A DNA stretch of 47,598 nt from Brevundimonas denitrificans (lineage in GTDB: Bacteria > Pseudomonadota > Alphaproteobacteria > Caulobacterales > Caulobacteraceae), in assembly GCF_030160755.1 (NCBI RefSeq), contig NZ_BSOY01000013.1, positions 1-47,598 on the forward strand. The letters are read 5' to 3'. The notes below the pieces were generated by a model, which saw nothing but the letters and a program-made list of their open reading frames with translations, did not search any database and was not told where the DNA came from. Shown here piece by piece: positions 1 through 47,598 of this stretch. The number at the start of each line of letters is the position of its first letter. Position 1 is the stretch's first letter. A program made the translations under genes and the position numbers.

Positions 1-1199
1 CGACCGCCGCCGGCCACGGCGACCTTCACGCCGTGCGTCGCGAGCAGGTTCTCGATGGCCGACCGCGCCGCCTCGACCCGGTCCGGAGCGGCCTCGACCG
101 TGACACCGTGCGGCGTGGCGACCGCGCGCCAGTCGTGTTCCGGGCCGAGGGCGGCGCTGACGGCGGTCTCCACCTCGCGCGGACAGATCACGGCGCCCGG
201 CCAGCGCCAAAGGTCCTCCAGCCGGCCCTCCACCGGATGAACGGCGGTCAGCGGCGAGCCGCAGGAGCAGGGCGCCGGCAGCGGCTGCAGCAGGTCGGGC
301 AGGCGGACCCGGATCATCGGCTGGGTGGTGCGGCGCAGGTCGGTGATGATCGGCAGGAAGCGGTTGGTCCCGGGCACGGGTTCGCGCTCGATGATCAGCA
401 CATCCTCGTTCAGGTGCAGGGTCCCGAGACGGCAGGCGGCGCCGAGGAAGCCCTCGGTGGCCTGATAGATGGGGTCGGGCCGGGCGCCGAGCGCCGCGCC
501 GATCCAGCCCCGCTCGGCCTCGCCCATCGGTTCGGCGCCGTAGAACAGGCGACGCAGCGGCCAGGGTCGGTCCGTGCGTCGGGCGAGGTCCGCCAGAACC
601 TGCGGCGGGGCGATCAGGACGTCGGGGGCGAAGGCCCGCAGCCGCTCGAGCCGTTCGGCGGCCGTACCGTCGAGGCCGACGAACAGGAAGCGGAACGGAC
701 CCGCCTCTCCGATATCGCCGTACAGCCGGTTGTCGGCGCGCAGACACAGGGCGATCCGTGTGGGGCGCAACAGGGCGTCGGCGGGAAGCAGGCGGGCGAG
801 GATATGGCCGATCCAGCCGCCGCGTTCCGCCGCACTGGTCACGAACAGGCCGCGTCGTCCCGAGGAGCCGGTAGAGAAGCCCGCCACGATCCCGGGCTGG
901 ACTTCACCGGATTCGCCGGACTCCGCCGCCAGGGCGGCGGCTTCGGTCTCGGGCCGGGTCAGGCCGAGGGTGTTCCAGGCGTCGAAGCGCTCGCGCAGGG
1001 CATCAGGAGACATGACCGGAAAGTCGGCCAGCGGCCGGCCAGCGAGGGCGCTGATCGCCGGGGTGCGGGCGATGACGGGGGCCATGGTGCGCCAGAGCTG
1101 CGCCTGTCGCCGCGCGACATCGGCGGGCGAGCGCAGGCTCCAAGCGCTCCAGCGGGCCGCGAGCCAGGCCCGCAGGACCGCGCGCCGGTCAGTCCGCAC
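1..1199 (-). CDS. Adenylate-forming enzyme, F390 synthetase-related / PaaK-like (partial, C-terminus cut by window edge)
   Basis: About 399 residues are visible when the minus strand is read from a GTG at 1199; the C-terminal end lies beyond base 1. The frame shows an AMP-binding P-loop (FSTGSSGRRGLF, about residues 109-120), an A5-like motif YQATEGFLG (about 245-253), the segment ITDLRRTTQPMIRVRLPD and a CSCGSP cysteine pair (about 311-316). These fit the phenylacetate-CoA-ligase-like group of adenylate-forming enzymes often named F390 synthetase-related or CoF synthetase. Such enzymes activate a carboxylate with ATP; the substrate here is unknown. The GTG start overlaps the end of the upstream hydrolase by 11 bases, so it is probably the fourth gene of the operon ketosynthase-reductase-hydrolase-ligase. 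An in-frame ATG lies about 39 codons inside and would cut conserved sequence, so GTG is preferred. Confidence 0.8.
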   Translation of the reverse strand, partial: MRTDRRAVLRAWLAARWSAWSLRSPADVARRQAQLWRTMAPVIARTPAISALAGRPLADFPVMSPDALRERFDAWNTLGLTRPETEAAALAAESGESGEVQPGIVAGFSTGSSGRRGLFVTSAAERGGWIGHILARLLPADALLRPTRIALCLRADNRLYGDIGEAGPFRFLFVGLDGTAAERLERLRAFAPDVLIAPPQVLADLARRTDRPWPLRRLFYGAEPMGEAERGWIGAALGARPDPIYQATEGFLGAACRLGTLHLNEDVLIIEREPVPGTNRFLPIITDLRRTTQPMIRVRLPDLLQPLPAPCSCGSPLTAVHPVEGRLEDLWRWPGAVICPREVETAVSAALGPEHDWRAVATPHGVTVEAAPDRVEAARSAIENLLATHGVKVAVAGGG

Positions 1200-2031
1200 G
1201 GCGCGTCTCGACCTCAACCTCGCCGCAGTGGGAGGGGGTGACGATCACCTCGGGATTGCGCGCCCACAGCCGGTGCAGGGCGTTGAGGGTTTCCCGATAG
1301 GGGCCGGTCTGGCCGAGCAGGGCGGTGGTCAGGCGCGGCGGCGGGACGTCGTCGCGCACGGCGCCGCTGGACCAGGCCGCATCGGCGATCAGGAAGCGGG
1401 TGCGGTCGTCGCTCTGCCGCACGAGAAGGCCCCAGTGGCCGGGGCAGTGTCCGGGCAGCTGGACCGCCAGCAGGGAGCCGTCGCCCAGCAGGTCCGCCCC
1501 GGCTTCAAACGGGGCCATGTCGGGGCCGAGCGCGACCTGCGCCCGGTCCTCGAAGAAGACCGCACGGGCGTCGATGTCGGCAGGAGCGAGCGCCGCCAGC
1601 ACCCCGCGGCGGACACGGGCGACGCGGCCCTTGCGCTGGACCTGAGCCAGCCCGGCGCGGGCGCAGAAGAGGCGGGCCTCCGGGAACCGTGTCAGTCCGG
1701 CGATGTGGTCGCCGTGGAAGTGGGAGACGACGACCGCGCGGATGTCGCCCGGCGTAAAGCCGAAGGCCGGAAGCTGGTCGGCGACGGCCTGTCCCGGCTC
1801 CAGCGTCACGGGCGTGGTCCAGCGGTAGAGACGTTCCGGAAACGGATCGGTGGCGGCGAAGAAGGCGGGGTCGTAGCCGGTGTCGAACAGCATCGGTCCC
1901 TCGTCCGGATGGACGATCAGGGCGGCCAGGGCGGGAAAGACCGCCGGCGCCAGACCGGCGTCGCGGCGGGTCATGACGGCGGGATGCGAACAGGATCCGG
2001 CGCGCAGGATATGGACGCGGCAGCGTTTCAT
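1189..2031 (-). CDS. MBL-fold metallo-hydrolase
   Basis: A 280-residue metallo-beta-lactamase-superfamily hydrolase. The metal-binding signature SHFHGDHIAG (about residues 103-112: His104, His106, Asp108, His109) is intact. Later metal ligands are suggested by the LPGHCPGHWG segment (about 190-199), an Asp in the FLIADAAW segment and the His of TPSHCGE near the C-terminus. The layout resembles N-acyl-homoserine lactonases and glyoxalase II-like thioesterases, so ester, lactone or thioester hydrolysis is likely, but the substrate cannot be read from the sequence. No signal peptide is seen, so it is probably cytoplasmic. Its ATG overlaps the stop of the upstream reductase gene as ATGA (2028-2031), indicating translational coupling. 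It could release or proof-read the product of the neighbouring ketosynthase and ligase (inference). Confidence 0.88.
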   Translation of the reverse strand: MKRCRVHILRAGSCSHPAVMTRRDAGLAPAVFPALAALIVHPDEGPMLFDTGYDPAFFAATDPFPERLYRWTTPVTLEPGQAVADQLPAFGFTPGDIRAVVVSHFHGDHIAGLTRFPEARLFCARAGLAQVQRKGRVARVRRGVLAALAPADIDARAVFFEDRAQVALGPDMAPFEAGADLLGDGSLLAVQLPGHCPGHWGLLVRQSDDRTRFLIADAAWSSGAVRDDVPPPRLTTALLGQTGPYRETLNALHRLWARNPEVIVTPSHCGEVEVETRRAD

Positions 2032-3017
2032 GACGCCGCCAGCCGGGGCGCGACCGCCAGCGCCGTAGCGACCGCGTCATGGGCCGGTTCATAGCCGAGC
2101 AGACGGCGGGCCTTGCCCAGATCGAACGTCTGCGACCAGGCCAGGGTGGACAGGGTGTAGGGCGTCAGCACCGGCTCAGGCTGTCCCGGCAGGACGCGGC
2201 ACAGGGCGTCGGCGCCGACCGACAGGACCTGTCCGAGGGCGAGGGGTATGGAGACGGTGCGGACCTCGATGTCGAGCGCCTGTCCCAGTCTGCTGATCAG
2301 ATCGCGTACGGGCAGGGCCTGCCCCCCGGTGATGTTGATCGCCTGCCCGCCCGCCGCCTCGCGGTGAACGTCGCCCAGCCGGATCGCGCGCGCCGCGTCA
2401 CGCACATCGGTCATCTCCACCAGCGCCCGCCCGTCGCGGAACACCGGGAACCGACCGCGCTTCACCAGCCGCAGGATGCGCGGCAGCAGGACGGCGTCGT
2501 CGGGGCCGATGATGGCGCGCGGGCGGATGGCGACGGTGCGGAAGCCGGGCGCGTCAGCGGCGAGCACGAGACGCTCGGCCTCGCCCTTGGTGCGGGAATA
2601 GGCGTTCAGGGGACGCTCCGGCCAGGGCGTGTCTTCCGTCAATCCGGTCTGGTCGGCCCAGCGGGCGTAGACCGAGGGGGAGGAGACGAAGACGAACGAC
2701 CCCACGCCCGACCGACGCGCGGCGGCGAGCAGGTCGCGGGTCAGATCGACATTGGCGCGCTGGAAGTGGGCGTCGGGACCCCAGGGGCTGGACAGGGCTG
2801 CGGCGTGGAAGACGACGTCGATGTCCCCGCACAGGGTGTCGGGACCCAGGTCGAACAGGTCGCCCGCCACGGTCTCGGCCCCCATCGCGCCCAGCCGGGC
2901 GATGGCCGCCGGGCTGCGCCCGGCGGCGCGGACCGTGTAGCCCTCATCCAGCAAGGCCTGCGTCAGGGTCAGGCCGAGGCCCCCGGTCGCGCCGGTGACC
3001 AGCGCGCGGCGGCTCAC
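2028..3017 (-). CDS. NAD(P)-dependent epimerase/dehydratase (extended SDR), OleD-like
   Basis: A 329-residue extended short-chain dehydrogenase/reductase. It has the nucleotide-binding motif TGATGGLG at residues 8-15, the VFHAAA segment (about 69-74), a catalytic Ser region (FVFVSSPSVYA) and the active-site YSRTK (Tyr140, Lys144). The pattern of conserved stretches recalls 3-beta-hydroxysteroid dehydrogenase-like reductases such as OleD, which reduces 2-alkyl-3-ketoacids in bacterial olefin synthesis. That similarity is from memory of the family, not from a search. The GTG start at 3017 is chosen because it overlaps the stop of the ketosynthase gene as GTGA and puts the Rossmann motif at the normal distance. 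The open frame extends further upstream, but that part lies over the ketosynthase gene and is not coding. It is likely to reduce the beta-keto product of the preceding enzyme (inference). Confidence 0.88.
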   Translation of the reverse strand: MSRRALVTGATGGLGLTLTQALLDEGYTVRAAGRSPAAIARLGAMGAETVAGDLFDLGPDTLCGDIDVVFHAAALSSPWGPDAHFQRANVDLTRDLLAAARRSGVGSFVFVSSPSVYARWADQTGLTEDTPWPERPLNAYSRTKGEAERLVLAADAPGFRTVAIRPRAIIGPDDAVLLPRILRLVKRGRFPVFRDGRALVEMTDVRDAARAIRLGDVHREAAGGQAINITGGQALPVRDLISRLGQALDIEVRTVSIPLALGQVLSVGADALCRVLPGQPEPVLTPYTLSTLAWSQTFDLGKARRLLGYEPAHDAVATALAVAPRLAAS

Positions 3018-4009
3018 GTCCGCAGCACCATGGCGGCCAGGCTGATCCCCGCCGCCGTGCCCAGAAGCAGGACGGTCTTGCCGGGACCCAGCCGTCCTGT
3101 CGCCTGCGCCTCGACCAGCACCGTGGGCAGGGAGGCCGCGATCTGATTGCCGCGCGTGGCGAAGATGTCGATCACCCGGTCCGGGTCGCCCCCCATGAGC
3201 CGGCGGGCGTGTTCGATCGCGGGCCGGCTGGCCTGGTGGCCGACGATGACATCGACGCTCTCGCGGGTCAGGCCCGCCTCGCCCAGAACCCGAGCGATCA
3301 GGGCGGGCAGGGTTCTCGAAGCGGCCTTGAAGATGCCGAACGGATCCATCCGGAAGCGGGCGCCGTCGGAAAAGGCCTCCAGTCCGTCGTCCAGGCGAAC
3401 GCGGGTTCCGCCGGAGCGCACCGAGGCGAGGTCCTTGCCCGAACCATAGGTTTCGAAGCGGCGGGCCAGCAGGCCCGGGCCGTGGGGATCGTCGCCGGCC
3501 TCGACGCACACGGCCGCCGCGCCGTCGCCGAAGATGGCGGCGGAGGCTGGGGTTTCCCAGTCCAGTCCGCATGACGGTATGTCGCTGGAGACGATCAGGG
3601 CGCGGCGGAACCGGCCTGTGGCGAAGCCCATGGCGGCGACGTCGAGCGCGGTCACGAACGACAGGCACGTCTGGTTGACGTCAAAGGCCCAGACGCCGGA
3701 CTGGCCGAGACCCAGCGCCTCCTGAATCAGCACCGAGGCGCCGGGGATGGGCTGTTCCATCACCCCGCAGGCGCCGATCAGGACGTCGATGTCGCCCGCC
3801 TCCCAGCGTGCCATCGCCAGGGCGCGCCTTGCGGCCTCGGCCCCCATCATCGAGGTGGTTTCGTCCGGGGCCGCGACGCCGCGGGACGCAATGCCGAACT
3901 GGGTCTCGGTCCAGCCCGAGGGCTGGCCGAAGACGGCGTCCAGCGCCTGCGACGACCGGTGTTCACGCGGGGAATACGCCCCAAGGCCAGCCAGGATCAT
4001 GGGCGTCAT
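3014..4009 (-). CDS. 3-oxoacyl-ACP synthase III (KAS III / thiolase-fold) family protein
   Basis: A 331-residue thiolase-fold condensing enzyme with the Cys-His-Asn triad of the FabH/OleA group: Cys115 in FDVNQTCLSF, His258 in VIVGHQASRP and Asn288 in RGNQIAASLP. The GDGAAAV segment (about 161-167) is also typical. It would condense an acyl thioester with malonyl-ACP or with a second acyl chain. FabH itself usually sits with plsX in fatty-acid loci, whereas this copy leads a cluster with an SDR reductase, an MBL hydrolase and an adenylating ligase, so a dedicated secondary pathway is more likely (inference). The ATG at 4009 is used; another ATG three codons in is possible. The Nudix gene ends 48 bases upstream on the same strand. 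Confidence 0.88.
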   Translation of the reverse strand: MTPMILAGLGAYSPREHRSSQALDAVFGQPSGWTETQFGIASRGVAAPDETTSMMGAEAARRALAMARWEAGDIDVLIGACGVMEQPIPGASVLIQEALGLGQSGVWAFDVNQTCLSFVTALDVAAMGFATGRFRRALIVSSDIPSCGLDWETPASAAIFGDGAAAVCVEAGDDPHGPGLLARRFETYGSGKDLASVRSGGTRVRLDDGLEAFSDGARFRMDPFGIFKAASRTLPALIARVLGEAGLTRESVDVIVGHQASRPAIEHARRLMGGDPDRVIDIFATRGNQIAASLPTVLVEAQATGRLGPGKTVLLLGTAAGISLAAMVLRT

Positions 4010-4057
4010 GGCGTCAGGTTAGCCTTGCCGTCGGGCGTCGTCCATGCGCCCGCGGGC

Positions 4058-4765
4058 TCAGTCCTGGTGCTCGATCACATGCCGTCCGCGCACCATGCGG
4101 ACATAGGGCAGGGGCCGGTTCGGATGCGCGAGGCGCTCGCCCACCTCCCCCAGCACGAAGCGGGTGATGGCAGGCAGGTCCAGCGATCTCGTGTCGGCCA
4201 GCGGCAGCCAGGCGATCTCGTCGAGTTCGCCTGAGCCGGCGGTCGGCTCCGGGTGCAGCAGGGCGCGGGCGTCGGCCATGAAGAAGCGGGCGTCGAACCG
4301 GCGGGTCCGTCCCGGCGGCGTGATGGCGCGGGCGACATAGGACAGGGCGGCCAGATCGGGCAGGGCCCCGACAGCCCGGAATTCGCGCCACGAACCGGCG
4401 ACCGAGGCCGCGGGCGCGGGCGCGGCGAGCAGCAGCCCGGTCTCCTCGAAGGTCTCGCGCACGGCGGCGAGGGCAAGGGCGCGGGCGCGGCGGGCGGGAA
4501 CCTCGCGCATCAGGCGGGCTGTGTCCGGCGCGGGCAGATCGTTGGCGGCGGCGGCGCTGAAGTCCGAGCGATCGATCCGTCCTCCGGGGAAGACCCATTT
4601 GGCGGCCATGAAGACGTGGCCGGGGGCACGACGACCCATCAGCACCTGGGCCTCGCCGCCGCGGACGCGGGTCAGGATCAGGGTGGCCGCGTCCTTCGGG
4701 GTCTGACGGCCGCCGACGCGGGGCGCGTCGGTCAGGTTGCGGGCGGAGTCGAAAGGCGTGATCAT
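4058..4765 (-). CDS. Nudix hydrolase with enlarged Nudix box (NUDT19-like)
   Basis: A 235-residue Nudix-fold protein. The second half of the Nudix box is clear (AAVRETFEETGLLL, about residues 100-113), while the opening KWVFPGGRIDR lies about 40 residues earlier. The box therefore carries an insertion, as described for mammalian NUDT19/RP2p-type coenzyme A diphosphatases. The expected reaction is Mg-dependent cleavage of a nucleoside diphosphate linked to another moiety; CoA derivatives are possible but not shown. No signal peptide is visible. It lies between the DUF4424 gene and the ketosynthase on the same strand. A Nudix gene downstream of rnr is, as far as I recall, common in alphaproteobacteria, so it may belong with rnr rather than with the acyl cluster. 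Confidence 0.87.
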   Translation of the reverse strand: MITPFDSARNLTDAPRVGGRQTPKDAATLILTRVRGGEAQVLMGRRAPGHVFMAAKWVFPGGRIDRSDFSAAAANDLPAPDTARLMREVPARRARALALAAVRETFEETGLLLAAPAPAASVAGSWREFRAVGALPDLAALSYVARAITPPGRTRRFDARFFMADARALLHPEPTAGSGELDEIAWLPLADTRSLDLPAITRFVLGEVGERLAHPNRPLPYVRMVRGRHVIEHQD

Positions 4766-4814
4766 GGCCCGGCCATAGCATGCTCGCCGGCTCGCGGACG
4801 ACCCGGCCGGGAGA

Positions 4815-5807
4815 TCAGTCGTCGAAGCGAATTCCGGTCAAGATCAACACGGACAGGTCCTGTGTCGGGGTGTAGTTGCGCCGCCTGATCTCGAACCGGG
4901 TCGGGCCGATCTTGCGCACGCCCTCGCCGCAGAAGCTGACCAGGTTGCGCGAGGAGCCCTTGTCCACGACCAGGCGGAATTCCCCGATCGGCTCGGCCCA
5001 GTTGGCGCCGGTGGTAAGGATGTAGTCGACCCAGGTCTCGGTAAGATACAGGCCGCGCGCGCGCATCCTGCGCGCGCCGGCCCGGAAGGCGTCGTCCGTG
5101 CAATACCGGGTCGCTGCCTGACTGGCGTATTCGCCGGCCTCCATGGCCGGGTCGCCGAACACGCTCCCGGCCGAACCGCCAACGGCCGGCGTGTACTGGT
5201 GACGCACATCGAGTTCGCGCCCGGCGGGGAAGACCTGGGTCCAGTAGTGGGTGGTCTTCAGCGTCCAGAGGGGGACAAGGTCAAGCTGGCGGACGCCGGC
5301 GTCGGTCCAGGACCGGTCCTCGATCAGCCCCATCTCGATCAGCATTTCGATCTGGGGTCGGGGCAGGGCGGCCAGCGCCTGCATCGTCGCCTCGCCCCGG
5401 GGCGTGAACGGGACGGCGAGGCCGCGAAGCAGTCCGGAGTGGTCGACCCCGTTGAAAATCGCCTTCTGCTCGACATTGGTCGCCACGCGGCGGCCGTTCA
5501 CCGTCGTGGTGAAGGGCATCTGCAGGGGATCCTCAAGCGGCACCGCCTCGTCGCCACCCTGCAGGTCGGGCATGGGGAAGGCGACGATCGTCGAGATGTC
5601 GCGCTGTGTGCGATTGTAGAAGCGGTAGCGGACGCGGATCTCGGCGGCCGAGACATAGAGATCCTCGGACCGCATCTCGATGCCGTCGGTGCGTTGCAGA
5701 ACGAGGCCGCCGGCGCCCATGGAGGCGACGCTGTCATTGGCCGCCGCCGGCGCGGCGAGCAGGATGGCGGCCAGCACGGCGGCGACGCCCCGGTTCAATC
5801 TGATCAT
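4815..5807 (-). CDS. DUF4424 family exported protein
   Basis: A 330-residue protein with a clear signal peptide (MIRLNRGVAAVLAAILLAAP, cleavage near AAA-ND at residues 22-24). The mature part begins NDSVASMGAGGLVL and continues with SEDLYVSAAEIRVRYRFYN and VAFPMPDL, which is the pattern of the DUF4424 family found widely in alphaproteobacteria. A Trp/Tyr-rich beta-sandwich-like sequence and a few cysteines suggest a periplasmic protein. The function of the family is unknown. It lies 61 bases downstream of rnr and 50 bases upstream of the Nudix gene, all on the same strand, so it may be co-transcribed with them. Confidence 0.82.
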   Translation of the reverse strand: MIRLNRGVAAVLAAILLAAPAAANDSVASMGAGGLVLQRTDGIEMRSEDLYVSAAEIRVRYRFYNRTQRDISTIVAFPMPDLQGGDEAVPLEDPLQMPFTTTVNGRRVATNVEQKAIFNGVDHSGLLRGLAVPFTPRGEATMQALAALPRPQIEMLIEMGLIEDRSWTDAGVRQLDLVPLWTLKTTHYWTQVFPAGRELDVRHQYTPAVGGSAGSVFGDPAMEAGEYASQAATRYCTDDAFRAGARRMRARGLYLTETWVDYILTTGANWAEPIGEFRLVVDKGSSRNLVSFCGEGVRKIGPTRFEIRRRNYTPTQDLSVLILTGIRFDD

Positions 5808-5868
5808 CTCGTCCTCCCGCGACGAGACTAGCCGATCGGATGCGGCGAAGTCGTGACGATTTCCGCCG

Positions 5869-8168
5869 TCAGCGCCGCTTGCCCTTGCGGACGCCCTTCA
5901 GCCCGCCGGACGGCTTGGGGCCGCCGGGCCGGCCCGCGCCGCGCTTGGGGAAGCCGCCGCCGCCGGGGCCGCGGGCGCGCTGGCCCAGCCGGGGCGCGGG
6001 GGCGTTGGGATCGCGCGGGGCCGGGTCGGACAACATCTCAAAGACCAGACCGCCGGTGATCGGCGTGGCCTCCTTCAGCCGGACCTCGACCGTCCGGCCG
6101 AGGGTCCAGCGGGCGCCGCTGCGTTCGCCGACGAGGGCGTGGGACTTGTCGTCGTGGGTGAAATATTCGGTCCCGAGGGTGGAGACGGGGACCAGGCCGT
6201 CAGCGCCGGTCTCATCCAGGCGCACGAACAGGCCGAAGCGGGTCACGCCGGTGATGCGGCCGGGGAAGGTCGCCCCGACCCGCTCCTGCAGGAAGGCGGC
6301 CATGTAGCGGTCCATGGCGGCGCGTTCGGCCGCCATGGAGCGACGCTCGGTCATGGTCACCTGTTCGGCGATGGCGGGCAGTTCACTGATCTCGCGCTCG
6401 CTCAGCCCGTCCTTGCCCAGGCCCAGCGCCCGGATCAGGCCGCGGTGGACGATCAGGTCGGAATAGCGCCGGATCGGCGAGGTGAAGTGGGCGTAGCGGT
6501 CGAGGTTGAGGCCGAAATGGCCGACGTTCTCGGCCGAATAGATGGCCTGCATCTGGCTGCGCAGGACGACCTCGTTGACGACCTCGGCGTGGTCGCCGCC
6601 GCGAGTCTCGTCCAGCAGTTTGTTGAATCGTTTGGTGGTCGCCGGCTCGCCCTTGGTCCAGGGCTTGCCGATGGTCTGGAGGAAGTCGCCGAGGTTGAAC
6701 AGCTTCTCCTGACTCGGCGCGTCGTGGACGCGGTACAGCAGGGGCGTCTTCTTCTGCTCCAGGGTCTCGGCGGCGCAGACATTGGCCTGGATCATCATCT
6801 CCTCGATCAGCCGGTGGGCCTCGAGGCTGACGCGGGGCTCGATCGAGATGATCTGGCCCTGGTCGTTCATGCGGATGCGGCGTTCGGGGCTTTCGATGGC
6901 CAGGGGGCTGCGCTTCAGCCGGCCCTTGAGCATGGTCCGGTAGGCGGCCCAAAGAGGTTCGAGGATGGCGGCCATGATCGGGCCGGTCGCATCGTCGGTC
7001 TGGCCGTCGATCGCCGCCTGGGCCTGCTCGTAGCTGAGCTTGGCCTGGGACCGCATCAGGCCGCGCATGAATTTGTGGCCCGTCTTCCGGCCGTCCTTGT
7101 CGAAGACCATGCGCACGGCCATGCAGGCGCGGTTCTCGCCTTCCTTGAGGCTGCACAGGCCGTTGGACAGCCGCTCGGGCAGCATCGGCTCGACGCGGTC
7201 GGGGAAGTAGGTGGAGTTGCCCTTGTCGCGGGCCTCACGGTCGAGGTTCGTATTGGGGCGGACGTAGGCAGCGACGTCGGCGATGGCGACCCAGACGATC
7301 CAGCCGTCGGCGTTCTTCGGGTCCTCGTCGCGCATCGCATAGACGGCGTCGTCGTGGTCGCGGGCGTCGGCGGGATCGATGGTGATCAGCGGCAGGTCGC
7401 GAAGGTCCTCGCGGCCCTTCAGCGAAGGCAGCTCCTGGTCCTCGGCCTCCTTCTCGACGGCCTCGGAGAAGCCCATCGGCACATTGTGGGCGGCGATGGC
7501 GATCAGGGAGGCGGCGCGGGCGTCGCCCTCGTGGCCGATCTTTTCCAGAATCTTGCCGCGCTTGGGGCCGTAGCGCTGGTCGCCCTTTTCGATGGCCGCG
7601 AGAACGAGGTCGCCGTCGCGCAGGCCCTCGGCCTGGGCGTGGGGGACCAGGAGCACGTCCTTGGAGCGCCGATCGACGGGCTCGACCCGGACCTCCTTGT
7701 GGGACTTGCGGATGACGCCCAGCACCTTGTTGGCGCCGGCGTCGAGGGTCTTGATCAGCCGGGCTTCCCAGCCGTCCTCGGTCCGCGTGAACTTGACGAG
7801 GACGCGGTCGCCCATGCCGGGGGCGGGGCCGGGCTTGTCGTTGTCGGGGACCAGCAGGGCGCGGGGGGCGTCGGTCGAGGCCTCGACCAGACGGACGTAG
7901 AGTTCGCCGTCCATGTCGCGCTCGACCACGTCGGCGACGCCGACGGCGGGCAGGGCGCCGACCTCGGAGAAGCCCTTGCGGCCGCGTTTGCCCAGCTTGC
8001 CGGCCTCTTCAAGGGCGCGGATCATTTCGCGCAGGGCGCGGCGTTCGCCGCCCTTGAGGCCGAAGTGGCGGGCGATGTCGGTTTTCTCGGCCGATCCGGC
8101 TTCGCGGAGGAAGGCGATCAGCGTGTTTTCGTCGGGGAGTCCGGCGACGGGCCGGCGGGGTGATTTGC

Positions 8169-8172
<4 letters not shown>
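5869..8172 (-). CDS. rnr: Ribonuclease R
   Basis: A 767-residue 3'-to-5' exoribonuclease of the RNB/RNase II superfamily. In order it shows an N-terminal winged-helix-like segment (about 10-70), cold-shock/OB domains (about 75-230), the RNB catalytic domain with ITIDPADARDHDDA (263-276; Asp267, Asp272, Asp274 and Asp275 hold the metals), the HFTSPIRRYSDLIVHR motif, an S1 domain (about 630-710) and a Gly/Arg/Lys-rich tail typical of RNase R. It degrades structured RNA, including defective rRNA and mRNA with secondary structure, in the cytoplasm. The ATG at 8172 overlaps the stop of the VapC-like toxin gene (ATGA, 8169-8172), an unusual coupling. The length is normal for the family. Confidence 0.97.
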
Positions 8173-8959
<787 letters not shown>

Positions 8960-8996
8960 CTAGCTTCCAGCGCGAACGTACCCCCGGAGTTTCTGC

Positions 8997-10400
8997 ATGT
9001 CCCTTTCCGCCGCCCCCGTCCTGTCCGGTCCGACCGGCTCCCTGCTGGACCTGATCGGCAAGACGCCGATGGTGGAGGTGACGAAGATCGATACCGGCCC
9101 GTGCCGCCTGTTCCTGAAGCTGGAGGCGCAGAATCCGGGCGGATCGATCAAGGACCGCATCGCCCTGTCGATGATCGCAGCGGCCGAGGCGGAGGGGTTT
9201 CTGAAGCCCGGCGGGACCATCGTCGAGGCGACGGCCGGCAATACGGGTCTGGCGCTGACCCTGGTGGGGCAGGCCAAGGGCTATAAGGTGCTTCTGGTCA
9301 TCCCCGACAAGATGTCCAAGGAAAAAATCCAGCATCTCAGGGCGATGGGCGCCGATGTTCGCCTGACGCGTTCGGACGTGCCGCATGGGCATCCGGAATA
9401 TTACACCGACATGGCCGAGCGGCTGGCGCAGCAGATCCCGGGCGGCTTCTACGTCAACCAGTTCGCCAACGACGCCAACTCCCTCGCCCACTTCAAGACG
9501 ACGGGGCCGGAGATCTGGGAACAGATGGACGGCGACATCGACGCCTTCGTCGCCGGCATCGGCTCGGGCGGCACCATCACCGGCATCGCCCGCTATCTGA
9601 AGAGCGTCGGTTCGGACGCGAAGATCATCCTCGCCGATCCCGTGGGGTCCACGCTGGCCGGAATCGTCAACGACGGCGTGCCGGGACCGGAGGGCAGCTA
9701 CACCGTCGAAGGCATCGGCCAGAATTTCGTGCCCGACACCGCGGACATGAGCCTGATCGACAAGGCCTATTCCATCCCCGACGCCGAGGCGATCGCCACC
9801 GTCCGGGAGCTGCTGCTGAAGGAGGGCGTGCTGGCCGGCTCGTCGTCGGGAACGCTGATCGCCAGCGCCCTGCGCTGGTGCCGCGAGCAGACGGAGCCGA
9901 AGCGGGTCGTGACCTTCGTCTGCGACACCGGCGCCAAATATCTGTCCAAGGTCTATAACGACGCCTGGCTGGCCGATCAGGGGCTGGGCGGCCAGCCGCT
10001 GCATGGGGATCTGTCGGACCTGATCAGCCGCAAATACGAGAACGGCGACGTGGTTGTCGCCGGGCCGGAAGACACCCTGGATACGGCGTTCAAGCGCATG
10101 CGCGGCGCCGACGTCTCGCAATTGCCGATCATCCAGGACGGCCGGCTGGTCGGGATTCTGGACGAGAGCGATCTGGTCCATGTCATGAATACGGACGAGA
10201 TCACCCGGCGGGAGCGGTTCGCCCGACCGGTGGCCTCGGCCATGACCCGCGACCTCGATACCGTCCAGGTGGGCGAGAGCCTGGACGCCCTGATCCCCCT
10301 GTTCGACCGCGACCGTGTGGCGATCGTGCTGGATGGCGAGCAATTTGTGGGCCTGATTACGCGGACGGACCTCATCAACCACCTGAGTCTGAACCGGTAA
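8997..10400 (+). CDS. Cystathionine beta-synthase-like PLP enzyme with CBS pair
   Basis: A 467-residue fold-type II PLP enzyme. Lys52 in NPGGSIKDRI is the expected Schiff-base lysine, ATAGNTGLAL (about 79-88) binds the substrate carboxylate, GIGSGGTITG binds the phosphate, and GSSSGT lies near the ring nitrogen. Residues from about 340 to the end form two CBS motifs (DVSQLPIIQDGRLVGIL and RVAIVLDGEQFVGLI). The architecture is that of cystathionine beta-synthase: serine plus homocysteine give cystathionine. A cysteine synthase activity cannot be excluded. With the gamma-lyase/synthase-like gene at 13658 it could form a transsulfuration route. A ribosome-binding site CGGAG precedes the ATG. The gene is divergent from the toxin-antitoxin pair. 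Confidence 0.92.
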   Translation: MSLSAAPVLSGPTGSLLDLIGKTPMVEVTKIDTGPCRLFLKLEAQNPGGSIKDRIALSMIAAAEAEGFLKPGGTIVEATAGNTGLALTLVGQAKGYKVLLVIPDKMSKEKIQHLRAMGADVRLTRSDVPHGHPEYYTDMAERLAQQIPGGFYVNQFANDANSLAHFKTTGPEIWEQMDGDIDAFVAGIGSGGTITGIARYLKSVGSDAKIILADPVGSTLAGIVNDGVPGPEGSYTVEGIGQNFVPDTADMSLIDKAYSIPDAEAIATVRELLLKEGVLAGSSSGTLIASALRWCREQTEPKRVVTFVCDTGAKYLSKVYNDAWLADQGLGGQPLHGDLSDLISRKYENGDVVVAGPEDTLDTAFKRMRGADVSQLPIIQDGRLVGILDESDLVHVMNTDEITRRERFARPVASAMTRDLDTVQVGESLDALIPLFDRDRVAIVLDGEQFVGLITRTDLINHLSLNR

Positions 10401-10532
10401 GGCGACCTGGCCTGAACCCGCCGGCGGATTGTGGCTAACCTGCGGTGGAAATGAGGCGATCGGACTGGACGGCGGCCCAATTGTGGTCCTGACTGGGCCC
10501 CGTCCCGTTCATTCGCTGCTGGGCCTGATCCA

Positions 10533-11333
10533 ATGACACGCCTTTCGAACCTCGCTCTCGCCGCCGCCTTTGCCGCCGCCTCGCTGTTCTGCGCCGGGCA
10601 AGTCTCCGCGCAGGCGGCCGCCCCGGCGGGTTGTTCCGACGATGTGCCGCAGCGGGCCACGCGCGGGAACACGGAGTTCATCAGCAATTCCCAGAGGGTC
10701 CGCGGCCTGATCTACAAGCCGACCGGTCCCGCCAACGGCGCGGCGGTGGTCCTGCTGCACAGCTCCGAAGGCCTGTCCGTCGACGCCCATTCGTTTGATC
10801 CGCACGCCATCCAGCTGGCGGCGCGCGGCTATCACGTCCTGGTGCCGAACTATTTCGAGGCCCGGGCGCGCCAGGTTCCCTGGAACGGCCGTGATATCCG
10901 CCTGTGGGAAGAGGCGGGCCATGACGCCGTCGCCTATATGGGCACGCTGGAGGGCGTCGATCCGGCCCGCGTCGGCATCTGGGGCTTCTCGCTGGGCGGC
11001 TTCGTCGCCACGGACGGGTCGGCCCATCCCGACTCGACCGCTCGCGTGGCTATCGGCGTCGCCACCGGCAAGGACATCTTCGAGCCCAGCCGGACCCGCC
11101 GGGAGGTGCCGATGTTGCTGATCGAGGGTTATTCGACCTTCCCGATCATCTCGTCCGCCACGATGCGCGATCTGGCCGCTGACCTTCGCCGCCGCGGGGC
11201 GACCGTCGAAGTCCAGATGCTGGCGTCCCGCGACCCCTCGATGACCGGCGCTGTCTGGTGCGAGGTGTTCCAGCACACGCGGCGTTTCCTCGACGCCAAC
11301 CTCCTGCCGGCCGCCGCCGCTCCCGCCGGGTAA
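10533..11333 (+). CDS. Dienelactone-hydrolase-like exported protein with degraded catalytic triad
   Basis: A 266-residue alpha/beta-hydrolase-fold protein with an N-terminal signal peptide (hydrophobic to about residue 26, AQAAA). The nucleophile elbow GFSLGG is present. Compared with the next two genes, however, the triad acid is lost (second gene LLIHARRDPV, here LLIEGYSTFP) and the His of the DGHGFDRPTWC block is replaced (here DPSMTGAVWC). Only the serine of the Ser-Asp-His set remains, so it is probably not a normal hydrolase. It is the first of four adjacent related genes, ends 7 bases before the next, and follows the cystathionine beta-synthase-like gene by 132 bases. The shared GC-DDV and DPHAIQLA-RGYHVLVPNY blocks show a duplication origin. 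Confidence 0.85.
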   Translation: MTRLSNLALAAAFAAASLFCAGQVSAQAAAPAGCSDDVPQRATRGNTEFISNSQRVRGLIYKPTGPANGAAVVLLHSSEGLSVDAHSFDPHAIQLAARGYHVLVPNYFEARARQVPWNGRDIRLWEEAGHDAVAYMGTLEGVDPARVGIWGFSLGGFVATDGSAHPDSTARVAIGVATGKDIFEPSRTRREVPMLLIEGYSTFPIISSATMRDLAADLRRRGATVEVQMLASRDPSMTGAVWCEVFQHTRRFLDANLLPAAAAPAG

Positions 11334-11340
11334 CGCGCCG

Positions 11341-12126
11341 GTGCGCCTTATTGCGCTGATTGGCCTGCTGGCGGCGACCATGGGTGGACCCATCGCCCAG
11401 GCCCAGACGGCGCCGGATCAGCCGCAGGTCGGACGTCCCGGCTGCACCGACGATGTGGCGGTCAGGGCGTCGCGGACACTCGTCTCGTTCGAAAGCCGGG
11501 GTCGCCCGGTACAGGCGCACCTCTATACGCCCGGCGGCGAGCCGAACGGTTCGGGGGTGGTCCTGCTGCACGGCGCGCGGGGGCTGTCCGCCGACGCAGC
11601 GACTTTTGATCCGCACGCCATCCAGCTGGCGTCGCGCGGTTATCACGTGCTCGTTCCGAACTACTATGACGCGGAGCCGGGCCGGGCGCGTCGAACCGGC
11701 CGGGATATGCGCCTCTGGCGAGGGGTGGCGGCGGACGGGGCGTCCTTCCTGGGCGGGCGCCCGGGCATGGACCCCGAACGGGTGGCGCTGTGGGGATATT
11801 CGCTGGGCGGCTTCCTGGCCGGGGAGACCGCGATGGAGTCGGACGTCGCGGCGGCGGCGGTTTCAGTGGCCGGCGGGCTGGACGTCGGCGAAGCCGGCCG
11901 CGGCGGGCGATCGGTCCCCCTGCTGCTGATACACGCCCGCCGGGATCCCGTGATCTCGCCGATGTCTACACGCCGATGGGGCGACGGCCTGCAGCGCCGG
12001 GGCGGCCGGGTTGAGGTTCAGGCGCTGGACTGGGATGGACATGGCTTTGACCGCCCGACCTGGTGTGCGATTTTCGGGCGGACGCGGGCGTTTCTGGACC
12101 GCGCGCTGAGCGAGCGAGACGCCTGA
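11341..12126 (+). CDS. Dienelactone hydrolase family exported protein (second copy)
   Basis: A 261-residue paralogue of the preceding gene, starting at a GTG 7 bases after its stop. An N-terminal signal peptide is followed by PGCTDDVAVRASR. The predicted triad is complete: Ser in GYSLGG, Asp in HARRDPVIS and His in DWDGHGFDRPTWC. Dienelactone-hydrolase-like proteins hydrolyse esters, lactones or related small substrates; the true substrate is unknown. The export signal places it in the periplasm, unlike classic dienelactone hydrolase. It forms a tight cluster with its neighbours and is probably co-transcribed. Confidence 0.87.
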   Translation: MRLIALIGLLAATMGGPIAQAQTAPDQPQVGRPGCTDDVAVRASRTLVSFESRGRPVQAHLYTPGGEPNGSGVVLLHGARGLSADAATFDPHAIQLASRGYHVLVPNYYDAEPGRARRTGRDMRLWRGVAADGASFLGGRPGMDPERVALWGYSLGGFLAGETAMESDVAAAAVSVAGGLDVGEAGRGGRSVPLLLIHARRDPVISPMSTRRWGDGLQRRGGRVEVQALDWDGHGFDRPTWCAIFGRTRAFLDRALSERDA

Positions 12127-12130
12127 AGTC

Positions 12131-12931
12131 ATGACAGGAACCATCTTCCTCCGTCCGGCGGGCATGGCGCTGATCGGCCTGATCGCGATTCTGGCGGGAG
12201 CGCCCCCGGCTCTGGCCCAGGTCCAGGTCGGGATTCCCGGCTGTGCGGACGATGTCGCGGTCCAGGCGTCACGAACCCTGGTCACATTCGAAAGCCGCGG
12301 TCGTCCGATCCGGGCCTATCTCTATGCGCCGCGGGGTGAACCGAACGGCGCGGGTCTGGTGATGCTGCACGGCGGGACCGGCTTCGAGATGAACTCCATC
12401 CTGTTCGACGCCCATGCCATCCAGCTGGCGTCGCGCGGCTACTGGGTGATTCTTCCCGCCTATTTCGACGCCGATACGCCCGATCAGCGCCGACGGCTGG
12501 TGAACGGGCGAGCCTGGCGCCAGGCGGCGCTGGACGCGGCGGTTCAACTGGCGGGCAAGCCGGGCGTGTCGCCGGGTCGGGTGGCGCTGTGGGGATATTC
12601 CCGCGGCGCCGGCGTCGCCCTGAACGCCGCCTCGGCGCCCGGGAGCCCCATCCACTCGGCGGTGCTGGTGGCCGGGGGCGGGGAGGTCGACGGGACCCTG
12701 GCCGGCCGGGACCTGTCATTCCTGCTGATGCACGCCCGTCGGGACGAGGCCGTTCCGGTCCGCGCCACGCTGGAACTCGCGGCGGACCTGCGCGAAGCCG
12801 GGGCCGCCGTCGACGTCCAGGGTCTCGATTTCGACGGACACCAGTATGATCTGCCCACCTGGTGCGCGGTCATGGGTCGAACCCGCACCTTCCTCGAAAG
12901 CCGCCCGGAGCCGGAACATGCGCCGTCGTAG
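12131..12931 (+). CDS. Dienelactone hydrolase family exported protein (third copy)
   Basis: A 266-residue paralogue with a signal peptide ending near PALAQ (about residues 28-32) and the shared PGCADDVAVQASR start of the mature part. The nucleophile elbow is GYSRGAG rather than GYSLGG; Asp (HARRDEAVP) and His (DFDGHQYDLPTWC) are kept. It is therefore probably active, with an altered oxyanion region. The ATG at 12131 lies 4 bases after the previous stop. The 3' end overlaps the next gene by 14 bases. Confidence 0.87.
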   Translation: MTGTIFLRPAGMALIGLIAILAGAPPALAQVQVGIPGCADDVAVQASRTLVTFESRGRPIRAYLYAPRGEPNGAGLVMLHGGTGFEMNSILFDAHAIQLASRGYWVILPAYFDADTPDQRRRLVNGRAWRQAALDAAVQLAGKPGVSPGRVALWGYSRGAGVALNAASAPGSPIHSAVLVAGGGEVDGTLAGRDLSFLLMHARRDEAVPVRATLELAADLREAGAAVDVQGLDFDGHQYDLPTWCAVMGRTRTFLESRPEPEHAPS

Positions 12932-13646
12932 CGTTCTGGCCGCGGCGGCCGGTCTGGCGGGCGGCGGCTGGGCTCCGCAAGACGAGACCCCCGCCTGGGA
13001 GGGTCTGACCTTCCTGAGCCACCGCAAGCCGATCCGCGCCATCCACTACCGGCCGGTCGGCGAGGGCCGGCGCTCGGCCATCGTCATGATGCACGGCTCG
13101 GGCGCCCGCATCGCCAGCCGGGGGCCGTGGCATGAGCTGGCGATGCGCTTCGCCGGCGACGGCTATGAGGTGCTGACGCCCCTGTTCACCGATGCCTGGC
13201 CCGACGACGGCATCCGGCCGCCTCCGATGATGGAGGCCTGGCGCGACGTCGGCGAACACGCCATAGACTGGTTCATCGGCCGCGGCGTCGACCGGCGCCG
13301 GACCGCGATGTTCGGCTATTCGCTCGGCTCCTATGTCGCGGTCGACGGCGCCCTGGGCAACAGCCGGGCGGCGGCGGCGATCGGACTGGCCGGGGGCGTG
13401 GACGTCTACACGCCGCGGCCGCCGCGCAGGCGCATCCCCGTATTGATCATCCGGGCCGAGAACGACACCCATGTCCTGCCCCGCAACACGGCGACCTGGG
13501 TCGACTTCCTGCGGGAACACGATATCCCGGTCCGGGTTGAAGTGATCGCCGGCGCAGGGCACCTGTTCCGTCCGCCGGAATGGGCCGAGATCTTCACCCG
13601 CGCTTCGGCCTTCTATGGCGGCAATATCGGCCGCATCTCACAGTAA
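12918..13646 (+). CDS. Alpha/beta hydrolase (dienelactone-hydrolase-like), Tat-type signal (fourth copy)
   Basis: A 242-residue, more distant member of the group. It begins MRRRSVLAAAAGLAGGG, a short arginine-led signal that could use the Tat pathway. The mature part has MMHGSGAR (oxyanion region), the nucleophile elbow GYSLGS, an acid in RAENDTHVLP and a His in GAGHLFRPPEW, so the triad looks complete. It lacks the GC-DDV leader block shared by the three upstream genes. The ATG at 12918 is preferred over the longer open frame because it starts the signal peptide and overlaps the preceding gene by only 14 bases. The next gene starts 11 bases downstream, so one operon through the gamma-lyase-like gene is plausible. 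Confidence 0.85.
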   Translation: MRRRSVLAAAAGLAGGGWAPQDETPAWEGLTFLSHRKPIRAIHYRPVGEGRRSAIVMMHGSGARIASRGPWHELAMRFAGDGYEVLTPLFTDAWPDDGIRPPPMMEAWRDVGEHAIDWFIGRGVDRRRTAMFGYSLGSYVAVDGALGNSRAAAAIGLAGGVDVYTPRPPRRRIPVLIIRAENDTHVLPRNTATWVDFLREHDIPVRVEVIAGAGHLFRPPEWAEIFTRASAFYGGNIGRISQ

Positions 13647-13657
13647 CTGGATCATTC

Positions 13658-14824
13658 ATGGCATCGCTGAAGAACAGTCAGGGCTTTTCGACCCGCGCCA
13701 TCCACGCGGGCCAGCGCCCGGACCCGACCACCGGCGCGGTGATGACGCCCATCTACGCCACCTCGACGTATGCCCAGGAAAGCCCGGGCGTGAACAAGGG
13801 CTATGAATACGCCCGCGGCAAGAACCCGACGCGCGAGGCCTTCGAGGCCTGTCTGGCGGATCTTGAGGGCGGGACCCACGGCTTCGGCTTCGCCAGCGGC
13901 ATGGCGGCGACCTCGACGGCGCTGGAACTGCTGGACGCCGGGTCGCACATCGTCACCGGCGACGATCTGTACGGCGGCTCGTGGCGGCTGTTCGAGCGGG
14001 TGCGGCGCCGTTCGATGGGGCTGGACTTCGCCTATGTCGACCTGAGCGATCTGGCGGCGGTCGAGGCGGCGATCACGCCGAAGACGAAGCTGATCTGGGC
14101 CGAAACTCCGACCAATCCGCTGATGAAACTGGCCGACATCGCCGGCCTGTCGAGGATCGCCAAGGCGCACGGCCTGCTGCTGATCGTCGACAACACCTTC
14201 GCCACGCCCTGGAGCCAGCAGCCGCTGAAGCTGGGCGCCGATGTGGTCATGCATTCGGCGACCAAATATCTGAACGGCCACTCCGACATCATCGGCGGCG
14301 CGCTGGTCACGGCGAACCCGGACCTCGCGAAGGAGATCAAGTTTCTCCAGAACTCGGTCGGCGGGGTGATGGGGCCGTTCGACGCCTTCCTGGCCAACCG
14401 GGGGCTGAAGACGCTGGGCCTGCGCATGAAGGCGCACAATGAGAACGCCCTCGCCGTGGCGCGCTGGCTCGAGGACCGGAAGGGGATCGCCAAGGTCATC
14501 TATCCCGGCCTGATCAGCCATCCGCAGCACGACCTCGCGTCACGCCAGATGAACGGCCGGTTCGGCGGCATGGTCACGGTCCTGATCGACGGCGATCTGG
14601 AGCGGACGAAGCGGGTGCTGGAGCGGGTTCAGGTCTTCACCCTGGCGGAGTCGCTGGGCGGCGTCGAAAGCCTGGTCAACCACCCGGCCATCATGACCCA
14701 CGCCTCGGTGCCGAAAGAGGTCCGCGAGGCGGGCGGTGTGACGGAGAACCTGATCCGGCTGTCCGTCGGCGTCGAGGATGTCGAGGACCTGATCGCGGAC
14801 CTTGATCAGGCGTTGGCCGTCTAG
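13658..14824 (+). CDS. Cystathionine gamma-lyase/gamma-synthase-like PLP enzyme
   Basis: A 388-residue fold-type I PLP enzyme of the Cys/Met-metabolism family. Visible features are YEYARGKNPTRE (residues 50-61, phosphate contact from the partner subunit), GFASGMAA (about 77-84), DDLYGGSWR, AETPTNPLMKL, DNTFATPW and the PLP lysine Lys203 in HSATKYLNGHSD. Family members make or split cystathionine or sulfhydrylate acyl-homoserines, and the residues seen do not separate these. Pairing with the cystathionine beta-synthase-like gene in the same direction favours gamma-lyase and conversion of homocysteine to cysteine (inference). The ATG at 13658 is chosen because it matches the family N-terminus. 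The stop codon overlaps that of the convergent gene in a shared CTAG. Confidence 0.93.
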   Translation: MASLKNSQGFSTRAIHAGQRPDPTTGAVMTPIYATSTYAQESPGVNKGYEYARGKNPTREAFEACLADLEGGTHGFGFASGMAATSTALELLDAGSHIVTGDDLYGGSWRLFERVRRRSMGLDFAYVDLSDLAAVEAAITPKTKLIWAETPTNPLMKLADIAGLSRIAKAHGLLLIVDNTFATPWSQQPLKLGADVVMHSATKYLNGHSDIIGGALVTANPDLAKEIKFLQNSVGGVMGPFDAFLANRGLKTLGLRMKAHNENALAVARWLEDRKGIAKVIYPGLISHPQHDLASRQMNGRFGGMVTVLIDGDLERTKRVLERVQVFTLAESLGGVESLVNHPAIMTHASVPKEVREAGGVTENLIRLSVGVEDVEDLIADLDQALAV

Positions 14825-15087
14825 GCGGCCTTGCTGTCCGGCAGGGCGGTCTGGTGGCCGGTCGCCGGGACGACCTTCTTCTTGGCGGGCGCGCGGGGCT
14901 TCTTGACGGCGGTGGTCGTCTTGTCCGCGGCGCGGCGGGCTACTTCCTCGTCGATCAGGGGCACCAGTTCGGCGGCGGTGGCCATCTTGGTGGGGGAGCC
15001 GCTTTCCGACAGGCGGACCGCATTGAGGCGCAGGGCCTTCAGGTCCGGGTCGGTCATGGTCGGGAGCTTTTCGGCCAGCGGGGTCAT
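14821..15087 (-). CDS. Small hypothetical protein with Lys/Ala/Pro-rich tail
   Basis: An 88-residue protein not recognised by function. The first half is a compact helical segment (TDPDLKALRLNAVRL, then AAELVPLIDEEVARRAA); the second half is low-complexity and basic (KKPRAPAKKKVV). Such tails suggest nucleic-acid binding but prove nothing. Two ATGs compete. The one at 15093 abuts the AGGAG ribosome-binding site with no spacer, while the one at 15087 has a 6-base spacer, so 15087 is chosen. The gene follows a terminator-like hairpin of the upstream cold-shock gene and converges on the gamma-lyase-like gene. Confidence 0.65.
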   Translation of the reverse strand: MTPLAEKLPTMTDPDLKALRLNAVRLSESGSPTKMATAAELVPLIDEEVARRAADKTTTAVKKPRAPAKKKVVPATGHQTALPDSKAA

Positions 15088-15105
15088 CGGCATCTCCTGG
15101 AGTTG

Positions 15106-15143
15106 GAAAACAGTCGGGCCGGCGCCTGTTCGGCGGCCGGCCC
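15106..15143 (-). terminator. Rho-independent terminator after cold-shock gene 1
   Basis: On the minus strand a GC-rich stem (GGGCCGGC pairing with GCCGGCCC, 15116-15143, with an inner 3-bp extension) is followed by GACTGTTTTCC. It lies 45 bases beyond the cold-shock stop and just before the ribosome-binding site of the next gene on that strand. Confidence 0.65.
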
Positions 15144-15188
15144 TTCCATCAGCCAGGCGTCAAGCCCGGCGGGGTCGCTTGTCGGAAA

Positions 15189-15401
15189 CTATTCGGCGGC
15201 CTTGAGGCGACCGGCCGATTCCTTGCCCGAACGCGAGTCGCGTTCGACTTCGTAGGAAATCTTCTGGTTTTCGTTCAGCGTGCCCAGATCGGACGTTTCA
15301 ACGGCCGAGGCGTGGACGAACACGTCCTTGCCGCCGTCATCGGGGGCGATGAAGCCGTAACCCTTGGTGGAATTGTACCATTTCACAGTGCCGGTAGCCA
15401 T
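15189..15401 (-). CDS. Cold-shock protein, CspA family (copy 1)
   Basis: A 70-residue single cold-shock domain. The RNP1-like motif KGYGFIAP and the RNP2-like motif DVFVHASAV are present, and the opening TGTVKWYNSTKG is canonical. Such proteins bind single-stranded RNA or DNA, melt mRNA structure and can act as antiterminators. It is a close paralogue of the gene at 16437-16649; differences cluster in the loop after the second motif (ETSDLGTLNE versus [10 protein letters not shown]). The upstream leader is also shared between the two copies, so both may respond to the same signal. Confidence 0.96.
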   Translation of the reverse strand: MATGTVKWYNSTKGYGFIAPDDGGKDVFVHASAVETSDLGTLNENQKISYEVERDSRSGKESAGRLKAAE

Positions 15402-15530
15402 TTTGAGACCTCCGTTAGGCGTTGACCGCCGGAAGAGGTTCCGGGTCGGTCTGTCGGGTCTGAATGGGATCGGCTTTGGACCTCGGTGCGCGATGCAAAG
15501 GGGCAGCAGCGTTTCGCAGTGAGATCGACG
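15402..15530 (-). promoter_or_regulatory. Conserved leader/promoter region of cold-shock gene 1
   Basis: The 130 bases upstream of the start share blocks with the region upstream of the second cold-shock gene. On the plus strand the 17-mer GGTCTGTCGGGTCTGAA at 15448-15464 is identical in both, followed in both by GACCTC-GTGCG and then GCGTTTCGCAG (15509-15519) and CGAC (15526-15529). A long conserved leader is typical of thermo-responsive csp mRNAs. Which part is promoter and which is transcribed cannot be read by eye. Confidence 0.5.
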
Positions 15531-15625
15531 AGGCCTCAGATGGGCGCTTTACCCGGCAATAGCAAGCACGGTGATTCCGGAAGGCGGAGGCGGAGCCCGC
15601 ACACGCAGGCTCCGCCGGGCTTTCG

Positions 15626-16228
15626 TCAGTTGGGAATGGAGACGGTGTCAGTGACGTGGATGACCCCGTTGGACTGGAAGACGTCGGCCTGTGTCACCGT
15701 GGCGACGCCGCCGTTCTCGTCCGTGAGGATGACGGAGCCGCCGCGCAGGGAGGCGGTCAGAACGCCGCCCTCGACGGTGGTCAGACGCGCCTGTCCGCCG
15801 CCCGCGCGGATCTGCGCCGTCAGGTCGGCTGCGCTGACCCGGCCCGGCACCACGTGATAGGTCAGGATCTTCGTCAGGGTCGCCTTGTTCGCCGGCTGGA
15901 CCAGGGTTTCGACCGTGCCAGCGGGCAGTTTGGCGAAGGCGGCGTTGGTCGGGGCGAAGACGGTGAAGGGGCCGGGGCCCGAGAGCGTCTCGACCAGTCC
16001 GGCGGCGGTGACGGCGGCGACCAGGGTGGTGTGGTCGCGCGAGTTCACGGCGTTCTCGACGATCGTGCGGTTCGGATACATGGCGGCGCCGCCGACCATC
16101 ACAGTGGCCTGGGCTCCCGGGCCGGTGGCCATCGAGTCCATGCCGCCCATGGATGAACAGGCGGCGGTCAGCAGGGCGCCGGCGGCGATGGCGGCGATAA
16201 GGGCGGCGCGGGTGGGGGTGAAGGTCAT
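15626..16228 (-). CDS. Fasciclin (FAS1) domain lipoprotein
   Basis: A 200-residue secreted protein. The N-terminal hydrophobic segment ends LLTAACSSMGG, a probable lipobox with the lipid-carrying Cys near residue 25. One FAS1 domain follows (about 50-200), with the hallmark stretches FTVFAPTNAAFAKLP, LTYHVVPG and NGVIHVTDTV. Bacterial FAS1 proteins are extracytoplasmic and linked to adhesion, but no specific role can be assigned. A good AGGAGAG ribosome-binding site precedes the ATG. The gene sits between the two duplicated cold-shock genes on the same strand. Confidence 0.92.
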   Translation of the reverse strand: MTFTPTRAALIAAIAAGALLTAACSSMGGMDSMATGPGAQATVMVGGAAMYPNRTIVENAVNSRDHTTLVAAVTAAGLVETLSGPGPFTVFAPTNAAFAKLPAGTVETLVQPANKATLTKILTYHVVPGRVSAADLTAQIRAGGGQARLTTVEGGVLTASLRGGSVILTDENGGVATVTQADVFQSNGVIHVTDTVSIPN

Positions 16229-16368
16229 GTCGGTTTCTCTCCTGAGCGGCCGTCGTTACGGCTCGGACGGAAAGACGGGCGCGTCCCCGGGGCGGATGCG
16301 GCCGTGCGGCGTCTGGCCACGGGCTGCATCCAAGGCGCGGGTCTTACGTTGCGCGGGCGACCGGACAG

Positions 16369-16403
16369 CAAAACGGCGGCGAAGGCTTTCGCCCTCGCCG
16401 CCG
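16369..16403 (-). terminator. Rho-independent terminator after cold-shock gene 2
   Basis: On the minus strand a 13-bp stem with one G-T pair (CGGCGGCGA / TCGCCGCCG plus GGC/GCC) is closed by a GAAA tetraloop and followed by TTTTGC. It begins 34 bases beyond the cold-shock stop. It separates this gene from the fasciclin gene downstream. Confidence 0.75.
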
Positions 16404-16436
16404 TCGAAATCACGCGTCGGAAACCGACGCCTGAAC

Positions 16437-16649
16437 TCAGCCTTCGGTCTTCAGCTGACCAGCCGATTCCTTGCCCGAACGCTTGTCGCGCTCGATTTCG
16501 TAGGAAACCTTCTGGTTTTCATCCAGGCCGCGCAGGCCCGCTTGTTCGACGGCCGAGATGTGGACGAAAACGTCCTTGCCGCCGTCGTCAGGCTGGATGA
16601 AGCCGTAGCCCTTGGTGGAGTTGAACCATTTTACAGTGCCGGTAGCCAT
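16437..16649 (-). CDS. Cold-shock protein, CspA family (copy 2)
   Basis: A 70-residue single cold-shock domain with [18 protein letters not shown] and DVFVHISAV, the two nucleic-acid-binding motifs. It is a paralogue of copy 1 about 1.2 kb away, with the same length and C-terminal pattern ([11 protein letters not shown]). A strong terminator hairpin follows it, and its leader contains the same sequence blocks as the leader of copy 1. The expected role is RNA chaperone; cold induction is not demonstrated by sequence alone. Confidence 0.96.
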
Positions 16650-16769
16650 TTTCAGGACCTCCGCTAGCAGTTGGCCACAGGGAAAAGCCCCTGCGGTCTG
16701 TCGGGTCTGAAAGGAGCGGCTAGACCTCAGTGCGAAAGCAGAGGGTGGCGTTTCGCAGAGAGCTCGACA
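16650..16769 (-). promoter_or_regulatory. Conserved leader/promoter region of cold-shock gene 2
   Basis: Counterpart of the leader of copy 1. On the plus strand the identical 17-mer GGTCTGTCGGGTCTGAA lies at 16695-16711, with GACCTC-GTGCG and GCGTTTCGCAG (16748-16758) following in the same order and at nearly the same distances. A second local stem (GGGGC/GCCCC-like, around 16679-16693) is specific to this copy. Confidence 0.5.
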
Positions 16770-16821
16770 AAACGCTTTTGGACCGGCGGCGCGCCAAAAT
16801 CAAGACAGGCGTCCAGCCCGG

Positions 16822-17034
16822 CTATTCGGCGGCTTCGCCTTCCGGATCGGCGACATAGTGTTCCTGGCAAAGCTTGCGCAGGGCGGCCGTCAGGGTCGGG
16901 CCGTAGAGGGAATCCTGGATCCGCTCGAAGCCTTCGGACTGCAGGGCCTGTTTGATTTCGCCGACAGTGCGGCAGCCGCCGCCGCGCGCCAGTTCATAGG
17001 CGCGTTCGAGGGTCGTGGGACGATGGTTGCTCAT
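16822..17034 (-). CDS. Small hypothetical protein
   Basis: A 70-residue protein, not recognised. It begins MSNHRPTTLERAYELARGGG and reads as three short helices (ERAYELA, VGEIKQALQSEG, TAALRKLCQEHY) with an acidic tail. This helix-rich layout with TVGEIKQAL-like sequence recalls a small winged-helix or helical-bundle fold, but no family is claimed. The open frame extends to 17217, but that part overlaps the porin gene, so the ATG at 17034 is used. It lies 50 bases downstream of the porin gene on the same strand. Confidence 0.68.
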   Translation of the reverse strand: MSNHRPTTLERAYELARGGGCRTVGEIKQALQSEGFERIQDSLYGPTLTAALRKLCQEHYVADPEGEAAE

Positions 17035-17084
17035 CTGTCCTAAATAGGGGCCCCGGCCGGAAAAGCGAGGCCCCTGTTCCGGTC

Positions 17085-17792
17085 TCAGAAGGCCAGGCTG
17101 ATCCCCGCCACCAGACTGTCGGCATACTGTTCGCCCGGCACATCGGCGTCGGTGGCGTAATAGCGCAGGTCGGCGTCGATCTTGTCGGTCAGGGCGTAGG
17201 TGAGACCCGCATTCCACGCCGTGTAGTCGAGGCTGTTGTCCTGCTCGCGCCGGCCGATCGCGGCCGTGCCTTCCAGCTTGTCGGTGAAGTCCCAGCCCAA
17301 ACGCGCCTCGACCCAGGTCCAGGCTTCGGTCCCGCCCATGCCGTCGGGCGAATACTGGAAGCGGACACGGCCGCTGGCCGGGCCGATCGAGCGTTTGACG
17401 TCGGCGGTCAGCTCCCAGGCATTGTCGTCATAGGTCGAGGCGGCGTCGATCTGGGACTTGAAGGTGGCGTTGAGGTCGAGGTCGAAGCCGGCGATCTCAG
17501 GCCGGACGCCCGCGCCGATCTCCACTTCCAGATCAGAGCCGCTGGAGCTCTGGATGGTCTGGAATCCGGAGCCGGCGTAAATCAGTCCGGAGGCGTTTTC
17601 CCATTCGGCCTCGCCCCAGACATAGGCCTCGCCGTCGGACTTGGACGCGCCCTTGGAGCGGTTGTCCGTGGCGGCGCCGACGGCGAAGGACCAGTTGCCG
17701 GAAGGGGCGGGGGCGTCCTGGGCCGCGACGGGCGCGGCGGCGGCCAGCAGGGCGGTCGCCAGGACGGCGGCGGTCGTCAGGGTGCGGAGCAT
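17085..17792 (-). CDS. TorF-family putative porin
   Basis: A 235-residue outer-membrane beta-barrel candidate. The signal peptide (MLRTLTTAAVLATALLAAAA, cut near VAAQ-DA) is followed by NWSFAVGAATDNRSKGASKS, the start pattern of the Gcw_chp/TorF family, and alternating amphipathic strands ending in VAGISLAF with a C-terminal Phe, as needed for barrel insertion. The cargo is unknown. It is 33 bases downstream of the nitronate monooxygenase gene and may be co-transcribed with it. Confidence 0.85.
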   Translation of the reverse strand: MLRTLTTAAVLATALLAAAAPVAAQDAPAPSGNWSFAVGAATDNRSKGASKSDGEAYVWGEAEWENASGLIYAGSGFQTIQSSSGSDLEVEIGAGVRPEIAGFDLDLNATFKSQIDAASTYDDNAWELTADVKRSIGPASGRVRFQYSPDGMGGTEAWTWVEARLGWDFTDKLEGTAAIGRREQDNSLDYTAWNAGLTYALTDKIDADLRYYATDADVPGEQYADSLVAGISLAF

Positions 17793-17825
17793 GTGTGAGT
17801 CGCCTCGTTTGGAACGAGGCGCGGT

Positions 17826-18752
17826 CTAGAGCCGCTTCTTGTCGAATTTATCACAAGCCTGTGTAAATTCGTCCGCCAGCCGACGGACAAGCTGGGCCGT
17901 GGGCAGAACATCACGCACGCCGGCCGACCCCTGACCGGCGGACCAGACCGTTTTCCAGGCCTTGGCCTCATCCGCCATGTCGAGCTTGTGCTCGGGCAGG
18001 GACTTGGGATCGATGCCGTTGGCGACGAGAGACGGCGTCAGGAAATTGGCCGGAATGCCCGAGACGGCGGGAGTGTAGGTGATGTCCGAGGCGCCGGCCT
18101 CGACGACCATCTGTTTGTACTCGGGCTGCGCCATCGACTCCGTCGTCGAGATGAAGCGGGTGCCCATATAGGCGAAGTCGGCGCCCATCATGATGGCCGC
18201 GGCCACGTCGCCGCCGGTCGACAGGCAGCCGGACAGGATGATGGTCCCGTCGAAGAAGGACCGAACCTCCTCGACCAGGGCGAAGGGGTTGATCACCCCG
18301 GCGTGTCCGCCCGCGCCGTTGGCCACCAGGATCAGGCCGTCGACCCCCGCCTGGGCCGCCTTGCGGGCGTGGCGGACATTGGCGATGTCGTGGAAGACCA
18401 CGCCCCCGTAGCCGTGCACGGCATCCACCACATCGCGGACCGCGCCGAGAGAGGTGATGATCAGCGGCACCTTCTCCTCGACCGAGACCATCATGTCGGC
18501 CATCAGGCGGGGGTTGGTGGGGTGGACGATGTGATTGACGCCGAAGGCGGCGGCGTCGGGGTTCAGCCGCGCCTTGATGTCGTGCAGCCATTCCCGATAG
18601 CCCTCGGTGGTGCGCTGGTTCAGCGACGGGAAGGTGCCGATGATCCCGGCGTTGCAGGCCTCGACCACCAGATCCGGTCCGGAGACGAGAAACATGGGGG
18701 CCGCGATGACCGGCAGCTTCAGACCCTTTTGCAGCGATGCCGGAATGGCCAT
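17826..18752 (-). CDS. Nitronate monooxygenase (2-nitropropane dioxygenase family)
   Basis: A 308-residue FMN-dependent TIM-barrel enzyme. Family marks are PVIAAPMFLVSGPDL at the N-terminus, GVNHIVHPTNPR, the HDIANVRHARKAAQAGVDG segment, NGAGGHAG (phosphate binding), ILSGCLSTGGDVAAA and MGTRFISTTES. Nitronate monooxygenases oxidise alkyl nitronates such as propionate 3-nitronate, but many homologues have other roles, so the substrate is open. No signal peptide is seen, so it is cytoplasmic. The start at 18752 is preceded by a weak GGGGA site. Confidence 0.9.
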   Translation of the reverse strand: MAIPASLQKGLKLPVIAAPMFLVSGPDLVVEACNAGIIGTFPSLNQRTTEGYREWLHDIKARLNPDAAAFGVNHIVHPTNPRLMADMMVSVEEKVPLIITSLGAVRDVVDAVHGYGGVVFHDIANVRHARKAAQAGVDGLILVANGAGGHAGVINPFALVEEVRSFFDGTIILSGCLSTGGDVAAAIMMGADFAYMGTRFISTTESMAQPEYKQMVVEAGASDITYTPAVSGIPANFLTPSLVANGIDPKSLPEHKLDMADEAKAWKTVWSAGQGSAGVRDVLPTAQLVRRLADEFTQACDKFDKKRL

Positions 18753-18851
18753 GACGTTTCCCCGAGTTGTCTTTGGCTACGGATAGCGGGCTGTCGCGGG
18801 GGAAGGCAAATGGCTTCGGGCGAACCCGGAGCGCGGCGGCTCGTGATCCTT

Positions 18852-19258
18852 TCAGTAGTCTGGCGCCCGATAGCGCAGGACGAATCTCACTTCGGAGCCG
18901 GGCGCGGCGTCCTGGACTGACTCCGGTGAGAGCGGGCGGACCTTGCGGCGGACAGGGCGGACGGACCGAACCCGACTCCCGGAGGAGTTTCGCTGACAAT
19001 GAGGCAGTGTGACAGGGTTCCATCCGGGGCGACGCTGCACGCGACGGAGGCGCTGCCTTCCGTGACACCCCGGGCCATCGCCCGCTCCGGAAACTCGGGC
19101 AGGGGCCGACGCGCCCAGGACGGGTTGGTGATCGCCGGGCGTTCCGGCGCTGAACCGACCGGCGGGATCTCCTGCGCCGAGGCCCCTGACATCGTCAGGC
19201 CCGTCACGACGCCCGAAAGGACGATGGCCTGTCTCAGGCTTTGAAATGGTTTCCGCAT
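18852..19258 (-). pseudogene. TonB C-terminal-domain exported protein, frameshifted
   Basis: The frame starting at 19258 encodes a signal peptide (cut near GASAQ) and then PEFPERAMARGVTEGSASVACSVAPDG in pieces, the start of a TonB C-terminal-type fold, up to GFGPSALSAA. Beyond about base 18945 this frame turns into Arg/Ser-rich nonsense, while the expected ending (KVRPLSPESV, then GSEVRFVLRYRAPDY, stop at 18852) continues in another frame. One missing base at about 18944-18946 explains both halves. It is either a genuine frameshift mutation or a sequencing error. Intact relatives are small periplasmic proteins with a TonB-like domain whose role is not well known. It is divergent from queF. 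Confidence 0.75.
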
Positions 19259-19333
19259 CGCCCTATGTCCTCCCGCAGATCACCCTGATGCCTCGCCCCG
19301 CCGGGCGCCCGCAAGCCGAAACACCTTCCGATC

Positions 19334-19795
19334 ATGACCACCGACACCTCAGGCCTGCATCAGCTCGGCCAGCACACCGTCCAGCCGACCAGCCCGGAAA
19401 CGGCCGAACTGGAGCGGGTGCCCAATCCCCATCCGGGAATGCTGTATCTGACGCGGTTCACCGCGCCCGAGTTCACCAGCCTGTGCCCGGTGACGGGCCA
19501 GCCGGACTTCGCCCACATCGTCATCGACTATGCGCCGGGCGACTGGCTGGTCGAGAGCAAGTCGCTGAAGCTGTACCTGACCGCCTTCCGCAACCACGGC
19601 GCCTTCCACGAGGACTGCACCGTCGCCATCGGCAAGAAGATCGCCGACCTGCTGCAGCCGAAATGGCTGCGCATCGGGGGCTACTGGTACCCGCGCGGCG
19701 GCATTCCGATCGACGTCTTCTGGCAGACGGGCCCCGCGCCCGAGGGGCTGTGGCTGCCGGATCAGGGCGTGCCGACCTATCGCGGGCGGGGGTGA
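19334..19795 (+). CDS. queF: NADPH-dependent 7-cyano-7-deazaguanine reductase (preQ1 synthase)
   Basis: A 153-residue short-type QueF. It reduces preQ0 to preQ1 in queuosine tRNA modification. The catalytic Cys51 ([13 protein letters not shown]), Asp58, the substrate-binding ESKSLK (74-79) and His92/Glu93 in HEDC are all present, and the length matches the monomodular type. It is cytoplasmic. No other queuosine gene is in the window. The gene is divergent from the frameshifted TonB-like gene, with 75 bases between them; no clear preQ1 riboswitch was seen there. Confidence 0.96.
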
Positions 19796-19803
19796 GACGC
19801 CTC

Positions 19804-20226
19804 ATGTCGCTTCGCCCCTTCCATCTCGCCTTTCCCGTTCATGACCTCGACGCCGCGCGTCGCTTCTGGGGCGGGACCATGGGCTGCCCCGAGGGGCGCA
19901 GTTCGGACGAATGGATCGATTTCGACTTCTTCGGCCATCAGATCGTGACGCATCTCGTGCCGGGCATGAAAGCGCCTGACGCCGGCGGCAACGCGGTCGA
20001 CGGCCATCAGGTGCCGGTGCCCCATTTCGGCGTGGTGCTGGAGATGGAGGACTGGCAGGCGCTGGCCGACCGTCTCGTCGCGGCGGGGACGAAGTTCGAC
20101 ATCGAGCCCCATGTGCGATTCAAGGGCCAACCGGGCGAGCAGGCCACGATGTTTTTCCGCGATCCGAGCGGCAACGCCATCGAGATGAAGGCCTTCGAGG
20201 ACCTGGGCCAGCTGTTCGCGAAATAG
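19804..20226 (+). CDS. VOC (glyoxalase/bleomycin-resistance fold) family protein
   Basis: A 140-residue vicinal-oxygen-chelate protein. The opening [18 protein letters not shown] and the closing [17 protein letters not shown] are the paired beta-alpha-beta-beta-beta modules of the fold. Candidate metal ligands are His8 and the Glu in NAIEMK. Members are dioxygenases, lyases or binding proteins, and the activity is not predictable here. The ATG at 19804 lies 8 bases after the queF stop; a GTG at 19792 overlapping that stop is an alternative that adds four residues. It is probably co-transcribed with queF. Confidence 0.87.
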
Positions 20227-20363
20227 GCGCCGGTCCGCCGGGCGGCAGCCCGATCGCAGGCGGGGCTGGAGTGCGTCGGCGCGGCCGGTTGAGATGGCGT
20301 CAGAACCCACGGCCCGGACAATCCTCCCGCGGGCTTCGATCCAGGCGGTGACCGGCGCTCCCT

Positions 20364-20942
20364 TTATCGCCGCGCGAGGAAGACGCAGGAGACTCCGATG
20401 CCGGGGATCAGGGCGAGCGCAAAGGCGCGTTGCCACAGGCCGACGTTCCGGGATGTCACAAGTTCTCCGACGCCGAACATGACGGCGAGCGTCGCGATCA
20501 TCGCCGCGAGCCAAAGCCCGAGCAGGGCGTAAACCACGCCGCTGGCCCGGCCGCGCAGGGCGATCATCAGCATCACGGGCAGCAGCAGGCCGCCAAACAC
20601 CAGGCCGAAGCCGTTGTGAAGCGGATTCGGCATCGGATAGAGCCCGCCGAAGATCATGCCCGCGCCCCAGGCGGCCAGGGCCGCGCCGGCGAAGGCGCCG
20701 CTCACAAGGCGTCCCGCGGCGGCGAAATGCCAGACCAGGCCCAGGCCGCCCAGCACCGCCAGCGCGCCGGTCGCGAGGATCCCGAGATTGAAGATGGCGG
20801 GGTGGGGCGCAGCCGCGCTCCCCAGCTCGCTGGCGTACTGGGTGACGTGGCTATATCCGGGCCAGGTCAGCGACGCGCCGATCAGCGTCGCGAAATACAG
20901 CACCGACGCGGCCGCGCCGCACCCAAGCAAGATCTTTCGCAT
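20364..20942 (-). CDS. DUF998 family integral membrane protein
   Basis: A 192-residue protein with about six hydrophobic segments. The pattern of segments and the conserved YPMPNPLHNGFGL loop (about 117-129) agree with the DUF998 family, membrane proteins of unknown function. The first segment (ILLGCGAAASVLYFATLIGA) is probably a membrane helix rather than a cleaved signal. It is convergent with the VOC gene, with 137 intergenic bases in which no strong terminator was found. Confidence 0.8.
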   Translation of the reverse strand: MRKILLGCGAAASVLYFATLIGASLTWPGYSHVTQYASELGSAAAPHPAIFNLGILATGALAVLGGLGLVWHFAAAGRLVSGAFAGAALAAWGAGMIFGGLYPMPNPLHNGFGLVFGGLLLPVMLMIALRGRASGVVYALLGLWLAAMIATLAVMFGVGELVTSRNVGLWQRAFALALIPGIGVSCVFLARR

Positions 20943-21127
20943 GACAGCCCCTTTCCGGCCAATACGGCGGAATTTTAAACACGCCGATCCCCAACTGCCA
21001 AGCTTGGACCGGGGTCAGTCGTGGACCGCCCTGGCGCTGCACGCGACGGCCCGAGGTCGCTCGGGACGCGGGGCAGTGTCCGCAATCCTTCCTCCTCGCT
21101 CCGGCTCCGGACCGCTAACCTCCGCGC

Positions 21128-22009
21128 ATGAGCGATTCCCGCCGCCTTCCGCTTGAAACCTGGGGCCGTCACTGGCTGCTTCGGCTCCAGACCGCCGCCG
21201 ACCGCGCCGCATGGTCCCGGTACGGCTTCGAATTCCTGATGTTCGGGATCAAGCAGGGGTGGGCCTGTCTGTTCGGCGGGGCGATGCTGGCGATGTTGCT
21301 GGCGACGCATCTGTGGTGGCCCGACGAGGCGCCGGTCAGCCGCTACGACTTTCTCGTGGTCGGGGCGCTCGGCATCCAGGCGGCCATGCTGGCGCTCAAG
21401 CTGGAGAGCTGGGAGGAGGCAAGGGTGATCTTCGTCTTCCACGTCGTCGGGACGATCATGGAGCTGTTCAAGACGCAGGCCGGCTCGTGGATCTATCCGG
21501 AGGACAGCCTGCTGAGGATCGGCATGGTGCCGCTGTTCTCGGGCTTCATGTATGCGGCGGTGGGCAGCTATATCGCCCGCATCTGGCGCATCTTCGACAT
21601 CAAATTCCGCCACTATCCGCCGCTGTGGACGACGTGGGTGCTGGCGGCCGCGATCTACATCAACTTCTTCGCCCATCACTGGCTGCCCGATATCCGGCTC
21701 GGCCTGTTCGTCCTGACGGCGGTGCTGTTCGGGCGCGGCTGGTTCTATTTCACGCCGGACCGGACGCGGCGGGCCATGCCGTTTCTGCTGGGGTTCTTTC
21801 TGGTCGCGACCTTCATCTGGCTGGCCGAGAATATCGGCACCTTCGCCAACGCCTGGGTCTATCCGTCCCAGAGCGACGGCTGGCATATGGTGTCGGTCGA
21901 CAAGCTGGGCAGCTGGTTCCTGCTGATGATGATCAGCGTGGTGCTGGTGTCGCTTGTGCATCGGCCGGAAGAGGAACCGGTCGGGCTGGCCGGGGGAGGC
22001 GGTCGATGA
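21128..22009 (+). CDS. DUF817 family integral membrane protein
   Basis: A 293-residue protein with about eight predicted membrane helices. Stretches such as RYGFEFLMFGIKQGWACLFG, KTQAGSWIYPE, INFFAHHWLPDIR and WLAENIGTFANAWVYP match what I know of the DUF817 (YoaT-like) family. The function is unknown, and the conserved Trp, His and Glu residues near the membrane are suggestive only. Its stop overlaps the ATG of the downstream methyltransferase gene (ATGA at 22006-22009), so the two are translationally coupled. Confidence 0.85.
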   Translation: MSDSRRLPLETWGRHWLLRLQTAADRAAWSRYGFEFLMFGIKQGWACLFGGAMLAMLLATHLWWPDEAPVSRYDFLVVGALGIQAAMLALKLESWEEARVIFVFHVVGTIMELFKTQAGSWIYPEDSLLRIGMVPLFSGFMYAAVGSYIARIWRIFDIKFRHYPPLWTTWVLAAAIYINFFAHHWLPDIRLGLFVLTAVLFGRGWFYFTPDRTRRAMPFLLGFFLVATFIWLAENIGTFANAWVYPSQSDGWHMVSVDKLGSWFLLMMISVVLVSLVHRPEEEPVGLAGGGGR

Positions 22010-22722
22010 ACGATGGCTGGCAGGATTCGGCCGAAGCGTGGATCGCGGCGCAGGGCGAAACCGGCGACTATGGCCGGCGGTTCGTTCTCGACGCGCCGAT
22101 GATGGAGCGGGTCCGGGCGGGGGTCTATGCTTCGGCGCTGGACGTGGGCTGCGGCGAAGGCCGCTTCTGCCGTCAGCTCAGGGCGGAAGGGGTGCGCGCG
22201 GTGGGCATCGACCCCGCGCCGGCGCTGATCGACCACGCCCGTTCGCTGGACCCCGACGGCGACTACCGGATCGAAGGCGCGGAGGCGCTGGGCTTCGGGG
22301 ACGCGGCGTTCGATCTGGTGGTCAGCTATCTGTCGCTGATCGACATTCCTGACGCGGCGGCGGCGATCCGGGAAATGGCGCGGGTGTTGAAGCCCGGCGG
22401 AACCCTGTTGATCGCCAATCTGACCAGCTTCAACTCGGCCGGAGACGCCTCGGAACTGGGCTGGACGCAGATGGCGGACGGTCGCCGGGCGTTCGCCATG
22501 GACCACTATCTGGAAGAGCGCTCCGCCTGGATCGAGTGGCGCGGCATCCGGATCGTCAACTGGCATCGGCCGCTGTCCACCTACATGACCCTGTTGCTCG
22601 ACGCGGGGTTGGTGTTGCGTCATTTCGCCGAGCCGGGCCCGCAAGGCGGCGATCCGGATCGGGGCGCGCACTATCGTCGCGCGCCCTGGTTTCTGATCAT
22701 GGAATGGGTCAAGCCGGGCTGA
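22006..22722 (+). CDS. Class I SAM-dependent methyltransferase
   Basis: A 238-residue methyltransferase. Motif I is LDVGCGEGRF (about 45-54), the acidic end of strand 2 is GIDPAPALID, motif II is AFDLVVSYLSLIDIPD, and motif III is RVLKPGGTLLIANL. The layout is that of the Methyltransf_11 group, which methylates small molecules or lipids; the substrate is not identifiable. The ATG overlaps the DUF817 stop, which argues for a shared function or at least joint expression. It is cytoplasmic. Confidence 0.9.
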   Translation: MNDGWQDSAEAWIAAQGETGDYGRRFVLDAPMMERVRAGVYASALDVGCGEGRFCRQLRAEGVRAVGIDPAPALIDHARSLDPDGDYRIEGAEALGFGDAAFDLVVSYLSLIDIPDAAAAIREMARVLKPGGTLLIANLTSFNSAGDASELGWTQMADGRRAFAMDHYLEERSAWIEWRGIRIVNWHRPLSTYMTLLLDAGLVLRHFAEPGPQGGDPDRGAHYRRAPWFLIMEWVKPG

Positions 22723-22776
22723 GGGGGTGACCCCTGAAACGGCTGTGCTAGAGCGTCGGGCGAGACGGGAGACACC

Positions 22777-24366
22777 ATGGCCGCCACGCAAACCGACGTC
22801 GTCATCCTGGGCGGGGGCCACAACGGCTTGGTCTGCGCCTTCTATCTGGCGAAGGCCGGGCTGAAGGTCACCATCCTGGAGCGCCGCCATGTCGTCGGCG
22901 GGGCGGCGGTGACGGAGGAATTCCATCCGGGCTTTCGCAACTCGACCGCCAGCTACACCGTCAGCCTGCTGAATCCGAAGGTCATCGCCGACATGGACCT
23001 GGCCCGGCACGGGCTGCGGGTTGTCGAGCGCAAGGTCTCCAACTTCCTGCCCCTGGACGACGGCCGCCATTTCCTCGCGGGCGAGGGGCGGACCCAGGGG
23101 GAACTGGCGAAATTCTCGACGCGCGATGCGGCACGTCTGCCTGACTATGAGGCGCGGCTGGAGACGGTGGCGGCGGTGCTGCGCGACTGGATCCTGAAGG
23201 CCCCGCCCAACATGGTGGACGGCGGCTGGATGGCCATGCTGCCTGAGCTGCTGAAGGGCGCGTCGCTGGGCAAACAGGCCGCGGGGCTGGACGTCACCGG
23301 TCGGCGCGATCTGCTGGACCTGTTCGCCAAGTCGGCCGGCGACTGGCTGGACGGTTGGTTCGAGAGCGATCCGATCAAGGCCCTGTTCGGTTTCGACAGC
23401 GTGGTCGGCAATTACGCCAGTCCGTACACGCCGGGCTCGGCCTATGTGCTGCTGCACCATGTCTTCGGCGAGGTGAACGGGCGCAAGGGCGTCTGGGGCC
23501 ATGCCATCGGCGGCATGGGGGCGATCACCCAGGCCATGGCCGCCGCCTGCGCCGAACAGGGCGTCGAGGTGCGGCTGGAGACGCCGATCGCCGAGGTGCT
23601 GACGGAGAAAGGCCGCGCCGTCGGGGCGGTGAGCGAGGCGGGCGACGTCGTTCGGGCGCGGGCGGTGGTGTCCAACCTGCATCCGCGCCTGCTGTTCGAG
23701 CGGTTCGTGGATGACGCCGTCGTCCCCGCCGACTTCCGCGAGCGGATCGGGAACTACCAGTCCGGATCGGGCACCTTCCGCATGAATGTGGCCCTGTCGG
23801 AACTGCCGAACTTCACCAGCCTGCCGGGGCAGGGAGATCACCTGACCGCCGGAATCATCATGGCGCCGTCGCTGGCCTATATGGACCGGGCCCATGCCGA
23901 GGCGCGGCTGAACGGCTGGTCGTCGAAGCCGATCGTCGAGATGTTGATCCCCTCGACGCTCGACGACAGCCTGGCCCCCGCCGGACAGCATGTCGCCAGC
24001 CTGTTCTGCCAGCATGTCGATCCGGCCCTGGGCGACGAGCATCGCGACACGGTGGCGGATCTGATGATCGAGACGGTCGACAGCTACGCGCCGGGCTTCA
24101 AGGCCTCGGTGGTCGGGCGGCTGGCGCTGGGGCCGCGCGATCTGGAGCGGCGCTTCGGCCTCGTCGGCGGCGACATCTTCCACGGGCGGCTGACGCTGGA
24201 CCAGCTGTTCAGCGCGCGCCCGGTCCTGGGCCACGCCGATCACCGGATGCCGGTTCCGGGTCTGTATCTGTGCGGCTCGGGAGCCCATCCTGGCGGCGGC
24301 GTCACCGGCGCGCCGGGACACAATGCGGCGCGGGCGGTGCTGAAGGACCTGGGTGTCAGGCAGTAG
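22777..24366 (+). CDS. FAD-dependent oxidoreductase, PYROXD2/phytoene-desaturase-like
   Basis: A 529-residue flavoprotein. The dinucleotide-binding motif is VVILGGGHNGLVCAFYLAK (residues 8-26) followed by VTILERRHVVGGAAVTEE. The C-terminal part has PGLYLCGSGAHPGGGVTG and HNAARAVL, the second FAD contact typical of the phytoene-desaturase/PYROXD2 superfamily. No carotenoid genes are nearby, so a PYROXD2-like role is more likely than carotenoid synthesis. Its substrate is unknown. It starts 54 bases after the methyltransferase and ends in a repeat-derived region that includes its stop codon. Confidence 0.9.
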   Translation: MAATQTDVVILGGGHNGLVCAFYLAKAGLKVTILERRHVVGGAAVTEEFHPGFRNSTASYTVSLLNPKVIADMDLARHGLRVVERKVSNFLPLDDGRHFLAGEGRTQGELAKFSTRDAARLPDYEARLETVAAVLRDWILKAPPNMVDGGWMAMLPELLKGASLGKQAAGLDVTGRRDLLDLFAKSAGDWLDGWFESDPIKALFGFDSVVGNYASPYTPGSAYVLLHHVFGEVNGRKGVWGHAIGGMGAITQAMAAACAEQGVEVRLETPIAEVLTEKGRAVGAVSEAGDVVRARAVVSNLHPRLLFERFVDDAVVPADFRERIGNYQSGSGTFRMNVALSELPNFTSLPGQGDHLTAGIIMAPSLAYMDRAHAEARLNGWSSKPIVEMLIPSTLDDSLAPAGQHVASLFCQHVDPALGDEHRDTVADLMIETVDSYAPGFKASVVGRLALGPRDLERRFGLVGGDIFHGRLTLDQLFSARPVLGHADHRMPVPGLYLCGSGAHPGGGVTGAPGHNAARAVLKDLGVRQ

Positions 24367-24440
24367 GCAGTAGGCGGTAGGCGGTATGTAGAGCGGTCGC
24401 CGCCAAGGCGCGCGATCCCTACTGCTGCCTACTGCCTGCT
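24359..24440. repeat. Tandem heptamer repeat with inverted counterpart between convergent genes
   Basis: Four head-to-tail copies of GGC(A/G)GTA occupy 24359-24386, starting inside the last codons of the PYROXD2-like gene and supplying its TAG stop. About 34 bases later, TACTGCTGCCTACTGCC (24420-24436) is the inverse complement, giving a potential 12-bp stem. The element fills the gap up to the convergent receiver gene. It may act as a bidirectional terminator or be a short dispersed genomic repeat. Confidence 0.6.
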
Positions 24441-24443
24441 CCC

Positions 24444-24821
24444 CTAGACGTTCTCCACGCCCATCGCCTTCATCAGGGCCTCGCGGATGGCGTTTTCGGT
24501 GAAGGGCTTCTGCACCGTGGCGTGACCGCGCCAGGCGTCGGGCAGGCCGCTTTCGCCATAGCCCGTCGAGAAGACGAAGGGGACGCCGCGCGCCGTCAGC
24601 GCATCGGCGACAGGGAAGACCTGACGGCCGGCGACATTGACGTCCAGCAGGGCGGCGTCCAGCGACGCCGGGTCGGCGACCATGGCCAGCCCTTCCTCGA
24701 TCGTGCCCGCGGGGCCTACAGGGGTGCAGCCCATGTCCTCGAGGATGGTTTCCAGCAGCATGGCGACCAGGGATTCGTCCTCGACCACCAGCACGCGCCG
24801 ACCCTTCAACGTCTGGGTCAT
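24444..24821 (-). CDS. Single-domain response regulator (receiver only)
   Basis: A 125-residue CheY-like receiver. The acidic pair is in VVEDES (about residues 13-14), the phospho-acceptor is Asp60 in AALLDVNVAG, the Thr/Ser switch is in FSTGYGE, and the conserved Lys is in TVQKPF. There is no output domain. Its ATG overlaps the stop of the kinase gene (24818-24821, ATGA), so it is the cognate partner of the HWE kinase. Single-domain receivers of this type often act by phosphotransfer or protein contact. Confidence 0.94.
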   Translation of the reverse strand: MTQTLKGRRVLVVEDESLVAMLLETILEDMGCTPVGPAGTIEEGLAMVADPASLDAALLDVNVAGRQVFPVADALTARGVPFVFSTGYGESGLPDAWRGHATVQKPFTENAIREALMKAMGVENV

Positions 24822-26323
24822 GATGATCTTTCCCTGTCCAGCGGAACCGAGAATTCCGCGTTGAAACCGTCGCTTGCGTAGTCCAGTTTGACGGCGCCCG
24901 CCAGATCATGGCGCACGTTTCGTTCAATCAGCCGGCTGCCGAAGCCCCGGCGTTCCGGGGGCGCGACCGGAGGCCCGCCGATCTCGCGCCATGTCAGCGT
25001 CAGCACCGGCCGGGTCTGGTTCGCGACCGACCAGTCCACCAGGACGCGGCCCGCCGGCGCGGACAGGGCCCCATACTTGGCGGCGTTGGTGGCCAGTTCG
25101 TGGAAAATCATGCCCAGCGACAGGGCCGCCGCCGGCTCCAGGGCCACGGGCGGACCGTTCAGGGTCACACGGTGGGAGCCGTGCGCCTCCGTCTCATGCT
25201 CGAGTATCGCGCCCAGATCCGCGCCTTCCCAGTGGCTGCGGGTCAGCAGGTTGTGGGTGTGGGACAGGGCCATCAACCGGGCCTGGAAGCCCTCGGCGAA
25301 GGTGGCGGGATCGACGTGCGAGCGCGCCGTCTGGACGGCGATCGACTGGACCGTGGCGAGGGTGTTCTTCACCCGGTGGTTCAGTTCGTCGATCATCAGC
25401 TTCTGGCGCTCGGCCGAACGAACGGTGCCGGTGACGTCGTGGCCCTGGACGAAGATGCCGGCGACGGCGCCGCGGGCGTCCCGAATGGGCTGATAGATGA
25501 AGTCGAGGAACCGCGACTCGAGCGGGGCGTCGGGCGTGCGCTGCAACTGCACCCGGCTGGCGCGGCCCTCGTACGGTTCTCCGGTGGCGTAGACGCTGTC
25601 GAGGAACTCGAAATAGCCCTGGCCCTGCACCTCGGGCAGAGCCTCGCCGATCGGCTTGCCGCTGATGTCGCGATGCCCGATCAGCTGGGCGTAGGCGCTG
25701 TTGTGGATCTGGAACACATGATCGGGCCCGGTCAGGACCGCCACAAAGCCCGGGGCCTGCATGAACAGGTCCATCAGCCCCTGCCGCTCGGTTTCAAGCC
25801 GGGCGTTGTCGGCCTGAACGCTCCGCGCGCCGCTGAGCAGGGCGCCGCCGACAATGGCGTCGATGGCGTGGAGCGCCGGGGCCGCCGCCTCCAGGGTCGC
25901 GGACCGCCGCAGGTTTTCCAGTTCAGTGATGTCGATGGCGTACTGGAGAACATGCTCGACCACGCCGTCCCGCAGCAGCGGCGTATGAATGACGCTCCAG
26001 TAGCGGTCTTCATAGGCCAGGGTCCCGTCCGGACCCGGCAGGGGTATCGCGTAGTGGAGAACCGGGATGTCGTTGCGGGCGCCGGTCGCGAAGACCTTTT
26101 CGAAGGACGCGCGCAGGCGCCGCGAGCTCTCAGGGCCTTCCAGCCCCGGGCCGGCGTCGAACGCCTCGAACACCGGCGTCCCGATCAATTCGGCGGCGGT
26201 GCGCTGGGTCACGGCCAGATAGGCCGGGTTCGCCCATACGAATTTCAGTTCCGGGCCGACGATGAAATAGGCGTTGGGCGAGGCGTTCAGTGCAGCCGCG
26301 AGGTCGGTCTCGATAGATGTCAT
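24818..26323 (-). CDS. HWE-family sensor histidine kinase with PAS domains
   Basis: A 501-residue soluble kinase; no membrane segment is visible. Two PAS-like domains (about 8-135 and 185-300) are followed by the HWE dimerisation/phosphoacceptor motif IDELNHRVKNTLATVQSIA with His316, the ATPase N-box FHELATNAAKYGALS and the WREIGG segment carrying the W-x-E signature of HWE kinases. HWE kinases are typical of alphaproteobacteria and often sense light or redox state or feed the general stress response. No LOV cysteine motif (NCRFLQ) or other cofactor site was seen, so the signal is unknown. It is the first gene of a two-gene operon with the receiver. Confidence 0.94.
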   Translation of the reverse strand: MTSIETDLAAALNASPNAYFIVGPELKFVWANPAYLAVTQRTAAELIGTPVFEAFDAGPGLEGPESSRRLRASFEKVFATGARNDIPVLHYAIPLPGPDGTLAYEDRYWSVIHTPLLRDGVVEHVLQYAIDITELENLRRSATLEAAAPALHAIDAIVGGALLSGARSVQADNARLETERQGLMDLFMQAPGFVAVLTGPDHVFQIHNSAYAQLIGHRDISGKPIGEALPEVQGQGYFEFLDSVYATGEPYEGRASRVQLQRTPDAPLESRFLDFIYQPIRDARGAVAGIFVQGHDVTGTVRSAERQKLMIDELNHRVKNTLATVQSIAVQTARSHVDPATFAEGFQARLMALSHTHNLLTRSHWEGADLGAILEHETEAHGSHRVTLNGPPVALEPAAALSLGMIFHELATNAAKYGALSAPAGRVLVDWSVANQTRPVLTLTWREIGGPPVAPPERRGFGSRLIERNVRHDLAGAVKLDYASDGFNAEFSVPLDRERSS

Positions 26324-26384
26324 CTGTCAGCGACTAGCCCCCCACTGCCAATACGCGACAGCCCCGATCACGCCTGCGGTAACG

Positions 26385-26423
26385 CTTGGCGGCCCGGGCG
26401 GTTCATCCGGGCCGCTTGCCAAG
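26385..26423. other. Perfect-stem hairpin in the divergent kinase/esterase promoter region
   Basis: An inverted repeat with outer arms CTTGGC (26385-26390) and GCCAAG (26418-26423) and inner arms GGCCCGG (26391-26397) and CCGGGCC (26407-26413). It lies 62 bases upstream of the kinase start and 39 bases upstream of the esterase start. It may be a dyad operator for both divergent genes or only a structural element. There is no T-run, so it is not a standard terminator. Confidence 0.4.
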
Positions 26424-26461
26424 TGGGCCAAACTCCGCGGTTTGGCTAGAGTGATCGTATA

Positions 26462-27991
26462 ATGTTTGTTTCCCTCCTCGCGGCGGCCGCCCTCATGATC
26501 TCTCCTGCCCAATCCGATCGCGCCGCGCCCCGGGTTCGCGCGGAGCAGGGGATGCTGGTCGGTGCGGCGGCGGACGGGGTCGAAAGCTTCAAGGGCGTGC
26601 CGTTCGCGGCCCCGCCCGTCGGGCCGCTGCGCTGGCTCAGGCCGCAGCCGCCGCCGACCTGGCAGGGCGAGCGGCCGGCGGCCGACTACGGCGCCATCTG
26701 CATCCAGCCGCCGGCCAACGGCGACCCCGGCGTCGGTCCCCTGCCGATGAGCGAGGACTGTCTGACGCTGAACGTCTGGACGCCGGAAGCACGCGGCGGC
26801 GCGCCTCTGCCGGTCATGGTCTGGATCCATGGCGGCGGATACAACAATGGCTCGGGAACGGCGGCGCTCTACGACGGGACGAAACTGGCGAGGCGCGGCG
26901 TCGTCGTGGTGACGATCAACTACCGGCTGGGACGGCTGGGCTTCTTCGATCATCCGGCGCTGGCGGCGGAACGAGGGCGGGAGGAACCGGCGGCGAACTA
27001 CGGACTGATGGACCAGATCGCGGCCCTCGAGTGGGTGCGGGACAATGCGGCGGCCTTCGGGGGCGATCCCTCGAATGTCACCGTCTTCGGCGAGTCGGCG
27101 GGGGGCGCCGCGGTGACCCAGTTGATGGTCGCGCCGTCGGCCCGGGGCCTGTTCCACCGCGCGGTCGTGCAGTCGGGCATGGGTCGGCAGCGGTCGGCCG
27201 AACTGGCCCTGGATCGCCCGGGCCGTCCCTCGGCGCAGTCGCTGGGACGGGCCTGGGCGCGCGGCGCCGGTCTGGCGGCGGACGTGACGGCCGACGACCT
27301 GCGTGCGGTTCCCGCCGAGCGTCTGCTCAGCCCCATGCCGGCGTTCTACAGCGACAATCTGATCGTCGATGGCGTCGTGCTGACCGAGGACGTCGTCGAG
27401 GCTTTCGCCGCCGGACGACAGGCGCCGCTGCCGCTGATCCTCGGCGCCAACAGCGCCGAGTTCTGGTGGATCCGGCCCTCTGACGCCGGCGCCTATGGCC
27501 GCACCGACGACGCCATGACCGAGGCCGAGCATGACGCCCTGCTGGCGGCCTATGGCGGGCCCGAGGGCTATGACCAGCATGTCGTCAGCGACCTGGTGTT
27601 CAATGAGCCGGCGCGGCGCCTGGCGCGGCTGCACGCGGCCGGCGGCCATCCGACCTGGCTGTACCGGTTCGACGTGGTACCCGAGTCCAATCCCGGGCCC
27701 AGCGGCGGCGCCACCCATGCCTCGGAGCGGCCCTATGTGTTCGACAATCTGCACACGGTCGGACGGCCGATGGGCGAGCGCGATGAGCGGGCGGCGACGG
27801 CCATGGCCGACTACTGGACGACCTTTGCGGCCACGGGGAACCCCAATGGTCCGGGCCGGCCGACCTGGCCGGAGTTCGGGGCCGAACGCGACCGGCTGCT
27901 GGACTTCACCAACCATGGACCGGTGGCGCGGCCAATTCCGAACGCCGACCGGCTCGACCTGATCGAGGCCTTCTACGACCGGGTGCGGTGA
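26462..27991 (+). CDS. Carboxylesterase type B
   Basis: A 509-residue secreted alpha/beta-hydrolase. A signal peptide (MFVSLLAAAALMISPAQS) leads into GVPFAAPPVGPLRW, SEDCLTLNVW, the oxyanion-hole motif WIHGGGY (121-127) and the nucleophile elbow FGESAGG with Ser212. The Glu of GANSAEFWW and the His of ATHASERPYVFDN are candidate partners. These enzymes cleave esters of varied carboxylic acids. A role in removing acyl groups from the neighbouring carbohydrate substrate is possible, but no direct link is visible. It is convergent with the GH1 gene, with only 3 bases between them. Confidence 0.93.
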   Translation: MFVSLLAAAALMISPAQSDRAAPRVRAEQGMLVGAAADGVESFKGVPFAAPPVGPLRWLRPQPPPTWQGERPAADYGAICIQPPANGDPGVGPLPMSEDCLTLNVWTPEARGGAPLPVMVWIHGGGYNNGSGTAALYDGTKLARRGVVVVTINYRLGRLGFFDHPALAAERGREEPAANYGLMDQIAALEWVRDNAAAFGGDPSNVTVFGESAGGAAVTQLMVAPSARGLFHRAVVQSGMGRQRSAELALDRPGRPSAQSLGRAWARGAGLAADVTADDLRAVPAERLLSPMPAFYSDNLIVDGVVLTEDVVEAFAAGRQAPLPLILGANSAEFWWIRPSDAGAYGRTDDAMTEAEHDALLAAYGGPEGYDQHVVSDLVFNEPARRLARLHAAGGHPTWLYRFDVVPESNPGPSGGATHASERPYVFDNLHTVGRPMGERDERAATAMADYWTTFAATGNPNGPGRPTWPEFGAERDRLLDFTNHGPVARPIPNADRLDLIEAFYDRVR

Positions 27992-27994
27992 GAC

Positions 27995-29365
27995 TCAGAG
28001 CGTGTTCAGCACCTCGCCGTGGGTCTTGATGACCTCGGCGTAGAGCAGGCCGGAGTCCTTGATGGTCCGCTCCTGGGTGAGGAAGTTCACGTGGGTGATG
28101 CCGAAGCGTTTGGAATAGCCCAGCGACCATTCGAGATTGTCGAGCAGCGACCACGCCATATAGCCGCGGATGTCGACGCCCTTGCCGATGGCGTCGTGCA
28201 GGGCCTTGAGGTGGTTCTTCAGATAGTCGACGCGCATCGGATCCTGAATGCGGCCGTCGATGGCGTGGGGCGGGTCGTACCAGGCCGAACCGTTCTCGGT
28301 GACCATCAGCGGCAGCTTGCCGCCGGTCTGTTCGTGCAGCCAGACCAGGGTGTCGGTCAGGGCGGGGGGATAGACCTCCCAGCCGGTTTCCGTGTGGGCG
28401 TGCTGGATCTGTTTCACCGGGCGGGCGCGCACAGGCCAGGCGTCGGGCGCGTTCTCGGGCACGGAGCGGGTGTACCAGTTCAGCCCCATCCAGTCCGTCG
28501 GGGTGGCGATCAGGTCGAAGTCTTCCTGCGGGAACTCGCGGTAGGCCTCGCCGTAGACGTCCTTCAACTCCTCCGGATAGCCGCGGCCCATCAGCGGGTC
28601 TAGGAACCAGCGGTTCATCTGGGCCTCGGCGCGTTTGCGCGCCGCCTCGTCCTCGGGCTTGTCCGAGGCGGGGTATTTGGGCTCGATGTTGAGGACGATG
28701 CCGATCTGGCCCTCGCCCACCTCACGGAAGCGTTTCACCGCCGCGCCATGGGCGCGCAGGACGTTGTGGCCGGCGATCATGGCCTCGAAGGCCGACTTGT
28801 GGCCGGGCGCCAGGGCGCCGTGCAGATAGCCGCCGTCGACGATGACCCACGGCTCGTTGATCGTGCCCCAGGTCTTCACCCGGCCCTTGAATTTCTCGAA
28901 CAGGACCTGGCCGTAGTCGGCGAACCAGTCGGCGATGTCGGGGTTGAGCCAGCCGCCGCGGTCGTCCAGCGCCGCGGGCAGGTCCCAGTGATACAGGGTG
29001 CAGAGCGGTTCGATGCCCTTCTCGAGCAGGCCGTCGATCAAGCGGTCATAGAAGGCCAGACCCTGGTCGTTGATGCGGCCGCGGCCCTCCGGCATGACCC
29101 GGCTCCAGCTGACCGAGAATCGGTAGGCCTGCAGGTTCAGCCGGGTCATCAGATCGATGTCCTCGCGCCAGCGGTTGTAGTGGTCGCAGGCCACGTCGCC
29201 GGTGTCGCCGTTCAGCATCATGCCCGGGGTGTGGCTGAAGCGGTCCCAGATCGAGGCGCCGGCGCCGTCGGCCATGGATGAGCCCTCAATCTGATAGGCG
29301 GCCGTCGCGGCGCCCCACAGAAAACCTTCGGGAAACCGATAGTTGCCTGTGTTTTTTGAAGTCAT
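27995..29365 (-). CDS. Beta-glucosidase, glycoside hydrolase family 1
   Basis: A 456-residue GH1 (beta/alpha)8 enzyme. Family marks are FLWGAATAAYQIEG (15-28), the acid/base Glu171 in TINEPWV, and the nucleophile Glu357 in MVTENGSAW. Further marks are the YHWDLP segment (125-130), the DGRIQDPMRVDYL loop and NLEWSLGYSKRFGI near the end. It has no signal peptide, so it acts in the cytoplasm on imported oligosaccharides, releasing glucose; linkage specificity is not predictable by eye. The ATG at 29365 is preferred because the upstream frame extension lacks family sequence. It is divergent from the LacI-type repressor, with an operator-like palindrome between them. Confidence 0.95.
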   Translation of the reverse strand: MTSKNTGNYRFPEGFLWGAATAAYQIEGSSMADGAGASIWDRFSHTPGMMLNGDTGDVACDHYNRWREDIDLMTRLNLQAYRFSVSWSRVMPEGRGRINDQGLAFYDRLIDGLLEKGIEPLCTLYHWDLPAALDDRGGWLNPDIADWFADYGQVLFEKFKGRVKTWGTINEPWVIVDGGYLHGALAPGHKSAFEAMIAGHNVLRAHGAAVKRFREVGEGQIGIVLNIEPKYPASDKPEDEAARKRAEAQMNRWFLDPLMGRGYPEELKDVYGEAYREFPQEDFDLIATPTDWMGLNWYTRSVPENAPDAWPVRARPVKQIQHAHTETGWEVYPPALTDTLVWLHEQTGGKLPLMVTENGSAWYDPPHAIDGRIQDPMRVDYLKNHLKALHDAIGKGVDIRGYMAWSLLDNLEWSLGYSKRFGITHVNFLTQERTIKDSGLLYAEVIKTHGEVLNTL

Positions 29366-29499
29366 GTCGCGGGGCCTCGGAGAGCGGGAAATCAAACTGG
29401 ATGGTCGGGCAGGGGGCGGTCGGTACGCGCCCGGAACCGTGAGCACAACCTCGGTGTGGCCAAACTAGGGCACTTGCGGGGGGCATTACTAGTGTGTCA

Positions 29500-29513
29500 T
29501 GTAATCGGTTACA
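29500..29513. promoter_or_regulatory. LacI-family operator candidate
   Basis: TGTAATCGGTTACA, a palindrome with central CG (12 of 14 positions symmetrical), has the classic form of LacI/GalR-family operators (TGTAANCGNTTACA). It lies in the divergent gap, 135 bases upstream of the GH1 start and 109 bases upstream of the repressor start, where it could control both directions. The binding protein is presumably the adjacent LacI-type repressor. Confidence 0.75.
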
Positions 29514-29621
29514 CGGTTTTTTCGGACGGACCCGCGCAAAGCGGGCCGGGACTGGAAACGCTCAGGGAGGATGGACTTTGGCGCTGAGGGCGATCCGGCA
29601 CATCTGCGTGGGGGCGGCGGC

Positions 29622-30710
29622 ATGAAGGCCGCCACGATCCGCGATGTCGCCGAACGGGCCGAAGTGTCCGTCGCCTCCGTTTCGCGCGTGCTGAACGGCG
29701 CCGGGCCGGTCACTGAAGCCACCAGGAACAAGGTCCTCGAGGCCGCCCGGGCGCTGCAGTATGTGCCCCATTCGGGCGCCCGCAGCCTGTCGACCAGCAA
29801 GACCCAGACGATCGGCGTGATCCTGCCGGACCTTTACGGGGAGTTCTTTTCCGAACTGATCCGCGGCATGGACGTGGCCGCCCGCTCGCTGGGCTATCAT
29901 CTGATCGTCTCCAGTTCGCATGACGACGCGGAGGAGGCGTCGGCCGCCATTCGCTCCATGCGCGGCCGCGTCGATGGCCTGATCGTGCTGTCGCCCCATC
30001 TGGACGCCGCCAACCTGGCCGCTGGCCTGGCCGGGCGGACCCCGATCCTGCTGATGAACGGCGGCGCCGCCGCGGGCCGGCCGTCCATTGTCGTCGACAA
30101 TCACGGCGGCGCGGTGCTGGCGGTCGAGCATCTGGTCGCGACCGGCCGTCGTCGCATCGTCCACATCGCCGGACCGGCCGGCAACCTCGAGGCCGAGGCG
30201 CGTCTGGCGGGCTATCTCCAGGCGATGGCGCGCGCGGGTCTTCCGACGTCGGTCGTCGAGGGTGAGTTCACCCAGGCCTCCGGCCATGCGGCGGGCGTGG
30301 CGCTGGCGCGGCGAGAGCCTCGCCCCGACGCCGTCTTCGCCGGCAACGACAACATGGCCGTCGGCGCCATGCTGGCGCTGCAGGACGGGGGGCTGCGCAT
30401 CCCGGAGGACGTGGCCATCATCGGCTTCGATGATGTCCCGATCGCGAGCCTGGTTCGGCCCGGGCTGACCACCCTGAGAATCCACATCGCCGAAACCGGA
30501 CGAAGCGCGCTTGAGCGCCTCGTCCGCCTCATCAACGCAGCGGGCGAAGCCGTCGCCGACACCGCCTGCGAGATCGTGCGCCCCGAATTGGTCGTACGCC
30601 CGTCCAGCAATCCGGCGACACCGACCGAAGCCAGTTCCGTTCCATCCAACGCCGGCGAACGCCTTCGCGCCCTCGCCGAAACGCCATCTCTGAAGGGGGA
30701 GAATTCCTGA
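29622..30710 (+). CDS. LacI/GalR-family transcriptional regulator
   Basis: A 362-residue regulator. Residues 5-26 (TIRDVAERAEVSVASVSRVL, then NG) form the HTH plus hinge-helix start, and residues from about 62 onward are the periplasmic-binding-protein-like effector domain (IGVILPDLYGEFFSEL, GLIVLSPH, FAGNDNMAVGAM, DVAIIGFDDVPIASL). It probably represses the sugar genes and releases DNA on binding a sugar. The ATG at 29622 is chosen to place the HTH at the N-terminus; an ATG at 29571 with an AGGGAGG directly adjacent would add 17 residues. Its stop overlaps the ATG of the receptor gene (TGATG at 30708-30712), so regulator and receptor are coupled. Confidence 0.93.
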   Translation: MKAATIRDVAERAEVSVASVSRVLNGAGPVTEATRNKVLEAARALQYVPHSGARSLSTSKTQTIGVILPDLYGEFFSELIRGMDVAARSLGYHLIVSSSHDDAEEASAAIRSMRGRVDGLIVLSPHLDAANLAAGLAGRTPILLMNGGAAAGRPSIVVDNHGGAVLAVEHLVATGRRRIVHIAGPAGNLEAEARLAGYLQAMARAGLPTSVVEGEFTQASGHAAGVALARREPRPDAVFAGNDNMAVGAMLALQDGGLRIPEDVAIIGFDDVPIASLVRPGLTTLRIHIAETGRSALERLVRLINAAGEAVADTACEIVRPELVVRPSSNPATPTEASSVPSNAGERLRALAETPSLKGENS

Positions 30711-33688
30711 TGACCCGCAAGACGATCCAGTATCTGGGGGCGGCCTCCGCCCTCGCCATGGCCGTTTCACTGGCCTGCGCCGGCGGCGCCTCGGCCCAGG
30801 GCGCCACGTCCACCCTCCGGGGGACGATCTACGAAGGCCAGGCGGTCGAGACTGGCGGCAGCATCACGGCGACTGAAGTCGCCACCGGCTATGTGAGCCG
30901 GGGCCGGATCGGCGGCGACGGCGGCTATGTGCTCTCGGGCCTGCGCCCCGGCACCTATCGCATCAACGTCACCACGGCGGACGGCCAGACCGTCGAGGAT
31001 CTGATCACCATCTCCCTGGGTCAGGTCGCCACGCTCGATCTCGATGTGGCCCCTGTTGTAACCGGTTCCACTGAGGCCGGCGCCTCCGAGCTCGACGACG
31101 TGGTCGTCACCGGCCGCCGCATCTTCGAGGTGCGGACCTCGGAAGTCGCGACCAACGTCAGCCAGACCCAGATCAACAACCTGCCGCAGATCAGCCGCAA
31201 CTTCCTGAACTTCGCGGCGCTCGCGCCCGGCGTGCGGGTCACCGAGGGCGAGACCGAGCGGACCATCTCGGCCGGCGGCCAGGGCGCCTCGGCGATCAAC
31301 GTCTTCATCGACGGCCAGAACCAGAAGTCGACCATCATCGACGGCGGCGTCGGCGGTCAGGACGACAGCCGAGGCAACCCCTTCCCGCAGGTCGCCATCC
31401 AGGAATTCCGGGTCATCTCCCAGAACTTCAAGGCCGAGTATGAGCAGGCCTCGTCCTCGATCGTCACCTCGGTGACCCGTTCGGGCACCAATGAGCTGAC
31501 CGGCGACGCCTTCATCACCTACCAGGACAGCGACTGGACATCGGAAAACTACAGAGGCGACGAAGTCGGCGTCGAGCGCCTGCAGTACGGCGGGTCGCTC
31601 GGCGGTCCGATCATCGAGGACCGGTTGCACTTCTTCGCCGCCTATGAGCGCAAGGACGAGACCCGCCGCAACACCGTCGCCCTGTCCCGGTCCGCCTACG
31701 CGCCGCTGTTCGGCGCCGACACCGGCACCTTCGACGCGCCGTTCGAGGAAGACCTGTTCTTCGGCAAGCTGTCGTGGTCGATCGACGACCGTCAAAGGCT
31801 GGATCTGAGCGCGACCTACCGCACCGAGGCCGACATCCGCGACTTCGGCGGCAACAACGCCTACAGCCGCGCCAACGAGATCAACACCGACGTGTCCTCG
31901 GTCGTGCTGCGCCACCAGTACCAGGGCGACGGCTTCCTGAACGAGGTCCAGTTCGACTTCTATGAATACAACTACAACCCGACGGCTCTGAACTTCTCGG
32001 ACTACGGCCGGTCGTACGTCATCTTCCGCGATGACAACGCCGCGCCGGGGTTCCAGTACAATGTGTTCAACCGCGAAGACACGGTGTTCAACACCGGCGG
32101 CCAGAGCAACAACCAGGACATCCGTCAGCGGAGCTTCACCTTCCGCGACGACCTGACGCTCAACGACATCGAATGGAACGGCCAGCACACCATCAAGATG
32201 GGCGTGAAGTTCTCGGCCCAGAACATGTATGTGAACAAGCAGTTCGGCCGGAACCCTCAGTTCATTTTCGACGTCGATGCGCGTCCGGAAATCAACGGCA
32301 GCCGGGACATCCCGGTCCGGGTCGAACTGGGCGCCTTCGTCGAGCCGGCCGACGTCGATAACAATGTCTTCGGCGTCTACATCCAGGACGACTGGCAGAT
32401 TTCCAGCCAGCTGGAGGTCAACCTCGGCCTGCGTTGGGACTATGAGGACAACGCCGTCAACAACGACTATGTGACGCCGCAATCCATCCGCGACACGCTG
32501 AACGCCATCCAGGCCCTGCCGGGCTATGACTTCCCGTCCTACTTCAACCCGGCGGACTACATCACCGACGGCCGCGACGCCTTCGCCGGCGCCTTCCAGC
32601 CGCGCATCGGCTTCTCGTTCGACGTCTTCGACGACGAGCGGACGGTGATCTTCGGCGGCGCTGGCCGCTACTACGACCGGGTCGGCTTCAACTTCGCCTT
32701 CGACGAACGCTTCAAGCCCTTCCAGTTCAACAAGGAAATTTTCTTCTCCGTGGCCGGCGGCATGCGCGGCGGCGTCAACACCGTGGCCTGGAACCCGGCC
32801 TATCTGACCCCCGCCGGGCTCGATCCCCTGCTGGCCGCCACGCCGGGTTCCGGCGAAATCTTCCTTATCAACAACGATATGGAGCCGCCGCGGACCGACC
32901 AGTTCAACTTCGGCGTCCGCCAGAAGTTCGGCGATTTCCAGACCGCCCTGACCTTCGCCTACGGCAAGACCGAGAACCTGTTCGCCTGGTACATCGCCAA
33001 CGCAGGGTCCGAGACGGGCAACCGCTTCTCCGGCCCCACGCCCGGTTCGGTCGGCCATCCGGAGTTCCGCAACCTGATCTTCTTCGGCAACAACGACGCC
33101 GAACAGACCTTCAAGGCCATGTATCTGACCGTCGACAAGCCGTTCGACAACGACAGCGGCTGGGGCATGTCGTTCACCTACACCCTGTCGGAGTCCGAGC
33201 GTAACGGCAGCCGTGACGGCGGCCTCACCGGCTTCGACTTCGACTACAACCGGCCGGGTCTGTCGCCGACCTTCCCGACCAACCAGGACGAACGGCACCG
33301 GATCGTGGCGACGGGCATCGTCGCCCTGCCGTTCGACTTCCGCCTGTCGGGCATCCTGACCCTCGGTTCGGGCCTGCCGTTCACCCAGTTCGTCTGTCCC
33401 AATGCGACGAACCCGGACATCTGCTGGAACGGCGGCCGGCCGGACAAGGAGGACTTCCTGTTCTTCCCGAACTCCTTCGCCTTCCGCCAGGTCGACCTGC
33501 GTCTGACCAAGGAATTCGATGTGTTCAACGGCCAGTCGGTCGAGCTGATCCTGGACGCGATCAACGTGTTCAACTTCGAGAACTACTCCAACTTCGAACA
33601 GTGCTTCTGCTCGTCGGAATACCGCGATCCGCGCGGACAGTACCTGCCGACGCGCAGTTTCCAGCTCGGCCTGCGTTACCGCTGGTAG
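30710..33688 (+). CDS. TonB-dependent receptor with N-terminal carboxypeptidase-regulatory-like domain
   Basis: A 992-residue outer-membrane receptor. In order: a signal peptide (to about residue 30, GASAQG), a CarboxypepD_reg-like Ig fold (about 35-105), a TonB-box-like ELDDVVVTGRR (about 126-136), a plug domain (about 137-245, with INVFIDGQNQK), and a large beta-barrel ending LGLRYRW with a C-terminal aromatic residue. It should import a sugar or oligosaccharide through the outer membrane using TonB energy. Coupling to a LacI-type regulator and proximity to glycosidases and an ABC importer fit a carbohydrate-utilisation locus. The substrate is inferred only from context. A strong terminator follows at 33708. 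Confidence 0.92.
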   Translation: MTRKTIQYLGAASALAMAVSLACAGGASAQGATSTLRGTIYEGQAVETGGSITATEVATGYVSRGRIGGDGGYVLSGLRPGTYRINVTTADGQTVEDLITISLGQVATLDLDVAPVVTGSTEAGASELDDVVVTGRRIFEVRTSEVATNVSQTQINNLPQISRNFLNFAALAPGVRVTEGETERTISAGGQGASAINVFIDGQNQKSTIIDGGVGGQDDSRGNPFPQVAIQEFRVISQNFKAEYEQASSSIVTSVTRSGTNELTGDAFITYQDSDWTSENYRGDEVGVERLQYGGSLGGPIIEDRLHFFAAYERKDETRRNTVALSRSAYAPLFGADTGTFDAPFEEDLFFGKLSWSIDDRQRLDLSATYRTEADIRDFGGNNAYSRANEINTDVSSVVLRHQYQGDGFLNEVQFDFYEYNYNPTALNFSDYGRSYVIFRDDNAAPGFQYNVFNREDTVFNTGGQSNNQDIRQRSFTFRDDLTLNDIEWNGQHTIKMGVKFSAQNMYVNKQFGRNPQFIFDVDARPEINGSRDIPVRVELGAFVEPADVDNNVFGVYIQDDWQISSQLEVNLGLRWDYEDNAVNNDYVTPQSIRDTLNAIQALPGYDFPSYFNPADYITDGRDAFAGAFQPRIGFSFDVFDDERTVIFGGAGRYYDRVGFNFAFDERFKPFQFNKEIFFSVAGGMRGGVNTVAWNPAYLTPAGLDPLLAATPGSGEIFLINNDMEPPRTDQFNFGVRQKFGDFQTALTFAYGKTENLFAWYIANAGSETGNRFSGPTPGSVGHPEFRNLIFFGNNDAEQTFKAMYLTVDKPFDNDSGWGMSFTYTLSESERNGSRDGGLTGFDFDYNRPGLSPTFPTNQDERHRIVATGIVALPFDFRLSGILTLGSGLPFTQFVCPNATNPDICWNGGRPDKEDFLFFPNSFAFRQVDLRLTKEFDVFNGQSVELILDAINVFNFENYSNFEQCFCSSEYRDPRGQYLPTRSFQLGLRYRW
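31057..31070. promoter_or_regulatory. Possible second LacI-type operator inside the receptor gene
   Basis: TGTAACCGGTTCCA differs from the intergenic operator candidate at 2 of 14 positions and keeps the central CG and most dyad symmetry. It lies in the coding sequence, about 1.56 kb downstream of the first site, and could support looping as in the lac system. It may equally be chance within codons for Val-Thr-Gly-Ser. Confidence 0.2.
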
Positions 33689-33707
33689 TCTCTCCCCGTG
33701 CCTGACG

Positions 33708-33749
33708 GCCGCCTCCCGGATCTTGACCGGGGGGCGGCTGACTTTTTTT
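33708..33749 (+). terminator. Rho-independent terminator after the TonB-dependent receptor
   Basis: A 12-bp stem with one G-T pair (GCCGCCTCCCGG at 33708-33719 and CCGGGGGGCGGC at 33727-33738), a 7-base loop and a run of seven T (33743-33749). It lies 19 bases after the receptor stop and separates it from the Glycoamylase-ABC block. Confidence 0.85.
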
Positions 33750-33784
33750 GACTGATTTGCGTTTAGAGTATGAGGATGGAGCCC

Positions 33785-35236
33785 ATGGATCGTCGCCGGT
33801 TTCTGTTGGGTTCCACGGTCGCCGGCGCGACGGCCCTGGGGCTGTCCGGCTGCGGGGGAGCGGGCCTGGAGTATTTCCGGCCGACGCCGCCGCGCGTCTA
33901 TCCCGCGACGGATGAGCTGCAACAGCGCACCTTCAACTGGTTCACCCACGTCACCAACCGGGCCAACGGCCTGACGCCTGACCGCTGGCCGACCGAGTCC
34001 TTCTCCTCCGTGGCGGCCGTCGGTTTCGCCCTGACCTGCTGGCCGATCGGGGTCGAGCGGGGCTGGATGAGCCGCGAGGAGGCGCGCGAGCGCACCCTGA
34101 CCACGATCCGCTTCTTCCACGACGCACCGCAAGGACCGGAGGCGACCGGCGTCAGCGGTCACAAGGGCTTCTTCTATCACTTCCTCGACATGCGCACCGG
34201 CCACCGCTTCGGCCGCACCGAGCTGTCGACGGTCGACACCACCCTGCTGGTCGCCGGCATGTTGTTCTGCGCCCGCTGGTTCGACGGCGATCATGCCGAC
34301 GAGGCCGAGATCCGTCGGGTGGCCCAGGCCGTCTATGACCGGATCGAGTGGGACTGGGTCATGGTCCGGCCCAACCGCATCTCGATGGGCTGGCATCCGG
34401 AGACCGGCTTCATCGAGGCCGACTGGCACGTCTACAACGAAGGCATGCTGGTGCTTCTGCTGGCCATCGGCAGCCGGACGCATCCGGTTCCCGCGACCGT
34501 CTGGGACGAGTGGTGCGGCGTCTATGATCGCAGCTGGACGGACCGCTGGGGCCCGGCGCACCTGCATTTCGCACCGATGTTCGGGCACCAGTACAGCCAT
34601 ATGTACATCGACTTCCGCACCATCCAGGACGCCTGGATGCGGGCGAAGAGCGAGGCGGTCGGCAGCCGCTATCTGTGGACCTATCACTACAACAGCATCC
34701 TGGCGGTGCAGGCGCAGCAGAAATACGCCGTCGACAATCCGATGGGCTGGGCCGGCTATTCGGAGGACGTCTGGGGCCTGACAGCCTGCGACGGGCCGGG
34801 CGATTTCAAACAGGTCATCGACGGGCGCGAACGGGAGTTCTTCAGCTATTCGGCCCGCGGCCCCGGCGAGCGCGACGACGGCACGATCGCGCCGACGGCC
34901 ATGGCCGCCTCCATGCCGTTCGGACCCGACGCGGTTGAACGCGGCGTCGTCGCCATGAAGGCCCGCTATGGCGCCGCCATCTACACCGAGTTCGGCTTCC
35001 TCGACTCGTTCAATCCGACGCTGACCGAGCGTCAGGGCCGGCTGCAGCATGGACGGATCGTCCCCGGCGTGGGCTGGGTCGACGGCGACTATCTGGGCAT
35101 CGACCAGGGACCGATCGTCATCCAGATCGAGAACCATCGCACGGCCGTCGTTTGGGAGCGTATGCAGGGCGACCCCAATCTGGTGCGAGGGCTCAAGCGG
35201 GCCGGGTTCACCGGCGGCTGGCTGGAACGCGCGTGA
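33785..35236 (+). CDS. Glycoamylase-domain (PF10091) lipoprotein, candidate GH144 endo-beta-1,2-glucanase
   Basis: A 483-residue protein with a Tat-like signal and lipobox: MDRRRFLLGSTVAG, then GLSGC with the lipid Cys at residue 23. The rest (RTFNWFTHVTNRANGLTPDR, SVAAVGFALTCWPIGVERGW, HKGFFYHFLDMRTG, STVDTTLLVAGMLFC, YNEGMLVLLLAIGS, NPMGWAGYSEDVWGLTACDG) matches the Glycoamylase domain as I know it, an (alpha/alpha)6 barrel. GH144 endo-beta-1,2-glucanases belong to this domain family, so cleavage of beta-1,2-glucan is possible; other specificities are not excluded. It would be anchored facing the periplasm. Starts at 33770 and 33776 are alternatives; 33785 has a GAGG site 9 bases upstream and places the twin arginine normally. 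The stop overlaps the next gene as GTGA. Confidence 0.85.
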   Translation: MDRRRFLLGSTVAGATALGLSGCGGAGLEYFRPTPPRVYPATDELQQRTFNWFTHVTNRANGLTPDRWPTESFSSVAAVGFALTCWPIGVERGWMSREEARERTLTTIRFFHDAPQGPEATGVSGHKGFFYHFLDMRTGHRFGRTELSTVDTTLLVAGMLFCARWFDGDHADEAEIRRVAQAVYDRIEWDWVMVRPNRISMGWHPETGFIEADWHVYNEGMLVLLLAIGSRTHPVPATVWDEWCGVYDRSWTDRWGPAHLHFAPMFGHQYSHMYIDFRTIQDAWMRAKSEAVGSRYLWTYHYNSILAVQAQQKYAVDNPMGWAGYSEDVWGLTACDGPGDFKQVIDGREREFFSYSARGPGERDDGTIAPTAMAASMPFGPDAVERGVVAMKARYGAAIYTEFGFLDSFNPTLTERQGRLQHGRIVPGVGWVDGDYLGIDQGPIVIQIENHRTAVVWERMQGDPNLVRGLKRAGFTGGWLERA

Positions 35237-36507
35237 TCGAGGCCCGGCCGGACCGGCGATCCACGCTCGGACTTCTGGCCGGGGCCGCGGTCTCGGGCGT
35301 CGCCGGCTGCGGCCCGCGTGATGACGGAAGGACGCGCCTGTCCTTCTGGGCCATGGGCAATGAGGCGACCAACGTCCCGCAGATCCTGCCCGAGTTCGAG
35401 CGGCTGAACCCCGGCATCACGGTCAATGTCCAGGCCCTGCCGTGGACGGCCGCCCACTCCAAGCTGCTGACGGCCTATGCCGGCAATTCGCTGCCGGACC
35501 TCAGCCAGGTGGGCAATACCTGGGTGTCCGAGATGGCCGCCATCGGCGCCATCAGCCCGACGCCGGCCTTCGCCGCTGACCTGCTGACCGACCAGTTTCC
35601 GGCGGTGCTCGAGACCAACCGGATCGGCGGACAGGTCGTCGGCACGCCCTGGTATGTCGACACCCGCCTGATCTACTATCGCTCTGACATGCTGGAGCGG
35701 GCCGGGTTCGCCGCCGTGCCCCAGACCTGGGACGGCTGGAAGGCCGCCATGCATGCGGTCAAGCGCGTGGCCCCGTCGGGCGCCTACGCCGTCCTCCTGC
35801 CGGTCAATGAGTTCGAACAGCTGCTGACCTTCGGCCTGCAGGGCGCCGAGCCGCTGCTGCGGGACCGCGACACGCGCGGCAATTTCTCCAGCGCCTCCTT
35901 CATCGCCGCCCTGGAGTTCTACAAGAGCCTGTTCGACGAGGGCCTGGCTCCGGTAGCCTCCTCGACGCAGATCTCCAACGTCTGGACCGAGTTCGAGCGG
36001 GGCTGGTTCAGCTTCTACTTCTCGGGCCCCTGGACCATCGGCGAGTTCAAGGACCGGCTGAAGCCCGAGACGCGCTGGATGACCTCGGGCGTTCCCGGGC
36101 CGACCGGGCCGGGGGCCTCGGCCCCGGGCGGGTCGTCGCTGGTGGTCTATCGCCATTCGCCGCATCAGGAGGCGGCGTGGAAACTGGTGCGCTTCCTGTC
36201 CGATCCGGCGGTGCAGGCGCGGTTCAACGGCATCACTGGCAACCTGCCCGCCCGCGAGAGCGCCTGGGCGACGCCGGCCGTGGCCGGCGATCCCTATATC
36301 GCCGCCTTCAAGGGCCAGCTGTCGCGGGCCAAGGCTGTGCCCAAGGTCCCCGAATGGGAGCGGATCGTCACCGAGATGCAGATCGTCGCCGAGCGGATGG
36401 TTCGCGGCGAATATGCGCCCCGCGCCGCCGCCGCCGAGATCGACCGCCGCGCCGACCGTCTGCTGGAAAAGCGCCGCTGGATGATCGAGCAGGGGAGGGC
36501 CGTATGA
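35233..36507 (+). CDS. ABC sugar transporter substrate-binding lipoprotein
   Basis: A 424-residue extracellular solute-binding protein of family 1. The N-terminus, from a GTG that overlaps the previous stop, carries DRRSTLGLLAGAAVSGVAGC with a lipobox Cys at residue 26. The mature part has LSFWAMGNEATNVPQILPEF, the GTPWYVDTRLIYYRSDML hinge segment, WFSFYFSGPWTIGEF and the C-terminal VKF-like WKLVRFLSDPAVQ, all typical for oligosaccharide-binding proteins. It delivers sugar to the two permeases that follow. Its stop overlaps the first permease ATG (ATGA at 36504-36507). Confidence 0.94.
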   Translation: MIEARPDRRSTLGLLAGAAVSGVAGCGPRDDGRTRLSFWAMGNEATNVPQILPEFERLNPGITVNVQALPWTAAHSKLLTAYAGNSLPDLSQVGNTWVSEMAAIGAISPTPAFAADLLTDQFPAVLETNRIGGQVVGTPWYVDTRLIYYRSDMLERAGFAAVPQTWDGWKAAMHAVKRVAPSGAYAVLLPVNEFEQLLTFGLQGAEPLLRDRDTRGNFSSASFIAALEFYKSLFDEGLAPVASSTQISNVWTEFERGWFSFYFSGPWTIGEFKDRLKPETRWMTSGVPGPTGPGASAPGGSSLVVYRHSPHQEAAWKLVRFLSDPAVQARFNGITGNLPARESAWATPAVAGDPYIAAFKGQLSRAKAVPKVPEWERIVTEMQIVAERMVRGEYAPRAAAAEIDRRADRLLEKRRWMIEQGRAV

Positions 36508-37436
36508 CCGCTGTTCCCGTCATCGCCAGACCGGCCCGCCGGGCCGGAACCCGTCGGTCGCGCGAGCGGGCGGCCTGGGGCTTCGTCGCCCCGTCCCTGA
36601 TCGCCATCGGCCTCTTCTTCGCCATCCCGGTCTTCTCGGCCCTGCTGCTCAGCCTGACCGATTTCGACATCTACGCCCTCGCCGACATCGGCAACGTCCG
36701 CTTCGTCGGCCTGCAGAACTATGAGCGGCTGCTGGGCAATCCGCTGTTCTGGACGGCGATGAAGAACACCGGCCTGTTCGCCGTGATCGGCGTGCCGCTG
36801 TCGATCATCACCTCGCTGGGGGCCGCCGTGATCCTCAATGCGCGGGTGGTGAAGTGGCGTCCGCTGTGGCGGGTGATGTTCTTCGCCCCCTATGTCACGA
36901 CCCTCGTGGCCACCGCGGTGCTGTGGAACTACCTGCTGCACACCCGCTACGGCATCATCAACTGGGCGATCCAGAGCCTCGGCCTGCCCGCCGTCGACTG
37001 GCTGGGGCAGCCCTCGACCTCGATCCCGGCCATCCTGATGTTCGTGGTCTGGAAGATCTTCGGCTACAATATGCTGATCTTCCTCGCGGTTCTGCAGACC
37101 GTGCCGGACGACCTCTATGAGGCCGCGCGCATCGACGGGGCCGGGCCGTGGAAGCAGTTCAAACACGTCACCCTGCCGGCCATCGCCCCGACCCTGCTGC
37201 TGGTCTCGATCATCTCGGTCGCCGGCTTCTTCCAGCTGTTCGCCGAACCCTATGTGATGACCCAGGGCGGCCCGGCCCAATCCACCGTGACGGTGCTCTA
37301 CTTCATGTATGAAGAGGGCTTCAAATGGTGGAACCTCGGCTCGGCCAGCGCCGTCGCCTTCGTCCTCTTCCTCTGCATCCTGGCCGTCACCCTGGTGCAG
37401 CTGGCGGTCGCCAAGCGGATGGGAGCCTACGAATGA
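36504..37436 (+). CDS. ABC sugar transporter permease (MalF/UgpA type)
   Basis: A 310-residue inner-membrane permease with about six helices. The first starts near residue 25 (WGFVAPSLIAIGLFFAIPVF). The EAA loop that contacts the ATPase is EAARIDGAGPWKQFKHVTLP (about 207-226). It belongs to the CUT1 carbohydrate-importer type and forms a heterodimer with the next gene product. The start overlaps the binding-protein stop, and the end overlaps the ATG of the next permease (37433-37436). Confidence 0.95.
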   Translation: MTAVPVIARPARRAGTRRSRERAAWGFVAPSLIAIGLFFAIPVFSALLLSLTDFDIYALADIGNVRFVGLQNYERLLGNPLFWTAMKNTGLFAVIGVPLSIITSLGAAVILNARVVKWRPLWRVMFFAPYVTTLVATAVLWNYLLHTRYGIINWAIQSLGLPAVDWLGQPSTSIPAILMFVVWKIFGYNMLIFLAVLQTVPDDLYEAARIDGAGPWKQFKHVTLPAIAPTLLLVSIISVAGFFQLFAEPYVMTQGGPAQSTVTVLYFMYEEGFKWWNLGSASAVAFVLFLCILAVTLVQLAVAKRMGAYE

Positions 37437-38257
37437 GGGGCCGGACCGTCAAAGCCATCGCCCTCAACCTCGCCGTGGCCTTCATCGCCCTGCTGGTCCT
37501 GTTCCCGCTGGCCTGGATGGTGTCAGTCAGCTTCATGTCGACCGGCGAGGCCGCGGTCTTCCCGCCGCCTTTGCTGCCGAAGACCTGGACGCTGGATCAC
37601 TACCGCGACCTGTTCCTGACCCAGGGCATGGGCCGCTACCTCTGGAACAGTTTCGCCCTGGCCTCGATGGCCACCGGCCTGGCGCTCGCCTTCACCGTCC
37701 CGGCCGGCTACGCCTTCGCCAAACTGACGTTCAAGGGCCGGGACAGGGTGTTCCAGCTGCTGGTCGCGGCGCTCGTCGTTCCGGCCCAGATCGGCACCCT
37801 GCCGCTGTTCCTGATGCTCAAACAGATGGGGCTGGTGAACACCTACGCCGGGGCCCTGGTGCCCTGGCTGGCCTCCATCTTCGGCTTGTTCCTGGTGCGC
37901 CAGTACGCCCTGAGCATTCCCGACGAAATGCTGGAGGCCGCCCGCATCGATGGCGCCTCGGAGGGTCAGATCTTCCGCCGCGTGGTGCTGCCGACGCTGC
38001 AGCCGATCATCGTCACCCTGGCCCTGTTCGTCTTCCTCGGCAGCTGGAACGACTTCCTGTGGCCGCTGATCATCCTCACCGACCAGTCCAACTACACCTT
38101 GCCTGTGGCGCTGGCCGCGCTGTCGCGGGAGCATGTGCAGGACATCGAGATGATGATGGCCGGCGCCGTCATCACCGTGGCCCCGGTCCTGATCCTCTTC
38201 CTCGCCCTGCAGCGCTACTACATCCGCGGCATGCTGGCGGGGAGCGTGAAGGGCTGA
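37433..38257 (+). CDS. ABC sugar transporter permease (MalG/UgpE type)
   Basis: A 274-residue permease with six predicted helices and the EAA loop EAARIDGASEGQIFRRVVLP (about 169-188). The closing pattern LQRYYIRGMLAGSVKG is that of MalG-like subunits. The ATG at 37433 overlaps the upstream stop as ATGA and is preferred over the longer frame beginning within the upstream gene. No ATPase gene follows; the next feature is a REPIN-like element and then a large glycosidase. Confidence 0.95.
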   Translation: MRGRTVKAIALNLAVAFIALLVLFPLAWMVSVSFMSTGEAAVFPPPLLPKTWTLDHYRDLFLTQGMGRYLWNSFALASMATGLALAFTVPAGYAFAKLTFKGRDRVFQLLVAALVVPAQIGTLPLFLMLKQMGLVNTYAGALVPWLASIFGLFLVRQYALSIPDEMLEAARIDGASEGQIFRRVVLPTLQPIIVTLALFVFLGSWNDFLWPLIILTDQSNYTLPVALAALSREHVQDIEMMMAGAVITVAPVLILFLALQRYYIRGMLAGSVKG

Positions 38258-38269
38258 ACACTCACTGAT

Positions 38270-38403
38270 CCGCTCATCCCGGCGAAAGCCGGGACCCAGT
38301 GTTCTGGGTGAAGGGTGGGTCGAGGGATCGCGCGGTCGCCGATTCCTGAACACCAGCGTCTCGCTGGACAGTACTGGGTCCCGGCTTTCGCCGGGATGAG
38401 CGG
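38270..38403. repeat. REPIN-like element with perfect 31-bp inverted ends
   Basis: The left arm 38270-38300 and the right arm 38373-38403 are perfect inverse complements over 31 bases. Each arm contains a compact hairpin, CCCGGCGAAAGCCGGG on the left, with a GAAA tetraloop. Two inverted REP-type hairpins around a 72-base core are the definition of a REPIN, which is mobilised in other bacteria by RAYT transposases. No transposase is present here. It occupies the gap between the permease and the large glycosidase and ends 11 bases before that gene's start. Confidence 0.8.
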
Positions 38404-38414
38404 AGTATTTTGTG

Positions 38415-41400
38415 ATGCGAATGTTCGCGCTGATCTTCGTCGCGATGGGCCTCGCGCTTCCGGCCCACGCCCAGACTCCGCGCGTCCTCGACCCGTTCGA
38501 AACCCTGGCGCCCTGGGCGGCCGACGCCTCGACTGACGTGTCCTCCGCCATCTCCGCCATCGACGGTCACGACGGCCGGGCCATGCGGATGAGCTATGAT
38601 TTCAACGGCCGGTCGGGCTACGCCTTCGCTGCGCGCGCCATCGACCTGGATGTGCCCGACAACTACGAGATCAGCTTCTGGCTGCGCGGCGAAATGGCGC
38701 CGAATACGCTGGAGATCAAATTCGTCGACGCCTCGGGAGACAATGTCCACTGGCGCCAGATTCGCGGCTTCCAGGCGACGCCGACGTGGACCCGCTACAC
38801 CATCAAGAAGCGCCAGATCACCCGCGCCTGGGGCCCGAACCCCGATCATACCTTCCGCGGCGCCGAGCGGGTGGAGTTCGTCATCACGGCTGGCGAGGGC
38901 GGAGCCGGCTGGATCGAGGTCGATCAGCTGGAGCTGCGCCCACTGCCGCCCGAACCGTCCGTGCCGCCCCGGCCGCTGGCGAGCGCGACCAGCGCGGACG
39001 GGCTGAATGTCGCGGCCCGGGCGGTGGACGATGACCCGGCGACGGCGTGGCGCTCGGCCGGCCTCGGCGAGCAAGGCCTGACGCTGGACCTCGGTTATGA
39101 GCGCGAGTTCGGCGGGGTCACCCTGCGCTGGGCAGAGAAGGCGGCGGCCTCGGCCTACCGGCTGCGGGCCTCTTCGGACGGCGAGACCTGGCGCGATCTG
39201 GCGTCGATCAGCGACGGCGACGGCGGCGTCGACTGGCTGCGCACGCCCGAGGCCTCCGCGCGCTGGCTCCGGCTGGATCTGCGGTCTCCGCAGCCGGCCG
39301 TCGGCGGCGACCGGCCCGTCGGCGCCTATGCCCTGAACAGCCTCGAGATCGAGCCCCTGTCGTTCGGCGAAAGCCCGACGGCCTTCATCCGCGCCGTGGC
39401 CGAAGAGAGCCGGCGCGGCCTCTATCCGCGCGGCTTCATCGGCGAACAGCCCTACTGGACCCTCGTCGGCGTCGACGGCGGCGGCGAGAGCGGTCTGATC
39501 GGCGAGGACGGCGCCATCGAACTGCGCCGCGGCGGGCCGTCGATCGAGCCGTTCGTCCTCGACAACGGACGGCTGACGACCTGGGCCGATGTGAACGTCA
39601 GCCAGAGCCTGCAGGACGGCGACCTGCCCATCCCGACCGTGACCTGGACCGGCGACGACTGGACGCTGGCCATCACCGCCTTCGCCGAGGGAACGCCGGA
39701 GCAGGCGCAGCTGTACGGGCAGTATGTCCTGACCAACGCCTCCAACCGGCCCCGCACCCTGACGCTGGCCCTGATGGCGCGCCCGCTCCAGGTCAACGGG
39801 CCGTCGCAGTTCCTCGCCATTCCGGGCGGCGTCGGGCCGATCGAACAGGTCGACTGGAACGGCTCGACGCTGGTGCTCAATGACGCCATCCGCATCAGCA
39901 CACTCGTCGCGCCCGACGGCGTGGCGATGGCCCCGTTCGCGGCCGGCGCGGACCCGCAAAGCCTGCTGGCCGCGGCTGACCGCCGCCGCGATCCGGCCCT
40001 GCGGCATGTGGACTCTGACCGCAGTACGCTCATGGCGGGCGCCCTGCTGTACGACGTCACCCTGCAACCGGGCGAGACCCGCATCTTCGGCCTTGTCGCC
40101 CGCCTCGCCGGACCGACCCCGGACCTCGCGCCGGTGGCCGATGTGGCGCAGACGCTCGACGCCGCCCGAAGTCGCGTCGCCGCCGGCTGGCGCGAAAAGC
40201 TCGACCGTTTCGACCTGACCCTGCCGGACAGCCAGCAGCAGATCGAGGACGTCATGCGCGCCTCGCTCGCCCATATGCTGATGTCGCGGCAGGGGCCGAT
40301 CCTGCAGCCGGGCACGCGATCCTATAATCGCAGCTGGATCCGCGACGGGGCCATGATGGCCGAGGGGCTGAACCGGCTGGGCCACGCCGATCTGTCGGCG
40401 GACTATCTGCGCTGGTACGCCCCGTTCGTGTTCGACAACGGCAAGGTGCCCTGCTGCGTCGACTTCCGCGGCGCCGATCCCGTGCCCGAGAACGACAGCC
40501 ACGGCGAGTTCGTCTTCCTCGCCGCCGAGACCTGGCGCTACACGGGCGACGAAGCCCTGCTGCGCGAGGTCTGGCCGCAGGTGCAGGCGGCCATCGGATA
40601 CATGGATGCGCTGCGCGCCTCGACCCGGACGCCCGCGTTCGAGGCGGCGGATCAGCGCCACCTGTACGGCCTGCTGCCGCCGTCGATCAGCCATGAGGGC
40701 TATTCGGACCGTCCGGCCTATTCCTACTGGGACGACTTCTGGGGCCTGCTCGGCTACCGCGACGCCGCCTTCATCGCCCACGCTTTGGGCGATGCGGCCG
40801 CCGCCGCCCGCATCCGCGCCGCCGAGGCCGAGTTCCGCAGCGACATCATGGCCTCGATCGCGGCGACCGCGCGGGTGCACGGCATCGACTGGATCGCCGG
40901 CGCCGCCGACCGGGGCGATTTCGACGCCACCTCGACCACCATCGGCCTGTCGCCGGCCGGCCTGATCGACGACCTGCCGCAGGACCTGCTTGCCCGGACC
41001 TTCGACAAATGGTGGGAGAATTTCACCTCGCGGCAGGAGAACCGGCAGGCGTGGCGGGACTACACCCCCTATGAGCTGCGAAACGTCGGCGCCCTGGTTC
41101 GTCTGGGGCGCCGTGGGGACGCCCTGCGCGCGCTCGATTTCTATTTCGCCGACATGCGGCCGCGGGCCTGGAACGGCTGGGCCGAGGTGGTCGGACGCGA
41201 CGAACGCGAGCCGCGTTTCATCGGGGACATGCCGCATGCGTGGATCAGCTCGGACTACATCCGCTCGACCCTCGACCTGCTGGTCTATGAGCGCGACCGG
41301 GACCACGCCTTGGTGCTGGCGGCGGGCGCGCCGACGGCCTGGCTGGAAGGCGAGGGGGTCGGGGTGACGGGCGTGCGCACCGCCTGGGGACCGCTGACCT

Positions 41401-41594
41401 ACCGGTTCCGTGAGGACGGCGCCGGCTATCTGCTGACCCTGGACGGCCAGGTCGCGCCGCCGGGCGGCTTCGTCATCCAGTGGCCTGCGGGCGAGACGCC
41501 GCCGGCGCGGGTGCGTATCGACGGACGCGCTGCGGAATGGTCAGGGTCAGAGCTGGTGATCCCGACGGGCGCGCGGCGGGTGGAGATGCGGTAG
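38415..41594 (+). CDS. Large secreted glycoside hydrolase-like protein with CBM-like and discoidin domains
   Basis: A 1059-residue secreted protein. The signal peptide ends near AHAQTP. Residues about 25-175 form a galactose-binding-fold, CBM-like module (DNYEISFWLRGEM, TRYTIKKRQI); about 190-315 is an F5/8 type C (discoidin)-like module (DDDPATAWRSAG, RWLRLDLRSP). After a beta-rich region comes an (alpha/alpha)-barrel-like catalytic part (about 600-960). Its key stretches are YNRSWIRDGAMMAEGLNRLG (about 635-654), YSYWDDFWGLLGYRDAAF (about 768) and WNGWAEVVGRDERE (about 922), with several acidic residues that could be catalytic. This resembles six-hairpin glycosidases of the GH15/debranching type, but no family is assigned. 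GTG 38412 and ATG 38421 are other possible starts. Confidence 0.8.
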   Translation: MRMFALIFVAMGLALPAHAQTPRVLDPFETLAPWAADASTDVSSAISAIDGHDGRAMRMSYDFNGRSGYAFAARAIDLDVPDNYEISFWLRGEMAPNTLEIKFVDASGDNVHWRQIRGFQATPTWTRYTIKKRQITRAWGPNPDHTFRGAERVEFVITAGEGGAGWIEVDQLELRPLPPEPSVPPRPLASATSADGLNVAARAVDDDPATAWRSAGLGEQGLTLDLGYEREFGGVTLRWAEKAAASAYRLRASSDGETWRDLASISDGDGGVDWLRTPEASARWLRLDLRSPQPAVGGDRPVGAYALNSLEIEPLSFGESPTAFIRAVAEESRRGLYPRGFIGEQPYWTLVGVDGGGESGLIGEDGAIELRRGGPSIEPFVLDNGRLTTWADVNVSQSLQDGDLPIPTVTWTGDDWTLAITAFAEGTPEQAQLYGQYVLTNASNRPRTLTLALMARPLQVNGPSQFLAIPGGVGPIEQVDWNGSTLVLNDAIRISTLVAPDGVAMAPFAAGADPQSLLAAADRRRDPALRHVDSDRSTLMAGALLYDVTLQPGETRIFGLVARLAGPTPDLAPVADVAQTLDAARSRVAAGWREKLDRFDLTLPDSQQQIEDVMRASLAHMLMSRQGPILQPGTRSYNRSWIRDGAMMAEGLNRLGHADLSADYLRWYAPFVFDNGKVPCCVDFRGADPVPENDSHGEFVFLAAETWRYTGDEALLREVWPQVQAAIGYMDALRASTRTPAFEAADQRHLYGLLPPSISHEGYSDRPAYSYWDDFWGLLGYRDAAFIAHALGDAAAAARIRAAEAEFRSDIMASIAATARVHGIDWIAGAADRGDFDATSTTIGLSPAGLIDDLPQDLLARTFDKWWENFTSRQENRQAWRDYTPYELRNVGALVRLGRRGDALRALDFYFADMRPRAWNGWAEVVGRDEREPRFIGDMPHAWISSDYIRSTLDLLVYERDRDHALVLAAGAPTAWLEGEGVGVTGVRTAWGPLTYRFREDGAGYLLTLDGQVAPPGGFVIQWPAGETPPARVRIDGRAAEWSGSELVIPTGARRVEMR

Positions 41595-41597
41595 GCG

Positions 41598-43094
41598 TCA
41601 GTCCCCGTAGTTGTCGTACCGCTGCCCCTGGGCCAGATTGCCGAACTTGGTCGTATTGGCGTCGAAGCTGAGCTTGATGATGCCGATCGGGCCGTGGCGT
41701 TGCTTGCCGATGACGACCTCGGCCTGGTGTTCCAGACGGTCCATGTCCTCCTGCCACTGCAGGTGTTCGGGCGAGCCCTCCCGCGGCTCGGCGCGGCCCA
41801 GGTAGTAGCTCTCGCGATAGACGAACATGACGCAGTCGGCGTCCTGCTCGATCGAGCCGGATTCACGCAGGTCGGACAGCTGGGGCCGCTTGTCCTCGCG
41901 TTGCTCGACCTGACGTGACAGCTGCGACAGGGCCAGGATCGGCACGCTCAGTTCCTTGGCCAGGGCCTTGAGGGCGCCGGTGATCTCAGACACCTCCTGC
42001 ACTCGGTTCTTCTGGCTGTTTTCACCGGTGGTGATCAGCTGCAGATAGTCGACGATGATCAGATCGAGGCCGTGCTCCTGCCGCTTCAGCCGGCGGGCGC
42101 GGGCGGCGAGCTTGGAGATGGACAGGCCGCCGGTGGCGTCGATGAACAGGGGGCTTTCGCCGATCTCGACGGCGGCCTCGCGGATGCGGCCGAAGTCGGC
42201 GGCGTCGATCTCCCCCTTGCGCAGCTTGTCCGAGGACACGCCCGAGGCGTCGGCCAGGATACGCATGGCCAGCTGCTCGGCGCTCATTTCCAGCGAGTAG
42301 AAGGCCACCACCCCGCCGCTGACCGTCTTGCGGCCCTCCGGCGTCGGCTCCCAGCGGTAGTTGCGGGCCACGTTGAACGCGATGTTCGTCGCCAGCGCGG
42401 TCTTGCCCATCGAGGGCCTGCCGGCGAGCACCAGCAGGTCGGAAGGGTGCAGGCCGCCGAGCTTGGCGTCGAGGTCGTCGAGGTGGGTGGCCAGTCCGGC
42501 CAGTTTGCCGTCGCGCTGATAGGCCTCGGCCGCCATCTGCACCGCCCCGCTGAGGGCGCTGGAGAAGCTGACGAAGCCGGACGACGGCTTGCCGGTCTCG
42601 GCCAGGGTGTAGAGCTGCTGCTCCGCCTGTTCGATCTGGTCGATGGCGGCGGTTTCGGGCTGGGGCGCCTCCCGGACGATCTCGCCGCCGATGCGGATCA
42701 GGTCGCGGCGCAGCGCCAGATCGTAGACGACGCGGGCGTAGTCGGGGGCGTTGGCCGCCGGCGGGGCGCGATCGACCAGATCGGCGAGATAGCGCAGGCC
42801 GCCGAACTCCTGGAACGCCGGGTCCAGCTTGAACCGCTCCATCAGAATGGTCGGTTCGGCCAGCATGCCCTGCCGAATGTGATCCTCGATCGCCTCATAG
42901 AGCCGCTGGTGGAAGGGCTCGTGGAAATGCGAACCGCGCAGCCGGTCGGACAGCCGCTCGAACACCGCATTGTCGAACATCAGCGACCCCAGAAGGGCCT
43001 GTTCGGCCTCCAGGTTGTGCGGCATCGACGGAATGGAGCCGGAGTCCATCGGCGAGGGGAATTGGACGGGGGCGAACGCGTTCATCGGGGTCAT
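41598..43094 (-). CDS. dnaB: Replicative DNA helicase DnaB
   Basis: A 498-residue hexameric helicase. The N-terminal primase-interacting domain (about 22-130, PHNLEAEQALLGSLMFDN) is followed by a linker and the RecA-like motor with Walker A GRPSMGKT (225-232), Walker B LDLIIVDYLQL, and the QLSRQVEQREDKRPQLSDLR motif including the arginine-finger region. The length is normal for alphaproteobacteria and no intein is present. The gene lies downstream of rpsF-rpsR-rplI, as is common. The ATG at 43094 is used; an ATG three codons later is possible. Confidence 0.97.
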   Translation of the reverse strand: MTPMNAFAPVQFPSPMDSGSIPSMPHNLEAEQALLGSLMFDNAVFERLSDRLRGSHFHEPFHQRLYEAIEDHIRQGMLAEPTILMERFKLDPAFQEFGGLRYLADLVDRAPPAANAPDYARVVYDLALRRDLIRIGGEIVREAPQPETAAIDQIEQAEQQLYTLAETGKPSSGFVSFSSALSGAVQMAAEAYQRDGKLAGLATHLDDLDAKLGGLHPSDLLVLAGRPSMGKTALATNIAFNVARNYRWEPTPEGRKTVSGGVVAFYSLEMSAEQLAMRILADASGVSSDKLRKGEIDAADFGRIREAAVEIGESPLFIDATGGLSISKLAARARRLKRQEHGLDLIIVDYLQLITTGENSQKNRVQEVSEITGALKALAKELSVPILALSQLSRQVEQREDKRPQLSDLRESGSIEQDADCVMFVYRESYYLGRAEPREGSPEHLQWQEDMDRLEHQAEVVIGKQRHGPIGIIKLSFDANTTKFGNLAQGQRYDNYGD

Positions 43095-43203
43095 GTCTTA
43101 CCCATGCGCGCGGCCTGCGTCAGTCCCGGTCGCAGGCTTCATGGGGAGCGATTCCGGGCCGCTGTGGACGTTCCGGAATTCCGTAGTCGGAACAGTTAAC
43201 GGC

Positions 43204-43581
43204 TCAGCTTGCGCAGGGGTACCGCGACCGCATCCAGTTGCGGATGCCGTCGGTGACGGTCATCCGTTCGCGCCGGGCCTCGGGAATGCCGTTGAGGAAG
43301 GCCAGCATCTGGCGGACATCCAGATTGATCCGCTCGGGCGGACAGGCGGGCGGCGTACGGCCGGCGGTCCGCGCCGTCTGAATCTCGTTCCCGACGGTCC
43401 GGAAGGCGCGCTCGGCCTCGCCCTTCAGCCGGTGCGCGTCCGGACGCAGCATGGCGGTCGGGTTCAGCGGGATGCGATTGGCGCGGGTGACGAAGTCATT
43501 CAGCGTCATGGCGGACTGCGCGGTCGCGGAGCCTGCGGCCAGACAGGCGGCCATGCCGATGGCGAGTGCAAGTTTCTTCAT
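43204..43581 (-). CDS. Small exported protein, tentatively Rap1a/Tai-like
   Basis: A 125-residue protein with a signal peptide (MKKLALAIGMAACLAAGSAT, cut near ATAQ). The mature part ends with the pattern C-P-P-E-R-I, then PEARRERMTVTDGIRNWMRS, then YPC, i.e. two cysteines bracketing helices and a Pro-Glu-x-Arg segment. This recalls Rap1a/Tai-type periplasmic immunity-like proteins, but the resemblance is weak and no toxin gene is nearby, so it is best left as unknown. The ATG at 43581 is used; a TTG two codons upstream is unlikely. It lies between rplI and dnaB on the same strand. Confidence 0.72.
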   Translation of the reverse strand: MKKLALAIGMAACLAAGSATAQSAMTLNDFVTRANRIPLNPTAMLRPDAHRLKGEAERAFRTVGNEIQTARTAGRTPPACPPERINLDVRQMLAFLNGIPEARRERMTVTDGIRNWMRSRYPCAS

Positions 43582-43636
43582 CGTCAATCTCCCCCGACAG
43601 CTTAGCTTGGCCGTGACTTTGCGGCGGTATAGCGGC

Positions 43637-43669
43637 CAAGAGAAAGGGCGCGCCCGGCTGGACGCGCCC
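43637..43669 (-). terminator. Rho-independent terminator after rplI
   Basis: On the minus strand GGGCGCG and CGCGCCC (43646-43652 with 43663-43669) form a 7-bp stem followed by TTTCTCTT. It lies 32 bases downstream of the rplI stop and marks the end of the ribosomal protein operon. Confidence 0.7.
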
Positions 43670-43700
43670 GATCACTGACTTGTTATCAGAAGGCTTCGGT

Positions 43701-44285
43701 TCAGGCTTCCGAACCGAGGCCGTCCTGCTGGCCGGCGCCGCCGGCGACCATGTCCTTGGCCTGTTCGAGGGCCAGTTCGCGGTCCTCGTCATAGGCGGCC
43801 TTGATCACGTCCTCGCCCTTCGCCTGACGCTCGGCTTCGTCGGCCGAACGGGCGATGTTGATCTTGACGGTGGCCGAGACCTCGGCGTGCAGGCGAACCA
43901 GCACTTCGTGGACGCCCAGCGTCTTGATCGGGGTGTTGAGGACGATCTGGCTGCGCTCGACCTTGCCGCCTTCGGCCACAACGGCCTCGACGATGTCGCG
44001 CGCGGCGACCGAACCGTACAGCTGACCCGTCTCACCGGCTTGCCGGATCATGACATAGGTCTGGCCGTCGATCTTGGAGCCGATCGTGGCGGCGTCGGCC
44101 TTGTTCTTCTCGTTGCGGGCCTCGATGGCGGCGCGGTCGAGTTCGAACGCCTTCAGGTTCGCGGACGTGGCCCGACGGGCCTTGTCGCGCGGCAGAAGGA
44201 AGTTGCGGGCGAAGCCGTCCTTGACGGACACGACGTCGCCGATGGCGCCGAGATTATCGACGCGCTCAAGCAGAACGACCTTCAT
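43701..44285 (-). CDS. rplI: 50S ribosomal protein L9
   Basis: A 194-residue L9. The N-terminal rRNA-binding domain MKVVLLERVDNLGAIGDVVS and KDGFARNFLLPRDKA is canonical; the long connecting helix (ELDRAAIEARNEKNKADAA) and the C-terminal domain (GQTYVMIRQAGETGQLYGSV) follow. An acidic extension after about residue 150 (ARSADEAERQAKGEDV and beyond) makes it longer than the roughly 150-residue enterobacterial protein, as is common in alphaproteobacteria. It is the last gene of the rpsF operon. Confidence 0.98.
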   Translation of the reverse strand: MKVVLLERVDNLGAIGDVVSVKDGFARNFLLPRDKARRATSANLKAFELDRAAIEARNEKNKADAATIGSKIDGQTYVMIRQAGETGQLYGSVAARDIVEAVVAEGGKVERSQIVLNTPIKTLGVHEVLVRLHAEVSATVKINIARSADEAERQAKGEDVIKAAYDEDRELALEQAKDMVAGGAGQQDGLGSEA

Positions 44286-44286
44286 C

Positions 44287-44565
44287 TTATTTCACCACGT
44301 AAGGCAGGAGGGCCAGATAACGGGCGCGCTTGATGGCCTTGGCCAGTTCGCGTTGCTTGATCTGGGAAACAGCGGTGATGCGCGACGGGACGATCTTGCC
44401 GCGCTCGCTGATGTAGCGTTGCAGCAGTTTGACGTCCTTGTAGTCGATCTTCGGCGCGCCTTCGCCCGTGAACGGGCAGACCTTGCGGCGACGATAGAAG
44501 GGACGGCGTCCGGCGGCGCCGGAGCCGGCCGGCGCGCCCGGCGACGGAGCGGTGGTGTCGGTCAT
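44287..44565 (-). CDS. rpsR: 30S ribosomal protein S18
   Basis: A 92-residue S18. A variable N-terminal stretch ([20 protein letters not shown]) precedes the conserved core [40 protein letters not shown] and [21 protein letters not shown]18 binds the platform of the 30S subunit together with S6. It lies between rpsF and rplI with very short gaps (12 bases and 1 base), so the three are one operon. Confidence 0.98.
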
Positions 44566-44577
44566 GTTCCGGGTTCC

Positions 44578-44967
44578 TTAAAAGGTGGCTTCGGCGGCGG
44601 CGTCGTCGCGGGGCGTGCGCTCACGCTCACGTTCGCGCTCGCGTTCGCGGCGGGCCAGCAGGGGCGACAGTTCCAGGTCGAGTTCCTCGACGCGGACGGT
44701 CAGCCAGCGAAGGACGTCTTCGTTGATCGACAGCTGACGCTCGACCTCGGCCATGGCGGCGGGCGGGCAGTCGACGGCGAGCAGCGAATAGTGCGCCTTG
44801 CGGTTCTTTTTGACCCGATAGGTCAGGTTGCGCAGACCCCAGTATTCGATCTTGGCGACGGTGCCGCCGCCGGCTTCGATCAAACCCTTGATGGTGTCGT
44901 TCAGCGCTTCGGCCTGTTGCGCGCTGATATCCTGGCGCGACATGACCGTGTGCTCGTAAAGAGCCAT
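44578..44967 (-). CDS. rpsF: 30S ribosomal protein S6
   Basis: A 129-residue S6. The core [40 protein letters not shown] and [20 protein letters not shown] is typical. After about residue 100 the tail contains an (Arg-Glu) repeat ([13 protein letters not shown]), which comes from a simple-sequence stretch in the DNA. The ATG at 44967 is used; the longer frame upstream has no S6 sequence. It is the first gene of the rpsF-rpsR-rplI operon, with a promoter about 140 bases upstream. Confidence 0.97.
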
Positions 44968-45107
44968 GCGGTATTCTCCCTTGTAGGGCGTCGGCGCGAG
45001 GGGACCGGGTAAGTCCTCTCCCACGATGGATCCTGAAGCGGCGGTCGGGATGACTTCCCGAACCCTTTGGAACTCCGCGTCAGGACCGAAGCCCTGGAAA
45101 GGCGGCG

Positions 45108-45136
45108 CGTATAGGGGAAAAGGGCCCGGGGGGCAA
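45108..45136 (-). promoter_or_regulatory. Predicted sigma-70-type promoter of rpsF-rpsR-rplI
   Basis: On the minus strand TTGCCC (45131-45136) and TATACG (45108-45113) are separated by 17 bases, a good fit to a housekeeping promoter. Transcription would give a leader of about 130 bases before rpsF. In many bacteria such leaders bind the S6-S18 complex for autoregulation; no specific fold is claimed here. Confidence 0.55.
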
Positions 45137-45148
45137 GGCGCGTGACGG

Positions 45149-47212
45149 CTAGAACGACCGCCGGACGGATATGTAGGCCTGACTGCTGCCCGGATTGCGG
45201 CTGACCTCGGTGTAGAGGGGCGCTCCGACGTTGCGGGGCCCGCTGAACAGGGTGAAGTCGCTTTCACTGTCCGAGGCGATGTAGAGGCCGCCCGAGACGC
45301 TCCACTGCGCGTCGGGACGATAGGTCAGGCCGAGGTTGAAGGTCGGGTCGGAGCGGAAGTTGGACAGGGTGCTGGGTCCGAAGCTGCGGCTTTCCGATCC
45401 GCTGCTGGCGCTGACGCTCCAGCTGATCCGCTCGGCGACGAGGTTCTGGCTGAGCGCGAAGGACCAGCCCACCACCTGTTCGCCCGACAGGCGGCGATCT
45501 TCAAACGTCACGGGGTCCGTCGTGTTCGACCAGCGATAATAGACCTGGCCCGACAGGATGCCGCCCTCGAAGCCGAAGCGGTCCAGCGGCAGACGGCTGG
45601 ACAGGGTCAGCTTGTCGCGGGTCGCCGTGCCGACGTTGCGGGTGATGTTGAAGGTGCGCGGCGTCGTTCCGCCCGGCGGGATCTCCTCGATCACCACGAC
45701 TCCAAGGACGTCCGAGAAATCCTCATGGGTGAATTCGGCGACAAGGGAGCCCTGCCGGTCGAACAGCCGCTCGTAGCGGGCGTTCGCCAGCCAGACCTGC
45801 GCCGGCCGGATGTCGGGATTGCCGCGACCGAAGATCCCCGTCGAAAAGGCGGCCGAGGCGGTGAACGCGCCGAACGACAGCTGGTCGACATTCTTCTCCA
45901 GCTTGAAGGTCACGGTGTTGCGGGGCGCCGGCGTCCAGGTGAGGTTCAGGCGCGGCTTCAGATAGCCCAGCGTCGTCTCGCCCTCGCCGGCGGTGCCCGT
46001 GGCGATGATGCGCGACAGCTCGTATCGCAGATTGGCCTCGACGCTCAGGTCGGTTCGTGCGGCCCACCGGGCGGTGACGAAGGTCTCGCTGCGCAGCTCC
46101 TCGACGCGGGTGTCATCCCCCGGCAGCAGCAGGGGGCTGTCGTCGAACGTATAGGCGCTCGCGCTATCGACCCAGTTGAGCGCCACCTCCGTGCCGGCTT
46201 CGAAGCTGACGTCGCCGAACCCGGTTTCCAGATCGGCGAATTTCAGGGTCGCGCCCAGTATGCTCTCGCCCGACAGCTGGTCGCTGAGAACGTCGGAGGT
46301 GAAGGACGGCGTGTCGTACTGGCTCGTGTTGTCATTGTCGGTGATGGACTGGAAGCCGACCAGCTCCAGGTTCATCCCGCGCGGCAGGCTGCGGGTCCAG
46401 CGAAGCCCGGCCTCGCCCCGCCAGCGTACGGCGTCCGACAGGCTGCTCTCCTGACCGCCGGGCAGGATCAGGGTTTCCGCCCCCTCATACACACTGCTGT
46501 TGTAGTTGATCAGGGCGTTGGCCCGGATCCGCCCTCCGCCGAACGGACCCTCGTAGACGCCGGTCGCCTCGGCCGTCGTATACCCGAACGCGCCGTCCTC
46601 GAGGCCGATCATGACCACGTCGCCGGCCGGATTCCGGCGCTCGCGGACGCTGCCCGTCTCCTGGCTGCCGTTGTTGTAGCGGAACGATCCGTCCATGGAG
46701 CGGCCGTCGCGTTGGCGCTGGACCTGGATCCCGAGGCTGGGCTGGAACAGGCCCTGGTCCGTCAATGTCAGACCCGCGCTCATCGCCCCGGTCACGCCGG
46801 CGTCGGGCTTGCGGATGACATTGGCGACCACCGACTTGCCCTGCATGTCGATTCCGCCGGCCCCGGCCCGGACGATGTCGATCCGCAGCACCTGCGAGGC
46901 CGGGATGCGTGACAGGACGGTGGACAGGGCGTCGCTGCGGGTCGGTGGCCGCTCGCCGTCGATCAGGACATTGCCCGCCGTGCCCGCGAACCCCCGCGCC
47001 GAGGTCCCGCCATCGAACTGGAAGCCCGGAATACGGCCGATCATGTCCCATGCCGTGACCGGTCGGAACTCGGTGAAATACGCCGGTTCATAGGGCGTGA
47101 TGTTGGGGTCGGCCGAGGCCGGCGCCTGGGCGGACGCCGCAGCTGCAAGCATCGTCGAGAGTGCGAGGATAGACGCGCCGAGCAGTCGCCAGCGTCCGCG
47201 TGTTCCGGCCAT
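45149..47212 (-). CDS. TonB-dependent receptor
   Basis: A 687-residue outer-membrane receptor. The signal peptide (cut near ASAQAPA) is followed by a plug-like domain (about 45-145, with [20 protein letters not shown] and [20 protein letters not shown]) and a beta-barrel of repeated amphipathic strands ending AYISVRRSF with a C-terminal Phe. The short N-terminus lacks an Ig-like regulatory domain, unlike the receptor at 30710. The plug resembles that of receptors annotated as outer-membrane beta-barrel family 3. The substrate is unknown. The ATG at 47212 starts the signal peptide; the longer frame upstream is not supported. It is 40 bases downstream of nothing else on its strand except the SPOR gene, 105 bases away. 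Confidence 0.88.
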
Positions 47213-47317
47213 GTGTCTCGATTCCCCACCCGTGTCGGGACCGAACCTTGACGCGAAATATGTCGGATACACGACCGGAAACTGTCGAAATTGCCGTCGA
47301 AAGCGTGGCGGCTCCAA

Positions 47318-47598
47318 CTACTCCGGACGCACCACCATGCAGGTGACCCGGCGCTCGGACAGGGTCGCACAGGCCGCCTGGGCGCCCTGTTCGGACATGC
47401 CGGTGAAGCGTGAACGGTACCATCCGCTGGCGTTCTGCACCGTCCGCTCGGCCGAGGCGAACTGGCTGCGGAAGCGGCGGTTGATCTCGGTCAGCCAGTC
47501 GCGGGCGACGGTCTCGTCGCGGAAGGCGCCGACCTGGACCGACCAGCGGCCGGCGGGCTCGCGGGCCGGTTCGCGCGCCGGGGGCCGGGCCGGGGGCC
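47318..47598 (-). CDS. SPOR-domain protein, C-terminal part (probably a D-alanyl-D-alanine carboxypeptidase; N-terminus beyond window)
   Basis: About 93 codons of a gene that enters from the right edge. After a Pro/Ala/Arg-rich linker (PPARPPAREPAREPAG) the frame shows WSVQVGAFRDETVARDWLTE, WYRSRFTGMSEQGAQAACAT and ERRVTCMVVRPE before the TAG at 47318-47320. This is a SPOR peptidoglycan-binding domain, which targets septal peptidoglycan. In alphaproteobacteria this exact C-terminal type commonly follows a D,D-carboxypeptidase domain, so that is the probable identity (inference). The catalytic part is outside the window. Confidence 0.75.
   Translation of the reverse strand, partial: PPARPPAREPAREPAGRWSVQVGAFRDETVARDWLTEINRRFRSQFASAERTVQNASGWYRSRFTGMSEQGAQAACATLSERRVTCMVVRPE

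Follow-up and report, generated by a model that had tools for sequence, protein, structure and literature searches.

The first four genes of the window, which is the 47,598-nucleotide stretch of Brevundimonas denitrificans DNA analysed here and the entire contig C13, travel together between genomes, vary in concert, retain their active-site residues and show purifying selection, and they almost certainly form one conserved biosynthetic unit. They encode a putative ketosynthase III (KS), an OleD-like reductase, an MBL-fold hydrolase and an adenylate-forming ligase related to F390 synthetase. We read them as the core of a horizontally spread cluster that makes a lipid-like small molecule with lineage-specific tailoring, and give this reading a probability of about 0.6. 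That the product is lipid-like is itself probable, and we infer both the product and the order of reactions from the enzyme classes discussed below.

Organization of the locus

The set occupies the start of the window on its minus strand (Table 1), with the place and the overlaps between neighbours (GTGA, ATGA and 11 bases) that the sequence-only reading had described. Because the window is a whole contig, the ligase is ended by the assembly border and is not a broken gene: its tail (...GRPAQDGVKRRRVRWSDG-stop) is read at the beginning of another contig (C90, 8,222 bases) when this is reverse-complemented. An ATP-grasp gene begins after this tail, an arrangement also present in a further genome (G012), there on one contig; beyond the ATP-grasp gene, C90 carries genes in the opposite direction. 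NupC, GST, VWA and RNR are putative labels for neighbour genes. The enzyme classes proposed earlier hold up, in that the best NCBIfam matches fall in the expected families, all under curated cut-offs, and Pfam supports the class of KS, reductase and MBL and has no match to the ligase at E 0.001.

Table 1. Predicted features of the four-gene set (window positions)
Feature	Position	Strand	Open reading frame	Length	Residues and remarks
KS, CorB/MxnB-like clade	3014..4009	(-)	ATG 4009 to TGA 3014	331 aa	Cys115, His258, Asn288; Ile88 in FabH-Phe / OleA-Glu column
OleD-like NAD(P)-dependent reductase, epimerase family	2028..3017	(-)	GTG 3017 to TGA 2028	329 aa	Ser112, Tyr140, Lys144; start overlaps KS stop as GTGA
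MBL-fold hydrolase, AHL-lactonase fold by model	1189..2031	(-)	ATG 2031 to TGA 1189	280 aa	HxHxDH (104-109), His195, Asp217; overlaps reductase end as ATGA
Putative PaaK-fold adenylate-forming ligase, F390-synthetase-related (near TIGR02304)	1..1199	(-)	GTG 1199 to beyond base 1		PaaK fold by model; 11-base overlap with MBL; last ~17 residues on contig C90

Conservation and distribution of the set

When loci were retrieved with the ligase alone, all four genes (each counted from a tblastn match at E 1e-8, wherever it falls in the locus) were present in 78 of the best 80 of at least 587 loci, a sample that therefore leans to near relatives of the window ligase. The four-gene loci among these best 80 span 11 named phyla, many of the 80 being metagenome bins whose taxon label may be wrong. 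The genes are thus conserved as a group far beyond the genus, and the objection that the genes might not be found together elsewhere falls. The set also occurs in streptococci, Paenibacillus, Acholeplasma, a Saccharibacteria bin and a chlamydia relative; the Escherichia coli version, which sits between narI and tyrT/purU, matches in 672 of 5,426 complete genomes (about one in eight), with a Nissle derivative and ATCC 25922 among the carriers. Within the genus of the window the distribution is patchy (16/121 genomes), the carriers including B. lenta DSM 23960 and B. nasdae JCM 11415 (loci L056 and L058). A TIGR02304 search of 299 genomes of the phylum found six other genomes, all with the four genes, the OleD frame being split in one of them. 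The control genome, Deinobacterium chartae, also matched TIGR02304. Departures from the usual arrangement include L068, in which KS and ligase stand alone and an OleD-MBL pair lies elsewhere in the genome, and five loci (L027, L079, L117, L126 and L128) in which the ligase is oriented opposite to the other three genes.

Distances between the four proteins correlate pairwise (r 0.45-0.83, with none of 1000 shuffles as high) across 41 of 76 loci, chosen as one for each genus or unplaced locus, and dN/dS against two congeners is 0.12-0.29 for the genes. The earlier claim of kept catalytic residues extends to the cassettes at large: once matches no longer than 600 bases were removed, leaving 80 KS, 78 SDR, 79 MBL and 81 ligase sequences, the KS cysteine was found in 80/80 and its His and Asn in 79/80 each (one gap), the SDR Ser/Tyr/Lys in 78/78, the MBL metal ligands (HxHxDH, His195 and Asp217) in 79/79, and the Gly-rich loop, YxxTEG, two Asp and CxC of the ligase in 81/81. 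Spread of the four-gene core between lineages by horizontal transfer is part of the reading that we favour. We found no description of the cassette in the literature searched, which mostly did not extend to subscription papers; the passages on F390 in PMC2649909, PMC9823363 and PMC5501837 name F390 synthetase without the four-gene set.

The ketosynthase

Judged by its residues and phylogeny, the KS is predicted to be of the CorB/MxnB type: it has the Cys-His-Asn triad, lacks a glutamate at the PpyS/OleA place and shares a clade with CorB and MxnB. The tree has 101 rows, of which 90 are cassette KSs; from the 80 loci, L054 (a short KS match) and L108 (none) are absent. In it, the cassette KSs and CorB/MxnB form one clade (support 99/94), inside which the placing of CorB/MxnB is weak (89/89) and long branches are flagged (KS3_own_L132, L117 and others). 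Three OleA rows form their own branch (100/100) and five FabH rows a separate group (94/98), with the cassette KSs outside both; the genome's own FabH, encoded elsewhere, groups with FabH. The column of the OleA catalytic glutamate (Glu117 in Xanthomonas campestris OleA; PMC4578411) holds Glu in 3/3 OleA sequences and Ile (69) or Leu (21) in the 90 cassette KSs, 89 of which have Gln two residues ahead of it. The best NCBIfam match is the KSIII model PRK07204 (322 bits, under the curated cut-off), and CorB/MxnB come first among the PDB matches, followed by FabH as the next family, with PqsC and another PQS enzyme among the weaker ones.

The phylogenetic comparison that had been proposed thus places the KS with neither FabH nor OleA. 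OleA identity is rejected on the glutamate column and the separate branch. Housekeeping FabH, firm grouping with which had been named as a refuting outcome, is rejected on the tree, the separate genomic FabH and the change of the gate Phe to I/L; as the tree has only five FabH rows, its separation of the KS from FabH has a narrower test behind it than the separation from OleA. An alternative in which the KS is a second FabH, priming ordinary fatty-acid synthesis next to unrelated genes, would fit the FabH fold of the KS, the rank of FabH among its PDB matches and the view of PMC4578411 that MxnB and CorB belong to the FabH clade, but it is highly improbable given where the genome's own FabH falls, the lost gate Phe and the recurrence of the same neighbours across phyla.

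The interconnecting ketosynthases CorB (corallopyronin) and MxnB (myxopyronin), which each link two acyl chains, share with the cassette KSs the clade, the triad, the small aliphatic residue at the OleA-Glu place and the preceding Gln, and MxnB condenses two beta-keto thioesters, according to a passage of PMC5724707. However, CorB and MxnB act on PKS/NRPS products, which they complete as an alpha-pyrone, whereas the cassette KS is accompanied by reductase, MBL and ligase in 78 of the best 80 of at least 587 loci.

The MBL-fold enzyme

The predicted structure of the MBL enzyme (pLDDT 96; models and alignments for MBL and ligase covered the window and 46 of the 80 loci) has the AHL-lactonase fold. 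AHL lactonases and pyridoxolactonase take the first 20 places among its structural matches (Z 28.5 to 25.1), compared with Z 16.2 for the glyoxalase II GloB. Fold and metal ligands are thus common to this enzyme, the AHL lactonases AiiA, AiiB, GcL and AhlX, and 4-pyridoxolactonase; it differs from AHL lactonases in sequence (18-24% identity in the structural alignments), in scoring far under the listed family cut-offs (an AttM-type lactonase is the best NCBIfam match at 70 bits, and NF045700 asks for 390 bits against 70.3 obtained), and in the residue three positions past the metal Asp, which is Trp in 78 of 79 MBLs and Tyr in one. AiiA has Tyr194 at this position. Having the lactonase fold does not establish that the substrate is a lactone.

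The PQS set combines the KSIII enzymes PqsD/PqsBC, the MBL thioesterase PqsE and the ligase PqsA. This is the same mix of enzyme classes, and together with the patchy presence in the genus and the PQS enzymes among the weaker KS matches it would suit a cassette making a diffusible signal. Such a role is nonetheless quite unlikely: the MBL fold is closest to lactonases, no regulator was noticed among the recurrent neighbours looked up, though TetR adjoins some cassettes, and the PQS set is not known to include a reductase of the OleD-like kind. PqsE does not appear among the 50 structural matches listed, an absence that is no evidence against a thioesterase reading.

The ligase, the reductase and the comparison with Ole

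By its motifs and predicted structure, the ligase appears to be a PaaK-fold adenylate-forming enzyme. The model (pLDDT 93) has PaaK-family AMP ligases as best structural matches (Foldseek against 6six: E 1.4e-18, TM 0.68 by query length), and the fold and conserved motifs are common to TIGR02304 or F390 synthetase-related ligases and the PaaK-like NatL2, AjiA1 and ClxA. TIGR02304 is the best family of the window ligase at 208 bits, under the 251.9-bit cut-off for a protein that the contig end deprives of ~17 residues, whereas other cassettes pass, among them that of E. coli with 755 bits. We found no activity for TIGR02304 members in the literature searched.

For the reductase, the OleD label stands as the best NCBIfam match (NF042422) but not as membership, the score being 179.6 bits against a 580-bit cut-off; one cassette reductase (L043) shares 37-39% identity with the OleD proteins encoded at three ole loci. 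The proposed parallel with the OleABCD olefin or beta-lactone pathway finds no support in its details. A KSIII, an OleD-like reductase, a hydrolase and an adenylating enzyme do cluster in both, and OleB, an alpha/beta hydrolase, has its place taken here by the lactonase-like MBL enzyme. A true Ole-type pathway, with head-to-head condensation, reduction and a beta-lactone that is kept or converted to an olefin, the MBL enzyme standing in for OleB and the ligase for OleC, would draw on the OleD matches, on the lactonase fold and on the plausible sequence of condensing, reducing, forming a lactone and activating. We consider it unlikely, since the OleA glutamate is I/L in 90/90 KSs lying outside the OleA branch, the reductase scores far below OleD and the ligase is closest to PaaK-type enzymes.

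Neighbouring and carrier genes

The set has more parts than the four first described: the four genes stand as one unit, but an ATP-grasp gene follows them in this genome, and in 58 of the best 80 of at least 587 loci one is no more than 9 kb from the ligase. Other recurrent partners are Rieske, GNAT and glycosyltransferase genes (no Rieske gene was seen on C90), the E. coli version is accompanied by the lipid-type partners PAP2, FA_hydroxylase and FA_desaturase, and a sulfotransferase and TetR lie beside the set in two Paracoccus records and one Ketogulonicigenium record. Neighbour families were named from one representative each (two for ATP-grasp) run against Pfam and NCBIfam, antisense ORFs that shadowed real genes being set aside by hand, and the neighbour SDR family mixes more than one SDR kind. 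With tailoring genes this variable from one lineage to the next, the core may yield more than one product. Reductase, GNAT, PAP2, hydroxylase and desaturase genes offer a lead towards a sphingolipid-like reading.

These partners also bear on a catabolic or quorum-quenching role, in which the MBL enzyme would open foreign lactones while ligase and KS act in breakdown as an acyl-CoA ligase and a thiolase-like enzyme. The AHL-lactonase fold agrees with such a role, which is very unlikely all the same, as the MBL enzyme lies under the listed lactonase cut-offs, the KS keeps its condensing triad, and Rieske, GNAT, glycosyltransferase and desaturase partners indicate synthesis.

A search for an acyl-carrier protein (ACP) gene beyond base 1, as had been suggested, found none on C90. 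An AcpP-like ORF was detected in 2 of 104 sources (L076 and L073), both directly after the KS, by a phmmer search of AcpP against six-frame ORFs that covered window bases 1-12000, is insensitive to divergent carriers and overlooked the phosphopantetheine-binding protein annotated at L037. At this plasmid locus an NRPS with a carrier protein lies ~4 kb away; no PKS or NRPS is among the recurrent neighbours looked up. Carrier use may therefore vary between loci.

A possible pathway

In the biosynthesis that we favour, the KS would load a long acyl chain on Cys115 and, in a Claisen condensation, link it to another chain bound as a thioester. This second chain is probably a beta-keto or malonyl thioester, because the KS has no glutamate of the OleA kind that could take a proton from a plain acyl chain. 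Reducing the new beta-keto group to an alcohol would then be the task of the OleD-like enzyme, and the MBL enzyme may open a lactone or, less likely, cleave a thioester, giving a free hydroxy acid. The PaaK-type ligase could adenylate this acid and pass it to CoA, or directly to an amine or hydroxyl acceptor. Finishing would fall to lineage-specific enzymes: ATP-grasp with or without Rieske, GNAT or SDR in some lineages, and alternatively glycosyltransferase, PAP2 with fatty-acid hydroxylase and desaturase, or sulfotransferase. That the reactions follow exactly this order is doubtful. Somewhat bolder, and put forward tentatively, is the idea of a pan-bacterial, undescribed lipid class in which two acyl chains are joined, beta-reduced and taken through a lactone, one shared core being decorated in each lineage with an amide, a sugar, a sulfate or a hydroxyl.

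A core common to E. coli, Streptococcus, Paenibacillus and Brevundimonas for which the literature searched describes no product would be a gap in well studied bacteria. Moreover, the cassette offers test cases for the role of a CorB/MxnB-type KS outside an assembly line, for that of a lactonase-fold enzyme inside a biosynthetic operon, and for the substrates activated by F390-synthetase-related ligases.

Gene arrangement and enzyme classes

The B. denitrificans assembly comprises 3.01 Mb in 243 contigs, among which C13 (47,598 bases, entirely covered by the window) begins with the four-gene cassette, in the overlapping arrangement that the sequence-only reading had described.

Cassette genes at the start of contig C13
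Gene	Position	Strand	Remarks
Ketosynthase (KS)	4009-3014	minus	first of four overlapping genes
OleD-like reductase	3017-2028	minus	GTGA overlap with KS gene
MBL-fold enzyme	2031-1189	minus	ATGA overlap with reductase gene
PaaK/F390-type ligase	1199 to beyond base 1	minus	11-base overlap with MBL gene; truncated by contig end

The reverse complement of a second contig, C90, opens with a ligase tail ending ...VKRRRVRWSDG-stop, which is overlapped by the ATG of an ATP-grasp gene, and genome G012 shows the same ligase end and ATP-grasp start on a single contig. From these contig ends and the synteny with G012, we infer that C13 and C90 are adjacent. Beyond the ATP-grasp gene, C90 carries oppositely oriented genes that we labeled GST-like and NupC-like.

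All four enzyme classes are already known. The best NCBIfam matches are PRK07204 for the KS (321.8 bits, cut-off 402), OleD NF042422 for the reductase (179.6 bits, cut-off 580), AttM lactonase for the MBL-fold enzyme (70.3 bits, cut-off 390) and TIGR02304 for the ligase, which is incomplete at the contig end (208 bits, cut-off 251.9); none of the four window proteins passes the cut-off of its own best family. Pfam agrees on the classes of the KS, reductase and MBL-fold enzyme, and a Pfam search with the window ligase gave no match. By sequence search against the PDB, the KS is nearest to CorB (4yuc, 1e-49) and MxnB (4v2p, 3e-48), followed by FabH; the MBL-fold enzyme is nearest to 4-pyridoxolactonase and AHL lactonases, and the ligase to PaaK-type ligases.

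The genes bear signs of function. Alignments of the window with the best 80 of at least 587 confirmed loci bear out the retention of catalytic residues noted earlier, the sites of the KS, reductase and MBL-fold enzyme being near invariant in 78-80 aligned sequences: the KS keeps its Cys in 80/80 and its His and Asn in 79/80 (one gap each), the reductase its Ser, Tyr and Lys in 78/78 and three Rossmann-motif glycines in 75-77 of 78, and the MBL-fold enzyme HxHxDH, His195 and Asp217 in 79/79 and its last His in 69 (10 gaps). In the ligase, Gly, Tyr, Glu, two Asp and two Cys are kept in 81/81; an Arg following a conserved Asp, a position of our choosing, is not conserved (27/81). dN/dS is 0.12-0.25 against one congener (L024) and 0.18-0.29 against another (L026). 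Furthermore, protein distances among the four proteins, sampled at 41 of 76 loci (one per genus or unplaced locus), correlate with r from 0.45 (MBL-ligase) to 0.83 (KS-OleD), values reached in none of 1000 shuffles. This shows a shared history of the four proteins, which a common species tree would produce as well.

Conservation and spread

Scanning 84,980 species, each represented by a single genome, with a ligase profile yielded at least 592 stretches, at least 587 of them confirmed, and the best 80 were retained. The four genes are thus conserved together elsewhere, a point on which the sequence-only reading had depended, since 78 of these 80 loci hold all four: Pseudomonadota (32/34), Bacillota (34/34), Actinomycetota and Bacteroidota (2/2 each), and Campylobacterota, Saccharimonadota, Vulcanimicrobiota, Mycoplasmatota, Melainabacteria, Verrucomicrobiota, Chlamydiota and a locus without phylum (1/1 each). 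One miss, L108, has no KS match and its contig begins at the OleD gene; the other, L068, has an OleD-MBL pair elsewhere in its genome. In Asticcacaulis biprosthecium (L068 and L177) the ligase directly follows the KS, and the separate OleD-MBL pair is most like that of L028. Within the same best 80, the order is KS-OleD-MBL-ligase in 57 (intervening genes allowed), OleD-MBL-ligase-KS in 13, and another order, or split or extra matches, in 10.

Among 61 relatives searched, 10 (own genome counted) have KS matches at E 1e-40. Five congeners (L022-L026) and L028 carry all four genes in the order KS-OleD-MBL-ligase; L027 keeps KS-OleD-MBL together, with the ligase about 3 kb off on the opposite strand; L029 and L030 have the KS alone of the four, and that KS groups with FabH. 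TIGR02304 is present in 7/299 genomes of the phylum, own counted, and all six others hold the four genes. In one of these (L035 4982-5970, genome G109) the OleD-like gene is interrupted, its frame falling into two overlapping parts through either a frameshift or misassembly.

Plasmid records with a ligase match number 54. Seven of the nine examined have consecutive KS, reductase, MBL and ligase genes in their annotation, two of these with an ATP-grasp gene between KS and reductase; in L042 the four are dispersed across about 10 kb, and in the unannotated L045 all four were detected by tblastn. Upstream of the cassette on a Paracoccus alcaliphilus plasmid (L037 1-4646), and separated from it by further genes, the annotation lists an NRPS together with one phosphopantetheine-binding and one AMP-binding protein.

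The E. coli version lies between narI and rttR/tRNA-Tyr/purU in NRG 857C, where the core is followed by genes for PAP2, a fatty-acid hydroxylase and a desaturase, making seven genes in all. Of the 5,426 complete E. coli genomes searched, 672 match it, 671 of them over 80% or more of the query; 671 places are chromosomal and two are on records called plasmids. Carriers listed include a Nissle derivative, ATCC 25922, ABU 83972 and JJ1886. On one such plasmid record (L038, NZ_CP141085.1, 385 kb) narGHJI, purU, rssAB, galU, hns and tdk surround the cassette, as most of them do on the NRG 857C chromosome (L049); this record may be a piece of chromosome rather than a plasmid.

Within the genus, the MBL gene is found at E 1e-60 in 16/121 genomes, and the flanking NUDIX gene in 59/61 congeners (in the bin G029 the latter has an in-frame TGA, C291:4699-5226). 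Around the NUDIX gene, in 30 loci (own counted), the KS adjoins in three, the GST-like and NupC-like genes adjoin instead in three, as an empty site, and neither lies within the 1.5 kb examined in 24. In the KS tree, Succinimonas neighbors Gastranaerophilales (100/100) and Eremiobacterota neighbors Rhodospirillaceae (100/100). This site occupancy and these neighbors from different phyla suggest that the four genes are acquired and lost together and have been transferred between phyla.

The ketosynthase

In a KS tree of 101 rows, the cassette KSs and CorB/MxnB lie on one side of a branch (99/94), with OleA (3 rows, 100/100) and FabH (5 rows, 94/98) outside. Hence the KS does not group with housekeeping FabH, and the likeness to OleA raised by the sequence-only reading is not supported. 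The position of CorB/MxnB, close to two cassette KSs from Bacteroidota, is less well supported (89/89). In the B. denitrificans genome, a third KSIII-type gene (L132, on contig G000:C9) is about 26% identical to the cassette KS of L043 and forms a very long branch. The column of the FabH Phe and the OleA catalytic Glu holds Ile in 69 and Leu in 21 of 90 cassette KSs, and Val in CorB and MxnB. From work on FabH, a small gate residue should let in long chains as well.

According to PMC4578411, the E105A variant of PpyS yielded no photopyrone, MxnB and CorB carry Val at the place of PpyS Glu105, and they may need no such base, their nucleophile carbon being flanked by two carbonyls. Its tree of 284 KSs puts MxnB and CorB inside the FabH clade, whereas the present tree has five FabH rows only and thus samples the separation from FabH narrowly. 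PMC5724707 describes MxnB as linking two activated chains in the form of beta-keto intermediates. Given the Ile/Leu column and these accounts of CorB/MxnB, the cassette KS is predicted to act on a pair of activated acyl chains that would include at least one beta-keto or malonyl thioester.

The MBL-fold enzyme, the ligase and the product

The MBL model (pLDDT 96) best matches AHL lactonases, with Z of 28.5 for GcL, 28.4 for AiiB, 26.5 for AiiA (2a7m) and 25.9 for pyridoxolactonase, whereas the thioester hydrolase GloB scores lower (16.2). The ligase model (pLDDT 93) matches PaaK-family AMP ligases, including NatL2, AjiA1, PaaK1 and ClxA. Some such ligases convert an acyl adenylate to a heterocycle without a separate CoA step; by analogy, the cassette ligase may transfer its acyl group directly to an acceptor.

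The logic of the cassette resembles both the Ole pathway and CorB/MxnB chemistry. To our knowledge, no product of this four-gene set has been described, and a full-text literature search, with subscription literature mostly outside its scope, showed none among the papers listed. In two bins the ORF immediately after the KS is ACP-like: a Saccharibacteria bin (L076 12190-13757), where biotin-carboxyl-carrier-like and biotin-carboxylase-like ORFs come next (these two by eye), and a Lachnospiraceae bin (L073), where a FabF-like ORF does (by eye).

Within 9 kb of the ligase, the best 80 of at least 587 loci carry ATP-grasp (58), GNAT (35), Rieske (24) and classical SDR (23) genes. Among representatives, an ATP-grasp protein (L122) matches PF02655 and PRK06849 (382 of 406 bits) and another (L023) falls below both cut-offs; a GNAT protein (L105) matches Acetyltransf_6 (E 4e-6), and a Rieske protein (L064) Rieske and VanA_C. 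ATP-grasp is lacking from 22 of these 80 loci. Six of the 22 carry a glycosyltransferase belonging to a single family (L078, L103, L106, L113, L117, L125), four a similar glycosyltransferase-like ORF (L074, L094, L118, L123) and three a hydroxylase-like lipid gene as in E. coli (L089, L097, L119), the latter two groups by eye. Additionally, two Paracoccus records and one of Ketogulonicigenium carry a divergent sulfotransferase and a TetR gene. These partner genes would fit a lipid whose hydroxyl or carboxyl gets decorated.
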